Shown here: positions 1 through 64,000 of the stretch, piece by piece | Numbering within the stretch: position 1 is the first letter of the stretch | Layout of the letters: each line of letters opens with the position of its first letter | Source: an uncultured Eubacteriales bacterium | GTDB lineage: Bacteria; Bacillota; Clostridia; Lachnospirales; Lachnospiraceae | DNA length: 64,000 nt | Assembly: GCA_900314555.1 (NCBI GenBank) | Contig: OMVQ01000009.1 | Coordinates: 1 to 64,000 of the forward strand | Direction: 5' to 3' | Notes under the pieces: generated by a model | The model's input: only the letters and a program-made list of their open reading frames with translations | Databases searched by the model: none | Told to the model about the DNA's origin: nothing | Translations under genes and position numbers: made by a program

Positions 1-42
1 CACTGGAGGTTTTTTTCTTGAAGCTAAAGCTTACCGGGAACA

Positions 43-70
43 CACCTGCATAGCAGGTGGTTTATTTTTA
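43..70 (+). terminator. Rho-independent terminator of a + strand transcript entering from the left
   Basis: A perfect 7-bp stem (CACCTGC / GCAGGTG) with an ATA loop is followed by GTTTATTTTTA. The U-rich side is on the + strand, so it should end a transcript that begins before the window. No reading frame leads into it. The preceding bases could be the 3' end of a structured RNA, but I cannot identify it. Confidence 0.6.
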
Positions 71-79
71 TGTGGATAC

Positions 80-115
80 AATAAAAACCTTGAAAACACT
101 ATGTTTTCAAGGTTT
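80..115 (-). terminator. ssrA terminator
   Basis: A perfect 14-bp inverted repeat (85-98 with 102-115, 3-base loop) followed on the minus strand by TTTTTATTG. It lies 9 bases beyond the CCA end of the tmRNA and fits a strong intrinsic terminator. Confidence 0.85.
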
Positions 116-123
116 CTCATAAA

Positions 124-467
124 TGGAGCTGAGGGGAATCGAACCCCTGTCCGAAGCCTCTTCCATTAAGACTTCTTCCACCACAGTCTATGTTTTAACA
201 TTCCCTCATTCATACGCCCACAGACAGGCTTACGAACTTAGTAGCTTCATAAATTCTTCTGATACCTCAAAGCTTTGGTAAAAGAGTGCCTCGCAAAGTC
301 GATGCCGAACTCTTAAGCAGCGAGTGACTTAAGGTCGACAGCTGCCACTAGGCAGCGTACGCTAAATTTTCGTTTGCGTTTATATTTAATTTCTAAGTTT
401 TTACGTGGTCCTAGTCCACGGGTGGCTATCCTAACTTCTAAAACCCCGTCGAAACCAGTACAACCCC
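124..467 (-). ncRNA. ssrA: tmRNA (transfer-messenger RNA)
   Basis: tmRNA rescues ribosomes stalled on broken mRNAs by acting first as an alanyl-tRNA and then as a short message for a degradation tag. The ends form a 7-bp acceptor stem: 5' GGGGUUG pairs with CAGCUCC, and CCA is encoded. The T arm reads GGGGUUCGAUUCCCC and the 5' part carries the conserved GGUUUCGACGGGG. The resume frame at 348-377 encodes A-N-E-N-L-A-Y-A-A then UAG, a typical tag ending in AA. Length, 344 nt, is normal. smpB, its protein partner, is the next gene upstream in the same direction. Confidence 0.97.
348..377 (-). other. tmRNA tag-peptide reading frame (ANENLAYAA)
   Basis: Ten codons, GCA AAC GAA AAT TTA GCG then TAC GCT GCC TAG, give ANENLAYAA and stop. 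The hydrophobic C-terminal LAYAA is the kind of end that ClpXP and related proteases recognise. Placement inside ssrA matches the usual mRNA-like segment. Confidence 0.9.
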
Positions 468-505
468 GAAAGAGTTATTACTGTCACAAACGACACGTAT
501 TAATC

Positions 506-534
506 ATACTACAACTAATATCTTAAAATGTCAA
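506..534 (-). promoter_or_regulatory. sigma-A promoter of ssrA
   Basis: On the minus strand TTGACA (529-534) and TAGTAT (506-511) are separated by exactly 17 bases. The start would fall about 30 bases before the mature 5' end at 467, which fits a precursor trimmed by RNase P. Confidence 0.75.
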
Positions 535-637
535 TATCTATAATTAATTATTATATGGCTATTTTGCATTTATTAAAATTACCTGTATGCATAATTATAA
601 GCCACATTTTAATATATTTATTCATATAACAATATAA

Positions 638-1105
638 TTAATACAGATTTCTTACTTTGAATTCCTTTTCCGCTTCTCTTCGCTGGTCTTTCTTAGCTAT
701 ATCCTGTCTCTTGTCATATAATTTCTTACCTTTTGCAAGTGCGATTTCTACTTTGACAAGGCTTCCCTTAAAATAGACCTGCAATGGAACTAAAGTATAG
801 CCTTTTTCTGCCATCTTGCCTGCTATTTTATTAATCTCATAGTTATGAAGCATAAGCTTTTTAACTCTTAATGGATCTTTATTGAAAATATTGCCTTTCT
901 CATATGGGCTGATATGCATTCCATATATGAATACTTCACCATTCTCTATTCTGACAAAGGCCTCTTTAATACTGCATTTACCCATTCTAAGAGATTTTAC
1001 CTCAGTTCCATGCAGGCATATTCCTGCTTCGTATTTATCTTCTATAAAATAATCATGATATGCCTTTTTATTATTGGCAACTAATTTGAATGATTCTTTA
1101 CTCAT
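638..1105 (-). CDS. smpB: SsrA-binding protein SmpB
   Basis: SmpB binds the tRNA-like part of tmRNA and carries it to stalled ribosomes, where its C-terminal tail occupies the empty mRNA channel. The 155-residue length is normal. The conserved core is clear: N-terminal [12 protein letters not shown], the central GTEVKSLR and [19 protein letters not shown], and a basic C-terminal tail with [16 protein letters not shown], the segment that becomes helical in the decoding site. It lies directly upstream of ssrA and 17 bases downstream of rnr, so the three form a trans-translation and decay module. Confidence 0.97.
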
Positions 1106-1122
1106 TACAATTTATATTCCTT

Positions 1123-3264
1123 TCATTCATTGTCATCTTCAGGCTCATATATCTTAAAATCAATCTGGCGCTGCAATTTATCAGTACCTGTTACTTCTAC
1201 CTTAACTTTCTGTCCGAGCTTATAGGTATTGCCTGTATCTTTTCCTACAAGTTCGTAGCTTTCTTCATCATAATAATAGTAGTCATCTAATAGTGCTGTA
1301 AGTCTTACCATTCCCTCTACGGTATTAGGCAGCTCCACATACATTCCCCAGTTAGTAATTGACGAAACCACACCATCAAAGACTTCACCTATATGATTCT
1401 GCATATATTCAACTTTCTTAAGTTTATCTGTATCTCTTTCAGCCTCATCTGCACGTCTTTCAGTCTTACTTGCCTGCTCTGCTATTCCTGGAAGAATACT
1501 TTCATAATGTTTTATACGTTTTTCAGACAGACCACCTCTTAGATTCTCCTTAATTATTCTGTGAATCTGTAAATCAGGATATCTTCTGATAGGAGATGTG
1601 AAATGGCAATAATACTTAGCTGCCAATCCAAAATGTCCTGTACATGAAGTCGTATATTTAGCCTGTTTCATAGAACGTAAGGTAAGTCTGCTAATAAGAG
1701 TCTCTTCTTCCGTTCCCTCAATCTTCTCTAATAACTTCTGTAATTCTTTAGGATGTATCTCTTCCTGTGTAGTCTTAATTCCATATCCGAAATTATTTAT
1801 AAACAAGCTTAATTTAAGCATCTTTTCAGGATCCGGATTATCATGTGTTCTGTATACAAATGGTAATTCCTGCCAGAAATAGTCCTCTGCAACAGTTTCA
1901 TTTGCAATAAGCATAAAGTCCTCAATGAGTTTTGTTGCAGAATTTCTCTCATATGGCTTAATATCTATAGGCTTGCCTTTCTCATCTAAGATAATCTTAC
2001 TTTCAGGAAAATCAAAATCTATAGAACCACGTTTATGACGTTTCTCTCTTAAAATGAGTGCAAGCTCATTCATCTGTCTAAACATCGGTACAAGCTCTTT
2101 ATTTTCTTCAATTGCAGTCTCATCATTAAATTCAAGAATCTTATTAACTGTAGTATAATCCATTCTTTTATTAATTCTTACAACTGTTTCAGCTATCTTA
2201 TGTCCTACTACATTTCCCTTTTTATCTATCTCCATAATACAGCTTAATGCAAGTCGGTCTACATTAGCATTTAACGAACATATTCCATTTGATAATTTAT
2301 GTGGAAGCATAGGAATTACGCGGTCTACAAGGTATACACTTGTTCCACGCTTTACAGCCTCTTTATCCAGCGGACTATTCTCTATAACATAATTAGATAC
2401 ATCTGCAATATGGACACCAAGTGTATATATTCCGTTATCATAGCTTAAAGATACTGCATCATCTAAGTCTTTGGCATCTTCTCCATCAATTGTAACCATC
2501 ATAACATCTCTTAAATCAAGTCGTCCTGCCATATCCTTGCTATTAACTTCATTTTCAATGTCTTCGGTCTGCTTCATTACGCCATCAGGAAATTCCATTG
2601 GAATCTCTAAACTTTTTACAACAGATATTATATCTGTTCCCGGATCATTAATATGTCCTATTATCTCAGTAATCACGCCCTCAGGTTTTCTGTTCTTATC
2701 ACCATAATCTGTTATCTTAACAACTACTTTATGACCTGTCACTGCACCTTTAGATTTTTCTAACGGAATAAATATATCTCTTGAGATTTTAGCATTATCA
2801 GGAATTACGAAGCCAAAATTCTTTGATTTCTGGAATAGTCCTACGACCTCAACTATTTTATGCTCTATAACCTTGATAATCTCTCCCTCACGTCTTCTTC
2901 CTGTATTGGCAGCCCTTAGAACTACCTGTACTAAATCACCATTTAATGCTCCGTTAGTAGCACTTTCAGGTATATAGATATCCTCGTCCTGTCCCTCTAT
3001 AGATACAAAACCAAATCCTTTCGCATTACCCTCATAGTTTCCGATTAATACATTAGCACTTGGCTTACCATATTTACCCTTTTTAGAAATTCCAATCTTG
3101 CCCTCTGCTAACAATGCATCTAATACTTCTTCTAATTCACTTCTTCTGTCTTTCGGAATATTCAGAATAATAGCAAGTTCTTTTAATTTCATTGGTATAT
3201 ATTCTTCCGAATTAATTATATCTAAAATAATCTTTTTACGTTCATTCAATAATTTTTCTTCCAT
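1123..3264 (-). CDS. rnr: Ribonuclease R
   Basis: RNase R is a processive 3'-to-5' exoribonuclease that degrades structured RNA and is recruited by tmRNA-SmpB to defective messages. At 713 residues the length is normal. An N-terminal winged-helix segment (about 1-70) is followed by two cold-shock domains (about 75-240). The RNB catalytic domain carries the metal-binding DAKDLDDAVSL near residue 265, and a C-terminal S1 domain covers about 620-705. The start has GGAGG eight bases upstream. Position just before smpB and ssrA supports a role in message surveillance. Confidence 0.97.
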   Translation of the reverse strand: MEEKLLNERKKIILDIINSEEYIPMKLKELAIILNIPKDRRSELEEVLDALLAEGKIGISKKGKYGKPSANVLIGNYEGNAKGFGFVSIEGQDEDIYIPESATNGALNGDLVQVVLRAANTGRRREGEIIKVIEHKIVEVVGLFQKSKNFGFVIPDNAKISRDIFIPLEKSKGAVTGHKVVVKITDYGDKNRKPEGVITEIIGHINDPGTDIISVVKSLEIPMEFPDGVMKQTEDIENEVNSKDMAGRLDLRDVMMVTIDGEDAKDLDDAVSLSYDNGIYTLGVHIADVSNYVIENSPLDKEAVKRGTSVYLVDRVIPMLPHKLSNGICSLNANVDRLALSCIMEIDKKGNVVGHKIAETVVRINKRMDYTTVNKILEFNDETAIEENKELVPMFRQMNELALILREKRHKRGSIDFDFPESKIILDEKGKPIDIKPYERNSATKLIEDFMLIANETVAEDYFWQELPFVYRTHDNPDPEKMLKLSLFINNFGYGIKTTQEEIHPKELQKLLEKIEGTEEETLISRLTLRSMKQAKYTTSCTGHFGLAAKYYCHFTSPIRRYPDLQIHRIIKENLRGGLSEKRIKHYESILPGIAEQASKTERRADEAERDTDKLKKVEYMQNHIGEVFDGVVSSITNWGMYVELPNTVEGMVRLTALLDDYYYYDEESYELVGKDTGNTYKLGQKVKVEVTGTDKLQRQIDFKIYEPEDDNE

Positions 3265-3317
3265 ACTTTCTAACCTCCATTTCGAAGTAGTTTAACTATA
3301 TCAATTATATCATACAA

Positions 3318-3353
3318 ATTAAAAAACCTGAATACTAATAATTAGTATTCAGG
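3318..3353 (-). terminator. secG terminator
   Basis: An 11-bp inverted repeat (CCTGAATACTA at 3327-3337 with its complement at 3343-3353) is followed on the minus strand by TTTTTTAA. It sits between secG and rnr, so rnr probably needs its own promoter or readthrough. Confidence 0.85.
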
Positions 3354-3370
3354 AATATATTTGATTTATT

Positions 3371-3607
3371 CTATATAAATTTAGAATTTAGTAAAGCCGC
3401 TAACACGATTAATAATACAGCTAATACTTTTGTAATCTTCTCTAAAGTACCTTCCATGGAACGTCCTTTATTCTTACCCCAATATGTATCTGCCATACCA
3501 CTTATTGAACCTGTAAGTCCTGCTGATTTACCTTCCTGCATAAGAACTATTATAGTTAAAGCTATACAAACGATAACAAATATAATATCTAAAACTGTTT
3601 TAAGCAC
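3371..3607 (-). CDS. secG: Preprotein translocase subunit SecG
   Basis: SecG is the small accessory subunit of the SecYEG channel in the cytoplasmic membrane. The 78-residue protein has two predicted membrane helices, about 5-21 and 58-75. Between them lies the family loop with GSISGMADTYWGKNKGRSMEG-like sequence. The start is GTG, preceded by GGAGGTGTTA, a strong ribosome-binding site. It has its own promoter and terminator, so it appears monocistronic, and it lies just before rnr as in many Clostridia. Confidence 0.93.
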   Translation of the reverse strand: MLKTVLDIIFVIVCIALTIIVLMQEGKSAGLTGSISGMADTYWGKNKGRSMEGTLEKITKVLAVLLIVLAALLNSKFI

Positions 3608-3653
3608 ACTAACACCTCCTTAGAATCGATAGACGATTTACTCAATTGGTATA

Positions 3654-3682
3654 ATAGTAACATATAGTGCGTCGTTTTTCAA
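3654..3682 (-). promoter_or_regulatory. Candidate sigma-A promoter of secG
   Basis: Minus strand TTGAAA (3677-3682), 17-base spacer, TACTAT (3654-3659). It lies about 45 bases before the secG GTG start. Confidence 0.55.
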
Positions 3683-3710
3683 GCACAAATATTATTCTTA
3701 TCAGGTAACC

Positions 3711-4286
3711 CTATTTAGATGATAATGAAATTGATGTACAAATCATTACTATAGATGATGCAAATACTGCCCAGAAGCCTATCATATTCTCAACATTACC
3801 AAATGCATCTACTTTACAGAAAATCATTGATGCCATTAAAACAATGAATAATACTGTAGCTATTATCTCTAACATACCATAGTTAAATAATTTAGCAAGT
3901 GTTGCATTTGCCTCTATTTTCTTCTTAGCAAATAAATTCATTGCCCCACCAACAATTACATATACAGATAATATAATCATTGCAAATATTGTAATTATAA
4001 GAGTTGTATTAAGTAAACTATGAGGTCCTAATGAATAATTGAAATACTTCTCAATTATATACTCAGCAGTATATTCGCCGATAATTCTCATCTGACCTTT
4101 TTTCTTACCTAATAATTCATATTTATACATTGGAAGTATAAATATTGAAAGTAATGAAATAATTGATGCAACAAAATATAATACTCTGTATACAGTACGT
4201 TTCTTTTCTACATATGTATTATAATTTAACTGATTAGCATACAATTCAGAATCATTATAATCTTTCTTTGTTTCTGTGTTATCCAT
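3711..4286 (-). CDS. Four-helix membrane protein of unknown function
   Basis: I do not recognise this family. From the chosen start it is 191 residues with a charged N-terminus and four predicted membrane helices (about 38-60, 92-118, 133-157 and 167-187). There is no signal peptide or catalytic motif. An in-frame upstream ATG would add 11 residues, but AAAGGAGAT sits directly before the ATG at 4286 (MDNTETKK), so the shorter form is preferred. It seems to be a single-gene transcription unit. A promoter with a cre-like site lies just upstream, which suggests carbon-source control. Confidence 0.6.
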   Translation of the reverse strand: MDNTETKKDYNDSELYANQLNYNTYVEKKRTVYRVLYFVASIISLLSIFILPMYKYELLGKKKGQMRIIGEYTAEYIIEKYFNYSLGPHSLLNTTLIITIFAMIILSVYVIVGGAMNLFAKKKIEANATLAKLFNYGMLEIIATVLFIVLMASMIFCKVDAFGNVENMIGFWAVFASSIVMICTSISLSSK

Positions 4287-4331
4287 AAAACCTATCTCCT
4301 TTAAACTTTTTGAAAGCAATTTTCTTATTAA

Positions 4332-4360
4332 ATTTTAACAAATGGAAACGTTTTCGTCAA
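4332..4360 (-). promoter_or_regulatory. Promoter with cre-like (CcpA) site in its spacer
   Basis: Minus strand TTGACG (4355-4360), 17-base spacer, TAAAAT (4332-4337). On the + strand 4343-4356 reads TGGAAACGTTTTCG, close to the CcpA cre consensus TGWAARCGYTWNCW. Binding there would cover the spacer and repress. The promoter match is seen; CcpA control is inference. Confidence 0.5.
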
Positions 4361-4408
4361 TAGTAAATTGTACTAATTACATAAAAAGATAAGCAACAAT
4401 CAAAACTA

Positions 4409-5635
4409 TTATTGGTATATCTGCTCATATACAGGTCGTTCGACTTTTTTCCTTGTGATTTCCACTATATTTAACTTTGTTATGTCCACAACATTTGTCC
4501 TTATTCTATCTTTATGTACAAGCTTCGTTAAATATTCGAGTAATTTATCCTGATATTCTTTATTATCCATATTTATGAAATCTACCATTACTATTCCGGA
4601 CATATTTCTTAGTCTCATCTGGTAAGCTATCTCCTTCGCAGCCTCCACATTTACATTATAAATTGTCTCGCTTAACTTCTTGCCTTTGATACATTTTCCC
4701 GTATTTACATCGATAACCGTCATAGCTTCTGTAGGTTCTATAACAAGATAAGCTCCCGATTTAAGCCATACTTTTTTAGAACATACTTCCTCAATAACCT
4801 TTTCTATACTATATAATTTATATAATGGCAATAAAGCATCATCATATAATCGTATATTATATTTTCCGTTGAAATTATCCATAAGTTCCTGATAAATCTC
4901 TTCATTATCAGTAATTATTTCATCAGTTTCATTCGCATATAAATTCTTAATCATTTTTATATATGGTGCTTCCTCACTTTTTAACAGAGTAAAGCACTTG
5001 CGCATCATGGCAATTTCTTTTATATGCTCCCATTCTGATAATAATTCATTTAATTCATTCTTAATGTCATCTAATTTTGCATTCTCAGCATTAGTCCTGA
5101 TAACAATACCAAATTTTTCATTTGAATTATCTAAAATGTCATCTAATTCATTATGAATGTGGCTTTTGAATACCGCATTTTTAATCTTTCCTGAAAAGCC
5201 TATGCCACTCTTTCCGATATTGACCACAACGTTTCGTCCGGTAAGGCTTATATTAGATGTTAATACAGGGAATTTTGTCTTTACGGCCGCCTTAGAAATC
5301 TGCACAATAATATCGTCGCCTTCGCATACTTTATCAGTATTCTTCCTGTTTAAGAAGATAACATGGCTATTCTCTTCTAATGAAAGATATCCGATACAGC
5401 CTCTCTTATATTCTACAAATGCCGCATTGATATTCTTTACTACATCTTTAACCTTACCGACGTAAATATTTCCTATCGAATCTGCTTTTGCTGATTCATC
5501 ATTTCTAATATAATCTGAGAAATTCACTTCATAAAATCTGTTATCCTCATATAGACCATAGAAAATCTTATTATTTTTTTCTGCATTTTTATGAATATAA
5601 GTCAAATCAACATCAGCAATTATAAATTTACTCAC
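4409..5635 (-). CDS. RNase E/G family ribonuclease (short form)
   Basis: Members cut single-stranded AU-rich RNA with a metal held by two aspartates. The 408-residue protein has an N-terminal S1-like segment (NIYVGKVKDVVKNINAAFVE and on to IGYLSLEE, about 55-85). The two catalytic aspartates are visible in VIDVNTGK (about 309) and MVDFINM (about 352). It ends about 50 residues later, in ITRKKVERPVYEQIYQ, with no CPxCxG zinc-link and no C-terminal scaffold region. RNase G of E. coli is near 489 residues. The start lies two bases after the DUF2344 gene stop, so the two are translationally coupled. Confidence 0.85.
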   Translation of the reverse strand: MSKFIIADVDLTYIHKNAEKNNKIFYGLYEDNRFYEVNFSDYIRNDESAKADSIGNIYVGKVKDVVKNINAAFVEYKRGCIGYLSLEENSHVIFLNRKNTDKVCEGDDIIVQISKAAVKTKFPVLTSNISLTGRNVVVNIGKSGIGFSGKIKNAVFKSHIHNELDDILDNSNEKFGIVIRTNAENAKLDDIKNELNELLSEWEHIKEIAMMRKCFTLLKSEEAPYIKMIKNLYANETDEIITDNEEIYQELMDNFNGKYNIRLYDDALLPLYKLYSIEKVIEEVCSKKVWLKSGAYLVIEPTEAMTVIDVNTGKCIKGKKLSETIYNVNVEAAKEIAYQMRLRNMSGIVMVDFINMDNKEYQDKLLEYLTKLVHKDRIRTNVVDITKLNIVEITRKKVERPVYEQIYQ

Positions 5636-5637
5636 GA

Positions 5638-6330
5638 TTAGATGTCCTCTCCGAAATCTTCCAAAGGAATTAACTTATCCTCTGCCATTCCATATAATTC
5701 AAGTCTTTCTACCATTAATGAAAATTCTTTTAATTCAAAGCCCGCATAGTCGCTAAATGCCTGCATAACCAGTTCCGGCTTAAGATTGTTAGCACTTCCT
5801 GTTGCAAGCTTCATAAAAAATGTATTATCTTCATCTATAGATGCTTCGTAAATCATTGGTCTTATATCTACTAACATCTCACTTTTCTTAGTCTTCTTAA
5901 GTATCTCAATAGATGTCTGATTAATAAATTCATTAAACTTTGCTTTGATATCTATATCAGGCTCATAGCCTTCACGAAATTTTACATTATAATCTGCACC
6001 TGCCACTAATGACATGGCATTTTTAGAAGAATCAGGAAGTAATCTGTAGCTTAATACCTCCATTCCCTCTACCATTGTGTCATTCATTCTCTTTAACATT
6101 TCCGTAGAACTATCTGTAGAATGTACCTCTATATCTAAGTATTCACCTCTGCTTGTAAGTCCTACTCCTAAAGGTGCTGCAAAAGACATAATCTGGTGTG
6201 GACTAAAGCCCTCTGAGTAAGCAATATCCACCTCTGCTCTTCGCATTACTTTCTGAAAATATCGCATAATATCAAGATGTCCGATAAATTTCATACTACC
6301 GCTTTTAGCAAATTTAATTCTTATTTTCAA
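5638..6330 (-). CDS. DUF2344 / TIGR03936 family protein
   Basis: The protein matches a family usually encoded next to, or fused to, the radical SAM protein that precedes it here. The N-terminus reads KIRIKFAKSGSMKFIGHLD followed by FQKVMRRAEVDIAYSEGFSPHQ, which is characteristic. I choose the TTG at 6330 (230 residues): GGAGGAGG lies seven bases upstream, while longer frames have no ribosome-binding site. It overlaps the end of the radical SAM gene by 17 bases, so expression is coupled. Function is not established; the pairing hints at RNA or cofactor modification. Confidence 0.8.
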   Translation of the reverse strand: MKIRIKFAKSGSMKFIGHLDIMRYFQKVMRRAEVDIAYSEGFSPHQIMSFAAPLGVGLTSRGEYLDIEVHSTDSSTEMLKRMNDTMVEGMEVLSYRLLPDSSKNAMSLVAGADYNVKFREGYEPDIDIKAKFNEFINQTSIEILKKTKKSEMLVDIRPMIYEASIDEDNTFFMKLATGSANNLKPELVMQAFSDYAGFELKEFSLMVERLELYGMAEDKLIPLEDFGEDI

Positions 6331-8179
6331 AGCACACACCTCCTCCAAATCTTGCTGCACCACAACCGGCACACTTCATACGACAGTTAGGTGTTACAGT
6401 CTCTTCTTTCGCACGTTGCCATTCTTTCTTAAGAAATGCCTTAGTTACGCCTATATCTATGAAGTCCCATGGAAGTAATTCATCAACGTCACGTTCTCTT
6501 GAGATATAGAAATTCATATCATTATCAGTATCTTTAATGGCTTTCTCCCATTTTGAATTATCGAAAGTCTCACTCCATGCATCATAGATACAACCTGACT
6601 TATATGCAGCTAAAATCGTCTTTGCAACTTTTCTATCTCCTCTTGCTAATAAGCCTTCTAAGACTGATACATCTGCTTCATGCCAATTATACTTAATACT
6701 CTTTTTATTAAGCATTTCTTTCATCTTAGCATTAACTATACGTGCTTTACCTAAGAATTCTTCTTTAGTATTCATAGATGCCCACTGAAATGGTGTAAAT
6801 GGCTTTGGAACAAAGAATGACGAACTTGCTACTATCTGAACTTTTCCGATTCTCTGGTCTTTTGGTATTCTGTAATAGACCTCAGCCACCTTTTCTGATA
6901 ATTCGGCAATACCCTCCATATCTTCAACGGTTTCAGTTGGAAGCCCTAACATAAAATATAATTTAACACGATTCCAGCCACCCTCAAATGCCATAGATGC
7001 ACCTTTAAGAATAACTTCTTCGGTAAGACCTTTATTAATTACATTTCTAAGTCTCTGTGAACCCGCTTCCGGTGCAAATGTAAGACTACTCTTTCGAACG
7101 TCCTGTACTTTACTCATTACATCTAACGAAAATGCATCAATTCTAAGAGATGGTAATGAAATATTTACACCTTTATCTTTGAATTCATCAATAAGGAAAT
7201 TAACAAGTCCCTCCAGATTAGAATAATCACTAGAACTTAATGAGCTGAGCGAAATCTCCTCATGTCCCGTACTTTTAAGCATCTTATATGCTTTATCCTT
7301 AAGAAATTCAAGACTTCTCTCACGTACCGGTTTATATACCGAACCTGCCTGACAGAATCTGCAGCCTCTTATACAACCTCTTTGTATCTCTAGTACAACT
7401 CTGTCCTGTGTTGCCTTAATAAACGGAACTAATGGTTTCTCAGGATAGTATGTGTTATCCATATCCATAACAAGCTGTTTACTAATCTTAGTCTTAGCAT
7501 GTGGATTATTAGGTGTAAAAGACTTTAAGGTTCCGTCCTCATTATACTCAACATCATAGAATGCCGGAACGTAGAGTCCTTCTATCTCAGCAGCCATTTC
7601 AAGGAAATCTCTTCTTGAACCGCCATTTCTCTTATTCTCTTTATATTTATCCATTAAGTCAAAGTATACTGTTTCGCCCTCGCCCATATAGAAAATATCG
7701 AAAAATGGTGCAAGCGGTTCAGGATTATATGTGCATGGACCACCACCGATTACAATAGGATCATCTTCAGTTCTGTCTGCCGACTCTAATGGAATTCCTG
7801 ATAAATCTAACACCTGTAAAATATTTGTATAACACATTTCATACTGGATTGTAATTCCCAGGAAATCAAAATCTTTAATCGGATCTTGTGATTCTAACGC
7901 AAAAAGAGGTATATTCCTCTCTCTCATAATCTGATCTAAATCAGTCCATGGAGAATATACCCTTTCGCAATATATGTCATCTCTCTGATTAAACATATCA
8001 TATAAAATTTGTATTCCTAAATGTGACATTCCTATTTCGTATACATCAGGAAAACACATCGCAAATCTAATATCTATTTTAGACAAGTCTTTTTTTACCA
8101 TATTTACTTCGTTGCCAATATATCTTGCAGGCTTTTCAACACTTAGTAAAATCTCGTCTGATAATGCAAGTTTTCTCAA
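6314..8179 (-). CDS. B12-binding-domain radical SAM protein (TIGR03960 family)
   Basis: A 621-residue member of the radical SAM superfamily. An N-terminal B12-binding-like region (FAMCFPDVYEIGMSHLGIQ, about 40-60) precedes the SAM cluster motif RGCIRGCRFCQAG near residue 270. Further on are the GNxP-type and Leu-rich barrel segments and a Cys-rich C-terminus (CRMKCAGCG) that may bind a second cluster. The start is TTG, with AAAGGAAAG upstream. The substrate is not known. It follows hisIE by about 33 bases and overlaps the DUF2344 gene, so it probably sits on a long transcript with the histidine genes. Confidence 0.88.
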   Translation of the reverse strand: MRKLALSDEILLSVEKPARYIGNEVNMVKKDLSKIDIRFAMCFPDVYEIGMSHLGIQILYDMFNQRDDIYCERVYSPWTDLDQIMRERNIPLFALESQDPIKDFDFLGITIQYEMCYTNILQVLDLSGIPLESADRTEDDPIVIGGGPCTYNPEPLAPFFDIFYMGEGETVYFDLMDKYKENKRNGGSRRDFLEMAAEIEGLYVPAFYDVEYNEDGTLKSFTPNNPHAKTKISKQLVMDMDNTYYPEKPLVPFIKATQDRVVLEIQRGCIRGCRFCQAGSVYKPVRERSLEFLKDKAYKMLKSTGHEEISLSSLSSSDYSNLEGLVNFLIDEFKDKGVNISLPSLRIDAFSLDVMSKVQDVRKSSLTFAPEAGSQRLRNVINKGLTEEVILKGASMAFEGGWNRVKLYFMLGLPTETVEDMEGIAELSEKVAEVYYRIPKDQRIGKVQIVASSSFFVPKPFTPFQWASMNTKEEFLGKARIVNAKMKEMLNKKSIKYNWHEADVSVLEGLLARGDRKVAKTILAAYKSGCIYDAWSETFDNSKWEKAIKDTDNDMNFYISRERDVDELLPWDFIDIGVTKAFLKKEWQRAKEETVTPNCRMKCAGCGAARFGGGVCFENKN

Positions 8180-8212
8180 ACCACTACTTTCCTTTCAATA
8201 ATAATGTATATT

Positions 8213-9505
8213 TTATCTTCTTGCTAATTCTCTTGTTATGTCTTCCCATGATACTTCTTTTTCTGCCATAAGTACCATTACATGATATAAGAAATCTGAA
8301 ATCTCATATTTAATCTCTTCTTTATCAGGGTTCTTAGCAGCAATAACTATCTCTGTCGCTTCTTCTCCGACTTTCTTAAGAATCTTATCAATTCCCTTGT
8401 CGAAGAGATAATTAGTATATGAACCCTCTTTAGGATTAGCTTTTCTGTCCTTTATAACGTTAAATACTTCTTCGAATACCATAAGTGGATTAGCATCATC
8501 ATATTCTTTCTTCACAAGCTCTGTATAGAAACATGAACGTTTACCTGTATGGCAGGCTGCACCAATCTGTTTAACTTTAGCTAAAAGTGTGTCATTATCG
8601 CAGTCGATTGATAATGATTTCACATATTGATAATGCCCTGAAGTAAGGCCTTTTATCCATAATTCTTTACGACTTCTGCTATAATAAGTCATTCTTCCTG
8701 TCTTAATTGTATTGTCAAATGCTTCTTCATTCATATAAGCAAGCATTAATACTTCATTTGTCTTATAATCCTGAACTACAACTGGGATTAATCCGTCTGA
8801 ATTAAGCTTAAATTCACTAAAATTCATCTTACTTTCAAATACATTTACATCTACACCGTCTTTTTTAAGTTCCTGCTTGATGTTCATTATCTCCTGTGTA
8901 TCTGAAAGAATTGCATTAGATGTAAAACCATATATATTAGTAACTTTACAATATTTTACAATATCTTCTTTAGTAATCTCATCATTAATAAGAAGTAAAT
9001 CAATATTTATCTCAGCGAAATTATTAGCTGCTTCATCAGATAATTTATCAGAAATTACAAATAATGTTGCACCCTCATCAAAATAGAAATTAGCTGCCTT
9101 ACATAATTCTTCATCAGAACATTTACGTTCAAATAGAACAGCTACCTTATCTGCACCGAATCTTTCTGAAGCTTCATTTACAAGTTCTCTGTTAGACTCT
9201 TTCGAATCTTCTAAAATAACCATTTTAGCACCGGCATAAAGATATTTCTTAACATCTTCAAGTCTCTTTACATTTCCTCCAAGTAAAATCTGGATATCAC
9301 ATTCAGCTACGATTTCCTTGATTATTCCGATATTTGTCTCATGCTCTTCATCTGTTGAAGATATCTCGAAAATATAGACTTCATCTGCTCCGTCATTTTC
9401 AAATTTCTCACATAATTCAACTGCATCATATGCTGTAGAATCATCTTTTCTAAATGCTTTACCATCTTTTATAATAATTCTTGGAATAAGATTACAATAA
9501 TTCAT
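8213..9505 (-). CDS. hisIE: HisIE with an N-terminal degenerate HisA/HisF-like barrel
   Basis: The C-terminal half holds two steps of histidine synthesis. PR-AMP cyclohydrolase (HisI, about 225-335) has the metal ligands DCDND and [13 protein letters not shown] pyrophosphohydrolase (HisE, about 340-430) has [13 protein letters not shown]. Residues 1 to about 215 look like a HisA/HisF barrel: [11 protein letters not shown] aligns with the IIPCLDVKDG start, and [20 protein letters not shown] with the phosphate-binding GG segment. Both catalytic aspartates seem lost: the first is Ile11, and the second region reads VAVLFERK. Ordinary HisIE is about 200 residues, so the extension doubles it. The extension may be structural or regulatory. 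Confidence 0.9.
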
Positions 9506-9547
9506 TTTTTACACACGCCTTTCGCTAATTTTAAGTATATTTACTGA

Positions 9548-10144
9548 TTACAAACTTCCCTTTGTACTCATAATGTCTTTAATTCTTGGATCAGTAATAG
9601 TTGCTTCATCTAATGCCTTTGCAAATGCTTTAAAGATTCCCTCGATAATATGATGATTATTACTTCCTGACAACACCTTGATATGCAGATTCATTCCTGC
9701 TGAATATGAAATTGCATAGAAGAATTCCTTAACCATCTCTGTATCGAAATATCCGACTCTGTCAGTCGTAAATTCTGCATCGCATACAAGGTATGGACGG
9801 CCTGATAAATCCAACGAACAAAGTACAAGTGCTTCATCCATTGGTAAAATAACACTTCCATATCTCTTAATTGATTTCTTATCGCCTATAGCTTCTTTAA
9901 TAGCCTGTCCTAACACGATTCCCGTATCTTCTATTGAATGGTGTGTATCTACATATAAGTCACCTTTCACACTAAGCTTCATATCGAACAGACCATGTCT
10001 TGTAAAACTGTTAAGCATATGGTCAAAGAAACCTATTCCTGTACTTATCTCTGCTTTACCACTTCCATCAATTGTAAAATCCATAGAAATGTCTGTTTCA
10101 TTTGTCTCACGCTTAACCGATGCTTTTCTAATAACTGTTTCCAT
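9548..10144 (-). CDS. hisB: Imidazoleglycerol-phosphate dehydratase
   Basis: HisB removes water from imidazoleglycerol phosphate, the sixth step of histidine synthesis, using a di-manganese centre. The 198-residue protein is the monofunctional form. The metal-binding histidines are visible in GFFDHMLNSFTRHG, DTHHSIEDTG and GSNNHHIIEGIFKAFAKA. It lies between hisD and hisIE. The ATG is preceded by ATGAGGAAAAT. A long inverted repeat separates it from hisD and may shape transcript stability. Confidence 0.97.
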   Translation of the reverse strand: METVIRKASVKRETNETDISMDFTIDGSGKAEISTGIGFFDHMLNSFTRHGLFDMKLSVKGDLYVDTHHSIEDTGIVLGQAIKEAIGDKKSIKRYGSVILPMDEALVLCSLDLSGRPYLVCDAEFTTDRVGYFDTEMVKEFFYAISYSAGMNLHIKVLSGSNNHHIIEGIFKAFAKALDEATITDPRIKDIMSTKGSL

Positions 10145-10183
10145 ATTTTCCTCATTTCTACCGCAAAATACCAGTTCTGCATT

Positions 10184-10244
10184 AACTTATTATACAGGTT
10201 ATAATCTATGAATTTCATAATACCCTAACCTGTGATAATAAGTT
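10184..10244. repeat. Long imperfect inverted repeat between hisD and hisB
   Basis: AACTTATTATACAGGTTA at 10184-10201 pairs with 10226-10244 apart from one bulged base. The 18-bp stem has a 24-base loop. There is no U-run after either arm, so it is not a standard terminator. It could protect or punctuate the his transcript. Confidence 0.7.
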
Positions 10245-10259
10245 TACAAAACTGATATA

Positions 10260-11555
10260 TTATTTTTCAAATCTTACTTTAATCGAATTAGCATGTGCTG
10301 TCAACTGTTCTGCTGTCGCAAATGCCATAATGTCATTATGTATTGGTTCAAGTGCTTCTCTTGAGAATGAAATAATACTTGATTTCTTAATGAAATCATC
10401 TACTGATAATGCCGAGAAGAATTTAGCTGTTCCATTAGTAGGAAGAACGTGGTTAGGACCTGCGAAATAATCTCCTAATGGTTCTGAACTGTATTCTCCT
10501 AAGAATATTGCTCCGGCATTTCTGATTTTAGTCATTGTATTAAATGGATCTTTTGTAACTATCTCTAAATGCTCTGATGCGATATCATTTGCAACGGCAA
10601 TAGCTTCGTCCATATTATCTGCAATAAGAATATATCCGTAGTTCTCAATAGATTTTGTTAAAATCTCTTTTCTTGATAATTCCTCTATAAATTTATCTAC
10701 CTGTTCAGATACTTTCTCAGCTAAATCTTTAGATGTAGTAACTAATATTGCAGATGCCATTTCATCATGTTCTGCCTGTGATAATAAATCAGCTGCCACA
10801 TATCTTGGATTAGCTGTTTCATCAGCTAACACAAGTATCTCACTTGGTCCTGCAATTGAATCTATGCTTACATAACCATATACTGCCTTTTTAGCAAGGG
10901 CAACATATATATTACCCGGACCTACTATTTTATCAACTTTTGGTATTGATTCAGTACCATAAGCAAGGGCTGCAATTGCCTGCGCACCACCCACTTTATA
11001 GATAACATCTGCGCCTGCTTCGTTAGCTGCAACTAATGTACCCGGATTAACTTTTCCCTCTTTATTAGGTGGTGTAGTCATTATTATTCTGTCTACTCCT
11101 GCAACTTTGGCAGGTACGATATTCATAAGAACTGATGATGGATATGCTGCTTTACCGCCAGGTACATATACACCGACTTTCTCAAGTGGAGTTACTTTCT
11201 GGCCTAAGATACTTCCGTCAGGCTTACTGTCGAACCAACTGTACTGTTTCTGTTTCTGATGATAATCTCTTATATTTACAAGGGCTTTTCTTATAATTTC
11301 AACAAGTCCTGTTCCCTCAACTTCTTTATATGCTTCTTCTATCTCTTCTTTTGTAACTATGATATTATCAGCATTAATGTCTGCACCATCGAATTTCTTT
11401 GTATACTCAAATATTGCTTTATCTCTTCTTGCTTTAACATCTTCTAATATGGCATTAACACTGTCTGAAAATTTACCATAATTATTAGGACTTCTTTTTA
11501 ATAAATTATCAAGTATATCCTTTTTTGATTCTTCATCTAATTTTATAGTTCTCAT
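10260..11555 (-). CDS. hisD: Histidinol dehydrogenase
   Basis: HisD oxidises L-histidinol to L-histidine with NAD in two steps at a zinc site, the last reactions of the pathway. From the ATG at 11555 it is 431 residues, the usual length. That ATG has GGAGG five bases upstream, whereas the ATG 14 codons earlier has no ribosome-binding site. Family motifs include VGVYVPGGKAAYPSSVLM, VGGAQAIAALAYGT, IAGPSEILVLAD, QAEHDEMA and GPNHVLPT. It follows hisG in the operon. Confidence 0.97.
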   Translation of the reverse strand: MRTIKLDEESKKDILDNLLKRSPNNYGKFSDSVNAILEDVKARRDKAIFEYTKKFDGADINADNIIVTKEEIEEAYKEVEGTGLVEIIRKALVNIRDYHQKQKQYSWFDSKPDGSILGQKVTPLEKVGVYVPGGKAAYPSSVLMNIVPAKVAGVDRIIMTTPPNKEGKVNPGTLVAANEAGADVIYKVGGAQAIAALAYGTESIPKVDKIVGPGNIYVALAKKAVYGYVSIDSIAGPSEILVLADETANPRYVAADLLSQAEHDEMASAILVTTSKDLAEKVSEQVDKFIEELSRKEILTKSIENYGYILIADNMDEAIAVANDIASEHLEIVTKDPFNTMTKIRNAGAIFLGEYSSEPLGDYFAGPNHVLPTNGTAKFFSALSVDDFIKKSSIISFSREALEPIHNDIMAFATAEQLTAHANSIKVRFEK

Positions 11556-11651
11556 TTCTGCCTCCATATCTGCTGCTATCTTATCAGCTATCAGCATTAT
11601 AAATCTTTTACTGCCTCTTTTGCAACAATCTATTTTTCTATAATATCCGTT

Positions 11652-12287
11652 TTATATAACTGTTTTTAAATCTGAAAGTAATTTATTAATTCTTTCATTT
11701 TCCATTTTCATACTTACCTGATTAACAACCATTCTCGCTGATAATGGACAAATCTCTTCTAATACACCAAGACCATTTTCACGTAATGTAGAACCTGTCT
11801 CTACAATATCTACGATTACTTCAGAGAGATTAACAATAGGTGCTAATTCAACAGAACCGTTAAGTTTAATAATCTCTACTGTCTGATGCTTCTTATTATA
11901 GAAATAATCCTTTGCAATGTTAGGATATTTGCTTGCAACTCTTATCATCTCGTGGTGCTTAAGAAGTTCTTTTGCTGATTCAGGACCACATACACACATC
12001 TTGCATTTTCCAAATCCTAAATCCATAACTTCATAGAGCTTTCTGCCCTCTTCAAGAATTGTATCCTTACCAACTACGCCTATATCGGCCGCACCATATT
12101 CTACATATGTAGGTACATCTCCTGCTTTCGCAAGGAAGAACTTAAGTTTTAATTCTTCATTAACGAATATAAGCTTTCTGGTCTTCTCATCTTTCATCTC
12201 TTCACAGGTAATTCCGATTTTCTCAAACATTTCAAGAGATTTCTTTGCCAGTCTTCCCTTTGCTAATGCAAATGTTAAGTATCTCAT
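11652..12287 (-). CDS. hisG: ATP phosphoribosyltransferase, short catalytic subunit
   Basis: HisG joins ATP and PRPP in the first, committed step of histidine synthesis. At 211 residues this is the short form (HisG-S) that lacks the regulatory domain and needs HisZ, the adjacent gene. The sequence carries [27 protein letters not shown] and the PRPP-binding [16 protein letters not shown] place the start at 12287: AAGGAGAT precedes it, and the hisZ stop is one base away, so translation is coupled to hisZ. Confidence 0.97.
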
Positions 12288-12288
12288 C

Positions 12289-13503
12289 TTAGTTAATCTC
12301 CTTTTTCTCAATTCCATTTCCGTCTATGATTATGATTTCAGATACATTACTTCTCTTTGCATAAGAAATATAATCCTCCATCTGATGATTAGAACGCTTT
12401 CTAACCATCATAACACACTCATTTTCACTTCTCAATGTTTTTGTATAATTAATTGCTTCTCTCTGGTTCTCTACACCATATAAAATCATCTTCTTAGTGT
12501 CTTTCTCACCTAATTTAATATGCTGTCTCTCAAGTGCTACCATTAACTGGTCTAAGTTGACAGCAAAACCTATGGCTGCAAAATCTTTTCCAAACTGACC
12601 TAAGAGATTATCATATCTGCCGCCTGTAACAATCGCATCACCTGTTCCATATGTATATCCCTTAAATACTATACCTGTATAATACTGATACATATTAAGC
12701 ATTGATAAGTCGAATGAAATATATTTCTCATAGCCATATATAACTAAAATAGAATATAATTTCTCAAGTCTTTCTAATGCTGCCTTAGATTTATCATTAA
12801 TATTTAATGTCTTTGCTGCTTGTATCATCTCAACAGAACCAACAAATTCCTGAAACTTAAGAAATACTTCTCTATCTTCTTGTGGCACATTAGCTTTCTC
12901 TAACACATCTTCCACGCCGAAATATTTCTTATTCTCAAGTAATTCCCTGAGTTCTTCTATTGTATCTGCATCAAGTCCTGCTTTTTCAACTATTCCCTTA
13001 AAGAATTCAGGCTGTCCTATCTCTATCTGAAATTCAGTAAGACCTGCCTTTAATAATGATTCTATAACCATTGCAATAACTTCTGCATCTGCATCTGAAG
13101 TATTATCACCTAATAATTCTGAACCAAGCTGTGTAAATTCTTTAAGCTTGCCCTGATATTCTGAATTATTAATAAATGCATTACCAACATAACATAATCT
13201 GATAGGCATCTCTTCGTCCATAAAATACTTAGCTGAAGCTCTTGCTATAGATGGTGTCATATCAGGTCTTAAGACTAATGTGTTACCCTCTCTGTCGAAA
13301 AACTTATACATATTCTTCGATGCAACACTTCCTCTTTCTTTATTGAAAATGTCGAAGAATTCAAATGTAGGTGTCTGGATATCACTATATCCGTATTCCT
13401 TGAAAATCTTATGAATTCTGTTCTGGATTAATAACTTATCATAACATTCATCATTATATATATCCCTAACTCCTACAGGTGTATGTAATAATTTACTATT
13501 CAT
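12289..13503 (-). CDS. hisZ: ATP phosphoribosyltransferase regulatory subunit
   Basis: HisZ is a histidyl-tRNA-synthetase-like protein without aminoacylation activity; it pairs with short HisG and confers histidine feedback. The 404-residue protein begins with [12 protein letters not shown] and contains the synthetase-like [46 protein letters not shown] and [12 protein letters not shown]. It is the first gene of the his cluster, with GGAGG before the ATG. The leader of about 190 bases holds a promoter and a palindrome but no T-box. Confidence 0.95.
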
Positions 13504-13647
13504 AATTTCTTTGTTTCCTCCATATATAAATATTCGTTAAGATTATAAATAAAATAATCCTTATAAACGTAATTAATCTTTTAATCCTAATTATGATAGC
13601 TATAACATAATTAAGATAATAAATAAAATACATTTTATTAGTTTAGT

Positions 13648-13673
13648 GTTGTAAAGTGTTAATTCGTTACAAC
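13648..13673. promoter_or_regulatory. Candidate operator or hairpin in the his leader
   Basis: GTTGTAA (13648-13654) and TTACAAC (13667-13673) form an inverted repeat with a 12-base spacer. It lies about 15-40 bases after the expected transcription start. A repressor site is the simplest reading, but no regulator can be named from sequence. Confidence 0.4.
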
Positions 13674-13695
13674 GTTAATTTATTAATTGTTTCAG

Positions 13696-13724
13696 ATTAT
13701 ACTTTAATAACCTCAAACTGTCAA
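13696..13724 (-). promoter_or_regulatory. Consensus sigma-A promoter of the his operon
   Basis: Minus strand TTGACA (13719-13724), 17-base spacer, TATAAT (13696-13701): a perfect consensus. The -35 box overlaps the recU stop codon. It gives hisZ a 5' leader of nearly 190 bases. Confidence 0.9.
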
Positions 13725-14254
13725 TCTCTATTTTCTAAATCTCTTGATAATGCTTCTAAATAATGTACCGGAACACCACCATTTGTTCTTATTCTGTATG
13801 CCTTGTCAATCTCTTCGAATCTAAAGCTTTTTCTACCACCATTTTCACTTCTCTCATAGAATTCTAGAACTTTATTAAATGGCAGATAATATATCTCATT
13901 TATTCCGGTATAATATATTATCAGAAATGCCACACCGTTTTGTTTCTCAAATTCTTTCATAAATTCTACTTGATGCTTATGTATGTTATGTATGGGAAAT
14001 GTTTCCGTATTACATTCCTTTGCATCAAAGCACACAGGAACTCCCTGTACCACGCCTATGTAGTCTACGGTACTTCTCTGCTCGAAATATGCTAACGTTA
14101 TATGTCTTGATTCCTTGTCCATTGCAACAGGCTTAATCGGTGTAGGAATCTTCTGGATTAATCCGATTCCTTTCTCTCTGTATTTCTCATTAGTAACATT
14201 AATCAAATCTTCTAATGTAGAGCCTCTTAATCCTCTACTGTTCCAAGTTCCCAT
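13721..14254 (-). CDS. recU: Holliday junction resolvase RecU
   Basis: RecU cuts four-way DNA junctions in recombination repair and chromosome segregation of Firmicutes. The 177-residue protein opens with GTWNSRGLRGSTLEDLIN. It carries the nuclease core STVDYIGVVQGVPVCFDAKE, in which the Asp and the DxK-type residues bind metal, and later FPIHNIHKHQVEFM. The start overlaps the end of the upstream pseudouridine synthase gene by about 20 bases. The his promoter is built into its 3' end. Confidence 0.93.
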   Translation of the reverse strand: MGTWNSRGLRGSTLEDLINVTNEKYREKGIGLIQKIPTPIKPVAMDKESRHITLAYFEQRSTVDYIGVVQGVPVCFDAKECNTETFPIHNIHKHQVEFMKEFEKQNGVAFLIIYYTGINEIYYLPFNKVLEFYERSENGGRKSFRFEEIDKAYRIRTNGGVPVHYLEALSRDLENRD

Positions 14255-15248
14255 TTAACTTTTCTCCATTTATAATCTGTATAAACTTATCACTAAGCGG
14301 CGCAGTAAATTTCTTATTACTTAGATATGATAAAGCACCCTCTACACCTTCAAACTGTAATTCATAAGAGTGTAATAACTGATGTTTAAGTCCATATTCC
14401 TTTTTAAAATATGAATTAACCGACTGCTCACCATATTTTACATCTCCTATAAGAGAATGTCCAATACTTGATAAATGCGCTCTTATCTGATGTGTCTTTC
14501 CTGTTATAAGTAAGACCTTTAATAAAGTATATTCCTTATTATTGCAGATTGGAATATATTTTGTGCGGATATATTCACCTTTAGAATCTACATTTTCTTT
14601 AACAATTTTTACTTTATTATTCTTCTTATCCTTAGTAAGATATCCTGTTATCTCTTCCTCTTTAGTAATAACGCCTCTTACAATACACAGGTAATATTTA
14701 TGCATATCCCTGTTTCTTAATAGTTCTGCCATCGTCTGAAGTCCTGCCATAGATTTTCCAAATATAAGCATACCACTTGTATTTCTGTCTAAGCGGTTAC
14801 ATACAGACGGTTTAAATGTTTTAAATTCTGACTCTTTAATTTCATTATTATCAAGCAGATATCTGATTAGCTGTTCATTAACACTTATATCACTTACTTC
14901 AGCTTTCTGTGATAATACTCCCGCCGGCTTATTATATAATATCAGGTTATCATCTTCATATATAATATTATGCACATCAATTTTTGGCACTTTCTGCATA
15001 CTGCTTATAATGTTATTCTTGTCTGGTTTCGATGAGAATTTTTCTAAAGTCTCCTCTGCGAAAAATATCTTAATAATATCACCCTCATTTAATTTCTCAC
15101 TTCCATCAGACTTTTTATTATTAAGCGTAATATTTTTCTTTCTCAACATTTTATATATGAAACTTTTGTTAGCCTTGTCTAAATATTTACTTAGAAATTT
15201 ATCGACTCTTTGATTGGCTTCGTTACTGTTTATCTTAATTTCACGCAT
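14235..15248 (-). CDS. RluA-family 23S rRNA pseudouridine synthase
   Basis: Enzymes of this family isomerise uridines in rRNA. An S4 RNA-binding domain at the N-terminus (QRVDKFLSKYL, about 10-60) is followed by the catalytic domain, with the active-site Asp in NRLDRNTSGMLIFGK and the family's KTHQIRAHLSSIGH segment. It resembles RluC/RluD-like paralogs; the target uridine cannot be read. I place the start at the ATG at 15248 (337 residues), which has GAGG five bases upstream; a GTG seven codons earlier lacks one. It overlaps recU. Confidence 0.9.
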   Translation of the reverse strand: MREIKINSNEANQRVDKFLSKYLDKANKSFIYKMLRKKNITLNNKKSDGSEKLNEGDIIKIFFAEETLEKFSSKPDKNNIISSMQKVPKIDVHNIIYEDDNLILYNKPAGVLSQKAEVSDISVNEQLIRYLLDNNEIKESEFKTFKPSVCNRLDRNTSGMLIFGKSMAGLQTMAELLRNRDMHKYYLCIVRGVITKEEEITGYLTKDKKNNKVKIVKENVDSKGEYIRTKYIPICNNKEYTLLKVLLITGKTHQIRAHLSSIGHSLIGDVKYGEQSVNSYFKKEYGLKHQLLHSYELQFEGVEGALSYLSNKKFTAPLSDKFIQIINGEKLNGNLEQ

Positions 15249-15292
15249 ATTTTCCTCGCTATTTGACACATATTCTTAATTGTATTACAAAG

Positions 15293-15856
15293 TTACATTG
15301 AATATACTGTCATTAATTCGCCTATTCTCTTATCATATTTACCCTGTTCATTTTTATCAAGTGCTTCAACACTTTTCTTAAACTGTGTAAAATCTTTAAA
15401 TACTTTTACGGCAGATACCTTACATTCTGTCTCTAAAAAACTTCTTACATATTTCTCTATAACCACATTGTCATATTTGTCAATTGGTGCATAGCAATAT
15501 ACCGAATTATCTCTTACTGCCGCTAATTCTATATTATATATTTTCTCAGGTGATGATATCAATAAATCACTTAGTATTTTCACGTTTTTATATGCTGATA
15601 TCTTCTTGTATTTCTCTGCATCTCCTGTTTTATATGGAAACATAACTAAATAAGCCACACCATATTTAGCAGCCGGAATAGCTGATACGGCAGCTAACAC
15701 TGTAAATATACTTTTGGTATGATGATATCTTATTATACCTGTATAAAAAATAATTAATACTATGGCTAACAGAAGTAATGTCATACCAAGCTGTTTTAAT
15801 TTATTCTTATTAATGTATCCGTAACTACCTTTTTCAATTTTGTTCCTATTCTTCAA
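15293..15856 (-). CDS. Membrane protein of unknown function
   Basis: I do not recognise a family. The 187-residue protein has a basic N-terminus and two close membrane helices (about 22-43 and 50-72). The cytoplasmic or extracytoplasmic tail of about 110 residues is rich in Lys and Tyr and shows no motif. It lies between the SDR gene and the pseudouridine synthase in the same direction, with short gaps of about 30-45 bases, so it is probably cotranscribed. Confidence 0.6.
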   Translation of the reverse strand: MKNRNKIEKGSYGYINKNKLKQLGMTLLLLAIVLIIFYTGIIRYHHTKSIFTVLAAVSAIPAAKYGVAYLVMFPYKTGDAEKYKKISAYKNVKILSDLLISSPEKIYNIELAAVRDNSVYCYAPIDKYDNVVIEKYVRSFLETECKVSAVKVFKDFTQFKKSVEALDKNEQGKYDKRIGELMTVYSM

Positions 15857-15884
15857 TTTCTGTCACCTTTTCTATCTGTTTAAT

Positions 15885-16655
15885 TTAACTTTTTAATGTT
15901 GCACTATATATCTTAAGAATTATTCTGTGCGGAACAAGCTTCGTAAGTAGATAGAATAACTTCATTGATATTCCATAAATAGATATTTCCTTTTTCTCAA
16001 TCGAATCTTTTATTGCTTTATCAACTACATCAGAAGCATTTGCCATAAATAAATCTTTGAACCAGGCACGTTTCTGTTCACCCTCTGCAATAGAGAAGAA
16101 ATCTGTCGCAACAGGTCCCGGACATACCGCTGTTACTGATACACCTCTGCTCTTAACTTCACATCTTAATGCTCTAGAAAAGCTTAATACATATGATTTA
16201 GATGCCGCATATACCCCGAAACCAGGCTGTGGTAAAAATGCTGAAGATGATGCCAGATTTATAATACGACTGTTTTTAACCATATATGGAAGTACCATAT
16301 ATGTAACTGATGTAAGTCCTGCACAGTTAGTATTAACCATTCCGACTGTTACGTCATGTGCTGCCTCTCCGAAACTTCCTATTATTCCGTATCCGGCACA
16401 GTTAACAAGTAACTTAACGCCTACATTTTCCTGCTTTAACATCTTAGAAAATCTGATATTAAAACCTGAATCAGTAATATCTTCACACACAATTATACAT
16501 GGCTTATTAATACTGTCTCTTAATTCTTCGAGCCTGTCAAGCCTTCTTGCTATAAGCCATATTTCATCAATACTTTTAAACATTTTATCAATCTTTAGTG
16601 CAAATTCTCTTCCCATTCCTGAAGATGCACCGGTTACAATTGCTATCTTTTTCAT
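15885..16655 (-). CDS. Short-chain dehydrogenase/reductase
   Basis: A classical SDR oxidoreductase using NAD(P). The 256-residue protein has the cofactor motif TGASSGMGREFA (residues 8-19), the structural NCAG near 86, the catalytic Ser in LASSSAF and the YAASK active-site pair near 150. Arg40 in ARRLDR suggests NADPH preference. The C-terminal hydrophobic stretch (MKLFYLLTKLVPH) resembles SDRs attached to membranes. The substrate is unknown. Confidence 0.85.
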   Translation of the reverse strand: MKKIAIVTGASSGMGREFALKIDKMFKSIDEIWLIARRLDRLEELRDSINKPCIIVCEDITDSGFNIRFSKMLKQENVGVKLLVNCAGYGIIGSFGEAAHDVTVGMVNTNCAGLTSVTYMVLPYMVKNSRIINLASSSAFLPQPGFGVYAASKSYVLSFSRALRCEVKSRGVSVTAVCPGPVATDFFSIAEGEQKRAWFKDLFMANASDVVDKAIKDSIEKKEISIYGISMKLFYLLTKLVPHRIILKIYSATLKS

Positions 16656-16696
16656 ATTATCACCTTTTTCATTTTTGACATATTATGCGAAGAGGC

Positions 16697-16825
16697 GATG
16701 AGAAATTCGCGCAGGCGATTTCTCATCTGCCATAACGCTAATTACTTCTTACGAAAGCAATTAGCTGTGTGAAAAGTAATCGCATCAGCATTACTTTTCA
16801 CACTTTTTTCCGCAGACATTTAATT
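16697..16825. repeat. Cluster of three palindromes (REP-like), copy A of the ygiQ-flanking repeat
   Basis: Three hairpins stand in a row. The arms are GATGAGAAAT/ATTTCTCATC (16697-16727), GCTAATT/AATTAGC (16737-16765) and a perfect 14-bp GTGTGAAAAGTAAT arm (16767-16803, loop CGCATCAGC). The last is followed on the + strand by TTTTTT and GCAGACATTTAATT, which runs into the ygiQ stop. Bases 16775-16803 recur at 18953-18981 with one mismatch. Confidence 0.8.
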
Positions 16826-18919
16826 ATGTTTATTCTTATGAACGTTTCTTATAGTCTTTTTCTTGGTTTTATTCTTATTTGACACATTATTTACTGTATT
16901 TCTATTCTGATTATTTCTGCTGTTATTTCCGTCATTGTTCATACGAGTATGTGACTTATTATTACCCTTATTGCCACTATTATTGTGATTGTTGTTATTT
17001 TGATTATGATTACTCTGATTATAGCTATTCTTATTGTTCTTATTATTTTTATTATTCCTGTTATCGCTACTTAAATTAGTCTTACTACTATTTCCATATT
17101 TTTCATAGCTAGAACCATAATTTTTTCTAGGTCTTATAAGACAATTTTTATCAAAACCTATCAAATCTGTTCTTCCTGCTTTAACTAACGCCTCATGCAC
17201 TAAATCATAATTCTTAGGATTACGATATTGAATCAATGCTCTTTGCATAGCTTTCTCATGAGGGTTAATAGGGACATATACCGGTTTCATTGTACGTGGG
17301 TCCAAACCTGTATAATACATACACGTAGATATGGTAGATGGTGTAGGATAGAAATCCTGTACCTGTTCAGGCATATATCCTAAATCTCTCAAATATTCTG
17401 CTAATGCAATTGCATCCTCTAATTTCGAACCCGGATGAGATGACATAAGATATGGTACAACGAACTGCTTCTTACCCATTTTTTCATTTAATTTCTTATA
17501 TTTATTAATAAACTTCTCATATACTGCATTTTCAGGCTTACCCATCATCTGTAATACATTATCAGATATATGTTCCGGTGCAACCTTTAGCTGTCCGCTT
17601 ATATGATGTTCTACCATTTCTCTCATAAATGTATCATCAGGATCACACATAAGATAATCAAATCTGATTCCAGAACGGATAAATACTTTCTTAACCTTTG
17701 GAAGTTCACGTAATTTTCTAAGTAATTTAAGGTAATCCGAATGGTCTACTATCAGATTCTTACATGGCTTAGGAAATAAACACTGTTTATTAGGACAGAC
17801 ACCTTTAGTTAGCTGTTTATTACATGAGGTATGTCTGAAATTCGCTGTAGGACCACCTACATCATGGATATATCCTTTAAAATCTTTATCCCATATTATC
17901 TGTTTTGCTTCATTTATAATTGATTCGTGACTTCTGGTCTGTATGATTCTTCCCTGATGAAATGTTAATGCACAAAAGCTGCAGCCACCAAAGCACCCTC
18001 TGTTACTTACAAGACTGAATTTTACTTCACTTATCGCAGGAACGCCACCGGCTTCTTCATAAGACGGATGATAGTTTCTCATATAATTAAGTGCATACAC
18101 TCTGTCCATCTCCGACTGGCTAAGCGGCTTGGCAGGAGTATTCTGTACTACATAGATTCCGTCATTATACTCTTCTACAAGCTTCTTTGCCACAAATGGA
18201 TCTGTATTACAATATTGAATATAAAAGCTTCTTGCATATGTTTCTTTAGATGCCTTTATTTCCGCAAAAGATGGCAACTTAATATAATCATATATATTCT
18301 CAAGTGTCTGAGTCTTATAGACAGTTCCCTCTATAAATGTAATATCTTTTACATTAATTCCGGCATTTAATGCATCTGCAATTTCAACAATAGACCTTTC
18401 ACCCATTCCATAAGATATCAGGTCAGCGCCACTATCCATTAAAATTGAACGTTTTACTTTATTAGACCAGTAATCATAATGTCCGAGTCTCCTTAAAGAT
18501 GCTTCAATACCACCAATAATTATAGGAACATCTTTGTATGTCTGTCTTATCAGATTAGAATATACAACTGTCGCATAATCAGGTCTTTTACCCATAACAC
18601 CACCCGGAGTAAATGCATCTGTTGCACGTCTTTTCTTAGATACAGAATAGTGATTAACCATTGAATCCATATTTCCACTCATAACCAAGAAGCCTAAACG
18701 TGGCCTTCCAAATGTATTAATACTATTCTTATCTCTCCAATCCGGTTGAGATATAATACCTACCTTATATCCATTCGCTTCTAAGACTCTGCTTATAATC
18801 GCATGTCCAAAAGAGGGGTGATCTACATATGCATCACCTATTACAAATGCAAAATCTACCTCCTCCCAGCCTCTTTTAATCATATCTTCTTTAGATATTG
18901 GCAAAAAATCTTTAATCAT
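16820..18919 (-). CDS. YgiQ-family radical SAM protein
   Basis: YgiQ proteins are conserved radical SAM enzymes of unknown reaction. The N-terminal family block is visible ([20 protein letters not shown]), followed by the cluster motif [13 protein letters not shown] near residue 305. Two Cys-rich segments ([17 protein letters not shown]) and the C-terminal [14 protein letters not shown] block follow. The last 80 or so residues are Asn/Lys-rich low complexity and are not part of the fold. I use the ATG at 18919 (699 residues), where GGAG sits six bases upstream; an ATG eight codons earlier has none. The gene is flanked by copies of a palindromic repeat. Confidence 0.9.
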
Positions 18920-19014
18920 ACTGTTCTCCATTTCTGTAGACATTTATGTCAGAGTAATCGCATCAGCATTACTTTTCTCACTGTTCTCCATTTCCATTTT
19001 GCAGACATTTAATT
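18920..19014. repeat. Copy B of the ygiQ-flanking repeat with a 60-bp direct duplication
   Basis: CTGTTCTCCATTTC occurs at 18921 and again at 18981, each followed by a version of GCAGACATTTA. Between them lies the 29-base palindromic core (18953-18981) seen at 16775-16803. One copy of GGAGAACAG encodes the last codons of the RsuA-type gene; the other is the ribosome-binding site of ygiQ. Confidence 0.8.
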
Positions 19015-19724
19015 TCGTCCTCTGTAAGTCTTCTATATTCGCCCTCACGCAGGTTTTCATCAAGTTTTAGACTTCCCATTGACAACCTTTTAAGGTAGAT
19101 TACTTTTCCTCCAACGCACGCAATCATTCTCTTTATCTGATGATATTTTCCCTCACATATAGTTATCTCGACTTCCGATATATTATCTGATTTATCATTA
19201 CCTGATTTAATGATTTCTAATTGGGCAGGTTTAGTTAATGTACCATCTTTTAATTTAAGTCCCTCTTTAAATCTCTTAATATGTTCTTCAGTTATAATGC
19301 CCTCTACTCTTGCAAAATATTTCTTATCTATATGTTTTACGGGAGATAAGAGGCTATGTGCTAATTCACCATCATTTGTTATAATAAGTAATCCAACGGT
19401 ATCTTTATCAAGTCTGCCGACAGGAAATAAATCTTTTTTACGCTCACTGTCTATCAAATCAATAACTGTTCTGTCGTTATTATCAACAGTAGCCGACACT
19501 ACTCCTGCCGGCTTATTTAACATATAATATTCAAACTGTTCGTATGCGATGGTTCTTCCATCAAATGTAACTATATCTTTATCTGTATCTATCTTGTAAT
19601 CTGACGATTTAACTATTGCATCATTGACCTTTATTCGTCCTTTTTTAGCATATTCCTTAGTCTCTTTTCTAGAAGCAATTCCCATTTCTGAAAGAAATTT
19701 ATCAAGTCTCATTACTTTACTCAT
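18978..19724 (-). CDS. RsuA/RluB-family pseudouridine synthase
   Basis: The protein modifies uridine in rRNA. An N-terminal S4 domain (MRLDKFLSEMGIASRKETKEY) precedes a catalytic domain with the active Asp in GRLDKDTVGLLIITNDG and the KYHQIKRMI segment. At 248 residues it resembles RsuA or RluB; 16S versus 23S specificity cannot be told. The start at 19724 is the first ATG before the S4 motif and overlaps the upstream gene by eight bases. Its last codons lie inside the duplicated repeat. Confidence 0.88.
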   Translation of the reverse strand: MSKVMRLDKFLSEMGIASRKETKEYAKKGRIKVNDAIVKSSDYKIDTDKDIVTFDGRTIAYEQFEYYMLNKPAGVVSATVDNNDRTVIDLIDSERKKDLFPVGRLDKDTVGLLIITNDGELAHSLLSPVKHIDKKYFARVEGIITEEHIKRFKEGLKLKDGTLTKPAQLEIIKSGNDKSDNISEVEITICEGKYHQIKRMIACVGGKVIYLKRLSMGSLKLDENLREGEYRRLTEDEIKCLQNGNGEQ

Positions 19725-20529
19725 AATTTTCCATTCCCTGTGCTCTGTATCCCTCAGCAATTATATCTAATTCCTTACTGAACTTCTCTAGCACATCAAT
19801 ATCATCAAGTTTGTAAATCTTATAGAATTCGTCCTGAATCTTAACAATTTCACGCTTATTTGCGACATTATACAGATTCTGGATTGTGTTAAGAATCTCT
19901 GCAACCACATGTGCTTTAATCTGGAATGAGTTCTGAGAATCCATAATCTCACTTCGCACAGATGACATCTCTTTATCTAATGCTATTACCGCGGCTGCCG
20001 CACCACTAAGTCTTTCTCTTATATGTGGTGGCATATTCTGACGATATTTATACTGTAATGAATGTTCTATCGTAGCCCAGAAATTCATTGCAAGTGTTCT
20101 AATCTGTATCTCCACATTGATTCGCTTCGTTCCCGTAAGTGTCATTACATCATAGTATACGATAAGATGATAACTTCTATATCCGCTTGGCTTTGTATTA
20201 TTGATATAATCCTTTTCAGCCTTAACCGTCATATCACTTCTGTTCTTAATAATGTCTACAACAGTATATATATCCTCAACAAACTGACATATAATTCTTA
20301 TTCCTGCAATATCCTCAATCTTTTTCTCTATATCTTCAAATTGAATCTTTTTCTTCTGCATCTTCTCAAGAATACTTGATATCTTTTTAACTCTTCCATT
20401 GACCTCTTCTATAGGTGAATATTTTCCTGCATTTCTATGTGCCTTAATTAAATATTCAAACTTAACCATCAGTTCGTCAACTGCTAACTGATATGGTTCT
20501 AGTAATTCTCTCCATAATTGTATTTCCAT
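19717..20529 (-). CDS. Small alarmone synthetase (RelP/RelQ-type)
   Basis: Small alarmone synthetases make (p)ppGpp from ATP and GDP or GTP without a hydrolase domain. The 270-residue protein shows the synthetase motifs in order: GRVKKISSILEKMQKK, DIAGIRIICQFVEDIY, TKPSGYRSYH and VEIQIRTLAMNFWATIEHSLQYK. The C-terminal helices are typical of tetrameric RelQ/YjbM-type enzymes. It overlaps the RsuA-type gene. Translational coupling ties a stress alarm enzyme to an rRNA modifier. Confidence 0.9.
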   Translation of the reverse strand: MEIQLWRELLEPYQLAVDELMVKFEYLIKAHRNAGKYSPIEEVNGRVKKISSILEKMQKKKIQFEDIEKKIEDIAGIRIICQFVEDIYTVVDIIKNRSDMTVKAEKDYINNTKPSGYRSYHLIVYYDVMTLTGTKRINVEIQIRTLAMNFWATIEHSLQYKYRQNMPPHIRERLSGAAAAVIALDKEMSSVRSEIMDSQNSFQIKAHVVAEILNTIQNLYNVANKREIVKIQDEFYKIYKLDDIDVLEKFSKELDIIAEGYRAQGMENYE

Positions 20530-20553
20530 TTAAACGACCATTCCCTTTCTAAA

Positions 20554-22249
20554 TCACATATCCGCATATACAGTAATACGTCCTCGTCCGTTCTTCTTAG
20601 AACTGTACATTGCACTATCAGCGGCATTAACTAATTCTTCAAATTCCGAACAATATGTAGGATATGTTGCAATACCAACACTTATGTTAATAAATATTTT
20701 TTTTTCCATATTCAAATCTCTTTGTCTTGATTTCATTATGCATTTCTTCACATATTTCTCTGACCTTATCAGAGTCTTTATCAGTATATACAATGACAAA
20801 TTCTTCTCCACCGTATCTTACCGGAAAGCCATCATATATTTTAGCATATTTATTAGCAATTTTGCCACAAAAACTAATTACCTCATCACCAAAAACGTGT
20901 CCATATGTATCATTAATATTTTTAAATTTATCAATATCAAATAATACAACCGAAATATTTCTGTTTTTATCAATATAATTTTTCTTAAATGTATCTGACA
21001 TTACATTGAAATGTCTTCTGTTATAGATACCCGTAAGCGGATCTTTTATTGCCATCGTGCGCATCTTCATATATAAGAGCGAATTACTAATTGCAAGTGT
21101 AATCTGGTTACTAAGATTCTGAATGAAATCTTTATTTTTCTCAAAAAAATCTTTCTTACAGCTTCCAAATGTATATACACAGTATGCATTTTCATTTATT
21201 GTTGCCGGGATAACTATTAATGATTTTATTGTACTACCTGATATATATTCATATTTAACATTTGCATAATTTGCTATCTCGATAACAATATTATGATTAT
21301 GACACTCTTTTATAAATCTTCTGCTTTCAATTCCCTTAATCAGTTCTTCATTAATACCACTCTCTTTTGTATATTCAGAATGTTTAATAAAATTCACATC
21401 TTCATTTGGTTCATTGCTTATTATCCCTATACTTACAAGGTCGCACTTCAACCCATCCATAATTGCATCTATGGTAATCTCAAGCATCTTATCAATATCT
21501 AACGAACTCGTGAAGTTCTTCATTATATAATTCTGAAGCTGTGTCTCCTCACTATTCCTTGTAATCTGTTCATTAGCCTCCTGAAGCTTAAATCTCTGTA
21601 TACTTAGCTGTTCATTCGTCTGTAACAACTTCGCCTGTGTAACTTTCATACTATTATTTTCTTCTCTGTTAACTGAGGCAATTCCATTAAGACTATTGAT
21701 TTTTACATATAATTTATCTAAAACTTCTGCATAAATATCTAATGATACATACTCACAGAACTCTATAATTATAATAAATGCTATGAATACAAATACATAG
21801 AAATTATTTATCCCATTAAATATAATCTCAAATAATGTCACTCCTAACATCGGCAGACTGCTTAAAAATATTGCCTCAATCTTCGAATAAATCTCGGTAA
21901 CATCATATGTAACAAATAGCTGTAAAGCAATTAAGCAATATAATATCACATAAATTATACTGTTAATTATAAAATTTCTTGCATTAAATACAATTATCAT
22001 AGTCATGGTTAACTCAACCATCTTTATAATTATATACAGGAAGTCTGATTTAAAGAAATCATATTTTCCAAGCATAAATTCCAACATAAACAATAATGTC
22101 AGCGAAAGAAAAAAATATATATTTATCTTCGCAACATCTTCATTAAATGTATAGAACATAAGATGGTATATGCAAAGCCCTGCAACTAATATCATATTAA
22201 ATAGTGACGACCTTCTTTTAACAATTAAAAGTTCTTCTTCGTTAAGCAA
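20554..22249 (-). pseudogene. Membrane GAF-GGDEF protein, broken by a frameshift in an A9 run
   Basis: Diguanylate cyclases make cyclic di-GMP. The first frame (TTG at 22249, GGAGG seven bases upstream) encodes six or so membrane helices (about 15-170), a coiled coil (190-240), a GAF-like domain (240-390) and a GGDEF domain with RYGGEEF near 479. It stops after GKKNIY at about residue 520. The missing end (INISVGIATYP, DSAMYSSKKNGRGRITVY) is in the +1 frame down to 20554. The break is the run of nine T at 20697-20705; eight would restore a 564-residue protein. It may be phase variation, slippage, decay or sequencing error. Confidence 0.85.
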
Positions 22250-22250
22250 C

Positions 22251-24458
22251 TTAATTCCTCCAATAAAGTTCTATAACATCTCCATCTTTTAACTGACTTG
22301 TAAAATCACATTTAATTCCATTTATAGTGGTTACCAGTTCTTTTCCCCCTGCCACACTTGTATCAAAAGGATAGAAATCTAATATATCAACGAAGATATA
22401 TTGTTTCTTATTCTTTAATACTACAACAGTTCCATTTACTGTAATTATCATATTAACAGTTGCATTTTCATTAGCAACATTCTTATTTTCTGCTAAATTT
22501 TCTGATGTATTCACATCATTATTTATTGAGTCTGATGTATTATCAGACAATTTATCTGACGCATTTTCAAGTGATACTTTAGAAGTTTCATTAACTGTTT
22601 TATTATATTCAGAATTATTTTCTAAAGTCTCATCTATCTGATTATTTTTATAATCTTCTTCATAATATTCTTCATCTTCATTATGTTCAGGTTCATATTC
22701 ATCATCTTCAAAATCTATGCTGAAGTTCTCATATACTTTCTCATCTTCATTAGAAATCTTATTATTAACCTTAACAAGCTTTTTATTGAAATCTATATCC
22801 ATAAATTTAAGAACCTGTCCTAAGGTATAATAATTAAGAATCTCTATCTTATCGCTCTGACAGATACTATAATCACCTGACTTAAGTTCACCATTTACTT
22901 CTGCAAATCTTGGACAATCTATTGCCTGTCCGTTAACGATAAACCTCATCGTCTGTTTATATTCAGGAAGTCCCTCTATCTTCTGGCTTGCAGGCTTACC
23001 ATATGTAGATTCCTCAATTATAATATTATCATTCTTAACTATCTTAGAATTAATATTAGCTTCTTCTCCATTAATAGTTATTACTGCCGGTTCACCTATT
23101 CCGCCTCTTACTAAACGTTTCTCATCATTAACCGTGAACTCAAGAGCCTCACCACGTCTTGGAAATAATCCGTCATTAGGAAAACCTATCTGCATGGCAG
23201 CATCTATTACAGTAAGTTTATCATTATCATAAAGTTTAATTCTTTCATCATTAACATTAACGAATATAAAATTATTCTTATGGTCATAATAGCTCATACA
23301 GATACCGATAGGCGTAACAAGAAGAGGATCTTTCTTAATACCCTCCTGCATAAAATTAACTTCCGTAAGAACCTCCTCACCTCTTAAAGCAACTCGTTCA
23401 TTTGGAATGTCAAGATATTTAGCAAGATTTTCAGTAAAACCTGCTGCCTTTCCACCGCCGCCCACGACGAATACCGCACTTACACTCTTGCCACCATTTA
23501 ACTCTAATATTTTATCAGCTATTTCCTTTGTGATTGACTCAACAACACTGCTATAAGCCTCTTTGGCTTCATCAGGTGAAATCTTTTGCTTAAGTCCCAT
23601 AATATCTTTGAAATTAATCTGTCTCTTCATCATTGAGCCACGTTTTATCTTCTCAGCGGTATTAAAATCAACCAGATATCTTGAAACCAGACTCTCTGTA
23701 ATCTCATCACCTGCTCTTGGAATCATTCCGTAAGCAACTATACTTCCATCTTTAGTTATGGAAATATCACTTGTACCTGCACCAACGTCTACTAATGCAA
23801 TATTTAATAATCTGAATTTTTCAGGAATCGCTATATTAATAGCTGCTATAGGCTCTAATGTAAGATTTGCTATATTTAAGTCTGCATTTTCAACTGCTGC
23901 ATACAGACCATCTACTACGTCCTCCGGTAAAAATGTAGCCAGTACATCGGCCGATATCTTCTTAGCCTTATGTCCCTCCAGATTAGTAATTGCGAAATCA
24001 TTAAGATAATACTTAATTACTGTATATCCAACACAGTAGAACTTAATCTCATGCTCATTTTCTCTTATTATCTCGTAGGCTTTCTCGACTCCCATGGAAT
24101 CTAACGAATATATCTGCTCACTTGTAACAGGTCCTTCCTGTGAAAGTTCATAATCAATATGTACGGTAATGGTTCTTAGAACTCGTCCGGCTGCCGCAAT
24201 ACATACATCTTTCAAAGGCATATTAAGCTGCATCTCTAACTCTTTCTTAACCTTTGAAATAGTATCAGACACCTTAGAAATATCATGAATCTGTCCGTCC
24301 ATCATCGCTCTTGTCTCATGTTCTTTAGAATAATGTGCAACGACATTAAACTTATTATTACTTTCAAGATAACCTACTGAACCTACAATACTTCTTGTAC
24401 CTATATCAAGTCCGAAAACTAAATTCTTTTTATTAATATTAATATTGCTTTCTGACAT
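22251..24458 (-). CDS. FtsA-like actin-family ATPase with repeated beta-grasp-like C-terminal modules
   Basis: Residues 1 to about 345 are an FtsA/PilM-type actin fold: FGLDIGTRSIVGSVG (phosphate 1), LVDVGAGTSDISI (phosphate 2) and VFVVGGGGKAAG (adenosine). The C-terminal 390 residues are unlike classical FtsA (about 420 residues). They contain repeated segments of the form VNG...KxxDxIxI, an acidic Asn-rich linker (about 575-655), and a final ThiS-like unit ending LKDGDVIELYW. No membrane-targeting amphipathic tail is seen. It may act in division or in a sporulation or pilus process; the sequence does not decide. Its stop overlaps the ribosome-binding site of the GGDEF gene. Confidence 0.8.
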   Translation of the reverse strand: MSESNININKKNLVFGLDIGTRSIVGSVGYLESNNKFNVVAHYSKEHETRAMMDGQIHDISKVSDTISKVKKELEMQLNMPLKDVCIAAAGRVLRTITVHIDYELSQEGPVTSEQIYSLDSMGVEKAYEIIRENEHEIKFYCVGYTVIKYYLNDFAITNLEGHKAKKISADVLATFLPEDVVDGLYAAVENADLNIANLTLEPIAAINIAIPEKFRLLNIALVDVGAGTSDISITKDGSIVAYGMIPRAGDEITESLVSRYLVDFNTAEKIKRGSMMKRQINFKDIMGLKQKISPDEAKEAYSSVVESITKEIADKILELNGGKSVSAVFVVGGGGKAAGFTENLAKYLDIPNERVALRGEEVLTEVNFMQEGIKKDPLLVTPIGICMSYYDHKNNFIFVNVNDERIKLYDNDKLTVIDAAMQIGFPNDGLFPRRGEALEFTVNDEKRLVRGGIGEPAVITINGEEANINSKIVKNDNIIIEESTYGKPASQKIEGLPEYKQTMRFIVNGQAIDCPRFAEVNGELKSGDYSICQSDKIEILNYYTLGQVLKFMDIDFNKKLVKVNNKISNEDEKVYENFSIDFEDDEYEPEHNEDEEYYEEDYKNNQIDETLENNSEYNKTVNETSKVSLENASDKLSDNTSDSINNDVNTSENLAENKNVANENATVNMIITVNGTVVVLKNKKQYIFVDILDFYPFDTSVAGGKELVTTINGIKCDFTSQLKDGDVIELYWRN

Positions 24459-24512
24459 TGTAATCCTCCAACTAAATGGTATTATAACATATCTATATTA
24501 TCATAAATCTGC

Positions 24513-25100
24513 CTAAAACTCTAGCAATTTTTCTATCTGGCTAATCGTATTCTCAATCGAAAAGCTATTATCCACCATCGCATCTGTTTTATCTTCAAAA
24601 TCTTTATAATTAAGCTGATTCTTTATAACTGCCTTAATAGCTTCTTCTTCCATTCCACGCCCTGTTTTAAGTCTTTCAATTCTTGTTGAATCATCTGAAT
24701 AAATGTACCAGATTTTATCACATATCTTACCGCAGCCTGACTCAATGAGTAATGCGGCCTCAACTACGAACTTATCTGTTCCGTTTAACTTATTCTCTCT
24801 TTCAATTCTATTCTTAATTTCATCAATTACCGCCGGATGAACTATATTATTAATCGTTTCTAGCCGGCTTTTATCATTAAATACCAGACTTGACATTGCT
24901 TTTCTGTCTATTTCTCCATCACTCTTAAGTATATCATTTCCAAATTCTTTAACAATTTTATCATATACTGTATTTCCCTTACTCATAAGCTCATGTGCAA
25001 TCTTATCTGCCTCAAATATAGAGAAGCCAAACTTCTCATTAAGTATCTTTAAAACTGTTGATTTTCCGGTTCCTATTCCTCCGGTTATTCCAATTATCAT
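24513..25100 (-). CDS. coaE: Dephospho-CoA kinase
   Basis: CoaE phosphorylates the 3' hydroxyl of dephospho-CoA, the last step of coenzyme A synthesis. The P-loop GITGGIGTGKST lies at residues 4-15, followed by FEADKIAHELM, the FVVEAALLIESG core and a GRGMEEEAIKAVIKNQ lid-like segment. I choose the ATG at 25100 (195 residues), which has GAGG seven bases upstream and begins directly at the P-loop strand. It follows polA with a gap of about 30 bases, a common Firmicute pair. Confidence 0.95.
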   Translation of the reverse strand: MIIGITGGIGTGKSTVLKILNEKFGFSIFEADKIAHELMSKGNTVYDKIVKEFGNDILKSDGEIDRKAMSSLVFNDKSRLETINNIVHPAVIDEIKNRIERENKLNGTDKFVVEAALLIESGCGKICDKIWYIYSDDSTRIERLKTGRGMEEEAIKAVIKNQLNYKDFEDKTDAMVDNSFSIENTISQIEKLLEF

Positions 25101-25131
25101 TTTAATCCTCATTTCTAAATGCATTAGTATA

Positions 25132-27792
25132 TTAATGTGCTTCTAACCAGTTCTTACCAACACCAAGACCTATTTCCATATTTACTCGTAGCTGCATAGC
25201 ATTCTTCATTTTGTCTTCAAGTATATTCTTAACTTCTTCTATTTCATCTTCATAGGTCTCAACTAACAGTTCATCATGAACCTGAAGCACAATTCTTGAC
25301 TTTAACTTTCTGTCAAGTAATTCTCTGTCAACATTTATCATCGCAATCTTAATTATATCAGCAGCCGTTCCCTGAATAGGCGAATTCATAGCTATTCGTT
25401 CACCAAAAGACCTCTGCATAAAGTTGCTTGATTTAAGTTCAGGAATTGGTCTTCTTCTGCCTGAAAGTGTTGTTACATAACCTTTTTCCTTAGCATCGGC
25501 TACGGTTTTATCAAGAAATTCCTTAATCTTTGGATATGTCACAAAATACTGTTCTATATATTCTTTTGCCTGCTTTCTTGAAATGCTTAAGTCCTGACTA
25601 AGTCCAAACGAACTTATTCCATATACGATACCAAAGTTAACTGCCTTAGCATTACTTCTCTGTGTATCCGTAACTTCTTCTAAAGGTGTATTAAATACCT
25701 TAGATGCCGTAATTCTATGAATATCCTGTGCTGATTTATACGCTTCTATAAGATTCTCGTCATTTGAAATATGTGCAAGCACTCTTAATTCTATCTGTGA
25801 ATAGTCTGCATCAATGAACACACAACCCTCTTTAGGTACAAATACTCTTCTGAATTCCTTACCCATATCCATTCGGATTGGAATGTTCTGAAGATTAGGC
25901 TCTGTACTGCTTATTCTTCCTGTTGCAGTAATAGTCTGGTTAAACTTGCCATGTATTCTTCCATCACTTCTAATATAGTTAGCCAGTCCATCTGCATAGG
26001 TTGACTTTAATTTAGTTAATTGTCTGTATTCTAATATCTTATTAACCACAGGATAATCAGGTGCTAATTTCTCTAATACTTCCGCTGATGTAGAATATCC
26101 TGTTTTCGTCTTCTTGCCACCCTCAATCCCCATCTTAACAAATAATATCTCTCCAAGCTGTTTAGGTGAATTAATATTGAATTCAGTACCGACTTCTTCG
26201 TAAATGTCTTTCTCTAGCTTAACGATTTTTTCACCCAGAACTTTACCGTATGCCACTAATTCATCTCTTTCTATCATTATACCCTCATTTTCCATACGGT
26301 TAAGGGCATATATTAAAGGCATCTCTATATTATTAAATAGTTCTAACTGTCCGCTGTTCTTCAATTCATTTGTAAGAATATCTTTTGACATAAGAGGAAC
26401 TGCTGCACTATATGAACTGTATTTAATAAAGTTCTCTGTCTGCTCTCCGATTGCTTTATCAAATGTCTCTTTACCTAATAATTCACTTCTTGATGGCAAT
26501 GTCATATTTAGGTAATCTCTTGCAATATCATCATAATTATAAGTATCTTTAAGAGGATTCATAAGATAAGCCGCAATCTCATTATCAAATATCTTATCTG
26601 AATTAAATTCATCATTATCAATATATTTAAGATGTCTCTTAAGATTAATAAGACTGATTCTTACCTTATTGCCCATAAAAAGCTTCTTAAGATTTTCCTT
26701 AAGGTAATCATCATTAATAAACCACTGTTTCTTAATAACATAGATTTCCTCTGCTGAAAATGCAATGGATAACGCAGTAATTTCTTTGCTTTCATCATCT
26801 CCGCTTATATTAAGACCGATATCAGAGGCTTTATCTGCCTTCTTAAATATTTTTCCTGCCTCATCATAATCTTCTATAAGTTTTCCCTCAATTTTTATAT
26901 CAGAATTATCTGAACCTTTAACATTTTTATCGAATTTACTGATAATACTCTTGAATTCTAATTTCTTCATAAGTTCATATGCTTTGTCAGTAAATATATT
27001 ATCAAGTTCTGTTTCTGCAAAATCAAGTTCAACAGGAGATTCTATATTAATTGTAGCAAGAGTTTTACTCATAAATGCTTTATCTTTGTTATTCTCTAAA
27101 TTCTCTTTTAATTTCTTCTTAGTAATCTCATCTATATGTTCATACAGATTCTCAACTGAATGATACTGGACTATTAACGATGTAGCTGTTTTCTCACCGA
27201 CTGATGGCACACCGGGTATATTATCTGCCGTATCGCCCATAAGTGCCTTCACATCTATAAATTCTATCGGTGTTACCTGATATTTCTCCTCTACCTGCTT
27301 GTCATAATAGTTCTCTACTTCCGTAGTTCCTTTCTTAGTCTTTGGAATACGGATTAAGATTTTATCAGTGGCAAGCTGGAGTAAATCTCTGTCACCCGTA
27401 ATAACACTTACTGACATATTCTCTTTCTCACCACGTTTTGCTAATGTGCCAAGTACATCATCAGCTTCATAGCCCGGAAGTTCCACAATTCGTATATTCA
27501 TAGCCTGTAAGACTTCTTTAATAAGAGGCACCTGTTCTCTTAATTCTTCTGGCATTGGTTTTCTTGTACCTTTGTACTCTGCATACATTATATGTCTGAA
27601 TGTCGGCTGCTTAACATCAAATGCCACTGCAAGATTGGTAGGATTTTCCTCCTCAAGTATCTTAAACATTATATTAAGAAAGCCATAAACGGCATTAGTA
27701 TGAAGTCCTGCTGAATTAGTTAAATCAGGCACTCCATAAAAGGCTCTGTTTAAAATACTGTGTCCATCTATTAATACTAATTTTTTTTCCAC
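25132..27792 (-). CDS. polA: DNA polymerase I
   Basis: PolA fills gaps and removes RNA primers. The 886-residue protein has the 5'-3' exonuclease (about 1-290, with DGHSILNRAFYG, YEADDVLGTLA and GDTADNIPGVPSVGEKTA). The 3'-5' proofreading domain (about 300-480) has lost its carboxylates: where DxE is expected it reads DIGLNISGDD. The polymerase domain is complete, with DYSQIELRVLAHIS, the O-helix RSNAKAVNFGIVYG and LQVHDELLVE. So it likely nicks and polymerises but does not proofread. It leads the polA-coaE-FtsA-like cluster. Confidence 0.97.
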   Translation of the reverse strand: MEKKLVLIDGHSILNRAFYGVPDLTNSAGLHTNAVYGFLNIMFKILEEENPTNLAVAFDVKQPTFRHIMYAEYKGTRKPMPEELREQVPLIKEVLQAMNIRIVELPGYEADDVLGTLAKRGEKENMSVSVITGDRDLLQLATDKILIRIPKTKKGTTEVENYYDKQVEEKYQVTPIEFIDVKALMGDTADNIPGVPSVGEKTATSLIVQYHSVENLYEHIDEITKKKLKENLENNKDKAFMSKTLATINIESPVELDFAETELDNIFTDKAYELMKKLEFKSIISKFDKNVKGSDNSDIKIEGKLIEDYDEAGKIFKKADKASDIGLNISGDDESKEITALSIAFSAEEIYVIKKQWFINDDYLKENLKKLFMGNKVRISLINLKRHLKYIDNDEFNSDKIFDNEIAAYLMNPLKDTYNYDDIARDYLNMTLPSRSELLGKETFDKAIGEQTENFIKYSSYSAAVPLMSKDILTNELKNSGQLELFNNIEMPLIYALNRMENEGIMIERDELVAYGKVLGEKIVKLEKDIYEEVGTEFNINSPKQLGEILFVKMGIEGGKKTKTGYSTSAEVLEKLAPDYPVVNKILEYRQLTKLKSTYADGLANYIRSDGRIHGKFNQTITATGRISSTEPNLQNIPIRMDMGKEFRRVFVPKEGCVFIDADYSQIELRVLAHISNDENLIEAYKSAQDIHRITASKVFNTPLEEVTDTQRSNAKAVNFGIVYGISSFGLSQDLSISRKQAKEYIEQYFVTYPKIKEFLDKTVADAKEKGYVTTLSGRRRPIPELKSSNFMQRSFGERIAMNSPIQGTAADIIKIAMINVDRELLDRKLKSRIVLQVHDELLVETYEDEIEEVKNILEDKMKNAMQLRVNMEIGLGVGKNWLEAH

Positions 27793-27946
27793 TTTTTCCT
27801 CATTTCCGCATCATAAACATTTAATGTTAAATAATGCATTTACAACATAAATTTCATATAATTATTCAGATATCAAAAGACTTCTGATACCATAATCATA
27901 TAATATAAACTTTACAATTTTTACAATTAATATTTTATAAATAACT

Positions 27947-28282
27947 TTATATAAGCTTTATTATCTGTATTATACTAACTGCCAATGCACAAATTTCTGC
28001 CAAGGCAACAATAACATTTTTGTATACATTTCTTTTAAATATGAAATCTGCCCTGTTCTCATATTCTGACAGACGATTTTCTAATTCTCCACGTATGTCA
28101 AATGATTTGCCTGAATCATTTTCGATTCTCTCAAGACCTACTCTTATCATATAATGTATCTCTAATTCGTCTCTGCAATCATAACATTCTTTCGCATGAT
28201 TTACAAATTCATCATAATATTCACTTTCTAATGTATCATCTATAAATTTAGGAAGTAACCTGTTAAATTCTTCACATTTCAT
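27947..28282 (-). CDS. Zinc-finger anti-sigma-like membrane protein
   Basis: A 111-residue protein with an N-terminal putative zinc-finger of the anti-sigma type (CEEFNRLLPKFIDDTLE then HAKECYDC, residues 3-40) and one membrane helix at the C-terminus (about 90-108). Such proteins often hold an ECF sigma factor at the membrane, but no sigma gene is adjacent, so the partner is unknown. I use the ATG at 28282: GGAG sits eight bases upstream, and two earlier in-frame ATGs are too close or lack a site. Confidence 0.6.
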   Translation of the reverse strand: MKCEEFNRLLPKFIDDTLESEYYDEFVNHAKECYDCRDELEIHYMIRVGLERIENDSGKSFDIRGELENRLSEYENRADFIFKRNVYKNVIVALAEICALAVSIIQIIKLI

Positions 28283-28330
28283 AGTCATTCTCCGTTCCGG
28301 ATAATTAATAAAATTATTAATATGCAACAC

Positions 28331-28567
28331 TAATAATATACCAAATTTCTAATGATTTATAAAGGATTAATTTAGTATCTATGCATTATATGGAATTTCA
28401 AAATAATCTAATAATAATTTATAATTATCCTGTGCCGAGAGGCAGGTGTTTTCATTTTCACATCTATTTTCATATAATATTATAGCACTTTAGTTTATAT
28501 ATCTAAACATAGTTATGATATATCTTTAATTTTCTAAACTTTTTCATTTATTTCTTTACAAAAATAA
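28331..28567. other. Non-coding gap with a small GC-rich hairpin
   Basis: No reading frame with a ribosome-binding site is visible. Most is AT-rich. The exception is 28429-28446 (CCTGTGCCGAGAGGCAGG), which can fold into a short bulged stem followed on the + strand by TGTTTTC. It might be the end of a small RNA or nothing; I see no promoter that settles it. Confidence 0.3.
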
Positions 28568-28641
28568 ATAGCACCTAACAGTTTTCATAATATTAACCTG
28601 TCTATGCCAGATTATTTATCATTAATTCTGTTAGATGCTAT
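28568..28641 (-). terminator. Terminator-like long hairpin after the antitoxin gene
   Basis: Fourteen-base arms (28568-28581 and 28628-28641) differ at one position and enclose a 46-base loop that has its own weak stem. On the minus strand the second arm runs into TATTTATTTTTG. It lies 24 bases past the HTH gene stop and likely ends that transcript. Confidence 0.6.
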
Positions 28642-28665
28642 AACAATATTATATATTTAATTTAA

Positions 28666-28992
28666 TTATAATGATTTCTTTTTAACAATTTGTACTTCAT
28701 ATCCTAATGCATTTATAATATTTGAAAATAAATACATTGAAGCATTATGTGTTTTTTGTTCAAATCGTGATATTGTCTGTTGAGAATTACCCGTCATTCT
28801 CGCCAATTCAGACTGTGAAATATTCTCGTTTTTTCGAATTTCTATAATTCTATCTATGAGTTCCTTATCATTTTCTGCTACATAAAAGGTTGGTGCTGCC
28901 ATATTCTCTCTTTCTGTTAATGGCATTTTACCTTTTTCTATTTCAATTGCTTCTAATAAACCTTGCATTGTATCTTCAAACATTTTACTCAT
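28666..28992 (-). CDS. XRE-family antitoxin (HigA-like)
   Basis: A 108-residue DNA-binding protein. The helix-turn-helix is clear at about 55-95 (RKNENISQSELARMTGNSQQTISRFEQ in part). The N-terminal half resembles the toxin-binding part of HigA/RelB-type antitoxins. The ribosome-binding site, AAGGAGGAATAGCT, lies inside the end of the preceding short toxin remnant, the usual toxin-first arrangement. It probably represses its promoter through the 22-bp palindrome at 29153-29174. With the toxin shortened, it now looks like a stand-alone repressor. Confidence 0.85.
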   Translation of the reverse strand: MSKMFEDTMQGLLEAIEIEKGKMPLTERENMAAPTFYVAENDKELIDRIIEIRKNENISQSELARMTGNSQQTISRFEQKTHNASMYLFSNIINALGYEVQIVKKKSL

Positions 28993-28994
28993 AG

Positions 28995-29108
28995 CTATTC
29001 CTCCTTCAAAATTTTTATTGCTGCCTTAAAAGCTTTCTTTTCATCTGTCAAACCTAATTCGTGCCATTTTCGAGTAAACATTGGTACTTCTATAAAACTT
29101 CTATTCAT
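28995..29108 (-). pseudogene. RelE/HigB-type toxin relic with an internal deletion
   Basis: A 37-codon frame, with AAGGAGAA ahead of its ATG, encodes the start of this toxin family (FIEVPMFTRKWHELGLTDE) joined directly to its end (KKAFKAAIKILKEE). Full members are about 110 residues and carry the catalytic middle. In the family both joints contain LTDE-like sequence, so recombination between short repeats could have removed about 70 codons in frame. The relic is probably inactive but still supplies the antitoxin's ribosome-binding site. Confidence 0.7.
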
Positions 29109-29150
29109 ATGTATGTTCTCCTTTTATTAATTATTTATTTTATTTTCTAC

Positions 29151-29179
29151 ATAATACAACAAATTTGTTGTATTGTCAA
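29151..29179 (-). promoter_or_regulatory. Toxin-antitoxin promoter with operator palindrome in the spacer
   Basis: Minus strand TTGACA (29174-29179), 17-base spacer, TATTAT (29151-29156). The spacer is almost entirely a perfect 22-bp palindrome (29153-29174, core ACAACAAATTTGTTGT). An antitoxin dimer bound there would block both promoter boxes. Confidence 0.85.
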
Positions 29180-29329
29180 GTTTTTATATAAAAATAATCC
29201 TATCACGATTTAAACCTTATTAATTCCATATAAACCTGAATATATTTACAACTTTCTACAAAAAATAATCTATAGCCTAATATTTTATAATTTTAAAATT
29301 TTAAAATACCGTAAAATATTTAAAATTCA

Positions 29330-29358
29330 TTGACAAGTTTTGGTTAAAATGATAAAAT
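29330..29358 (+). promoter_or_regulatory. Promoter of tRNA-Leu
   Basis: TTGACA (29330-29335), 17-base spacer, TAAAAT (29353-29358), with the tRNA starting 22 bases later. Confidence 0.85.
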
Positions 29359-29379
29359 ATTTTCTGCATTAATTGCAAA

Positions 29380-29462
29380 GCAGGTGTGGCGGAATGGCAG
29401 ACGCATCAGACTCAAAATCTGACGGTGGCAACATCGTGCGGGTTCAAGTCCCGCCACCTGCA
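29380..29462 (+). tRNA. tRNA-Leu (anticodon CAA)
   Basis: The cloverleaf is complete: acceptor GCAGGTG/CACCTGC with discriminator A, a D arm in GGCGGAATGGCAGACGC, anticodon stem TCAGA/TCTGA with loop CTCAAAA giving CAA, a long variable arm typical of leucine tRNAs, and T arm GCGGGTTCAAGTCCCGC. CCA is not encoded. It reads UUG codons. It is the only + strand gene here, with its own promoter and terminator. Confidence 0.96.
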
Positions 29463-29470
29463 CTAACTTT

Positions 29471-29506
29471 AAAAGGTATATAGATTAGCTTCTATATACC
29501 TTTTTT
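29471..29506 (+). terminator. tRNA-Leu terminator
   Basis: A 10-bp stem (GGTATATAGA at 29475-29484 with 29491-29500) is followed by TTTTTT on the + strand. Confidence 0.9.
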
Positions 29507-29672
29507 CATATCATTCTTATTTTATTTCCAACAAATTAATATGTTTGACATAAACATATTTTGTCCTATAGCTCTCAATTCATCATATAGGTTCTTTTAG
29601 CATATTGACTATTTCATTATTATGTAGAAAATTTCGTCATATTTCCTATACAATAATAAAATAATATACGCC

Positions 29673-31343
29673 CTAAAGTACCTCCCACTCTCCATTTCTA
29701 CTGAAATTACTTGCCATATTTTCAGCTTCATTTACAATTTCTTTATCAAAACCTATTATATTAAGAAGCTTAATTGCATTTCTTGATGTTGCCCTGCCAC
29801 TTAACAATCTGTAACTGAATAAAACATCATCATCTTTAACATCTTCCGTAAAATGATAATTAGAATAAATATTCTCTAATATATTTGTAAGTTCTATATC
29901 ATGTGTTGCCGCAAAACAAAGTGCATTCTTATCAGCAAGTGATTTAAGTATATGCGAAGATGCAGCTATTCTCTCTATAGTATTAGTTCCTCTTAATACC
30001 TCGTCCACAAAACAAAGAGTTGGTATCTCATCATTAATACTATCTAAAATTCTTTTAATTGATTTAATCTCGACCATATAATAACTTTCATTATTAGTTA
30101 AATCATCACGTAAAGACATAGACGTATATAATTTATAGAAACAGGTCTTGTAACTTTTAGCTGTACAAGTATAAATAGTCTGGGCTAAAATGCTGTTAAT
30201 TGCTATAGTTTTTAAGAAAGTTGACTTACCAGAAGCGTTAGAACCTGTAATAAGAACGCTTCTGCTTTCATTAATAGTATTAGCTACCGGATTAGCTATC
30301 ATTGGGTGATAAATTTCATCTGTATCAACAATCAATTCCTTTGTAAATTCCGGCTTGCAGGTATATATAAGCATCTTTCTAAATGATGCAATGGCAATTC
30401 CCGCTTCTAATTTACCAAATGTCGTAAAAAGCTCCTCGACTGTTCCGAGATTACTCTGTGTTGCCCCAAGAACTGCGTTGAATTTAATAATATCTGCGTG
30501 GAATAACATTCTTATATATTCCATAATAATCTCACCAAGAGAACCACTGTTTCCATTCATTGATATCCAGAATATTCCCTTGCTGATACTCTTTAACTTA
30601 TCTAAATCACTTTTAACTGTATCAATATACGATGAAATACCCTCTATATCCAGCTTAATAAGAGCATTCCCGCAATTTATCATATCCATCAGATATTTCA
30701 GGCAGGTGAAATATGACTCAATTTCAGCTTTTTCCTTATAGTATGTTCCGATATTTACAAAGACCATAACTATAAGCATTACCATTCCTGCAATCGGATT
30801 TACAAACAACATTACAAGTGAAACTGCAAGCAGAATATCCATAATAATATGTTTGAGATTACTTCTTTTGCCAAGACCTAAGAATCTGTCGATAAATTCC
30901 GTTAATGAAATTGACTTTGTTCGTCCAAGACGTGCAAATACCTCCTGAATTCTGAAAGTCTCCTCTTCATTTTCCTGAAAATATGTTGCTAACTTATCTC
31001 TTTCTTTCAATACCTCTTCATCAAATTCAGGTGTTCTTAATATTTTATACAAATATTCCTCACCAGCTGAAGAATAAGTATTATTTAACAGCATAAAAAT
31101 ACTATCCATATCTAAATCATTCCAGGTTATATCATCGATAGAAAATGTATTTTCGGCATTTTTCTTATAATAAGCTGCTATTTTATCAAATTCTGCTGCT
31201 TCATATTCCCTGTCAGGAGGTGTACCAAAACCCTCTTTTATCTTTTTTCTCAGTTTTTCTAATTCACGTTTTCTAAATTGTATTGAATTATATAGAAAGA
31301 TTGCAAATACTACCACTATAATTGCAATATAATATTTAACCAT
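29673..31343 (-). CDS. Membrane-anchored MutS-like ATPase
   Basis: A 556-residue protein combining membrane helices with a MutS-type ATPase. One helix is at the N-terminus (about 4-20) and two more lie near 165-205. The C-terminal domain has Walker A SVLITGSNASGKST (about 368), Walker B PTLCFVDEVLRGTNT (about 445) and the His-switch AATHDIEL. There is no mismatch-recognition domain and no Smr domain. Members are usually annotated only as MutS-related; the target of the ATPase at the membrane is unknown. The ATG at 31343 has AGGAGG, but 13 bases away, which suggests modest translation. Confidence 0.8.
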   Translation of the reverse strand: MVKYYIAIIVVVFAIFLYNSIQFRKRELEKLRKKIKEGFGTPPDREYEAAEFDKIAAYYKKNAENTFSIDDITWNDLDMDSIFMLLNNTYSSAGEEYLYKILRTPEFDEEVLKERDKLATYFQENEEETFRIQEVFARLGRTKSISLTEFIDRFLGLGKRSNLKHIIMDILLAVSLVMLFVNPIAGMVMLIVMVFVNIGTYYKEKAEIESYFTCLKYLMDMINCGNALIKLDIEGISSYIDTVKSDLDKLKSISKGIFWISMNGNSGSLGEIIMEYIRMLFHADIIKFNAVLGATQSNLGTVEELFTTFGKLEAGIAIASFRKMLIYTCKPEFTKELIVDTDEIYHPMIANPVANTINESRSVLITGSNASGKSTFLKTIAINSILAQTIYTCTAKSYKTCFYKLYTSMSLRDDLTNNESYYMVEIKSIKRILDSINDEIPTLCFVDEVLRGTNTIERIAASSHILKSLADKNALCFAATHDIELTNILENIYSNYHFTEDVKDDDVLFSYRLLSGRATSRNAIKLLNIIGFDKEIVNEAENMASNFSRNGEWEVL

Positions 31344-31408
31344 ATATTCTAAATGCCCTCCTGTTTTCATAATAATTATGTTGCATAGTATAACACATTA
31401 TTTTTATG

Positions 31409-31491
31409 CTAACAAGTTTCGCATACTAAATTATATTTACACTAATAATTTTCACATACTAAATTATACTTACACTAACAAGATTCACGAC
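31409..31491. repeat. 33-bp tandem repeat, about 2.5 copies
   Basis: Units begin CTAACAAG or CTAATAAT and contain CATACTAAATTATA at 31422 and 31455; a third, partial unit starts at 31475. It lies between the NCS2 permease terminator and the MutS-like gene. No gene overlaps it. Confidence 0.8.
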
Positions 31492-31503
31492 AAAAACCGC
31501 ATA

Positions 31504-31555
31504 TTAAAAAGGCCATATAATAATCAGTTAAATACCTGAATATTATATGACCTTT
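31504..31555 (-). terminator. Terminator of the NCS2 permease gene
   Basis: Arms 31508-31522 and 31541-31555 form a 15-bp stem with one G-U pair. On the minus strand it is followed by TTTTTAATAT. Confidence 0.8.
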
Positions 31556-31602
31556 ATTTAATTACATAAAATATCAATACTATTTTAAATAATTATTTAT
31601 AT

Positions 31603-33057
31603 TTAGAATGTTATAAAGAATTTTGCAATAAATAACACTGCAAGTACATATGTTAAGACAGAAACTTCTTTTCCTCTGCCTGTGAATAATTTGATTAATG
31701 AATATGAAATTAATCCGATTCCAATACCATTACCAACACTACCTGTTATAGTCATAAACATTAATAATAATGCTACGGGTGCTGCTGATGCCATATCAGA
31801 ATAATCAACTTCTTTTAATGAACTAACCATAAGGAAGCCAACATATACTAAAGCTGCTGATGTAGCTGGTCCCGGGATAATACCTGCTATTGGTGCAATA
31901 AACATACATGCAAGGAATAATAATCCTGTAACAAGCGATGTAAGACCTGTACGTCCACCTGCTTCAACACCTGAAGCTGATTCAATAAATGTTGTAACTG
32001 TTGATGTACCTGTACATGCACCTACACATGTTGCTAATGAGTCTGAAAGCATTGCTTTATTCATACCAGGCATATTTCCTGATTCATCAAGCATATTAGC
32101 TTTCTTAGCTGTTCCATATAATGTTCCGATTGTATCGAACATATCTACCATACAGAATGTAATAATCGTCATAACAGCTGAGAATACACCGATTTCAAAT
32201 AATCCGCTAAAGTCAAATTTGAATAATGTATAATGTGCCATATCTTTGAATGGTGGTAACCATGTTCTGTCTTTAAGAGCATCAAATGGGTTAACATCTA
32301 AGAATACAAATTCTCCTATCCAATAGATAATTGTGCTTGCAATCATACCAAGTAAGATTGAAGCTTTAATCTTCTTATGACTAAGAGCTGCTATAATAAC
32401 TATACCTGCAAATGCTGCAATAACACCGATAACCATTAATTTATATGCTTCTTTTCCCATTGCTTCCTTAGTAGCACTAGGTCCGGCATTGAAGAAGTTA
32501 TCTAACATTGTATAACGGTTTCCATCTGCTCCCTCAATGCTCCAGTTAGTTGTAAGACCAATATGAATAAGCATCATACCGATACCTGCCGGAATACCAA
32601 GTCTTACTGCAAGTGGAATAGCATCTACTATTTTCTCTCTTACTTTAAGTAATGTTAAGACAGTAAATAAGATACCTGAAACAAGAATAATTGATAATGC
32701 AGCGCCAAAACCTTTTTCATAAGATGTATAACCTGCTGCCGAACAAATCGCAACTACTACTGATGCAAAATATGAGTTAAGTCCCATACCAGGTGCTAAT
32801 GCAAATGGCTTATTGGCAAGTAATGCCATAATTAATGTACCCACTGCTGATGATAATACAGTTGCAAGGAATACTGCATTCCATAAACCGCCTGTACCAT
32901 CTGTCAGACACCCTGCACCACCAGCACCCCAATTTGTTAATAAATTAGGATTAAGGGCAATGATATAAGCCATTGTCATAAAAGTAGTAATACCTGCTAA
33001 TACTTCAACTTTAACAGTTGTATTATTAGCCTTTAGTTTGAAAAATCTTTCTAACAT
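31603..33057 (-). CDS. NCS2-family purine permease (AzgA/PbuG-like)
   Basis: A 484-residue transporter with 12 or more membrane helices. The family start is clear (LKANNTTVKVEVLAGITTFMTMAYIIALNP), with FALAPGMGLNSYFA in helix 3 and FCMVDMFDTIGTLYGTAKKA, STVTTFIESASGVEAGGRTG further on. These match the AzgA/PbuG branch, which imports adenine, guanine or hypoxanthine with protons. It stands alone between its promoter and terminator. I find no purine riboswitch in the short leader, only a small hairpin. Confidence 0.9.
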   Translation of the reverse strand: MLERFFKLKANNTTVKVEVLAGITTFMTMAYIIALNPNLLTNWGAGGAGCLTDGTGGLWNAVFLATVLSSAVGTLIMALLANKPFALAPGMGLNSYFASVVVAICSAAGYTSYEKGFGAALSIILVSGILFTVLTLLKVREKIVDAIPLAVRLGIPAGIGMMLIHIGLTTNWSIEGADGNRYTMLDNFFNAGPSATKEAMGKEAYKLMVIGVIAAFAGIVIIAALSHKKIKASILLGMIASTIIYWIGEFVFLDVNPFDALKDRTWLPPFKDMAHYTLFKFDFSGLFEIGVFSAVMTIITFCMVDMFDTIGTLYGTAKKANMLDESGNMPGMNKAMLSDSLATCVGACTGTSTVTTFIESASGVEAGGRTGLTSLVTGLLFLACMFIAPIAGIIPGPATSAALVYVGFLMVSSLKEVDYSDMASAAPVALLLMFMTITGSVGNGIGIGLISYSLIKLFTGRGKEVSVLTYVLAVLFIAKFFITF

Positions 33058-33114
33058 TCAAACTTCCTCCTTTTAAAATTGTAAAACCGCTTCCTTAAAA
33101 AGCGGTCTACAATG

Positions 33115-33143
33115 AGTATACTATGAAGTTTTTACATTTGCAA
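33115..33143 (-). promoter_or_regulatory. Promoter of the NCS2 permease gene
   Basis: Minus strand TTGCAA (33138-33143), 17-base spacer, TATACT (33115-33120). The start point is followed at once by an ACCGCTT/AAGCGGT hairpin (about 33088-33108), then GGAGG and the ATG. The hairpin could stabilise the 5' end. Confidence 0.7.
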
Positions 33144-33208
33144 GAAAAAGTGAATTTTATGTGAAAAAAATGTTAATTTTCTATATACCTATACTCTATA
33201 TTTATATA

Positions 33209-34690
33209 TCAAATAATTATGCATATAACCCCACCATTGCTTTCATTTGTAATCTTTTCTAATGTATCTTTTAGTTTATTCTGGGTTTCATCTGAAAGCT
33301 TCTCTAATTTATTACGAATACCCTCTTCTACAATCTGTTCAATAGATTTGCCGAATATATTAGTTTCAAATATTCCATTTTCATTCTCTTCACCGTTAGA
33401 TTTTATGTAATCAATAAGATCCTTTGCCTGGTCCTCATTACCGACAATCGGTGCAATTTCCGTAAGCACCTGTGTTTTTATCATATGAATTGATGGTGCT
33501 TCTGCCTTTATCTTGATTCCGTATTTACTTCCATTCTTGATTATCTCAGGCTCACCTAAGACAATTTCCTCCTTAGATGGCGTAACGACACCATATCCTC
33601 TGAAATTAACATCTGCCATCGCATTTGAAAACTTATCATATTCATTCTTAAGGCTCGAATAATCCTTTAAGGCATTAATAAGATTATATTCATTATCAAT
33701 CTCCATTCCTGTCAGGTCACTAAGAACCGTATAATAATGTTTATCCTCCATTTCAAGATTAACATCAATATTTCCCGTTGATAAATCTTTCTTATCAATC
33801 TTAGAATGTTTAATATATTCTGAAGTTATATCTTGAAGCCTGAATGTATCTTTTACACTTCTCATATTAGAGATAAATTCTTTTACAGTATCAATTATAC
33901 TTTTCTTAAAATAATGTTCATCATCTAACATTTCCACCCACTTAGGAATTCTGAAACTTATTGTTGAAATAGGAAATTCATACAGAACTGTTTCTAATAT
34001 TTTATTTATCTCATCTTTCTTTAGCTGTGCACAGTTTATAGGAATTACCGATACCTGATTTCTTGAAGCTATATCCTCTGCAAGACTAATTGTCTCCTTA
34101 GCATATGGTTTTTCTGAATTAAGCAGGACCACAAAAGGCTTTCCTAAACTTTTAAGCTGGTTAATCGTTCTTTCCTCAGGCTCTACATAATTCTCTCTTG
34201 GAATATCACCAATCGAACCATCTGTCGTAATTACGATACCTATTGTAGAGTGTTCGTTAATTACTTTCTTAGTTCCAATCTCCGCTGCCTTTGTAAATGG
34301 TATATCATAGTCGAACCAAGGTGTTTTAACCATTCTCTCCACATTGTTCTCAATATGGCCTGTTGCACCCTTTGTCATATATCCTACACAGTCAATCAGC
34401 CTTATTTTCACTGTCATTTCAGGAGATATCTCGATTTTGGCAGCTTCTTTAGGAATGAATTTAGGCTCTGTAGTCATTATGGTCGTTCCCGTTGCACTCT
34501 GTGGGAGTTCATCTTTGGTTCTTTCCCTGATATTTTCATCTTTAATCTCCGGAATAACCATCAGGTCCATAAATCTTTTAATAAATGTTGATTTTCCGGT
34601 TCTTACAGGTCCGACTACTGCAAGATAGATTTCTCCATTCGTTCTCTTATTAATATCTTTATATACATCATATACATTCGATTTCTCCAT
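33209..34690 (-). CDS. spoIVA: Stage IV sporulation protein A
   Basis: SpoIVA is the ATP-hydrolysing protein that polymerises on the forespore surface as the base of the spore coat. At 493 residues it has the normal length. The N-terminal P-loop reads AVVGPVRTGKSTFIKRFM (about 25-42), followed by the TKDELPQSATGTTIMTTEP block, a DCVGYM Walker-B-like segment, and the C-terminal polymerisation domain ending in GGVICIII. Its presence argues for a sporulating organism or recent ancestry. The ribosome-binding site is inside a 13-bp hairpin, described separately. Confidence 0.96.
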   Translation of the reverse strand: MEKSNVYDVYKDINKRTNGEIYLAVVGPVRTGKSTFIKRFMDLMVIPEIKDENIRERTKDELPQSATGTTIMTTEPKFIPKEAAKIEISPEMTVKIRLIDCVGYMTKGATGHIENNVERMVKTPWFDYDIPFTKAAEIGTKKVINEHSTIGIVITTDGSIGDIPRENYVEPEERTINQLKSLGKPFVVLLNSEKPYAKETISLAEDIASRNQVSVIPINCAQLKKDEINKILETVLYEFPISTISFRIPKWVEMLDDEHYFKKSIIDTVKEFISNMRSVKDTFRLQDITSEYIKHSKIDKKDLSTGNIDVNLEMEDKHYYTVLSDLTGMEIDNEYNLINALKDYSSLKNEYDKFSNAMADVNFRGYGVVTPSKEEIVLGEPEIIKNGSKYGIKIKAEAPSIHMIKTQVLTEIAPIVGNEDQAKDLIDYIKSNGEENENGIFETNIFGKSIEQIVEEGIRNKLEKLSDETQNKLKDTLEKITNESNGGVICIII

Positions 34691-34693
34691 AGA

Positions 34694-34737
34694 AATACCC
34701 CCTTGCTATGCTTATACAATATATGCAAGGGGGTATT
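34694..34737 (-). promoter_or_regulatory. Hairpin that sequesters the spoIVA ribosome-binding site
   Basis: AATACCCCCTTGC and GCAAGGGGGTATT form a perfect 13-bp stem with an 18-base loop. The second arm holds AAGGGGG, seven bases before the spoIVA ATG. Any transcript that begins upstream of 34737 would have its ribosome-binding site paired. Structure is seen; control is inference. Confidence 0.75.
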
Positions 34738-34745
34738 GATTTATG
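34718..34745 (-). promoter_or_regulatory. Candidate sigma-E promoter of spoIVA
   Basis: Minus strand CATATATT (34718-34725) resembles the sigma-E -10 box CATAnnnT. CATAAA 14 bases upstream (34740-34745) is a partial -35. Transcription from here would start inside the hairpin loop and leave out the pairing arm. Confidence 0.45.
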
Positions 34746-34822
34746 TTTAATTTTCATTTCAGGATATAAAAAGTCCCTTTTGACACTCTGATTATATCAG
34801 TACATTTCTTCTATATTTATAT

Positions 34823-36271
34823 CTATTTATGCATAGAGAAACTGTCCATATCATAGTTCTTCAAATTATCGTGAACATTACGTTCATCTGCCTGACTAAT
34901 AAGTTTATCTCTTGATCTCTTTGACTTAAGCACATCTGCATGTCTGCTAGGACCACCTACGCAGCCGCCCTCACAGGCCATTCCCTCTATGAAGTCTGCC
35001 GGAAGTCTACCTGCTTTAAGTAATAATAAAGCTTTCTTACATTCTGCAGTTCCATCACATTTCATAACATTTATATCTGCATTTTCGCCTGTCTCTTTCA
35101 GACATTCCATTACAGCATTGGCAACGCCGCCGCCATTGCCGAATCTCTTACCGAATACACTTGCTTCCTGCAATGTATTCTCTTCAGGCATAAGTGTCAC
35201 ATCTTTAGCTCTTAACATCGCTCTTATCTCACCAAATGTAAGAACATAATCTGCATTATTCTCAAGGCTTTCATCTGCGGCTTCGCTCTTCTTAGCCACA
35301 CATGGTCCTATGAATACAGTAACTACATCAGGGTCCTGTGCCTTTAACATTCTTGAAACCGCACACATAGGTGATACTGTAGTAGAAACATTCTCTAATA
35401 ATGTTGGAAAATGCTGTTTGATAAGATTAACAAATGCAGGACAGCATGAAGTTGTCATCTTCTTGCCCTCTTTAAATGCTGCTGCCCACTCTTCTGCCTC
35501 TGAAGCCGCAGTCATATCTGCACCCAAACCAACTTCTACCATATCAGCAAAGCCTATCTTCATAAGTGCTGTTCTCCAGCTTGCCATCGTAATATCATCG
35601 CCAAACTGTCCTTCAGTAGAAGGCGCTATCATAGCAACAACTCTCTTGCCTGCTCTTATATCATTTATAATATCTACTATAAATGATTTAGAACTGATTG
35701 CACCGAATGGACAACTGTGAATACATTTACCACATTGGATACATTTTGTCTCATCTATTTCACACAGACCATTCTCGTCCATAGTTATCGCATCAACAGG
35801 ACAACTTCTCTTACATGGTCTCATAAGATCTGCAATCGCATTATATGGACATGCCTTTGAACATTGTCCACACTCCTTACATTTAGATGGATCTATATAT
35901 GCTCTGTCCCTTGTCATTGATATTGCGCCAAAATGACAGGACTGTTGACAGGCCTTAGCCATACATTTCTGACAGTTATCCGTTACAACATATCTTGAAA
36001 TCGGACAGCCCTCACATGCAGAATTAATAACCTGTACAATATTCTTACTGTGCTTCTCGCCTGGACATTTGCCCTCAGCAAGTCTTATTCTCTGTCTGAT
36101 TACTTCTCTTTCCTTATAGATACAACATCTGAAATGTGCCTGTGGTCCCGGAATTAATTTATATGGAAGCTCCTCTTTCATATCATCAAGTTCACCGGCA
36201 TATGCAAGTTTCGCAACCTCATAAAGCAAATCATGCTTAATTTTTAAAATAGTAGCATCATTAGATACCAT
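34823..36271 (-). CDS. [FeFe]-hydrogenase-family protein (group B-like)
   Basis: A 482-residue iron-sulfur protein. The N-terminal third has many Cys motifs for 4Fe-4S clusters (CEGCPIS, CQKCMAKACQQSC, CKECGQCSKACP, CIQCGKCIHSCP). The H-cluster domain has TSCCPAF near 275, GPCVAKKSEA near 320 and GMACEGGCVGGP near 435. TSCCPAF instead of TSCCPGW is the mark of the little-studied group B. It is probably soluble and may oxidise or evolve hydrogen, or sense redox state. The ATG at 36271 has GGAG seven bases upstream. It lies just upstream of spoIVA in the same direction. Confidence 0.85.
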   Translation of the reverse strand: MVSNDATILKIKHDLLYEVAKLAYAGELDDMKEELPYKLIPGPQAHFRCCIYKEREVIRQRIRLAEGKCPGEKHSKNIVQVINSACEGCPISRYVVTDNCQKCMAKACQQSCHFGAISMTRDRAYIDPSKCKECGQCSKACPYNAIADLMRPCKRSCPVDAITMDENGLCEIDETKCIQCGKCIHSCPFGAISSKSFIVDIINDIRAGKRVVAMIAPSTEGQFGDDITMASWRTALMKIGFADMVEVGLGADMTAASEAEEWAAAFKEGKKMTTSCCPAFVNLIKQHFPTLLENVSTTVSPMCAVSRMLKAQDPDVVTVFIGPCVAKKSEAADESLENNADYVLTFGEIRAMLRAKDVTLMPEENTLQEASVFGKRFGNGGGVANAVMECLKETGENADINVMKCDGTAECKKALLLLKAGRLPADFIEGMACEGGCVGGPSRHADVLKSKRSRDKLISQADERNVHDNLKNYDMDSFSMHK

Positions 36272-36399
36272 ATTAGAACTCCTTTCTAATACCATAGCTC
36301 ATAGTTTGTTAAATTAATAACTATCTCCTATTCTAACACGTATTAATAAATTTTCCTACTATAATATGACCTTTTTTATTATTTTTTTTATATTTTTCT

Positions 36400-36434
36400 G
36401 TATAATACAAAAGTGCCACCCATCGGTGACACTT
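36400..36434 (-). terminator. Terminator after the DUF2442-like gene
   Basis: AAGTGCCACC and GGTGACACTT (36411-36434) pair around CATC. On the minus strand TTTTGTATTAT follows. Confidence 0.75.
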
Positions 36435-36470
36435 TCATATATATGTTATTATACCATATCTGTTAATACA

Positions 36471-36743
36471 TCATATGACTTTTTGCTTATTTTCCGTCTC
36501 TTCCTTATGTCTAATACTCGTCATTTCAAAAATCTCAGATAAACTTATTACTATTCTTTTGTAATCCCAATATACTGAATAGCCATCAGTTTCAACTTCG
36601 TCAAATAATTTCACATCTTTTAAATCGTGAAATCTGACAGTTTCAACCTTATCTGACAGATTGAGATATATAACATTTCCGCTGTCTAATTCAATTAACA
36701 GACGATATCCATACTTTGCTTCAACATCTCTAATCTTAGCCAT
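36471..36743 (-). CDS. Small DUF2442-like protein
   Basis: A 90-residue protein with no membrane helix. The order ELDSGNVIYLNLSDK, FHDLKDVKLFDEVETDG and YWDYKRIVISLSEIFE resembles DUF2442, a small beta-rich family found alone or beside toxin-antitoxin genes and transposons. No partner gene is near. GGAGG precedes the ATG. It forms a short unit between the MalT-like regulator and the hydrogenase-like gene, closed by its own terminator. Confidence 0.65.
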   Translation of the reverse strand: MAKIRDVEAKYGYRLLIELDSGNVIYLNLSDKVETVRFHDLKDVKLFDEVETDGYSVYWDYKRIVISLSEIFEMTSIRHKEETENKQKVI

Positions 36744-36840
36744 AAAAATCCCTCCTATAATTTTGTATCATAATAATAAAATATTTTTCCAATAATAACC
36801 ACCCACTTTTAGAGGTATTTTTTAGTAAAAATATACAAAA

Positions 36841-39324
36841 TTAGTCAAAGAAATTCTTAAGCTCTGACCTTGATTTAATCTGAAGCTTACTGAAAATCGT
36901 CTTAAGGTTACTCTTTACTGTACCAACTGCGATATAAAGCTGGTCGGCAATCTCCTTATTAGATAACCTGTCAGCCGCAAGTTTGGCAATCTGAAGCTCT
37001 CTGTTCGTAAGTCCATAGTCCATATCTTCTCTGTATGAATTCTGGACACTTTTGAACTTTCTGTCATATTTACGGTGACAGGCGATAACATCATTCATAA
37101 AATCTATTCTGTCCTGATGTTTTGCATCAGCTTCATATATATCTTCTATCAGAGAATAATTCTCCACAAAAGGAATTATAAACTTATCATTCTTAGCTAT
37201 ATCAACTGCTTCATTTAAGAACTTGACTGCTTTTACTTTATTGCCTAACTTATAATTAGCATGTGCAATAAATATGTATAAATAGATTTCAAAGAGTATA
37301 TTATTATATACCTTTGTAGAACCTAACATCTGTCCGCTTATTCCTAAGAATTTAGAATATTCATTATTAGAAATCAAGTATCTTGCATAGATAATATTAG
37401 CCATTACAAGTGGTAAAATCGGACATCTTACCTCTATACTCTTCTCATCTTTCAGCCAGTTAGGTATTGAACTTGGCTTTCCGATAAGCATATACATATA
37501 TCCCTCGCACAAATCAGCCATAAATGATTTATCATTTTCTCCGGTATTCTCAATCTTCTTTCTGATACTTTGGAAATTATATTTAATATTATCATAATCA
37601 CCCTGAAAGCCTGATATCCTTACCATCAGAAACATCGTACATATGTATACATTTACCTGTCCTCTTGTCTCTGCCATATATAACGCCTTCTGGCATAACA
37701 GTTCAGCATCCTGGAAATTGCCCTGATTGAACAGTATTTCAGCTCTCATTACTGCCTCTAAGCCTTTGCTGTTACCCGCCGTAAGCTTGTAATAATAAAT
37801 CATTGTTTTTTCGAAATTTTCTAACTCTTTTACGGCTTCGCCACTCTTACTGTGAAAACAGCCAAGTACCGATGGGTTCTTGAAAATGATACTTATCTTA
37901 TCTGAATATATTGATGATGGCGACTGCATATATTCATATGATTTCACATACATATCATACATTTTATTAAGGTCATTATATTTACCAAAAGAATTGATAA
38001 ACATAACTTCGCCATGTAAAATGTCTTTCTCACGCTGTCTTAAATACTTAGAATTATCTATCATCTCAGTAATTATTTCACATTCCTTATTAAAGAAATC
38101 TTTCTCATTGTATATAAATAATACAAATGCGAAGATAATACTTCTTCTTAGATTCTGCTCCTTAGTCTCTAATGACACACCTGATACTATCTGAAGAAAC
38201 ATATTCTTATTATCTTTAGTAAGGTGTGGAACAATATCATCTAATGAAATACTCATATAATAAATGTCATCATATTTTCTTATCTTATAATAATATTCAA
38301 GAGCCTGATAGTAATTCTCATTCTCTTCATACCATTTAGCAGCTTTCTCATAAACACGTTTCTTAACTATTATATCTAATTTATCAAATTCTGACTTAAG
38401 ATAATATCTTAAAATCGAATGTGTAAAATATTTTCTATCCTTAGAATCATATCTTATAAATGAATTAGATTTTAATAATTTCTTGATTTCATCAGCGGTT
38501 AATTCATCTCCACCGATAAATAACGCCTGTTTAAGTGAAAAACTGTCATAAATTGATATTGAAATCAGAAAATCCTGTTCTTCTATGGATATCTTATCCC
38601 AGATAGCCTTACACACAAGCTTATCTATTCCTGCATCAGGTTCAAATTCATTATTAGACAGATAATGTAACATCTGAAGATAAATTGCACTAATCCAGCC
38701 CTCTGTATATCTGAACAGATAATCCACTTCACTGTCATCTAATTTAATTCCACATTCCCTGAAATACATTTTGATTTCTTCGTGGTTGAATTCTAAATCA
38801 CTCTTACCGATATAATTAATTCTGTTATTGAAAATCAAATCTATCATCGGTGCTGATTTAACAGTCTGTGTAAGAACAACAAATCTCACCGAATCCTCAA
38901 ATACATCTAATAATTTAAGAATCGTTTTTCCGATTATCGTATTAGAGATATACTGGAAATTATCAAATACAACTATATATTTCTCTGATAAATCAAGTTC
39001 AGATAATATACCGGCTATTTTATTAGACATCTCTAAGTCTTCCGGACAACCGACAGCCCTTAACTTTCCTGCTATAACGCTGTCAATATTATGTATATGA
39101 TTACATATTTCCTCAAAGAAATATTCCCTGTCATCATTCTCAATAGTCATCCATAACACAGGTTCATCTACATTATTCAGAAAATTTCTGACAGAAGTAG
39201 TTTTACCAAAACCTGTTGGTGCTTCTACAACTGTAAGATTGCTCTCGCAAATCGACTCTAGTTTCTCTGTCAGCCGGTCTGAAAAATAAAATTTATTTGG
39301 ATTGTATCTCTTTACAACAGCCAT
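36841..39324 (-). CDS. MalT-like LuxR-family regulator (STAND ATPase)
   Basis: An 827-residue ATP-dependent regulator. The NTPase domain has Walker A VVEAPTGFGKTTSVRNF (about 33-49) and a Walker-B-like KYIVVFDNFQ. A winged-helix part and a long tetratricopeptide-like helical region follow (about 330-740). The C-terminal LuxR helix-turn-helix reads LTNRELQIAKLAADRLSNKE then GTVKSNLKTIFSKL (about 765-820). Ligand and targets are unknown. It lies 21 bases downstream of gpsA, so it may share that transcript. Confidence 0.92.
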   Translation of the reverse strand: MAVVKRYNPNKFYFSDRLTEKLESICESNLTVVEAPTGFGKTTSVRNFLNNVDEPVLWMTIENDDREYFFEEICNHIHNIDSVIAGKLRAVGCPEDLEMSNKIAGILSELDLSEKYIVVFDNFQYISNTIIGKTILKLLDVFEDSVRFVVLTQTVKSAPMIDLIFNNRINYIGKSDLEFNHEEIKMYFRECGIKLDDSEVDYLFRYTEGWISAIYLQMLHYLSNNEFEPDAGIDKLVCKAIWDKISIEEQDFLISISIYDSFSLKQALFIGGDELTADEIKKLLKSNSFIRYDSKDRKYFTHSILRYYLKSEFDKLDIIVKKRVYEKAAKWYEENENYYQALEYYYKIRKYDDIYYMSISLDDIVPHLTKDNKNMFLQIVSGVSLETKEQNLRRSIIFAFVLFIYNEKDFFNKECEIITEMIDNSKYLRQREKDILHGEVMFINSFGKYNDLNKMYDMYVKSYEYMQSPSSIYSDKISIIFKNPSVLGCFHSKSGEAVKELENFEKTMIYYYKLTAGNSKGLEAVMRAEILFNQGNFQDAELLCQKALYMAETRGQVNVYICTMFLMVRISGFQGDYDNIKYNFQSIRKKIENTGENDKSFMADLCEGYMYMLIGKPSSIPNWLKDEKSIEVRCPILPLVMANIIYARYLISNNEYSKFLGISGQMLGSTKVYNNILFEIYLYIFIAHANYKLGNKVKAVKFLNEAVDIAKNDKFIIPFVENYSLIEDIYEADAKHQDRIDFMNDVIACHRKYDRKFKSVQNSYREDMDYGLTNRELQIAKLAADRLSNKEIADQLYIAVGTVKSNLKTIFSKLQIKSRSELKNFFD

Positions 39325-39345
39325 ACACCCTCCAATTCCTGTAGT

Positions 39346-40353
39346 TTACCAATCTAAATCTACATTTTCATTCGTTTTATCTCTCACCATTAACTCATTA
39401 ACTGCATCTCTTGCATTTTTCCCCTCGAATAAAACCATATTTACAGTATCTATTATAGGCATCTTAACATTATATTTCTCTGCCAATTTCTTAGCTGATT
39501 TAGCGGCATATACGCCCTCGACAACCATATTGACTTCTTTGATTGCCTCTGACATTGAATATCCCTGGCCGATAAGTATTCCGGCTCTTCTGTTTCTGCT
39601 GTGCATACTTCCACAGGTCACAATAAGGTCACCAATTCCCGACAGACCATAAAGTGTAAGTGGTTTTGCACCCATTGCCACACCAAGTCGTGCGATTTCC
39701 GCAATACCTCTTGTAAGAAGTGCTGCCTGTGTATTATCACCATATCCTAAACCGTCAACAATTCCTGCTGCCAAAGCTATAACATTCTTTAATGCACCGC
39801 CTAATTCAATTCCTAACACATCAGGACTTGTATATACTCTGAATACAGGTGAAGAGAACACATTTTGAAGAAGTTCTGCCGTTTTCTTTGTATCTGCACC
39901 TACAACACAGGTAGTAGGTATGCCTCTTCCTACTTCTTCAGCATGGCTTGGTCCTGATAGAACCGCTACATCTGCATTAGGTACTTCCTGTTTAATTATA
40001 TCAGTAAGTGTCATAAGAGTCTCTTCTTCAATACCCTTTGCGACATTTACTATAATCTGTCCATCTTTAATTAAGCCTTTTAATCTTGCTGATGTTCTTC
40101 TTACAAATGATGATGCAACTGCCATAACAATTATATCTTCATCATCTGTAGCTTCATTCAAATCATTTGTAATCTTGATATTCTCATCAATTACAATACC
40201 AGGGAGACTTATTGTATTCTCTCTTTTCTCTTTTAACATTTCTACTTCTCTGTCAACTGCTGACCAGATAGTAACCTGATGACCTTTGTTGTTAAGTAAT
40301 ACGGCGATGCCGATACCCCAGCCGCCTGCTCCTAATACAGATACTTTTGCCAT
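39346..40353 (-). CDS. gpsA: Glycerol-3-phosphate dehydrogenase [NAD(P)+]
   Basis: GpsA reduces dihydroxyacetone phosphate to sn-glycerol 3-phosphate for membrane lipids. The 335-residue protein starts with the dinucleotide fold SVLGAGGWGIGIAVLLNNKG and has SGPSHAEEVGRGIPTT, the catalytic Lys in GALKNVIALAAGI, and GLSGIGDLIVTCGS followed by SRNRRAG. It follows plsY, which uses its product, with a gap of about 120 bases that holds tandem repeats. Confidence 0.97.
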   Translation of the reverse strand: MAKVSVLGAGGWGIGIAVLLNNKGHQVTIWSAVDREVEMLKEKRENTISLPGIVIDENIKITNDLNEATDDEDIIVMAVASSFVRRTSARLKGLIKDGQIIVNVAKGIEEETLMTLTDIIKQEVPNADVAVLSGPSHAEEVGRGIPTTCVVGADTKKTAELLQNVFSSPVFRVYTSPDVLGIELGGALKNVIALAAGIVDGLGYGDNTQAALLTRGIAEIARLGVAMGAKPLTLYGLSGIGDLIVTCGSMHSRNRRAGILIGQGYSMSEAIKEVNMVVEGVYAAKSAKKLAEKYNVKMPIIDTVNMVLFEGKNARDAVNELMVRDKTNENVDLDW

Positions 40354-40437
40354 AATTTTACCTCATTTCTGTGCCCTTATGTAATGCACGCATATTTCTG
40401 TTATTACAGATATTGCAAATTCCTGTCCGAATAATTT

Positions 40438-40491
40438 ATTGCAAATCTTTCTTCTATTACAAATCTTTCGTTTATTATAAATCTTTCTTCT
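40438..40491. repeat. 18-bp tandem repeat at the end of plsY
   Basis: Three units read ATTGCAAATCTTTCTTCT, ATTACAAATCTTTCGTTT and ATTATAAATCTTTCTTCT. The third contains the plsY stop codon, so the last codons of plsY have been copied into the gap. Confidence 0.85.
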
Positions 40492-41137
40492 GTCCAATCT
40501 TTCTTTCATTACCGGCAATCAATCTCTGAATGTTAGCTCTATGTTTAATAAATGCCAATGCTGATATTACAAATACAAGTATATATACTTCTATTCTTTC
40601 ATTTCCCATAAAATGCATATTATTTCTGAAGCCAATAATCTTAAGTTCATTGAAAACAATAAATTCAATAAAGAAGCCTGCCATCATTGTAAGCGAACCT
40701 ACTGATACATATTTAGTAAGAACAGTTACAATAACAAATGTAAATAATGCAATAAGTGTAAGCTTCATATCTCCTAAACCAAGGATAACGCCTGATGATG
40801 CCGCAATTCCCTTTCCACCTTTAAATCCCATATAGAATGGAAAATTATGTCCTAATACAACACCAAGTCCGCCGTAAATCTTTAACATAAACAGATAATC
40901 CGAAGGCTGTGATTTAAACAGGAAATATATAACTAAACTTGCTGCAACGGCTTTTAAACAATCGCCTAAATATGTAATTATTCCGGCTTTTTTGCCAAGC
41001 ACACGCATCGCATTAGTTGTTCCTGCATTACCACTTCCGTAATCTCTTATGTCAACATGATTTAACTTACCATAAATATATCCTGTCTGGAATAATCCAA
41101 ATATATATCCTATTACAATACAAATAATACGTTCCAT
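40475..41137 (-). CDS. plsY: Glycerol-3-phosphate acyltransferase PlsY
   Basis: PlsY transfers an acyl group from acyl phosphate to glycerol 3-phosphate, the first step of phospholipid synthesis, in the cytoplasmic membrane. The 220-residue protein has five or six helices and the family motifs DYGSGNAGTTNAMRVLGK, GHNFPFYMGFKGGKGIA and a C-terminal IKHRANIQRLIAGNERKIG. It lies three bases after der and upstream of gpsA, so the operon joins a ribosome GTPase with lipid synthesis. Confidence 0.96.
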   Translation of the reverse strand: MERIICIVIGYIFGLFQTGYIYGKLNHVDIRDYGSGNAGTTNAMRVLGKKAGIITYLGDCLKAVAASLVIYFLFKSQPSDYLFMLKIYGGLGVVLGHNFPFYMGFKGGKGIAASSGVILGLGDMKLTLIALFTFVIVTVLTKYVSVGSLTMMAGFFIEFIVFNELKIIGFRNNMHFMGNERIEVYILVFVISALAFIKHRANIQRLIAGNERKIGQKKDL

Positions 41138-41139
41138 AA

Positions 41140-42468
41140 TTAATCCTCTTTGTCTTTACGTTCTCTTATAATAAATTTTAAGGCTGTTCCCTTAAACCCG
41201 AATGCTTCACGCACTTTATTCTCAATATATCTTGTATATGAGAAATGCATAAGCTCTTTATCATTAACAAAGATAACAAATGTCGGTGGTTTAACTGCAA
41301 CCTGTGTCATATAATAGAGTTTTAATCTCTTACCTTTATCAGATGGTGGCTGCTGTAATGCAACTGCCTCTGCCATAATCTCATTAAGTACACCTGTGGC
41401 AATTCTTAAATTCTGATTCTGGATAACCATATCAATCAGATCAAATAATTTATTAAGTCTCTGGCCTGTCTGTGCTGAAATAAATATCATTTCCGCATAA
41501 GGCATATATGCAAGAACTTCTCTTATCTTATTTGTATGTTCATATATTGTTTTATCATTTTTCTCAATTGCGTCCCATTTATTAACCGCAATTATTACAC
41601 CCTTACCACGCTCATGTGCAATTCCAGCAATCTTTGCATCCTGTTCGGTTACACCCTCAGTTGCATCAATTACTACTACAACCACATCAGCTCTGTCTAC
41701 AGCGGTAACAGTTCTTATAATACTGTATCTTTCTAATTCCTCTTTGATTTTAGATTTTCTTCTAAGTCCCGCAGTATCAATAAATACATATTCTTTGCCA
41801 TTTCTCTTAATCTCTGTGTCTACTGCATCTCTTGTAGTTCCTGCGATATTAGAGACGATAACTCTGTCTTCACCGAGTAATTTATTGATAATAGAAGATT
41901 TACCAACATTTGGCTTACCAACTATTGCCACTCTAGGTCTGTCGTCTTCCTCGTCCTCAGTGTCATCATCATTAAAATGCTTGCACACTTCTTCTAACAT
42001 ATCACCGATTCCAAGTCTTGAAGCTGCTGAAACCGGAATCGGATCACCGATTCCAAGATTATAGAATTCATACACATCAGGCATAAATTTCTCAAAGCTG
42101 TCCACCTTATTAACTACGAGGACTACAGGCTTCTTGCTTCTTCTTAACATATCAGCTACTTTAGCATCAGAATCTACAAGTCCCTGTCTTACATCTGTAA
42201 TAAATACAATAACATCTGCTGTATTTATCGCAATTTCAGCCTGTTCTCTCATCTGTGAAAGTATTACATCATTAGAGTCCGGTTCAATACCACCGGTATC
42301 AATAAGTGTAAATGTTTTATCTAACCAGGTTACATCTGCATAGATTCTGTCTCTTGTAACACCCGGTGTATCTTTAACAATCGATATCATTTCACCTGCT
42401 AATGCATTGAACAATGTGGACTTACCGACATTTGGTCTGCCTACGATTGCTACTACTTGTTTACTCAT
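41140..42468 (-). CDS. der: Ribosome-associated GTPase Der (EngA)
   Basis: Der is essential for 50S subunit maturation. The 442-residue protein has two G domains in tandem: GRPNVGKST at about 9 and GKPNVGKSS at about 184, with DTGG, NKVD, DTAG and NKWD motifs. The C-terminal KH-like domain runs from about 355. An acidic stretch (DDDTEDEEDD) links the G domains. It is first in the der-plsY-gpsA run and follows the DUF512 gene by a short gap. Confidence 0.97.
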   Translation of the reverse strand: MSKQVVAIVGRPNVGKSTLFNALAGEMISIVKDTPGVTRDRIYADVTWLDKTFTLIDTGGIEPDSNDVILSQMREQAEIAINTADVIVFITDVRQGLVDSDAKVADMLRRSKKPVVLVVNKVDSFEKFMPDVYEFYNLGIGDPIPVSAASRLGIGDMLEEVCKHFNDDDTEDEEDDRPRVAIVGKPNVGKSSIINKLLGEDRVIVSNIAGTTRDAVDTEIKRNGKEYVFIDTAGLRRKSKIKEELERYSIIRTVTAVDRADVVVVVIDATEGVTEQDAKIAGIAHERGKGVIIAVNKWDAIEKNDKTIYEHTNKIREVLAYMPYAEMIFISAQTGQRLNKLFDLIDMVIQNQNLRIATGVLNEIMAEAVALQQPPSDKGKRLKLYYMTQVAVKPPTFVIFVNDKELMHFSYTRYIENKVREAFGFKGTALKFIIRERKDKED

Positions 42469-42494
42469 CTATATATTCTCCTTTTCTATAAGTC

Positions 42495-43871
42495 TTAATC
42501 ATTATCGTATGCTTTAATATATACGAAATTACCATTATCTTTATTCTGTCCATCACCATTTAAAATGGCATTAACAAAACCCTCTCCATCAGATTTCGTT
42601 ATAACTATAGGAACTCCTAACTTATCGCTGACCTCCTGTAATGTATAGTCATCTAGAAATACATCTTCACCACTTCTTAATATGTTATTAGGAAGCAGTA
42701 ACCTGTCGCCAAGTTCTTTATCCTTAAGCTGGTCAATTAAATCAGTTCCCGTAATCAGACCTGATACTGTAATCTTTTCTCCAAAAAAGTTATTTATTAT
42801 TTTATAACAATTTACTCTGACATTTTTAATCTTTTTCTCAATTAATTTTGCCATCTTGTTAATCATATCATAGGCTAGGACTCCTGTTGCTAAGGAAACC
42901 ACTAATTCTTTCTCTATTTCAACAGGTTCAAGACTTTCGTAATACTCCATAAATTCATTCCACAGAAGTCTCATCATTCCAACGCCATTTTCAAGCTGTA
43001 TATATCCGTCATATCTTTCTTCTTCCGGAAAATCTCTTTCAGCTAATATATACCATTCATCACTTGCCTGAATGAAATGAAGCCCATATTTCTCATAGAA
43101 TATTTTCTGATAACTTTCTATCATATCAATAACTTCACAGGCATCTTCTTTATTAAAACTTTCTAATGGATATAAACCATCTCTGTATTTCGTAAGTCCC
43201 GCCGGAACAACTGATGCACTTCTCATTATAGGAAGATAGCTTCCTAAATCTTCAATTGTTCTCTTAAGTTCATCTTTATCATTAACACCTTTACACAGAA
43301 CAACCTGTCCATTCATTTCAATTCCTGCTTCATATAAAATTCTAATCTTATCTAAAGCATCTCCCGCAAAACGATTACTAAGCATTTTGCATCTCAACTC
43401 TTTATTAGTTGTATGAACCGAAATATTTATAGGTCCTAAATGATATCTGATAATTCTATCAATGTCTTTCATACTCATATTAGTGAGTGTGACATAATTA
43501 CCCTGTAGAAAAGAAAGTCTCGAATCATCATCTTTAAAATATAATGTTTCTCTCATTCCTTTAGGCATCTGGTCGATAAAACAGAACATACACTTATTCT
43601 GACAACTTCTGTAATTGTCCATAAGACCATTCTCGAATACTATGCCCAAATCTTCATCAGGATCTTTATCTATCTCTAAGAGCCATTCCTCACCATCAGT
43701 TTTTCTTACTAAAACCTCGATATATTCATCTTCAACAAAATACTGATAATCAAATATATCTTCAATGTCATTATCATTAATCTTTAAAATGACATCTCCC
43801 GGCTCTAAATCGAACTCTTCGGCTATCGAACCGTCCTTAATTTCTTTTATAATATGCTCATTTTTTTTCAT
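42495..43871 (-). CDS. DUF512 protein with PDZ and radical SAM-like parts
   Basis: A 458-residue protein widely found in Clostridia. The N-terminal PDZ-like segment (DLEPGDVILKIND, about 20-33) precedes CQNKCMFCFIDQMPKGMR, a Cys-rich motif of the radical SAM kind, near residue 90. The middle keeps barrel features (ISVHTTNKELRCKMLSNRFAG), and the C-terminus is DUF512 (VSLATGVLAYDMI, VSGLITGTDLIDQL). The reaction is unknown. It is usually encoded beside der, as here, which suggests a link to ribosome or tRNA work. Confidence 0.88.
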   Translation of the reverse strand: MKKNEHIIKEIKDGSIAEEFDLEPGDVILKINDNDIEDIFDYQYFVEDEYIEVLVRKTDGEEWLLEIDKDPDEDLGIVFENGLMDNYRSCQNKCMFCFIDQMPKGMRETLYFKDDDSRLSFLQGNYVTLTNMSMKDIDRIIRYHLGPINISVHTTNKELRCKMLSNRFAGDALDKIRILYEAGIEMNGQVVLCKGVNDKDELKRTIEDLGSYLPIMRSASVVPAGLTKYRDGLYPLESFNKEDACEVIDMIESYQKIFYEKYGLHFIQASDEWYILAERDFPEEERYDGYIQLENGVGMMRLLWNEFMEYYESLEPVEIEKELVVSLATGVLAYDMINKMAKLIEKKIKNVRVNCYKIINNFFGEKITVSGLITGTDLIDQLKDKELGDRLLLPNNILRSGEDVFLDDYTLQEVSDKLGVPIVITKSDGEGFVNAILNGDGQNKDNGNFVYIKAYDND

Positions 43872-44020
43872 TAATAAATCTTCCTGCTTTCTAAATGCAT
43901 ACTCTTTTAGTTTATCAGTAATCTAAATATTTGTAAAGTTCTATTATCCTATAAACCCTATAATACTGTTTAATACTATTTTAATGTTATTATATAAAAC
44001 CTGATAATCTTGTCTGGGTA

Positions 44021-44863
44021 TTATTTTATCACCATAAATGCAGCAAGATTTCCTCTTTGTCCATTAAGTCCACGATGCGAGAACAAAACATCTTTATTAC
44101 AACAGGTGCATATTCTCCTGTTCTCGATATGACTTTCTGATATTCCTGCCTCTTTAAGAATCAGTTCATTGACTTTCCACAAATCTAACTGATATTTACC
44201 ATTATGTTTATCATCAAGAAATTGTTCCACATCTTCTTTAGAAAAATTCTTCTTAAATTCAATTGCTACGTCTTCACTGACTTCATAACATTTACGGCAG
44301 ATAGACGGACCTATTGCACATATTATGTCTTTTCTGTCGCAGCCATATTCACTTACCATTTTATCAACTGTAACTTTTCCCATTTTATTTACGGTACCTT
44401 TCCAGCCTGAATGTGAAAGTGCAATTACTTTCTTAACCGTATCCACAAAATAAAGCGGCACACAGTCAGCATAGTATGTAAATAACACTATGCCAGGTTC
44501 ATTAGTCATAAGTCCGTCAACGTCTTCATAATCACGTTCTTTTATGATGCCTTTACCCTTATCTTCCTTACTGACAATTCTTATATTCGTAGTATGTGTC
44601 TGGTGCGAAGCCACAAAATCATCTATATCATAGCCTATTTTTCTACCGACAATTCTGTAATTTTCTAAAACATCTTCCTTTTCATCGCCTCTTGCAAATG
44701 AAAGATTAAGTGTCGAATAAATTCCTTTACTTACACCACCTAATCTTGTAGTAAAACCATGCTCTATAAATGGAATTTTCTCAAAACTTTCGAATCTGAT
44801 TAATGGTAAATCACTATTATCTTCATTAAATTTTTGTTTTAAATTATCTAAATACTTATTCAA
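44021..44863 (-). CDS. pgeF: Purine nucleoside phosphorylase-like protein PgeF (YfiH)
   Basis: The YfiH/PgeF family, once called polyphenol oxidases, binds zinc and has been linked to purine nucleoside phosphorolysis and to peptidoglycan editing. The 280-residue protein has FIEHGFTTRLGGVS, SHQTHTTNI, YADCVPLYF, LSHSGWKGTV and GPSICRKCYEVSEDV, which hold the His and Cys metal ligands. The start is TTG at 44863 with GGAGG nine bases upstream. It follows the YraN gene by two bases. Confidence 0.92.
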   Translation of the reverse strand: MNKYLDNLKQKFNEDNSDLPLIRFESFEKIPFIEHGFTTRLGGVSKGIYSTLNLSFARGDEKEDVLENYRIVGRKIGYDIDDFVASHQTHTTNIRIVSKEDKGKGIIKERDYEDVDGLMTNEPGIVLFTYYADCVPLYFVDTVKKVIALSHSGWKGTVNKMGKVTVDKMVSEYGCDRKDIICAIGPSICRKCYEVSEDVAIEFKKNFSKEDVEQFLDDKHNGKYQLDLWKVNELILKEAGISESHIENRRICTCCNKDVLFSHRGLNGQRGNLAAFMVIK

Positions 44864-44865
44864 GT

Positions 44866-45351
44866 CTATATTCCTCCAAATGCATTTTTAATCAGTACAA
44901 TATTGTCATCTTCTATTCCGACAATATCAAATCTTATGTATGTATTTTCCGGTATGTCATTTTCTAACATATAATATGTCGCAGTTTTCATTATTGTATT
45001 CTGCTTCTGTCTGTTAACAGCTTCAAATGGTGTTCCGAATTTTCCACTATGTCTAAATTTCACCTCTATAAATACAAGGTCACACTTATCCATTGCAATG
45101 ATATCTATTTCACCATAATGACATCTGTAATTATATTCAATAATTTCATATCCAAGGCCCTTAATATATTCGCCTGCGGTTTTCTCATATTCTTCACCAA
45201 GTGTTCTTTTATTTATTTTATTATAATTAATCTTATTATTTTTAGATTTACTATTCCTTGGCTTATTATTCTTTGGTTTGTTATTGTTTACTTTATTATT
45301 TTCATTTATAATGTTATTACTTATTCTACTATACTCATCCTTATATTTCAT
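44866..45351 (-). CDS. YraN-family (UPF0102) nuclease-like protein
   Basis: The C-terminal 110 residues match YraN: GEEYEKTAGEYIKGLGYEII, then NYRCHYGEIDIIAMDKCDLVFIEVKFR, a nuclease-type D-ExK core. The first 45 residues are a Lys/Asn repeat (KPKNNKPRNSKSKNNK), absent from typical members of about 115-120 residues. The ATG has GGAG nine bases upstream and there is no better later start before the fold. It sits in the rbgA-rnhB-FliK-FlhB-yraN-pgeF run. Confidence 0.88.
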   Translation of the reverse strand: MKYKDEYSRISNNIINENNKVNNNKPKNNKPRNSKSKNNKINYNKINKRTLGEEYEKTAGEYIKGLGYEIIEYNYRCHYGEIDIIAMDKCDLVFIEVKFRHSGKFGTPFEAVNRQKQNTIMKTATYYMLENDIPENTYIRFDIVGIEDDNIVLIKNAFGGI

Positions 45352-45366
45352 TTATACATACTCCTC

Positions 45367-45651
45367 TTATGATATCTTCTTGCGTATTCTGTCCATTTTA
45401 TCAACGAATACTAATATTTCAGCCACTACCCCATATAATTCAGGAGGAATCATGTCACCAATCTCTAACTTAGAAAGTGTTCCTGCTAATTTCTCATCCT
45501 CATACACAGGCACATCTGATTCTTTCGCCTTATCTAAAATCTTCTCAGCAAGTATTCCTTTACCTGTTGCGATTACTTTTGGTGCTTCATCTCCACGATT
45601 ATATTGAAGTGCTACCGCTGTTTTCTTCTTAGCTTTCTCTTTATCTTCCAT
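45367..45651 (-). CDS. FlhB C-terminal-like export switch protein (YlqH-like)
   Basis: A 94-residue protein resembling the cytoplasmic domain of FlhB. It has AVALQYNRGDEAPKVIATGKG, ILDKAKESDVPVYEDEKLAGTLSKLEIGDMIP and ELYGVVAEILVFV. The NPTH autocleavage motif of FlhB is missing, and there is no membrane part. B. subtilis has a similar pair, ylqG-ylqH, after rnhB. The role is not established; it may modulate flagellar export. Confidence 0.85.
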   Translation of the reverse strand: MEDKEKAKKKTAVALQYNRGDEAPKVIATGKGILAEKILDKAKESDVPVYEDEKLAGTLSKLEIGDMIPPELYGVVAEILVFVDKMDRIRKKIS

Positions 45652-45713
45652 ATAAATAATTCCTTTTTAAGTCTGTGTTTTGAATATTTTATAAACTTCT
45701 TTAACTCCATAGA

Positions 45714-47459
45714 TTACGTGCGTATATCGAATATATATCTCTTTATTGATACAGCATTTTCATTATTAGCAGTTATAGGTAATATCGCATTGAATTCCTG
45801 TGATTTCTTCTCACTTAATTCAGTACTTATCGTAACATTATAACCCATTTTCTCTAATCTTTCTGCTAATTCTCCCAGATTATCTTCTATGAGATTTCTA
45901 GAAATCTCATCATCTAATGTGAATTTAGTCGTTACACTGTTCTTCTTCATCGATATATTTATGTCTGTTGCACCTAAATAATCTAATTGCAAATGCAAAA
46001 ATGCCGTCAGCGCATCATCATTAATTTTCTTATTCTTTCTCCTGTTATATACATACAAGTCTCCGTTCTTCTGTCCCTCTAAGAATTTAACCGGAACCTG
46101 GACATATGCTTCTATGTTATTTAATTCATTCATAAAATTCATATTCTTACTAAGTTTGTCGCCCGCAAGTGACAGATTTTCGCTCTTAACATTCTCTGGC
46201 ATATTCTTAATCATTTCAGTAAGCTTATTTAATTTATCATATATTTTATCTACTTCATTCTTAACATTCTCTTTATCTTCACTTAATTTAACAGGATTAA
46301 GGTACAACTTATCCATAAGTAGTTTCGTGATTTTCTCTTTAAATGCAGGTGACTTTATCACATTATTAAATGCCTCCTTTGGCATATTTTCGCCAATATT
46401 TTTAAGTACTTTAGATAATTCCTTAAAAGTATCTGGACTGTCTACCATTTTAAGCAAATCTTTTGTAGTCTCTTTTGAAAATTCCTGTATATTGTCTTTA
46501 TTATAAATATCGTTTTTATCCGTATTTATATTTTCTAAAATATGCTTATTATCATTATCCGCATCAAATATATTAGATAAATCTTCTAAAATTGTATTGA
46601 TTTTCGTAAAACTGTCTGAACTAATAATATTGCCCATTAAATTGTCCGGATTAATGTTACTTTCTGTAAAGTTTCCTAAAATAACATTATTCTTCAAATT
46701 CCCTGCATTAATGTCACTTTCTGTAAGGTTTCCTAAACTGACATTATTCTCTATAAAGTTTTCTGTACTAATATTACTTTCTAACAGTTTTTCAAATACT
46801 TCTAAGATGCCATCTCCTATCTCCATAATATTCTCAGAAATATAATGGCTTGATGTGGTATAGGCATCATACATATCCAGATTTTCTCTATTGATTTCTA
46901 TTCCATTCTTCGTCATATCAATAAGTTTATCTATTGATTCATTAGCATAAACTGATGATAATTTAATCATATTTATGATTGACTGCTTATCTATTGGTTG
47001 TCCGTTCGCTATTAATTCTTTTACTATCGCAATATTTTTGTCATTAATTGTTAATCCTGCGGTAAGAAGTGATTTATTAACAAGTTCTGAAGATACTTCA
47101 TTATTAGCTATAGGTCTTATAACTAACTGTGTGTCACTATTATCTTTGACTTGAAATAATAATTTATCGCCAATATTAAGTTCTAATGCCTGCTGCATAG
47201 TTGCATTAATATGTTCATTTCCTTCTAACAGAATTTCCACATTCTGATTATTAATGTTAATTATTTCACCACGAAAAACATCACCGGCAGCTAAATCTCT
47301 CAGATTTATTCCACCAGTGTTATTTGAGGTATTTACAGTCTGTACATTCTGGTTCTGTACACTTCTGTCGACAGCTTCATTTCTGTTAGAACCTGAATTA
47401 GAAACTGCACCGGAAACAGATTGAGAATCCGTATAATAATTAGATAGATTTATATTCAC
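45714..47459 (-). CDS. FliK-like protein with low-complexity centre (YlqG-like)
   Basis: A 581-residue protein. The N-terminus is Ser/Asn/Gln-rich; the middle holds imperfect repeats of about 20 residues around 230-290 (NVSLGNLTESDINAGNLK is one). The C-terminal 130 residues resemble the FliK hook-length domain: VQVPVKFLEGQKNGDLYVY, TAFLHLQLDYLGATDINI, LGELAERLEKMGYNVTIST. The start is GTG with AAGGGG upstream. It lies directly after rnhB and before the FlhB-like gene. Role in hook length or another export process is inference. Confidence 0.7.
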   Translation of the reverse strand: MNINLSNYYTDSQSVSGAVSNSGSNRNEAVDRSVQNQNVQTVNTSNNTGGINLRDLAAGDVFRGEIININNQNVEILLEGNEHINATMQQALELNIGDKLLFQVKDNSDTQLVIRPIANNEVSSELVNKSLLTAGLTINDKNIAIVKELIANGQPIDKQSIINMIKLSSVYANESIDKLIDMTKNGIEINRENLDMYDAYTTSSHYISENIMEIGDGILEVFEKLLESNISTENFIENNVSLGNLTESDINAGNLKNNVILGNFTESNINPDNLMGNIISSDSFTKINTILEDLSNIFDADNDNKHILENINTDKNDIYNKDNIQEFSKETTKDLLKMVDSPDTFKELSKVLKNIGENMPKEAFNNVIKSPAFKEKITKLLMDKLYLNPVKLSEDKENVKNEVDKIYDKLNKLTEMIKNMPENVKSENLSLAGDKLSKNMNFMNELNNIEAYVQVPVKFLEGQKNGDLYVYNRRKNKKINDDALTAFLHLQLDYLGATDINISMKKNSVTTKFTLDDEISRNLIEDNLGELAERLEKMGYNVTISTELSEKKSQEFNAILPITANNENAVSIKRYIFDIRT

Positions 47460-47460
47460 T

Positions 47461-48222
47461 TTAAATCAGCCCCTTTATGAAACTCCGTCTGTGAATTGGG
47501 CAAGGACCGTATTTTCTCAAGGCTTCTATATGTTCTTTGGAACCATATCCTTTATTCTTAGCAAAACCATATTCAGGATATAATTCATCATACATTACCA
47601 TAAGCCTGTCTCTTTCCACTTTCGCAATAATACTTGCTGCCGCAATAGAAATCGACTTTGCATCACCTTTAATAATAGGCACCTGCTTTATATTCACTTC
47701 CGGAATATTAACTGCATCGTTTAATAATATATCGGGTTTTACATCTAATTCATTAATAGCTTCACGCATTGCCCTGTATGTAGCCTGAAGAATATTAATA
47801 TCGTCAATTACCTCAGGACTTGAATATGCTGTTTTGACAGCTATTGACTTTTCCTTAATAATGTCGTAGAGTTCCTCTCTTTTAGCGGCACTTAACTGCT
47901 TAGAATCATTTATATATAAAATGTCTACATCTTTAGGCAGAATAACTGCACCTGCACATACAGGTCCCGCAAGTGGTCCTCTTCCTACTTCATCAATCCC
48001 ACAGATATACTGATATTCACTGTATTTTCTTTCAAATGCCTGCATATTATAGGTTCGTTCTACTTCTTTATTATGTTTATCGATTTCTTTCTGATATCTT
48101 TTTATTAAATTAATAACTCCTGCACGCTCATCATCAGAATATTTTGCCATTAAATCAGCATATCCATCTATATTACTGGCTGCAAATTCTTCTTTTATAT
48201 CAGATATTTTTATTCCTGCCAT
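47461..48222 (-). CDS. rnhB: Ribonuclease HII
   Basis: RNase HII removes ribonucleotides from DNA and RNA-DNA hybrids. The 253-residue protein has the metal-binding core ICGIDEVGRGPLAGPVCAGA (about 73-92), VKTAYSSPEVID, DILLNDAVNIP and SIAAASIIAKVERDRLM, with GYGSKEHIEALRKYGPCPIHRRSF at the end. The 70-residue N-terminal helical extension is common in Firmicutes. It follows rbgA by 17 bases and precedes the FliK-like gene by one. Confidence 0.96.
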   Translation of the reverse strand: MAGIKISDIKEEFAASNIDGYADLMAKYSDDERAGVINLIKRYQKEIDKHNKEVERTYNMQAFERKYSEYQYICGIDEVGRGPLAGPVCAGAVILPKDVDILYINDSKQLSAAKREELYDIIKEKSIAVKTAYSSPEVIDDINILQATYRAMREAINELDVKPDILLNDAVNIPEVNIKQVPIIKGDAKSISIAAASIIAKVERDRLMVMYDELYPEYGFAKNKGYGSKEHIEALRKYGPCPIHRRSFIKGLI

Positions 48223-48238
48223 CTTGTTGTTCCTCTGT

Positions 48239-49156
48239 CTATATATTCTTTTCTAAACTAATTCTTCCGAGTTTACCATTTCTGAATTCATCAAGAAGAA
48301 TTCTTGATGCTTTATCAATATCTAATTCATTGCCTTTTAAAAGGAATTTCCTGTTAAATGCAATATCATTTAACATCTGTAATGTATCATCACTCTCAGT
48401 TATTCCATATCTCTCATTCAGAATTCCATTATAATTCTCTGTAAGGAATTTCAATAAATCCATTGCTAATTCTGTGGTATTCAGAATCTCATCTTTAATC
48501 GAACCGATTAAGGCAAGTCGCATAGCTACTGTCTGGTCCTCGAATTTAGGCCATAAAATACCCGGTGTATCAAGTAATTCAAGTGTACTGCTTAATTTAA
48601 TCCACTGTTTTCCTTTAGTAACTCCCGGTTTATTACCTGTCTTAGCACAGGCCTTCTTAGCATATGAATTAATGAATGTAGATTTTCCGACATTAGGTAT
48701 TCCAACTACCATTGCTCTCACCGGGCGGTTAAGTATACCTCTCTTTCTGTCTCTTTCTATCTTCTCTTTACAAGCCTCTTTTACAACATTGTTAATGGCT
48801 TTAAGACCATTTCCATTCTTAGAATTAACCATTACCGCAAAATATCCCTGATTCTCAAAATATTCTGCCCATTCTTTAGTTATTCTCTCATCAGCTAAAT
48901 CGCATTTATTAAGTAATATAAGTCTTGCCTTATTCTTACCTATTCTGTCTATATCAGGGTTTCTGCTGCTCATTGGAACTCTGGCATCTACTAATTCTAT
49001 TACTAAATCAATAAGTTTTATATCCTCTTCCATCATTCTTTTAGCTTTAGTCATATGACCGGGATACCAGTTAATATTGGTTTTTGTTAAGTTATCCTGT
49101 TTATTATTCTTTAATTCCTGTCTTTCTTGTCTTTTCTGATACATATTCTTTGACAT
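48239..49156 (-). CDS. rbgA: Ribosome biogenesis GTPase RbgA (YlqF)
   Basis: RbgA drives a late step in 50S assembly. The 305-residue protein has a circularly permuted G domain: NINWYPGHMTKAKRMM, then LLNKCDLA (G4) comes before GIPNVGKSTFINS (G1) and ELLDTPGILWPKF (G3). The C-terminal helical domain binds rRNA. In B. subtilis it lies between rplS and rnhB. Here about 5.4 kb of accessory genes separate it from lepB-rplS. Confidence 0.96.
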   Translation of the reverse strand: MSKNMYQKRQERQELKNNKQDNLTKTNINWYPGHMTKAKRMMEEDIKLIDLVIELVDARVPMSSRNPDIDRIGKNKARLILLNKCDLADERITKEWAEYFENQGYFAVMVNSKNGNGLKAINNVVKEACKEKIERDRKRGILNRPVRAMVVGIPNVGKSTFINSYAKKACAKTGNKPGVTKGKQWIKLSSTLELLDTPGILWPKFEDQTVAMRLALIGSIKDEILNTTELAMDLLKFLTENYNGILNERYGITESDDTLQMLNDIAFNRKFLLKGNELDIDKASRILLDEFRNGKLGRISLEKNI

Positions 49157-49349
49157 TTTTTCACTTCCTTCATATCGTTTTTATTATATTTAACATTTGC
49201 AATATATTATAACATATAACAATGAATTATAACATCAATTTTCTAATTCATAACAATCTCATTTCGATTTATATGGTAACAATAAGTTATAATACAAAAC
49301 GTGTTTATAATTAATCCTGACTTACCATAAAACTATCCTCCCTAACTTA

Positions 49350-49390
49350 TAAACAAGCCGGACAATGCATTATATCACATTATCCGGCTT
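49350..49390 (-). terminator. Terminator after the nitroreductase gene
   Basis: AAGCCGGACAATG (49355-49367) pairs with 49378-49390 except for one mismatch. On the minus strand TTGTTTATAAG follows. Confidence 0.75.
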
Positions 49391-49446
49391 GGAATAAGCT
49401 ATAATTTATAAATCATATCTACACTTTGATTGATATTTGAAACTCT

Positions 49447-49989
49447 TTACATAAAAGTAAGTATATCTGCTACTTCCTTTCTCTTTGGTGCAGCAGGGTC
49501 ATCAGCAGGATATCCTAAAGCAATCAATGCTGAAACTGATTTATCTTCACCAATTCCAAGAACCTCTTTTACCTTAGCTTCTTCATATATTCCCATAACA
49601 ACAGTTCCAAGTCCTTTTTCATGAGCAGCGAGGCAGAATACTTCTGCCGACATTCCTGCATCATATGACTGCCAATGGTCTTTCTTAGATGTAGAATAGC
49701 TTCCATCTCTTTCATATCCTGCTCTCTTGTTAACCGTAACTTCAACCATTAATACAGGTGCGCCCATTATATTATTCTTATTGCCTGCGTGTCCCATAAT
49801 ACACTCTTCTGCAATCTTAGTCTTAATATCATTATCATAGATTGCTATATATCTTACTGTCTGTGAATTCTTCCAGCTTGGTGCAAATCTTGTAACTTCA
49901 ATAATCTCTTCAATTAAAGACTTATCAACAGGCTTATCCTCATATTTTCTAATACTTCTTCTTGTCTTAATACATTCAATTGCTTCCAT
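49447..49989 (-). CDS. Nitroreductase-family flavoprotein
   Basis: An FMN-dependent NAD(P)H oxidoreductase of 180 residues. The FMN-binding start IKTRRSIRKYEDKPVD, FAPSWKNSQTVRYI, SYDAGMSAEVFCLAAHEKGLGT and ALGYPADDPAAPKR are typical. The natural acceptor cannot be read. I use the ATG at 49989, which has GGAGG eight bases upstream; an in-frame TTG just before it overlaps that site. It is a single-gene unit closed by a strong terminator. Confidence 0.9.
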   Translation of the reverse strand: MEAIECIKTRRSIRKYEDKPVDKSLIEEIIEVTRFAPSWKNSQTVRYIAIYDNDIKTKIAEECIMGHAGNKNNIMGAPVLMVEVTVNKRAGYERDGSYSTSKKDHWQSYDAGMSAEVFCLAAHEKGLGTVVMGIYEEAKVKEVLGIGEDKSVSALIALGYPADDPAAPKRKEVADILTFM

Positions 49990-50112
49990 ATCAAAAACCT
50001 CCAAAAATTGATATCTTTATAATACCATATTTTTCCTAAGTTAACCATATATTAATTACGCATATTTGTATTTCTTAACTAAGCATATTTGTATTTTTAT
50101 TGTATTTTTTAA

Positions 50113-51444
50113 TTAAGCATATTGATATTTCTTTTTATTCTTAACAAGGAATGTCACACTTACAATCAATGATAATATTTCTGCAAAAACCACTGCAAGC
50201 CAGATACCATTTATGCCCCAGATGGCTGGAAGCAGATATATCATTACAACCTGGAATACCAATGTCCTAAGGAAAGAAATTATAGCTGATACCAATCCGT
50301 TATTCAATGCAGTAAAGAATGATGAAGCAAATATATTAAAACCACTGATTAAATATGATATTGAAAATAATCTGATTGCTTTTGTTGTTATATTCATCAA
50401 ATTCATATCATATCCCACGAAAATTGATGCCATCATTCTAGATAAAATTTCAGCTAATCCTGTAATCACAATAGCTGTTACTGCTATTAAAATTATGCTT
50501 TTCTTTAATAAATTCTTTAATTCATCAGTATTTTTCGCTCCATAGTGGAAGCCCACTATAGGGGCCGAGCCTAATGCATAACCCATATATATGCCCGAGA
50601 AAATAAATCCCGCATACATAATTATTCCATAAGCCACGACTCCATCTGAACCTGCATATTTCATAAGCTGTGCATTAAATAGCATACTAACCAGTGATGT
50701 CGATAAATTTGTTAACATTTCTGATGAACCATTCGTAAATGTTTTAACAATCGGTTTTAATTCAAATCTGGTCTTTGTAAATCTCAAAATACTGCTTTTC
50801 TTAGTAATAAAATATAATAATGGTATAATTACTCCTACTACCTGACTGATTCCCGTAGCAAGTGCCGCACCAAAGACTCCCATTTCAAATACATAGATAA
50901 GCAAAAAGTCTAATGTTACATTGCAAACACCTGATATTATAGAAACAACTAACCCTAATGTTGGCTTTTCTGCAACAATTAAAAAACTTTGAAAGGAATT
51001 TTGTAAACAAAATGGTACTAAGAATATAAGCAATGTTCTTCCATAAACCACACAATCATTCAACATTTTCTTATCTGCACCAAGTAACTTCGCCATTGGC
51101 TCTATCAGTATAATTCCTATGATTGTGAGTACAATTCCTATTATAATCAGGAGATATATTAACATTGAAAAATATCTGTTTGCCTTTTCTTTATCTCCCT
51201 CGCCTATCGTCTTAGATACCAAGGCACTTCCACCTGTTCCCATCATAAAGCCAATCGTCCCTAATATCATTATTGCAGGCATAATTAAATTTACTGCTGC
51301 AAATGCCTCAGAACCCACTCGGTTTGAAACAAATATTCCGTCAACCACTCCATAAATAGATGTTAGTATCATCATTATTATAGTTGGCAATGTGAATCTG
51401 ATTAATTTATTATATGTGAAATGTCCACCTAATCCTATGCTCAT
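50113..51444 (-). CDS. MATE-family efflux transporter
   Basis: A 443-residue membrane protein with about 12 helices in two related halves. MATE hallmarks include LTSIYGVVDGIFVSNRVGSEAFAAV in the first half, GTGGSALVSKTIGEGDKEKA, and SAPIVGFHYGAKNTDELKNLL in the second. Such proteins export cationic drugs or toxic compounds using sodium or proton gradients. Its ATG overlaps the MarR stop by four bases (ATGA), so the pair is one operon and the regulator probably controls the pump. Confidence 0.92.
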   Translation of the reverse strand: MSIGLGGHFTYNKLIRFTLPTIIMMILTSIYGVVDGIFVSNRVGSEAFAAVNLIMPAIMILGTIGFMMGTGGSALVSKTIGEGDKEKANRYFSMLIYLLIIIGIVLTIIGIILIEPMAKLLGADKKMLNDCVVYGRTLLIFLVPFCLQNSFQSFLIVAEKPTLGLVVSIISGVCNVTLDFLLIYVFEMGVFGAALATGISQVVGVIIPLLYFITKKSSILRFTKTRFELKPIVKTFTNGSSEMLTNLSTSLVSMLFNAQLMKYAGSDGVVAYGIIMYAGFIFSGIYMGYALGSAPIVGFHYGAKNTDELKNLLKKSIILIAVTAIVITGLAEILSRMMASIFVGYDMNLMNITTKAIRLFSISYLISGFNIFASSFFTALNNGLVSAIISFLRTLVFQVVMIYLLPAIWGINGIWLAVVFAEILSLIVSVTFLVKNKKKYQYA

Positions 51445-51908
51445 TCTTCTATGTTCTCCTTGTAAATCTCTTTATTAACTTCGTTTTTAAAAGATATAAC
51501 CTGTTTCCTAAAAAATTCCATAACAATATCCATTTCTTTCTCATCTACATTTGCAAAGGAATTTTTTTCAGCTTCCATAACTTTTTCTATCGTATCTTTT
51601 GTTATCTCTTTGCCTTTTTCCGTTAATTTTATTTTCTTGAATTTCTTGTTATCATCTAAATATTCCAGACAAATATATCCTTTATTCTTCAAATCTTTAA
51701 CTGAAGAATTAATTGTCTGCTTATTAAAACACCAATCCTCATATAATTCTTTCTGTGTACAACCGTCCTCATTTTCACACAATGCATATAATATCCAGAA
51801 GCCACTGTCTGATAGATTATAATAGTTTGCAATCTGATGATATATGATTTCAAACTCATTCATATATTTAGAAATCATTTCCCACTTTTCTTTTATCCTG
51901 TCCGTCAT
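51441..51908 (-). CDS. MarR-family transcriptional regulator
   Basis: A 155-residue winged-helix repressor. The DNA-binding part runs from DSGFWILYALCENEDGCTQK through NKQTINSSVKDLKNKGYICL to DDNKKFKKIKLTEKGKEI (about 33-100). C-terminal helices form the dimer. MarR proteins commonly repress their own promoter until a ligand binds. Two matching palindromes, one inside the promoter spacer and one after the start, lie upstream. It heads the operon with the MATE pump. Confidence 0.92.
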   Translation of the reverse strand: MTDRIKEKWEMISKYMNEFEIIYHQIANYYNLSDSGFWILYALCENEDGCTQKELYEDWCFNKQTINSSVKDLKNKGYICLEYLDDNKKFKKIKLTEKGKEITKDTIEKVMEAEKNSFANVDEKEMDIVMEFFRKQVISFKNEVNKEIYKENIEE

Positions 51909-52037
51909 TACTAACCTGCTTTCTTTCGAATATAATAATATAATAAATACTATCTGCTATAATGCATCAATAAACCACTCAAGGCTATAGCATATTTCTT
52001 TATGATATTATTTGTACCAAAATATCATTATACAACA

Positions 52038-52051
52038 GTATGATTTCATAC
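52038..52051. promoter_or_regulatory. Second MarR operator candidate
   Basis: GTATGATTTCATAC repeats the half-sites of the palindrome in the promoter. It lies about 20 bases after the -10 box, so it would be in the early transcribed region. Confidence 0.6.
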
Positions 52052-52066
52052 CATTATATTTTCAGT

Positions 52067-52095
52067 ATTATAGTATGAAATCATACTATTGTCAA
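52067..52095 (-). promoter_or_regulatory. marR-MATE promoter with operator in the spacer
   Basis: Minus strand TTGACA (52090-52095), 17-base spacer, TATAAT (52067-52072). A palindrome at 52070-52089 (ATAGTATGA, AA, TCATACTAT) fills the spacer. Bound MarR would block polymerase. Confidence 0.85.
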
Positions 52096-52138
52096 GTTGT
52101 AAAAAAGCTATAAAAAAAGAAGCATTTATTCAATGCTC

Positions 52139-52555
52139 CTATAATTGTTTCTTCATCCATATATGTGGACAACCCTCATCATCTTCTATGACTCCATATT
52201 CCTCATAACCCTGTTGTCCATAAAAAGGTGTTACCCTGCATTGTGCGTGTAGTCTGATTGACGTTCCCCCTTTCTCCTTTACAATCCTCTCAGCTTCTCC
52301 TATCATTTTTGCTCCAAGGCTCATTCCCCTATACTCCTTAACAACTGATAATCTGCCTAAAATATACTCATTTTTCACTATATCTTCATATACTCTGCAA
52401 GTTGCAACCGGTCTGTTTTCGTCATACATAACTATATGAAATGAAATATTATCTATATCATCAAATTCATTTTTAAACCCCTGTTCTTCCATAAATACCT
52501 GTTTTCTAATAATTTTTGCATCATCTGCTAAAAAATCATATATTTTAAACTTCAT
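52139..52555 (-). CDS. GNAT-family N-acetyltransferase
   Basis: A 138-residue acetyltransferase resembling the ElaA branch. FKIYDFLADDAKIIRKQVF, MYDENRPVATCRVY, the acetyl-CoA loop VVKEYRGMSLGAKMI and AQCRVTPFYGQQGYEEYG are visible. The substrate is unknown. The start is uncertain: the ATG at 52555 begins at the conserved fold but lacks a good ribosome-binding site, while AAAGGAGG stands 36 bases further upstream inside a longer open frame (to 52621). Confidence 0.82.
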   Translation of the reverse strand: MKFKIYDFLADDAKIIRKQVFMEEQGFKNEFDDIDNISFHIVMYDENRPVATCRVYEDIVKNEYILGRLSVVKEYRGMSLGAKMIGEAERIVKEKGGTSIRLHAQCRVTPFYGQQGYEEYGVIEDDEGCPHIWMKKQL

Positions 52556-52689
52556 AATATTCTGATACGATATATTTATTATTAAATATATCCGGATCCT
52601 CCTTTCTCTTTTATAAGCCATACTAAATATTTATATAATTTAAGTTGTCTATAATTCATTATAATATTGCTTTTCTGATTTCTTAATTA

Positions 52690-52725
52690 TAATCTAAAAT
52701 AAGCCGGATATCAACTATCCGACTT
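52690..52725 (-). terminator. Terminator after the DUF1062 gene
   Basis: AAGCCGGATA (52701-52710) pairs with TATCCGACTT (52716-52725). On the minus strand ATTTTAGATT follows. Confidence 0.65.
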
Positions 52726-52730
52726 ATACA

Positions 52731-53027
52731 TCATCTGAATTCAGCATTATTCTTCTTTAAAAACTCTATATTATTTCCATATTTTAAAGCCAGTTCAAAA
52801 TCATTTTCCATAAAAAGTTCATATTCTTCAGGTGTAATTCTTGATGGTCTTATCCTCTCATAAATTGTCAGATTCCACGTATGTTTACACTTCTTACATC
52901 TATATATGAGCCAGACATCAATGCAATTCCCATTTGCATTAATTCTGAATTTTCCTGAATTAATAAATTCACTCTTCTTTTTACAACCGGCACACTTATG
53001 ATATACTTTTACCTGATTATTTCTCAT
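52731..53027 (-). CDS. Short DUF1062-family protein
   Basis: A 98-residue protein with two Cys pairs that probably bind zinc (CAGCKKKSEF and YRCKKCKHTWN). GKFRINANGNCIDVWLIYRC is the signature of DUF1062. Family members are usually near 190 residues, so the C-terminal half is missing here; I see no continuation in another frame. It overlaps the CD3324-like gene by 11 bases. The function is unknown. Confidence 0.75.
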   Translation of the reverse strand: MRNNQVKVYHKCAGCKKKSEFINSGKFRINANGNCIDVWLIYRCKKCKHTWNLTIYERIRPSRITPEEYELFMENDFELALKYGNNIEFLKKNNAEFR

Positions 53028-53304
53028 CAGATAGAATTCCTAAGTTTCTATTTGTTCTTATAATTCTTTGAATACTTTTTATTGATAATGAGTATTCATT
53101 TGCAAGTATTCTGGTTGTAATTCCAGATTCATACTTTTTACATATTTCATAATTTCGAATCTTATAATATTGCTTCGTTACAGTCTGGCTTCCCCAGACC
53201 TTTTTCTCTAAACATGGAATGTATATATTCGTTCCATTTACATATTGCTGAATAGTTTCTATTAATTCTTTAGGCAGAACATCTTCTGCTCTGACATAGC
53301 TCAT
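53017..53304 (-). CDS. CD3324-family small helix-turn-helix protein
   Basis: A 95-residue protein. The order AEDVLPKELIETIQQYVNGT, NIYIPCLEKKVWG and ILANEYSLSIKSIQRIIRTN matches a small Clostridial family with a Mor-like helix-turn-helix at the C-terminus (about 65-90). It probably binds DNA. GGAGG lies before the ATG. Upstream is a candidate leader peptide and a 12-bp stem-loop, so it may be controlled after transcription starts. Confidence 0.75.
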   Translation of the reverse strand: MSYVRAEDVLPKELIETIQQYVNGTNIYIPCLEKKVWGSQTVTKQYYKIRNYEICKKYESGITTRILANEYSLSIKSIQRIIRTNRNLGILSDEK

Positions 53305-53333
53305 CTCAATCCTCCTATATATTGTCAGGATTC

Positions 53334-53371
53334 GTCTGAGCTTAACTATTCACTTTATTTTAAGCCCAGAC
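53334..53371 (-). promoter_or_regulatory. Leader stem-loop upstream of the CD3324-like gene
   Basis: GTCTGAGCTTAA (53334-53345) pairs with TTAAGCCCAGAC (53360-53371), 12 bp with one G-U pair. It begins at the stop codon of the leader frame and ends about 30 bases before the gene. No U-run follows, so it is not a standard terminator. Confidence 0.6.
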
Positions 53372-53403
53372 TACTGAGCTAAGATATGTTTGTTTTTCAT
53401 CAT
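53371..53403 (-). CDS. Candidate 10-residue leader peptide
   Basis: The frame encodes MMKNKHILAQ. Its ribosome-binding site AAAGGCGGTGA is close to the full complement of the 16S rRNA end and lies five bases before the first ATG. The stop codon overlaps the base of the stem-loop that follows. The arrangement suggests ribosome-linked control of the downstream gene, but no codon bias reveals a signal. Confidence 0.5.
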   Translation of the reverse strand: MMKNKHILAQ

Positions 53404-53520
53404 ATTTTCACCGCCTTTAATATTATAATTATATATTACATAATAAATAAATTAATCCATTAATACAACCTTATCATTCTTTATAAATAAATATGTTCCC
53501 CTTATAATTAACATCGTCAA

Positions 53521-53829
53521 TCAACATCTTCTCTTAGACAACACCACAGATATTATCAATCCTATAATAAATCCAATAACACATCCAAGAGCACATATTC
53601 CCACAAATAACATTACAAAACCTAACATATAATCTGCAGAAATATTTAATCCAATTTCACATAATACATAGATCAACAAACTTATAAATTCACTTATGAT
53701 AATTTTCTTAGTCATTTTTAAACATATACTAATAACTATGGCAGCTATCAGTCCACCAAACATAAAAATTCCTATATCAGAAGAAAATATCTCATCAACT
53801 ATATTCAAATACTTCACTAATACCTCCAT
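53521..53829 (-). CDS. Small membrane protein of unknown function
   Basis: I do not recognise a family. The 102-residue protein has three predicted helices (about 17-38, 44-64 and 68-97). The last is Gly/Ile-rich (GCVIGFIIGLIISVVL) and ends in KRRC. There is no signal peptide cleavage site or motif. It stands between the azoreductase-like gene and the CD3324-like gene, with gaps of about 100-200 bases on each side. Confidence 0.5.
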   Translation of the reverse strand: MEVLVKYLNIVDEIFSSDIGIFMFGGLIAAIVISICLKMTKKIIISEFISLLIYVLCEIGLNISADYMLGFVMLFVGICALGCVIGFIIGLIISVVLSKRRC

Positions 53830-53927
53830 ATCTATCCATTTAACATAATCTCTTATGTTTCTTTATAAAACAATCCTTAACCATTGAAAACAAACAAATT
53901 ATAAATTCTATACATTTCTATATTTCA

Positions 53928-54476
53928 TTACAACTTTATATCTAAAATAGCCTCTTTTAGTATTTTTTCAGAATCATTTCCTAAAATATCTAGCATTTCC
54001 GCCTTAATAAGACTGGTTTCTTTTATTCCAAAATAATCTAATGCTAATGTTTTTATATATCCATATCCAAAACGTTCATCTAAAGGGCCACCCGCTGTTG
54101 TAACATAATACAATTTTTTCGCGTTACATAAGCCAACAGGTATGCCATCATTTCCATATTTCGTAACAATACCCGTTACATATATATTTTCTATGTATGT
54201 TTTGAGCATTGCCGGAAATGATAAATCCCAGAAAGGCGCTGAAATTACAATTATATCGGCCTTTGCAAATTGCTTTGCATAATCAAAAATATCGTTATCA
54301 TAATTATTCTTTTCTATTAAAGATGTCCTGTATTCTAATTTTTTCGCATCAAGTGGCGTTATATCTTTCTCATATAATTTTACTTCTTTATACAAACCTA
54401 ATTTTTCTAACAGACTATTTGCCAGTCTGTTTGTTCTTGATTCCTTTCTTGGACAACAATTTATATACAATATCAT
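53928..54476 (-). CDS. NAD(P)H-dependent oxidoreductase (azoreductase-like flavodoxin fold)
   Basis: A 182-residue FMN protein of the flavodoxin-2/AzoR kind. The phosphate loop is CCPRKESRTNRLANSLLEKL (residues 7-26); IVISAPFWDLSFPAMLKTYIENIY and YYVTTAGGPLDERFGYGY are the flavin contacts. Such enzymes reduce quinones or azo dyes with two electrons. It is the last of the accessory block before lepB. Confidence 0.88.
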   Translation of the reverse strand: MILYINCCPRKESRTNRLANSLLEKLGLYKEVKLYEKDITPLDAKKLEYRTSLIEKNNYDNDIFDYAKQFAKADIIVISAPFWDLSFPAMLKTYIENIYVTGIVTKYGNDGIPVGLCNAKKLYYVTTAGGPLDERFGYGYIKTLALDYFGIKETSLIKAEMLDILGNDSEKILKEAILDIKL

Positions 54477-54559
54477 CTAGATAAACCTCACTCTCATTCT
54501 AATAATAATCACAGAATTATACTAATTATAAACCAACTAACTATACAACTAATTCAATT

Positions 54560-55123
54560 CTATTTAACAATTTTAATCCTTGCAAACGGCCATGATATGA
54601 GCCAGACTTTGCCCTTTATTTCGCTAAGTTTTACATTTCCTACTGTATTAGAACGGCTATCCTCACTACTGTTCCAATTATCACCAATTACAAAATACTC
54701 ATCATATTCTAGCTTTATTTTCTGGCTTGCAAGACCAGGATTAACAATATCATCCATTTTTTCATTGTATTTTAATTCTTTATCATTTATATAAATTCTT
54801 CCATCTTTAATCTGTATTGTTTCTCCCGGAAGACCTACTATTCGTTTTATATATTCAACTTTATCACCATTTTTTTCTTTCTTGGTAAACATAATAACAT
54901 CATATCTCTCTGGCGAATGCATATCATATGCTAATGTATTAATCATTACCTTATCGCCATTCTTTAATCTGTCATTCATCGAATTACCAATAACTTTCGA
55001 CTGCTGTCCTAAATAATTCATAAAAAATAATGCCAATACGATTACAACAATCACATCAACAATCCATTTTAATATCCTATCAACAAAAATGTTTTTATCA
55101 GGCATTGCATTATAAAATCTCAT
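54560..55123 (-). CDS. lepB: Signal peptidase I
   Basis: LepB cuts signal peptides from exported proteins at the outer face of the membrane. The 187-residue protein has one N-terminal membrane helix (about 17-38). The catalytic Ser is in VIGNSMNDRL (near 47) and the Lys in VEYIKRIVGLPGE (near 89), followed by DEYFVIGDNWNSSEDSR. GGAGGG precedes the ATG. It lies just after rplS, as in many Clostridia. Confidence 0.95.
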   Translation of the reverse strand: MRFYNAMPDKNIFVDRILKWIVDVIVVIVLALFFMNYLGQQSKVIGNSMNDRLKNGDKVMINTLAYDMHSPERYDVIMFTKKEKNGDKVEYIKRIVGLPGETIQIKDGRIYINDKELKYNEKMDDIVNPGLASQKIKLEYDEYFVIGDNWNSSEDSRSNTVGNVKLSEIKGKVWLISWPFARIKIVK

Positions 55124-55224
55124 TCAAATACCCTCCATTCAATGGTAATATTATTTTCGGTATTTCTTTACTAAACAGGGTGTCAAAAGAGAACATTGCA
55201 CCAACATCATACCATAATCTTTTT

Positions 55225-55265
55225 TGTCAAAAAAAGGACAAAATACTATAAGTACTTGTCCTTTT
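55225..55265 (-). terminator. rplS terminator
   Basis: On the minus strand AAAAGGACAAGTACT and AGTATTTTGTCCTTTT pair around TAT with a small bulge, followed by TTTTGAC. It separates rplS from lepB. Confidence 0.8.
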
Positions 55266-55285
55266 CAATCTTTTCATATTAAGAA

Positions 55286-55633
55286 TTATTTAACTAATTC
55301 TTTAACCTTAGCTGCCTTACCAACTCTCTGTCTTAAGTAGTTAAGTTTTGCTCTTCTAACTTTACCTAAACGAACAACTTCGATTTTGTCAACGTTTGGT
55401 GAGTGTAATGGCCAAGTCTTCTCAACACCAATACCGTTAGAGAATTTTCTAACTGTAAATGTTTCACGAGAGCTTCCACCCTGTCTCTTAATAACTGTTC
55501 CTTCGAAAACCTGGATTCTTTCACGGTTTCCTTCTTTAATCTTTGCATATACTTTAACAGTATCGCCTACTTTGAAATCTGCAACTGATTCTTTTAACTG
55601 AGCAGCTTCAATATTTTTAATAATTTCGTTCAT
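55286..55633 (-). CDS. rplS: 50S ribosomal protein L19
   Basis: L19 sits at the interface of the ribosomal subunits. The 115-residue length is normal. The start [17 protein letters not shown], the [20 protein letters not shown] core and [19 protein letters not shown] with [17 protein letters not shown] are family hallmarks. GGAGG lies before the ATG. A structured leader and a good promoter lie upstream, which suggests feedback control. Confidence 0.97.
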
Positions 55634-55700
55634 TGTGTGACCTCCTTAATATTTAGATGTTCTTAATACATATGTAGCAGAGGACCATCCATTCTCACAG
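55634..55700 (-). promoter_or_regulatory. Candidate L19 leader of rplS
   Basis: The 5' UTR of about 65 bases contains GGATGGTCCTCTGCTACA and AGAACATCT just before GGAGG. Its position and these blocks resemble the L19 leader of Firmicutes, where L19 represses its own synthesis. I judge it by eye only. Confidence 0.5.
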
Positions 55701-55707
55701 CTTTTTT

Positions 55708-55736
55708 AGATTAACATATATTATATATTATTGCAA
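55708..55736 (-). promoter_or_regulatory. Promoter of rplS
   Basis: Minus strand TTGCAA (55731-55736), 17-base spacer, TAATCT (55708-55713). Confidence 0.6.
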
Positions 55737-55763
55737 GTGTTTTTCACTACTTTTTTTATTTTA

Positions 55764-56240
55764 TTACTCTTTCGCCACGCATATATATAAGCTTACTAAT
55801 TCATTGCCCTCAAATATAAGAGGTACTTTAAGTGCCTGTGCATCTGAAGTAATATGCATCTGCGTTCCTAACATTACCATAGGTGGTGTTATATCAATAC
55901 GGATTGACTGTGTCGAAAACAACGTAGCTGTATTACCCATTATCATATTACTAAGTTCACTAAGTGCCGATGTAGACATCTCGTCTAATTCAGTAACAGG
56001 CATACCAAACATCATCTTACTGGCAACTGTCTTAGCATTATCTATCGACATTACTAACAGAACCTGTCCTTTCAAATCACCCGTCACACCAACCTGTAGT
56101 GCAAAGATATGGTCTGGAAAATCAAGTACCGCCACACTTGGTTTGCCTAGTGCAAGCTTCATCTGTGCCGCGTTTTCAAAAATCATCATTGTTGATTGTA
56201 AAAATGGATTTATATGTTTAACGTCCAATCCTGGTTTCAA
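55764..56240 (-). CDS. CheX-family chemotaxis phosphatase-like protein
   Basis: CheX dephosphorylates CheY-P in flagellar chemotaxis. The 158-residue protein has a CheX/CheC fold with ALSELSNMIMGNTATLFS, in which the ExxN phosphatase pair is visible, and FALQVGVTGDLKGQVLLVM. I prefer the TTG at 56240, which has GAGG eight bases upstream; a GTG three codons earlier overlaps that site. It stands alone, away from other chemotaxis genes. Confidence 0.85.
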   Translation of the reverse strand: MKPGLDVKHINPFLQSTMMIFENAAQMKLALGKPSVAVLDFPDHIFALQVGVTGDLKGQVLLVMSIDNAKTVASKMMFGMPVTELDEMSTSALSELSNMIMGNTATLFSTQSIRIDITPPMVMLGTQMHITSDAQALKVPLIFEGNELVSLYICVAKE

Positions 56241-56330
56241 TACGTTCACCTCAATATTTTATCTTTCTTAATTGTTTATTCTTAAGTCTAATTCTAATTC
56301 GTGTACTTCACATCAAAATCTGTTATATAC

Positions 56331-56357
56331 AGAAAATGTCGCACCAAAGATGCGACA
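56331..56357 (-). terminator. tRNA-Glu terminator
   Basis: TGTCGCA (56337-56343) pairs with TGCGACA (56351-56357), and on the minus strand TTTTCTG follows. Confidence 0.8.
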
Positions 56358-56377
56358 ACTCTGTAAGTATATATTAG

Positions 56378-56449
56378 CAGCTCGTAGGGGAATCGAACCC
56401 CTGTTTTCGCCGTGAGAGGGCGACGTCTTAACCGCTTGACCAACGAGCC
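56378..56449 (-). tRNA. tRNA-Glu (anticodon CTC)
   Basis: Acceptor GGCTCGT/ACGAGCT with discriminator G, D arm around GGTCAAGCGGTTAAGAC, anticodon stem TCGCC/GGCGA with loop CTCTCAC giving CTC, and T arm AGGGGTTCGATTCCCCT. CCA is not encoded. It reads GAG codons; the identity rests on the anticodon. Confidence 0.95.
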
Positions 56450-56469
56450 TTACGAAACCGTACTTTGGT

Positions 56470-56498
56470 ATTATATAGTATACTTTTAAATTTTGCAA
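56470..56498 (-). promoter_or_regulatory. Promoter of tRNA-Glu
   Basis: Minus strand TTGCAA (56493-56498), 17-base spacer, TATAAT (56470-56475), 21 bases before the tRNA. Confidence 0.85.
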
Positions 56499-56580
56499 GT
56501 CTTTTTTTGATTTTTTTATTTATATTATGTATTTATTTAAGTACAATATTGGTTATCACGCTAAATGCCTGATAATTCAA

Positions 56581-56655
56581 GGTTTAAAAGCCATATTCTA
56601 TTTTTTATGTATGCTATGCTCATATTACTATTCATCAGAATATGGCTTTCAAACC
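56581..56655. repeat. Long inverted repeat after the DHH phosphoesterase gene
   Basis: Eighteen-base arms (GGTTTAAAAGCCATATTC at 56581-56598 and its complement at 56638-56655) match at 17 positions around a 39-base loop. No U-run follows, so it is not a simple terminator. Confidence 0.75.
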
Positions 56656-56663
56656 ATTAATAA

Positions 56664-57581
56664 TTATCTGTTTAATTCTGTAAGTTCATCTAATAATTTA
56701 GGAATCATTTCATCCATCTTCTCATCAGAGAACTGGCATGTTCCTACTACCTTGTGACCACCGCCACCATATTTAAGCATTAATGCTCCGACATCTACGC
56801 TACTTGTCTTATTAAGAACACTGTAACCTACTGCACAAGAGCAACCCTGTCCACCTTTACCTGATACTATCCAGCATGATATATTAGCTTCAGGATATAA
56901 ACTGTATATTACAAATCTGTTGCCTGTATAGATTGTCTCCTGACCTCTTAAATCAGTAATAATAACTTTATCTCTTACAACAGTATTAGCCTTAATCATA
57001 TCTATGAACTTCTCTGTCTGTTCAAAATATAATTCTTTTCTTTCAACAATATCAGGAATATTCATTATCTCATCTATTGTCATCTCTCTGCACCAGTCAA
57101 TTAATTTCTCCATTAACTGATAGTTACTTATAGTGAAGTTTCTGAATCTTCCAAGACCTGTTCTCGGATCCATTATAAATCCTAAAAGAACCCAGTCAGT
57201 AGGATTTAATATCTCGTCCTTTGTAAGATTAGCTGAATCTACCTTATCAACTGCTGCTAATAAGTCATCGAATCTCGGAAATCTTTCTTTACCTCCATAA
57301 TAATCATATACAACGTGCGCTGCACTTGGGCTTGACTTTGAACAGCCTTCGTACTTACCTTTGTAAGCATTTCTCTCCTGCTCGCTTGAATGATGGTCAA
57401 ACCATAATCCACAGCCCTCTACAAATGGAACATTTGCAAGGCAGTCATCTTTAGTTACTTCTATAAGTCCATCCTGTAAATCTTTTGGATGAGCAAATTT
57501 ATAACTGTCAATAATTCCAGCCTCTTTTAAAAATACAGCACAAGCTAATCCGTCAAAATCAGATCTTGTTATTAATCTCAT
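56664..57581 (-). CDS. DHH/DHHA1-family phosphoesterase
   Basis: A 305-residue phosphoesterase. The metal-binding motifs are TRSDFDGLACAVF (about 4-16), LWFDHHSSE (near 60) and AAVDKVDSANL (near 110); the DHHA1-type substrate motif is KYGGGGHKVVGTCQF near the C-terminus. Members hydrolyse short RNA, cyclic dinucleotides or polyphosphate; which applies here is unclear. The ATG lacks a strong ribosome-binding site of its own and overlaps the stop of a short upstream frame. Confidence 0.88.
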   Translation of the reverse strand: MRLITRSDFDGLACAVFLKEAGIIDSYKFAHPKDLQDGLIEVTKDDCLANVPFVEGCGLWFDHHSSEQERNAYKGKYEGCSKSSPSAAHVVYDYYGGKERFPRFDDLLAAVDKVDSANLTKDEILNPTDWVLLGFIMDPRTGLGRFRNFTISNYQLMEKLIDWCREMTIDEIMNIPDIVERKELYFEQTEKFIDMIKANTVVRDKVIITDLRGQETIYTGNRFVIYSLYPEANISCWIVSGKGGQGCSCAVGYSVLNKTSSVDVGALMLKYGGGGHKVVGTCQFSDEKMDEMIPKLLDELTELNR

Positions 57582-57622
57582 AATCTACACCCGTAATACT
57601 GCATAAACAGTATCACTATCAT
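57578..57622 (-). CDS. Candidate 14-residue leader peptide coupled to the DHH gene
   Basis: The frame encodes MIVILFMQYYGCRL and its TGA overlaps the DHH ATG (ATGA). AAAGGAG lies 15 bases before its ATG. Two hairpins span the leader (57596-57613 and 57615-57637); one pairs over the leader's start codon. Translation is plausible, not proven. Confidence 0.4.
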   Translation of the reverse strand: MIVILFMQYYGCRL

Positions 57623-57775
57623 TTATATAATGATAGTCTCCTTTCCACGATTATTTTCAGATATTTCCAGTGTATGTAATACCAACTGAACATACAACAA
57701 TTTTACCATTTTTTCGTGTTTTTAGCAATAAAAATTGTGCATTTTATACATTTTTATTGTATATTTTATATACTT

Positions 57776-58519
57776 TCATACATTTTCATTTATGTTATAC
57801 AGAATTTCATTGCCACGTTTGCCGATTCTCTTAACTGTTCCTGTATATGTAAGAATATTAAGTGCCGTCTGTGCCATTCCGATGCTTAGATGAGCTGCCT
57901 TAGCATAATCTTTTGAGCAAAACGTCTCTGCTAATTCTATCGGCACCATCTGCATATAATCTTCTAAACTGTATAAGTCAATCTCTTCTACAATCTCTGT
58001 AGGAATTCTGTCAAATCTGCTTGAGCCTTTCTTCTTATCCTTACTCCAGCCATTTAGAAGTCTTATTTCCTCCATATTCATCATAACAATTTTAATCCTT
58101 ATATTAGGATTAGTCAGATAACTTTTTATCTTATATAACTGATAAAATGCTTCATATGGATTACCTTTCTTAGGTGATTTACGTTTAGGACCAATATATC
58201 CTGTCTCTTCATCTAACCAGCAAAGCCACTTGATATATGGCATCGGATATACCACCGTTACCTGATAATCGTTAAGAAAGACATCAAGTTTATTTCTTAA
58301 TTTATTAAAATTAGCAGTCTGAATCTCTATGATATTTCCATCTCTGTAGATATCTGCAACATAACCGTTTACCGGAATTTCATGGTAATCCTCATCAGGC
58401 TCATAGTAATTCTTAAGAATTGCATGAACTGTTTTCTCACTGAGGGTTCCTATTCCATTTCTGTTTCGTTTAATTCCGATTATTTTGTTTTTAGCTGATT
58501 CAAACTGCTCTTTATTCAT
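57776..58519 (-). CDS. Unrecognised nuclease-like protein with C-terminal winged helix
   Basis: A 247-residue protein I cannot name. The N-terminal half has ILKNYYEPDEDYHEIPVNGY then VADIYRDGNIIEIQTANFNK, an arrangement like the D-ExQ core of PD-(D/E)XK nucleases. The middle holds VVYPMPYIKWLCWLDEETG. The last 60 residues (AKAAHLSIGMAQTALNILTYTGTVKRIGKRGN) look like a winged helix. No membrane part. It lies about 45 bases downstream of polC and may share its transcript, so a replication or repair role is a guess. Confidence 0.65.
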   Translation of the reverse strand: MNKEQFESAKNKIIGIKRNRNGIGTLSEKTVHAILKNYYEPDEDYHEIPVNGYVADIYRDGNIIEIQTANFNKLRNKLDVFLNDYQVTVVYPMPYIKWLCWLDEETGYIGPKRKSPKKGNPYEAFYQLYKIKSYLTNPNIRIKIVMMNMEEIRLLNGWSKDKKKGSSRFDRIPTEIVEEIDLYSLEDYMQMVPIELAETFCSKDYAKAAHLSIGMAQTALNILTYTGTVKRIGKRGNEILYNINENV

Positions 58520-58564
58520 TGTATTTTATTACCTTTTAGTTTATTGAAATTTATTCATATTTCA

Positions 58565-61500
58565 CTACATAAAATCGAATAATGAAATCTGGTTGGATTC
58601 AGGAATATCTCCAAGTATTCCTAAATCGTCCATTAAATCTACAACCGTCTTACTTGCTTTCGAACGCTCTCTTAAATCATCTTTTGATAAGAATGGTCCG
58701 TCTAGTGCAGCATCTACCACCGCATCTGCCGCCTTATCTCCCATTCCCTCGATTGTACTTAATGCAGGCATTAATTTGTTACCGAAAATCTGGAATTTAT
58801 GTGCAGCGACTCTGTATAAATCTATTGGTTCAAATTCAAAGCCTCTTGCATACATTTCCTGAACAAGCTTCATATCCTTAAGCATATCTTCTTCTTTATT
58901 ACTTAGCTGTTTTGTTTCCTTACGCTTCTTAAAATCTGCCATATAATATTCAAGACGTTCACGTCCCATACACATATATTCATAGCTGAATGCTGATGCT
59001 CTTATGCTGAAATATGCCGCATAATATGCAAGTGGATAAAACACCTTGAAATATGCGATTCTGTAAGCCATCATAACGTATGCTGCCGCATGTGCCTTAG
59101 GGAACATATATTTAATCTTAAGACATGAATCTATGTACCATTGTGGAACATCATGCTTCTTCATTTCTTCAATCCATTCAGGCTTAAGTCCCTTACCTTT
59201 ACGGACAGATTCCATAATGGTAAATGACTGCTCAGACTCTAAACCTTTGTTAATAAGATATATCATAATATCATCTCGGGTACAGATAGCTGTAGAAATC
59301 GTAGCATCACCATTTAAAATAACGGTCTGCGCATTGTTAAGCCATACGTCTGTACCATGTGACAATCCTGAGATTCTTACTAAGTCAGAGAAAGTCTGTG
59401 GCTTAGTATCTATAAGCATCTGGATAACAAAATCTGTACCAAACTCAGGTATTCCAAGTGCGCCTAACGGACAGCCGCCGATATCTTCAGGCTTAATTCC
59501 AAGTGCTTCTGTACTTGCAAATAAAGACATAACCTCTTTATTATCAAGTGGAATATTCTTAGCATCTAAGCCAGTGATGTCCTCTAACATTCTTATCATA
59601 GTAGGATCATCGTGTCCGAGAATATCAAGTTTCAAAAGGTTGTGGTCAATTGAATGGTAATCGAAATGTGTCGTTACCGTCTTAGTTGTCATATCATTTG
59701 CAGGGTGCTGTACCGGTGTAAATGTATTAATGTTATGTCCTATTGGAAGAACTATAATTCCTCCCGGATGCTGTCCGGTTGTTCTTCTGACTCCCGTACA
59801 GCCTTTAGAAATTCTTGTTACTTCGCATCTTCTCTTCTTAATTCCACGCTCTTCACAATATTTTCTAACATATGCTTCAGCAGTTTTCTCGGCAACTGTA
59901 CCGATTGTTCCTGCTCTGAACGTCTGACCTTTACCAAAGATAACTTCCGTATATTCATGCGCCTTACTCTGATATTCACCAGAGAAGTTAAGGTCGATAT
60001 CCGGCTCTTTATTACCCTTGAAACCTAAGAAAGTCTCAAATGGTATGTCAAATCCTGCCTTGACTAATTCTTCACCACAGTTCGGACACTTTCTGTCAGG
60101 CATATCGCAACCTGCACCACCGGTATATTTCTTAACCTCCGGTGAATCAAAATCATAAAAATGACATTTCTTACAATAATAATGTGGGCTTAGAGGATTA
60201 ACCTCTGTTATACCTGCCATTGTTGCTACGAACGAAGAACCAACTGAACCTCTCGAACCAACAAGGTAGCCGTCCTCATTTGATTTCCACACAAGCTTCT
60301 GTGCAATAATGTACATAACTGCGAAACCATTAGAAATAATCGAATTAAGCTCACGCTCTAATCTCTCAGTAACTATTTCCGGAAGATTTTCGCCATACAT
60401 TTTATGCGCAGTATCATAACAGATATCTCTTAGAATCTGGTCGGAATTCTCGATTACAGGCGGACATTTATCAGGGCAGACAGGGAACATATTCTCAACC
60501 ATATCCGCAATCTTATTTGTATTAGTAACTACGACTTCATACGCCTTATCTGTTCCTAAATATTTGAATTCCTCTAACATCTCATCAGTACTTCTGAAAT
60601 ATAAAGGAGCCTGTTTATCCGCATCTTTAAAGCCCTTGCATGCCATTATAATTCTTCTGTATACCTCGTCCTGAGGATCTAGAAAATGAACATCGCATGT
60701 AGCTACAACTAACTTATTAAACTGTTCACCTAATTTAACAATTCGTCTGTTAATATCCTGTAATTCTTCAATAGTTGTTACCGAATATTTATCACTTTCT
60801 AACATAAATTCGTTATTACCAATAGGCTGTATCTCAAGGTAATCGTAGAACTCTACTAATCTTGTAATCTCTTCTTCGCTTTTGCCACCAACTAATGCCT
60901 GGTATAACTCTCCGGCTTCGCAGGCAGAACCAATAATAAGTCCCTCTTTATGCTTTAGATAGTCACTCTTAGGTATTCTTGGCTGTCTGTTGAAATATTC
61001 TATATTTGAATTAGAAATAAGCTCATACAAATGTACTCGTCCCACTTCATTAGTCGCTAATATAATTGCGTGGTGGGTTGGAAGCTTCTTAATTCTCTCC
61101 ACACTTGTAGTTCCCATTTCATTTATTCCGTCAAGGGTAAATATATCCCTTACCTTTAACATCTCTATGAATTTAACGAAGATTTCTGCTGTACAGCCCG
61201 CATCATCAACAGCTCTGTGGTGGTTCTCTAATGATACGTTCAATGCTTTTGCTACGTTATCTAACTTATATTTACTGATATGAGGAAGTAACATTCTGGC
61301 AAGTGCAACGGTATCTACGATGGTGTAATCTCTTTCTATGCCAAGCTTCTTGCCCTCACTTATTATGAAACTCATATCAAAATCTGCATTATGTGCCACC
61401 ATTACCGCACCCTCACAGAACTTAAGAAATTCAGGCAGAATCTTATCTATTGTAGGTGCATCGATTACCATACCGTCATTTATACTTGTAAGCTGCTCTA

Positions 61501-63085
61501 TTCTGTATGGAATAGGTTCTTCTGGATTAACAAATGTACTGAATTTATCAACTATTTCTCCTTTAGACACCTTAACAGCACCGATTTCAATTATCTTATT
61601 ATATAACGGACTGAACCCTGTGGTTTCAATATCGAATACAACATAATCATCATCAAGACTCTGATTCTTAGAGTTAGTTACGACCGTCTTTAAATCATCT
61701 ACTAAATACGCTTCAACTCCATATATCATCTTGAAATCAAACATTTCTTTAAAGCTGAACTTACCCTCTAGTTTCTGAAGTGCGTGCCATGCTTCCGTGA
61801 AGCCCTGGACTACACCATGGTCGGTAATTGCCATCGCAGTATGTCCCCACTCTTTTGCTCTTGCAATTAGGTCCTTAACATCAGCCACACCGTCCATATC
61901 ACTTAACTTCGTATGACAATGAAGTTCAACTCTTTTCTCAACACTTGTATCTAATCTCTTAACCGTAAAGTCAGAAATCTTCATAATTCCTGATACTGAA
62001 TTAATAATCAAATCATTATCAAATTTATCAACTGTGGTGATACCCTTTACTTTGATAAACATTCCCTTTTTGACCTTATCCGTAAACTCTTTAAGATTCT
62101 CATCACGCATAAACAGTTTAATAACGATTGAATCTGTGAAATCAGATATAACAATACTAAGAATAGTTCTCTCATTTCTTATAGGACGTTCTTCTATATC
62201 AATTACCTGTCCGCGGACTATTACTTCTCCCATCTCTCCCTCGATTTCACGAAGCGTAATACTCTGTCCCTCAAAGTCTCTGCCGTATAAGACATCCGGA
62301 TTATCTGAACGTCTAAAGCTTCTGTTAAAGCCTCCCTCTCTCTTCTTAAAGCCACCCTCAGATTTATCATAACCGCTGCCATTAGAGTTATTAGGATTAT
62401 TATTCTTCTTAGCTGCTATAGAATTATCATTTTTAACCTTATCTGACTTTGGTGATTTTTCTTCACTCTGGCTGTTTGTAACAGCATCAACATTTTTATT
62501 ACTTTTGCTGCTTTTTATATTAGAAATAATAGATGCAACCTCCTGCTGCATCTTTAATTCATTAATCTTTTCATACTTAAGCTCTGTAACTTCCTCAAAA
62601 TTATATCTGACTTCTGTGGTTATTCCACATCTTTCATTAAATATTTTCTCTAAGATTCTCTTTAATTCAGATGATTTCTCTTCAGCAATAACCGTATCAT
62701 CTAACTTAATATTCATAATATCATTATCAAATGTAATCTCAGCTTTATTCAAAATGCTATACTCCATTATGCTGTAATTATACAATTCAAGCATAATACT
62801 GTCCTTATACATATTAAATAAATTCTCGGAATTATACTGGCTTGATAAATTATAATGTTCAATGATTTTTACCGAAAGTCTGCCATTAAACATTGAAGCA
62901 ACCGCTTTCTCCATCTTATATATATCTGATTTATGTATTAGCCTGTTACTCTCTATATAAATGCGAATAGAACTCTTAGCGCGGTTATTAACTATTCGCT
63001 TAACCATAATATCACTAAAGAGTTCTAACAATTCTTCGTCTACTTTTATACCATCAAAAACTTCAAAAAACCTTTTGCTTTCCAA
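58565..63085 (-). CDS. polC: DNA polymerase III PolC-type alpha subunit
   Basis: PolC is the replicative polymerase of low-GC Gram-positives. The 1506-residue protein has an N-terminal domain, a Lys/Asn/Gly-rich linker (about 195-255) and an OB fold (about 275-370). The PHP domain begins at VELHCHTKLSDMDG (about 388) and is interrupted by a DnaQ-like exonuclease with FDIETTGFSP (about 483) and HNADFDMSFI. The zinc site CKKC...CDMPDRKCPNC lies near 970-1000, then the polymerase with EPDIDLNFSGEYQ. The start is TTG at 63085 with AAGGTTGAG upstream. Confidence 0.97.
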   Translation of the reverse strand: MESKRFFEVFDGIKVDEELLELFSDIMVKRIVNNRAKSSIRIYIESNRLIHKSDIYKMEKAVASMFNGRLSVKIIEHYNLSSQYNSENLFNMYKDSIMLELYNYSIMEYSILNKAEITFDNDIMNIKLDDTVIAEEKSSELKRILEKIFNERCGITTEVRYNFEEVTELKYEKINELKMQQEVASIISNIKSSKSNKNVDAVTNSQSEEKSPKSDKVKNDNSIAAKKNNNPNNSNGSGYDKSEGGFKKREGGFNRSFRRSDNPDVLYGRDFEGQSITLREIEGEMGEVIVRGQVIDIEERPIRNERTILSIVISDFTDSIVIKLFMRDENLKEFTDKVKKGMFIKVKGITTVDKFDNDLIINSVSGIMKISDFTVKRLDTSVEKRVELHCHTKLSDMDGVADVKDLIARAKEWGHTAMAITDHGVVQGFTEAWHALQKLEGKFSFKEMFDFKMIYGVEAYLVDDLKTVVTNSKNQSLDDDYVVFDIETTGFSPLYNKIIEIGAVKVSKGEIVDKFSTFVNPEEPIPYRIEQLTSINDGMVIDAPTIDKILPEFLKFCEGAVMVAHNADFDMSFIISEGKKLGIERDYTIVDTVALARMLLPHISKYKLDNVAKALNVSLENHHRAVDDAGCTAEIFVKFIEMLKVRDIFTLDGINEMGTTSVERIKKLPTHHAIILATNEVGRVHLYELISNSNIEYFNRQPRIPKSDYLKHKEGLIIGSACEAGELYQALVGGKSEEEITRLVEFYDYLEIQPIGNNEFMLESDKYSVTTIEELQDINRRIVKLGEQFNKLVVATCDVHFLDPQDEVYRRIIMACKGFKDADKQAPLYFRSTDEMLEEFKYLGTDKAYEVVVTNTNKIADMVENMFPVCPDKCPPVIENSDQILRDICYDTAHKMYGENLPEIVTERLERELNSIISNGFAVMYIIAQKLVWKSNEDGYLVGSRGSVGSSFVATMAGITEVNPLSPHYYCKKCHFYDFDSPEVKKYTGGAGCDMPDRKCPNCGEELVKAGFDIPFETFLGFKGNKEPDIDLNFSGEYQSKAHEYTEVIFGKGQTFRAGTIGTVAEKTAEAYVRKYCEERGIKKRRCEVTRISKGCTGVRRTTGQHPGGIIVLPIGHNINTFTPVQHPANDMTTKTVTTHFDYHSIDHNLLKLDILGHDDPTMIRMLEDITGLDAKNIPLDNKEVMSLFASTEALGIKPEDIGGCPLGALGIPEFGTDFVIQMLIDTKPQTFSDLVRISGLSHGTDVWLNNAQTVILNGDATISTAICTRDDIMIYLINKGLESEQSFTIMESVRKGKGLKPEWIEEMKKHDVPQWYIDSCLKIKYMFPKAHAAAYVMMAYRIAYFKVFYPLAYYAAYFSIRASAFSYEYMCMGRERLEYYMADFKKRKETKQLSNKEEDMLKDMKLVQEMYARGFEFEPIDLYRVAAHKFQIFGNKLMPALSTIEGMGDKAADAVVDAALDGPFLSKDDLRERSKASKTVVDLMDDLGILGDIPESNQISLFDFM

Positions 63086-63136
63086 AATTTCTCAACCTTT
63101 CATCTACTGCTTGCCTATGTTTTTACCTTCTTTTGC

Positions 63137-63201
63137 TGCCTGTCACACGCTTACTGTCTTAATGCTTTAATATCTACTTAGACTTAAGCTGCTGACAGGC
63201 A
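63137..63201. repeat. Structured inverted repeat between ispG and polC
   Basis: TGCCTGTCA (63137-63145) and TGACAGGCA (63193-63201) form the outer stem; inner segments GCTTAAGTCT and AGACAGTAAGC add pairing. No clear U-run follows on the minus strand. It may be a weak terminator or a processing site. Confidence 0.5.
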
Positions 63202-63213
63202 CATTTTAAAAAG

Positions 63214-64000
63214 TTACTGTCCACACATAGTCTTAAGTTCTTCTTCAAATTCAGCTAATAATGAGCTTTCAGGTACTTTCTTAATTATCTCACCTTTTTT
63301 AATAATTAAGCCTTCGCCTTTTCCGCCTGCAATACCTAAATCTGCTTCCTTAGCTTCGCCCGGTCCGTTAACCGCACAGCCCATTACCGCAACTTTCAAG
63401 TCTGCATTATATTTTTCTACGATTTTCTCTACTTTATTAGCAAGTGAGATTAAATCTATCTGCGTTCTTCCACAGGTAGGACAGGATACAACACTTATTC
63501 CACCTTTTCTGATTCCGAGTGTTTTCAAGATAAGATTAGCTGTCTTAATCTCTTCTACCGGAGTTCCTGTAAGCGAAACTCTTATTGTATCACCGATTCC
63601 CTCATGCAGAATGATTCCAAGTCCTACTGAGGATTTGATATTACCTGAATAAAGTGTTCCAGATTCAGTTATTCCGACATGAAGCGGATAATTAGTCTTA
63701 GTCGCAATTAATTCATGTGCTTTAACACACATAAGGACATCTGATGACTTAATACTTATTACCAGATTATCATAGCCGAGGTCCTCTATTAATTTTACTT
63801 TATTTAAGGCGCTTTCAACTATTCCCTCTGCTGTTACGTGTCCATATTTCTCTAATATATCTTTCTCAAGCGAACCACTGTTAACACCGACTCTGATAGG
63901 AATATTTCTTTCCTTAGCTACATCAACTACGGCTTTAACTCTGTCAATTGAACCAATATTACCGGGATTAATTCTGATTTTATCTGCACCATTCTCCATT
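63214..64000 (-). CDS. ispG: 4-hydroxy-3-methylbut-2-enyl diphosphate synthase (partial)
   Basis: IspG makes HMBPP in the methylerythritol phosphate route to isoprenoids, using a 4Fe-4S cluster. The window holds the C-terminal 261 or so residues; the frame runs off the right edge, so the true start is outside. ENGADKIRINPGNIGS, IPIRVGVNSGSLEKDIL, LHVGITESGT, and the cluster Cys in VVSCPTCGRTQIDLI and VAVMGCAVNGPGEA are visible. It lies upstream of polC. Confidence 0.96.
   Translation of the reverse strand, partial: MENGADKIRINPGNIGSIDRVKAVVDVAKERNIPIRVGVNSGSLEKDILEKYGHVTAEGIVESALNKVKLIEDLGYDNLVISIKSSDVLMCVKAHELIATKTNYPLHVGITESGTLYSGNIKSSVGLGIILHEGIGDTIRVSLTGTPVEEIKTANLILKTLGIRKGGISVVSCPTCGRTQIDLISLANKVEKIVEKYNADLKVAVMGCAVNGPGEAKEADLGIAGGKGEGLIIKKGEIIKKVPESSLLAEFEEELKTMCGQ

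Follow-up and report, generated by a model that had tools for sequence, protein, structure and literature searches.

Sporulation genes are interspersed with genes for growth, and leakage of morphogenetic proteins or of regulators could carry a cost. How, then, might such a gene be kept quiet behind a neighbor that reads in the same direction? The window analyzed here (the whole 64,000-nucleotide stretch of DNA) carries on its minus strand spoIVA, encoding stage IV sporulation protein A (33209-34690; TIGR02836, E = 7.4e-192, above the cut-off). Upstream of it, on the same strand, lies the gene of a monomeric [FeFe] hydrogenase of group B1 (34823-36295; TIGR04105, E = 1.4e-185), the presumed source of read-through. 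A simple scan of the gap between the two genes (loops of 3-8) found no terminator-like site on the spoIVA strand, and read-through from the hydrogenase gene into spoIVA is plausible from this arrangement.

In the spoIVA leader, the Shine-Dalgarno sequence (SD) is buried in a hairpin, and a sigma-E-type -10 box lies at the edge of the loop. In the order of the minus-strand RNA, a 5' arm, AATACCCCCTTGC (34737-34725), is followed by an 18-nucleotide loop (34724-34707) and a 3' arm, GCAAGGGGGTATT (34706-34694), the two arms forming a perfect 13-bp inverted repeat. The SD, AAGGGGG (34704-34698), lies within the 3' arm, and a T-rich tail, TATTTCT (34697-34691), separates it from the spoIVA ATG, which begins at 34690. 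The -10 element CATATATT occupies 34725-34718, so that its first base doubles as the final base of the 5' arm, and CATAAA (34745-34740) lies 14 nucleotides upstream of it. The 5' arm thereby sits in the spacer between this box and the -35 element (ACATAAATC, 34746-34738, with ATA at 34744-34742). These positions confirm what an earlier note on this DNA had described, namely a perfect 13-bp stem hiding AAGGGGG before the spoIVA ATG and a sigma-E-like -10 box with CATAAA 14 bases upstream. An Rfam scan of the window returned only a tmRNA and two tRNAs, and thus no known RNA family at the spoIVA leader.

As any C-run readily pairs with a G-rich SD, such a hairpin could in principle have arisen by chance. 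The RNA of the repeat folds with a z-score of -3.25, and none of 200 shuffles was as stable; this fold used the plus strand, for which the repeat is symmetric except for G-U pairs. In a 309-kb genome sample (the window plus about 245 kb from the same genome), spoIVA ranks first among 254 SD-bearing genes by Watson-Crick stem and duplex energy. Its SD-hiding Watson-Crick stem measures 13 versus 10 for the runner-up, and a stem score of at least 9 occurs in 12 of the 254 genes. A DNA search of the organism's own genome found no second copy of the element, and a covariance model built from spoIVA leaders matched this genome at spoIVA only (E <= 1). The genome rank, together with conservation across the family and control genes without such stems (both described below), refutes a chance origin, which we consider hardly credible.

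Comparison with relatives indicates that, across Lachnospiraceae, the arms are conserved as complementarity and not as sequence. The family set comprises 141 spoIVA leaders, drawn from a fetched subset of the 190 spoIVA-bearing family genomes; six loci without a recognized SpoIVA start were dropped (L012, L113, L178, L180, L213, L216), as were six duplicates (228 to 222). Many of these genomes are metagenome assemblies, and simple rules were used for calling ORFs, choosing starts and setting stem thresholds. Translation starts were picked by SD score, which could favor G-rich sites, and the recA, gpr and spoIIIAA controls were handled alike. In 98 of the 141 leaders, pairing between the upstream half and the SD half exceeds that of 95% of dinucleotide shuffles, and in 60 it exceeds that of all 200; the leader's own arm outperforms all 40 swapped arms in 38 (3.4 expected). 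The covariation of the arms that the earlier note had proposed to look for is thus present. The strict label used in several counts below (stem score of at least 9) is missed by about half of the spoIVA leaders and is noisy, since visible hairpins with G-U pairs or bulges escape it (L003, L118, L124).

The pattern of changes also bears on the idea that the repeat works as a DNA palindrome at the promoter, either bound by a regulator or extruded as a cruciform. The repeat does bracket the -10 box, as such a model would have it. A palindromic operator, however, should keep its arm sequence, and among the 120 of 170 Lachnospiraceae-wide leaders with a Watson-Crick stem score of at least 7, there are 115 distinct 5' arms: arm sequences are free to vary while pairing is kept. 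Mismatches in these 120 stems, read on the sense strand, are more often G-U than A-C (57 versus 29; p = 0.003), as expected if RNA, not DNA, is under selection. Furthermore, the flanks are unequal, with 4.28 T of six bases on the 3' side and 2.51 A of six on the 5' side, so that the T-run lacks an equal 5' A-run. The operator was rejected on the variety of arms, and we hold the palindrome reading as a whole to be very improbable.

Additional support for pairing comes from an alignment of 82 of the 170 leaders, in which double-sided changes number 49 against 22.0 +/- 3.5 in shuffled controls and the true pairing register beats every slid register; these leaders were picked for having a stem, so that the pair counts lean towards structure. 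A MAFFT/RNAalifold consensus retains five pairs only, because the stem register slides between species, and pairing was therefore assessed by swap and shuffle tests that need no alignment. Outside Lachnospiraceae, pairing reaches p <= 0.01 in 2 of 54 leaders, and the design is thus mostly confined to this family among the leaders sampled. Mapped onto a 51-row SpoIVA tree, the stem label needs 16 changes, and 186 of 500 shuffles are as low; the label is therefore not clustered on the tree. Separately, two of eight same-genus genomes (G002 and G003), both well above 90% complete, have no SpoIVA match, a possible loss of sporulation within the genus.

What would allow spoIVA to be expressed despite the hairpin? 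Read against the consensus letters of sigma-E promoters, 126 leaders anchored on CATA alone share ATA at -19 to -17 (75, 78 and 73%) and the -10 motif CATATAYT, and the -35 element of the window lies in the same register. The box spacing in these 126 leaders agrees with the sigma-E model of PMC517825, which comprises an 8-bp -35 block, a gap of 12 +/- 1 bp and a 10-bp -10 block; the same paper has B. subtilis spoIVA switched on by sigma-E. From these sequence matches, spoIVA of the present organism would likewise be expected to depend on sigma-E. With the start assumed to lie 14 nucleotides after the C of CATA, the window message would begin near 34711 (+/- 2), inside the loop, where the earlier note had placed it.

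Because the 5' arm fills the spacer between the -35 and -10 boxes in the CATA-anchored leaders, the predicted sigma-E message would lack it. Of the 94 stem-bearing leaders with a -10-like box, 91 have their entire 5' arm ahead of the predicted start. The claim that the authentic message lacks the distal arm is thereby supported by the promoter position with its conserved -35 box and by the predicted start. In the window, the predicted openness of the SD (taken at -14 to -8 before the ATG), located as it is inside the 3' arm of a stable hairpin, is 0.00 in read-through RNA and 0.69 in sigma-E RNA; the family means are 0.07 and 0.59. By this folding model, read-through RNA would be silent.

Since a T-run adjoins the hairpin in most relatives, in the manner of an intrinsic terminator, not only translation but also transcription may be subject to the lock. 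The last six bases before the start codon hold 4.36 Ts in leaders with a core stem (n = 104) versus 2.35 in those without (n = 63; p = 1.8e-13), with the stem search barred from these six bases. That the T-run tracks the stem even under this restriction argues against a purely translational lock, in which the hairpin would hide the SD of read-through RNA and the T-run would merely be a favorable spacer between SD and ATG. Such a lock also sits poorly with the distribution of separate upstream terminators, which are more frequent in co-directional leaders without a stem (10 of 48) than in stem-bearing leaders (3 of 72; p = 0.006), and which occur in 1 of 17 stem-less divergent and 6 of 30 recA leaders. 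It gains from the 26 of 97 stem-bearing leaders whose T-run is only 1-3 long and from the window itself, where the tail, stronger in relatives, is weak and poor in Ts once the outer A-U pairs complete the 13-bp stem. At the window spoIVA, the translational lock should accordingly dominate. As a full account of the element, we judge the purely translational lock somewhat unlikely.

A stem occurs in 66 of the 114 leaders whose upstream ORF is co-directional versus 6 of the 23 in which it is opposite (p = 0.006). Among co-directional leaders, it occurs in 52 of 69 at distances of up to 100 nucleotides and in 14 of 45 beyond (p = 5e-6); with a shuffle-based label, the counts are 60 of 69, 27 of 45 and, for opposite ORFs, 8 of 23. 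Neighbor orientation shows no significant link to the stem in nine phylogenetically independent pairs (median p = 0.63), the independent-pair comparison of neighbor distance with pairing is underpowered, and the six stem-bearing divergent leaders have no obvious source of read-through. Terminator-like hairpins ending at -12 to -4 are found in 50 of 72 stem-bearing leaders and 13 of 48 stem-less co-directional leaders, compared with 0 of 17 stem-less divergent and 0 of 30 recA leaders. On these sequence features, transcription would probably terminate at the T-run in leaders where that run is good.

Could the element, then, do no more than terminate the upstream gene, sharing bases with the SD to save space and hiding the RBS as a by-product? 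The T-run and the short intergenic distance would fit, and in one same-genus relative (L008), the hairpin, the T-run and an internal -10-like box are kept with the SD outside the hairpin, which speaks for a role in termination. Against this stand the SD within the arm in nearly all stem-bearing cases (by construction of the search) even where space is ample, the weak tail in the window and the long loops, which are unusual for terminators. We consider a pure terminator unlikely on balance. The earlier reading as a lock on the ribosome-binding site therefore holds as far as the covarying arms, the placement of the promoter and the co-directional link are concerned, but it is incomplete given the terminator-like T-run of most relatives.

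A hairpin followed by a T-run, commonest at the end of a co-directional gene within 100 nucleotides, looks like an insulator, and the reading that we consider probable is that the spoIVA leader is an insulating element bypassed by its own internal promoter. RNA from the upstream gene would carry both arms, and the hairpin would hide the SD; in most relatives, and perhaps weakly in the window, hairpin and T-run would in addition stop transcription immediately ahead of the start codon. Over the same bases would lie the sigma-E promoter, its -35 box preceding the hairpin, its spacer made up of the 5' arm and its -10 box placed at the edge of the loop, so that the mother-cell message would start in the loop, lack the 5' arm, form no hairpin and be translated. 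Insulation would thus probably consist of a hidden SD in all cases and of ended transcription where the T-run is good. A compact, self-releasing element of this type would keep spore genes quiet in growth and would explain how they stay off without dedicated repressors.

The earlier note had described the lock at spoIVA; the design is not special to that gene and recurs before spoIIID, yabP and some spoIID genes, and is as a rule absent at recA, gpr, spoIIIAA and spoIIP. For this comparison, leaders of other genes were taken regardless of structure from up to 45 family genomes per gene. Excluded were seven loci of the SpoIID search whose frames were partial or considerably longer (L439, L442-L447), four spoIIID fragments (L314-L317) and a gpr locus that was broken (L537); of the 29 gpr leaders, 28 were long enough for the stem count. 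A stem of at least 9 is found in 73 of 141 spoIVA, 11 of 26 spoIIID, 9 of 30 yabP and 4 of 23 spoIID leaders, and is rare at spoIIIAA (1 of 30), spoIIP (1 of 30), gpr (2 of 28) and recA (1 of 30). In the swap test, the leader's own arm falls in the top tenth for 15 of 26 spoIIID and 17 of 30 yabP leaders, compared with 3 of 30 for recA and 4 of 29 for gpr. The spoIID leaders by themselves give weak evidence, with p = 0.03 relative to the own-genome background and p = 0.09 relative to recA plus gpr. The organism's own genome (G000) contains spoIVA, spoIIIAA, spoIIP, yabP and gpr and has no SpoIIID match at E <= 0.001.

A model of the spoIVA leader applied to 60 genomes revealed further sites, of which 40 were fetched; 36 of these 40 precede an ORF of at least 30 amino acids. 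At least 15 of the 40 front sporulation-family genes, several of them below the curated cut-off: SpoIID (L378, L382, L395, L411, L417), PdaB (L381, L384), PdaA (L393), YabP (L388, L406), CotS (L399, L408), SipL (L403), SpoIIM (L404) and SpoIIIAA (L400). Others precede genes not recognized as sporulation genes, among them VanY-like, ClpP-like, Cu/Zn superoxide dismutase and ABC_trans_CmpB genes. As the model contains the -10 box and is thereby biased towards sigma-E genes, the argument rests on the unbiased leader counts. We see an even chance that much of the mother-cell sigma-E regulon of Lachnospiraceae is insulated by self-bypassing terminators, the promoter spacer having evolved to complement the SD. 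Each would unite an intrinsic terminator, a sigma-E promoter and an SD in about 50 bp; transcripts from outside would be both ended and untranslatable, and the transcript from inside would escape both. Such elements would offer a ready design for leak-free gene insulation and a sequence signature for spotting mother-cell genes in uncultured bacteria of the gut and rumen. As a separate observation, one Cu/Zn superoxide dismutase-like gene (L401:1012-1503) lies behind a long, near-perfect hairpin enclosing the SD and may encode an unrecognized spore protein.

The principle itself is already known. The large hairpin of B. subtilis sigG (spoIIIG) reportedly goes back to Masuda 1988 and Sun 1991. 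In PMC5942855, this hairpin of 20 or more bp is proposed to prevent the translation of transcripts that read through from the upstream spoIIG operon, whereas RNA starting at the sporulation promoter of sigG itself cannot form it; the logic of locked read-through and free own-promoter RNA is thus shared. As described there, sigG is one gene of Bacilli with a sigma-F/sigma-G promoter, whereas the present cases are several mother-cell genes of Lachnospiraceae with sigma-E-type promoters, in which the 5' arm is the promoter spacer and a T-run adjoins the arm. The same paper describes a small RBS hairpin at sigG that likewise holds the SD within a sporulation leader; unlike the present hairpin, which should be absent from the gene's own RNA, it has 5 bp, forms in that RNA and dampens expression 2-4 fold. 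In phage T4 I-TevI, I-TevII, I-TevIII and segB and in Aeh1 mobE, a stable structure hides the RBS in early or middle RNA, and a late promoter starts RNA without the arm (PMC2988022, in part); these serve temporal phage control with no terminator tail reported in that portion of the paper, in contrast to the sporulation genes and T-run of Lachnospiraceae. Intrinsic terminators share the G+C-rich stem followed by a T-run with most relatives, but in the present element the 3' arm holds the SD, the start codon follows within about 8 nucleotides and a promoter lies inside. The open-access literature yielded no report of the design at spoIVA, spoIIID, yabP or sigma-E genes of Lachnospiraceae. What appears new is its deployment across several sigma-E genes, the arm being part of the promoter spacer; this use is broader than in the precedents, and a terminator has likely been added.

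Other SD-bearing hairpins were seen in passing. At L249:13045-14512, the SD of a gene that by eye is trpE-like lies within a 9-11 bp stem (AACCTTCATTT/AAATGGAGGTT), and a T-run comes after this stem. Additionally, a recurring hairpin leader of the organism's own genome (GCGATTCCTTCGGC ... GCCTGCGGAATGGAG) supplies the SD to unrelated genes at L252:11170-11683, L252:4142-5090, L249:375-1464 and L247:2056-2722, which by eye include a flavodoxin, a regulator, a tryptophanyl-tRNA synthetase and an ABC ATPase.
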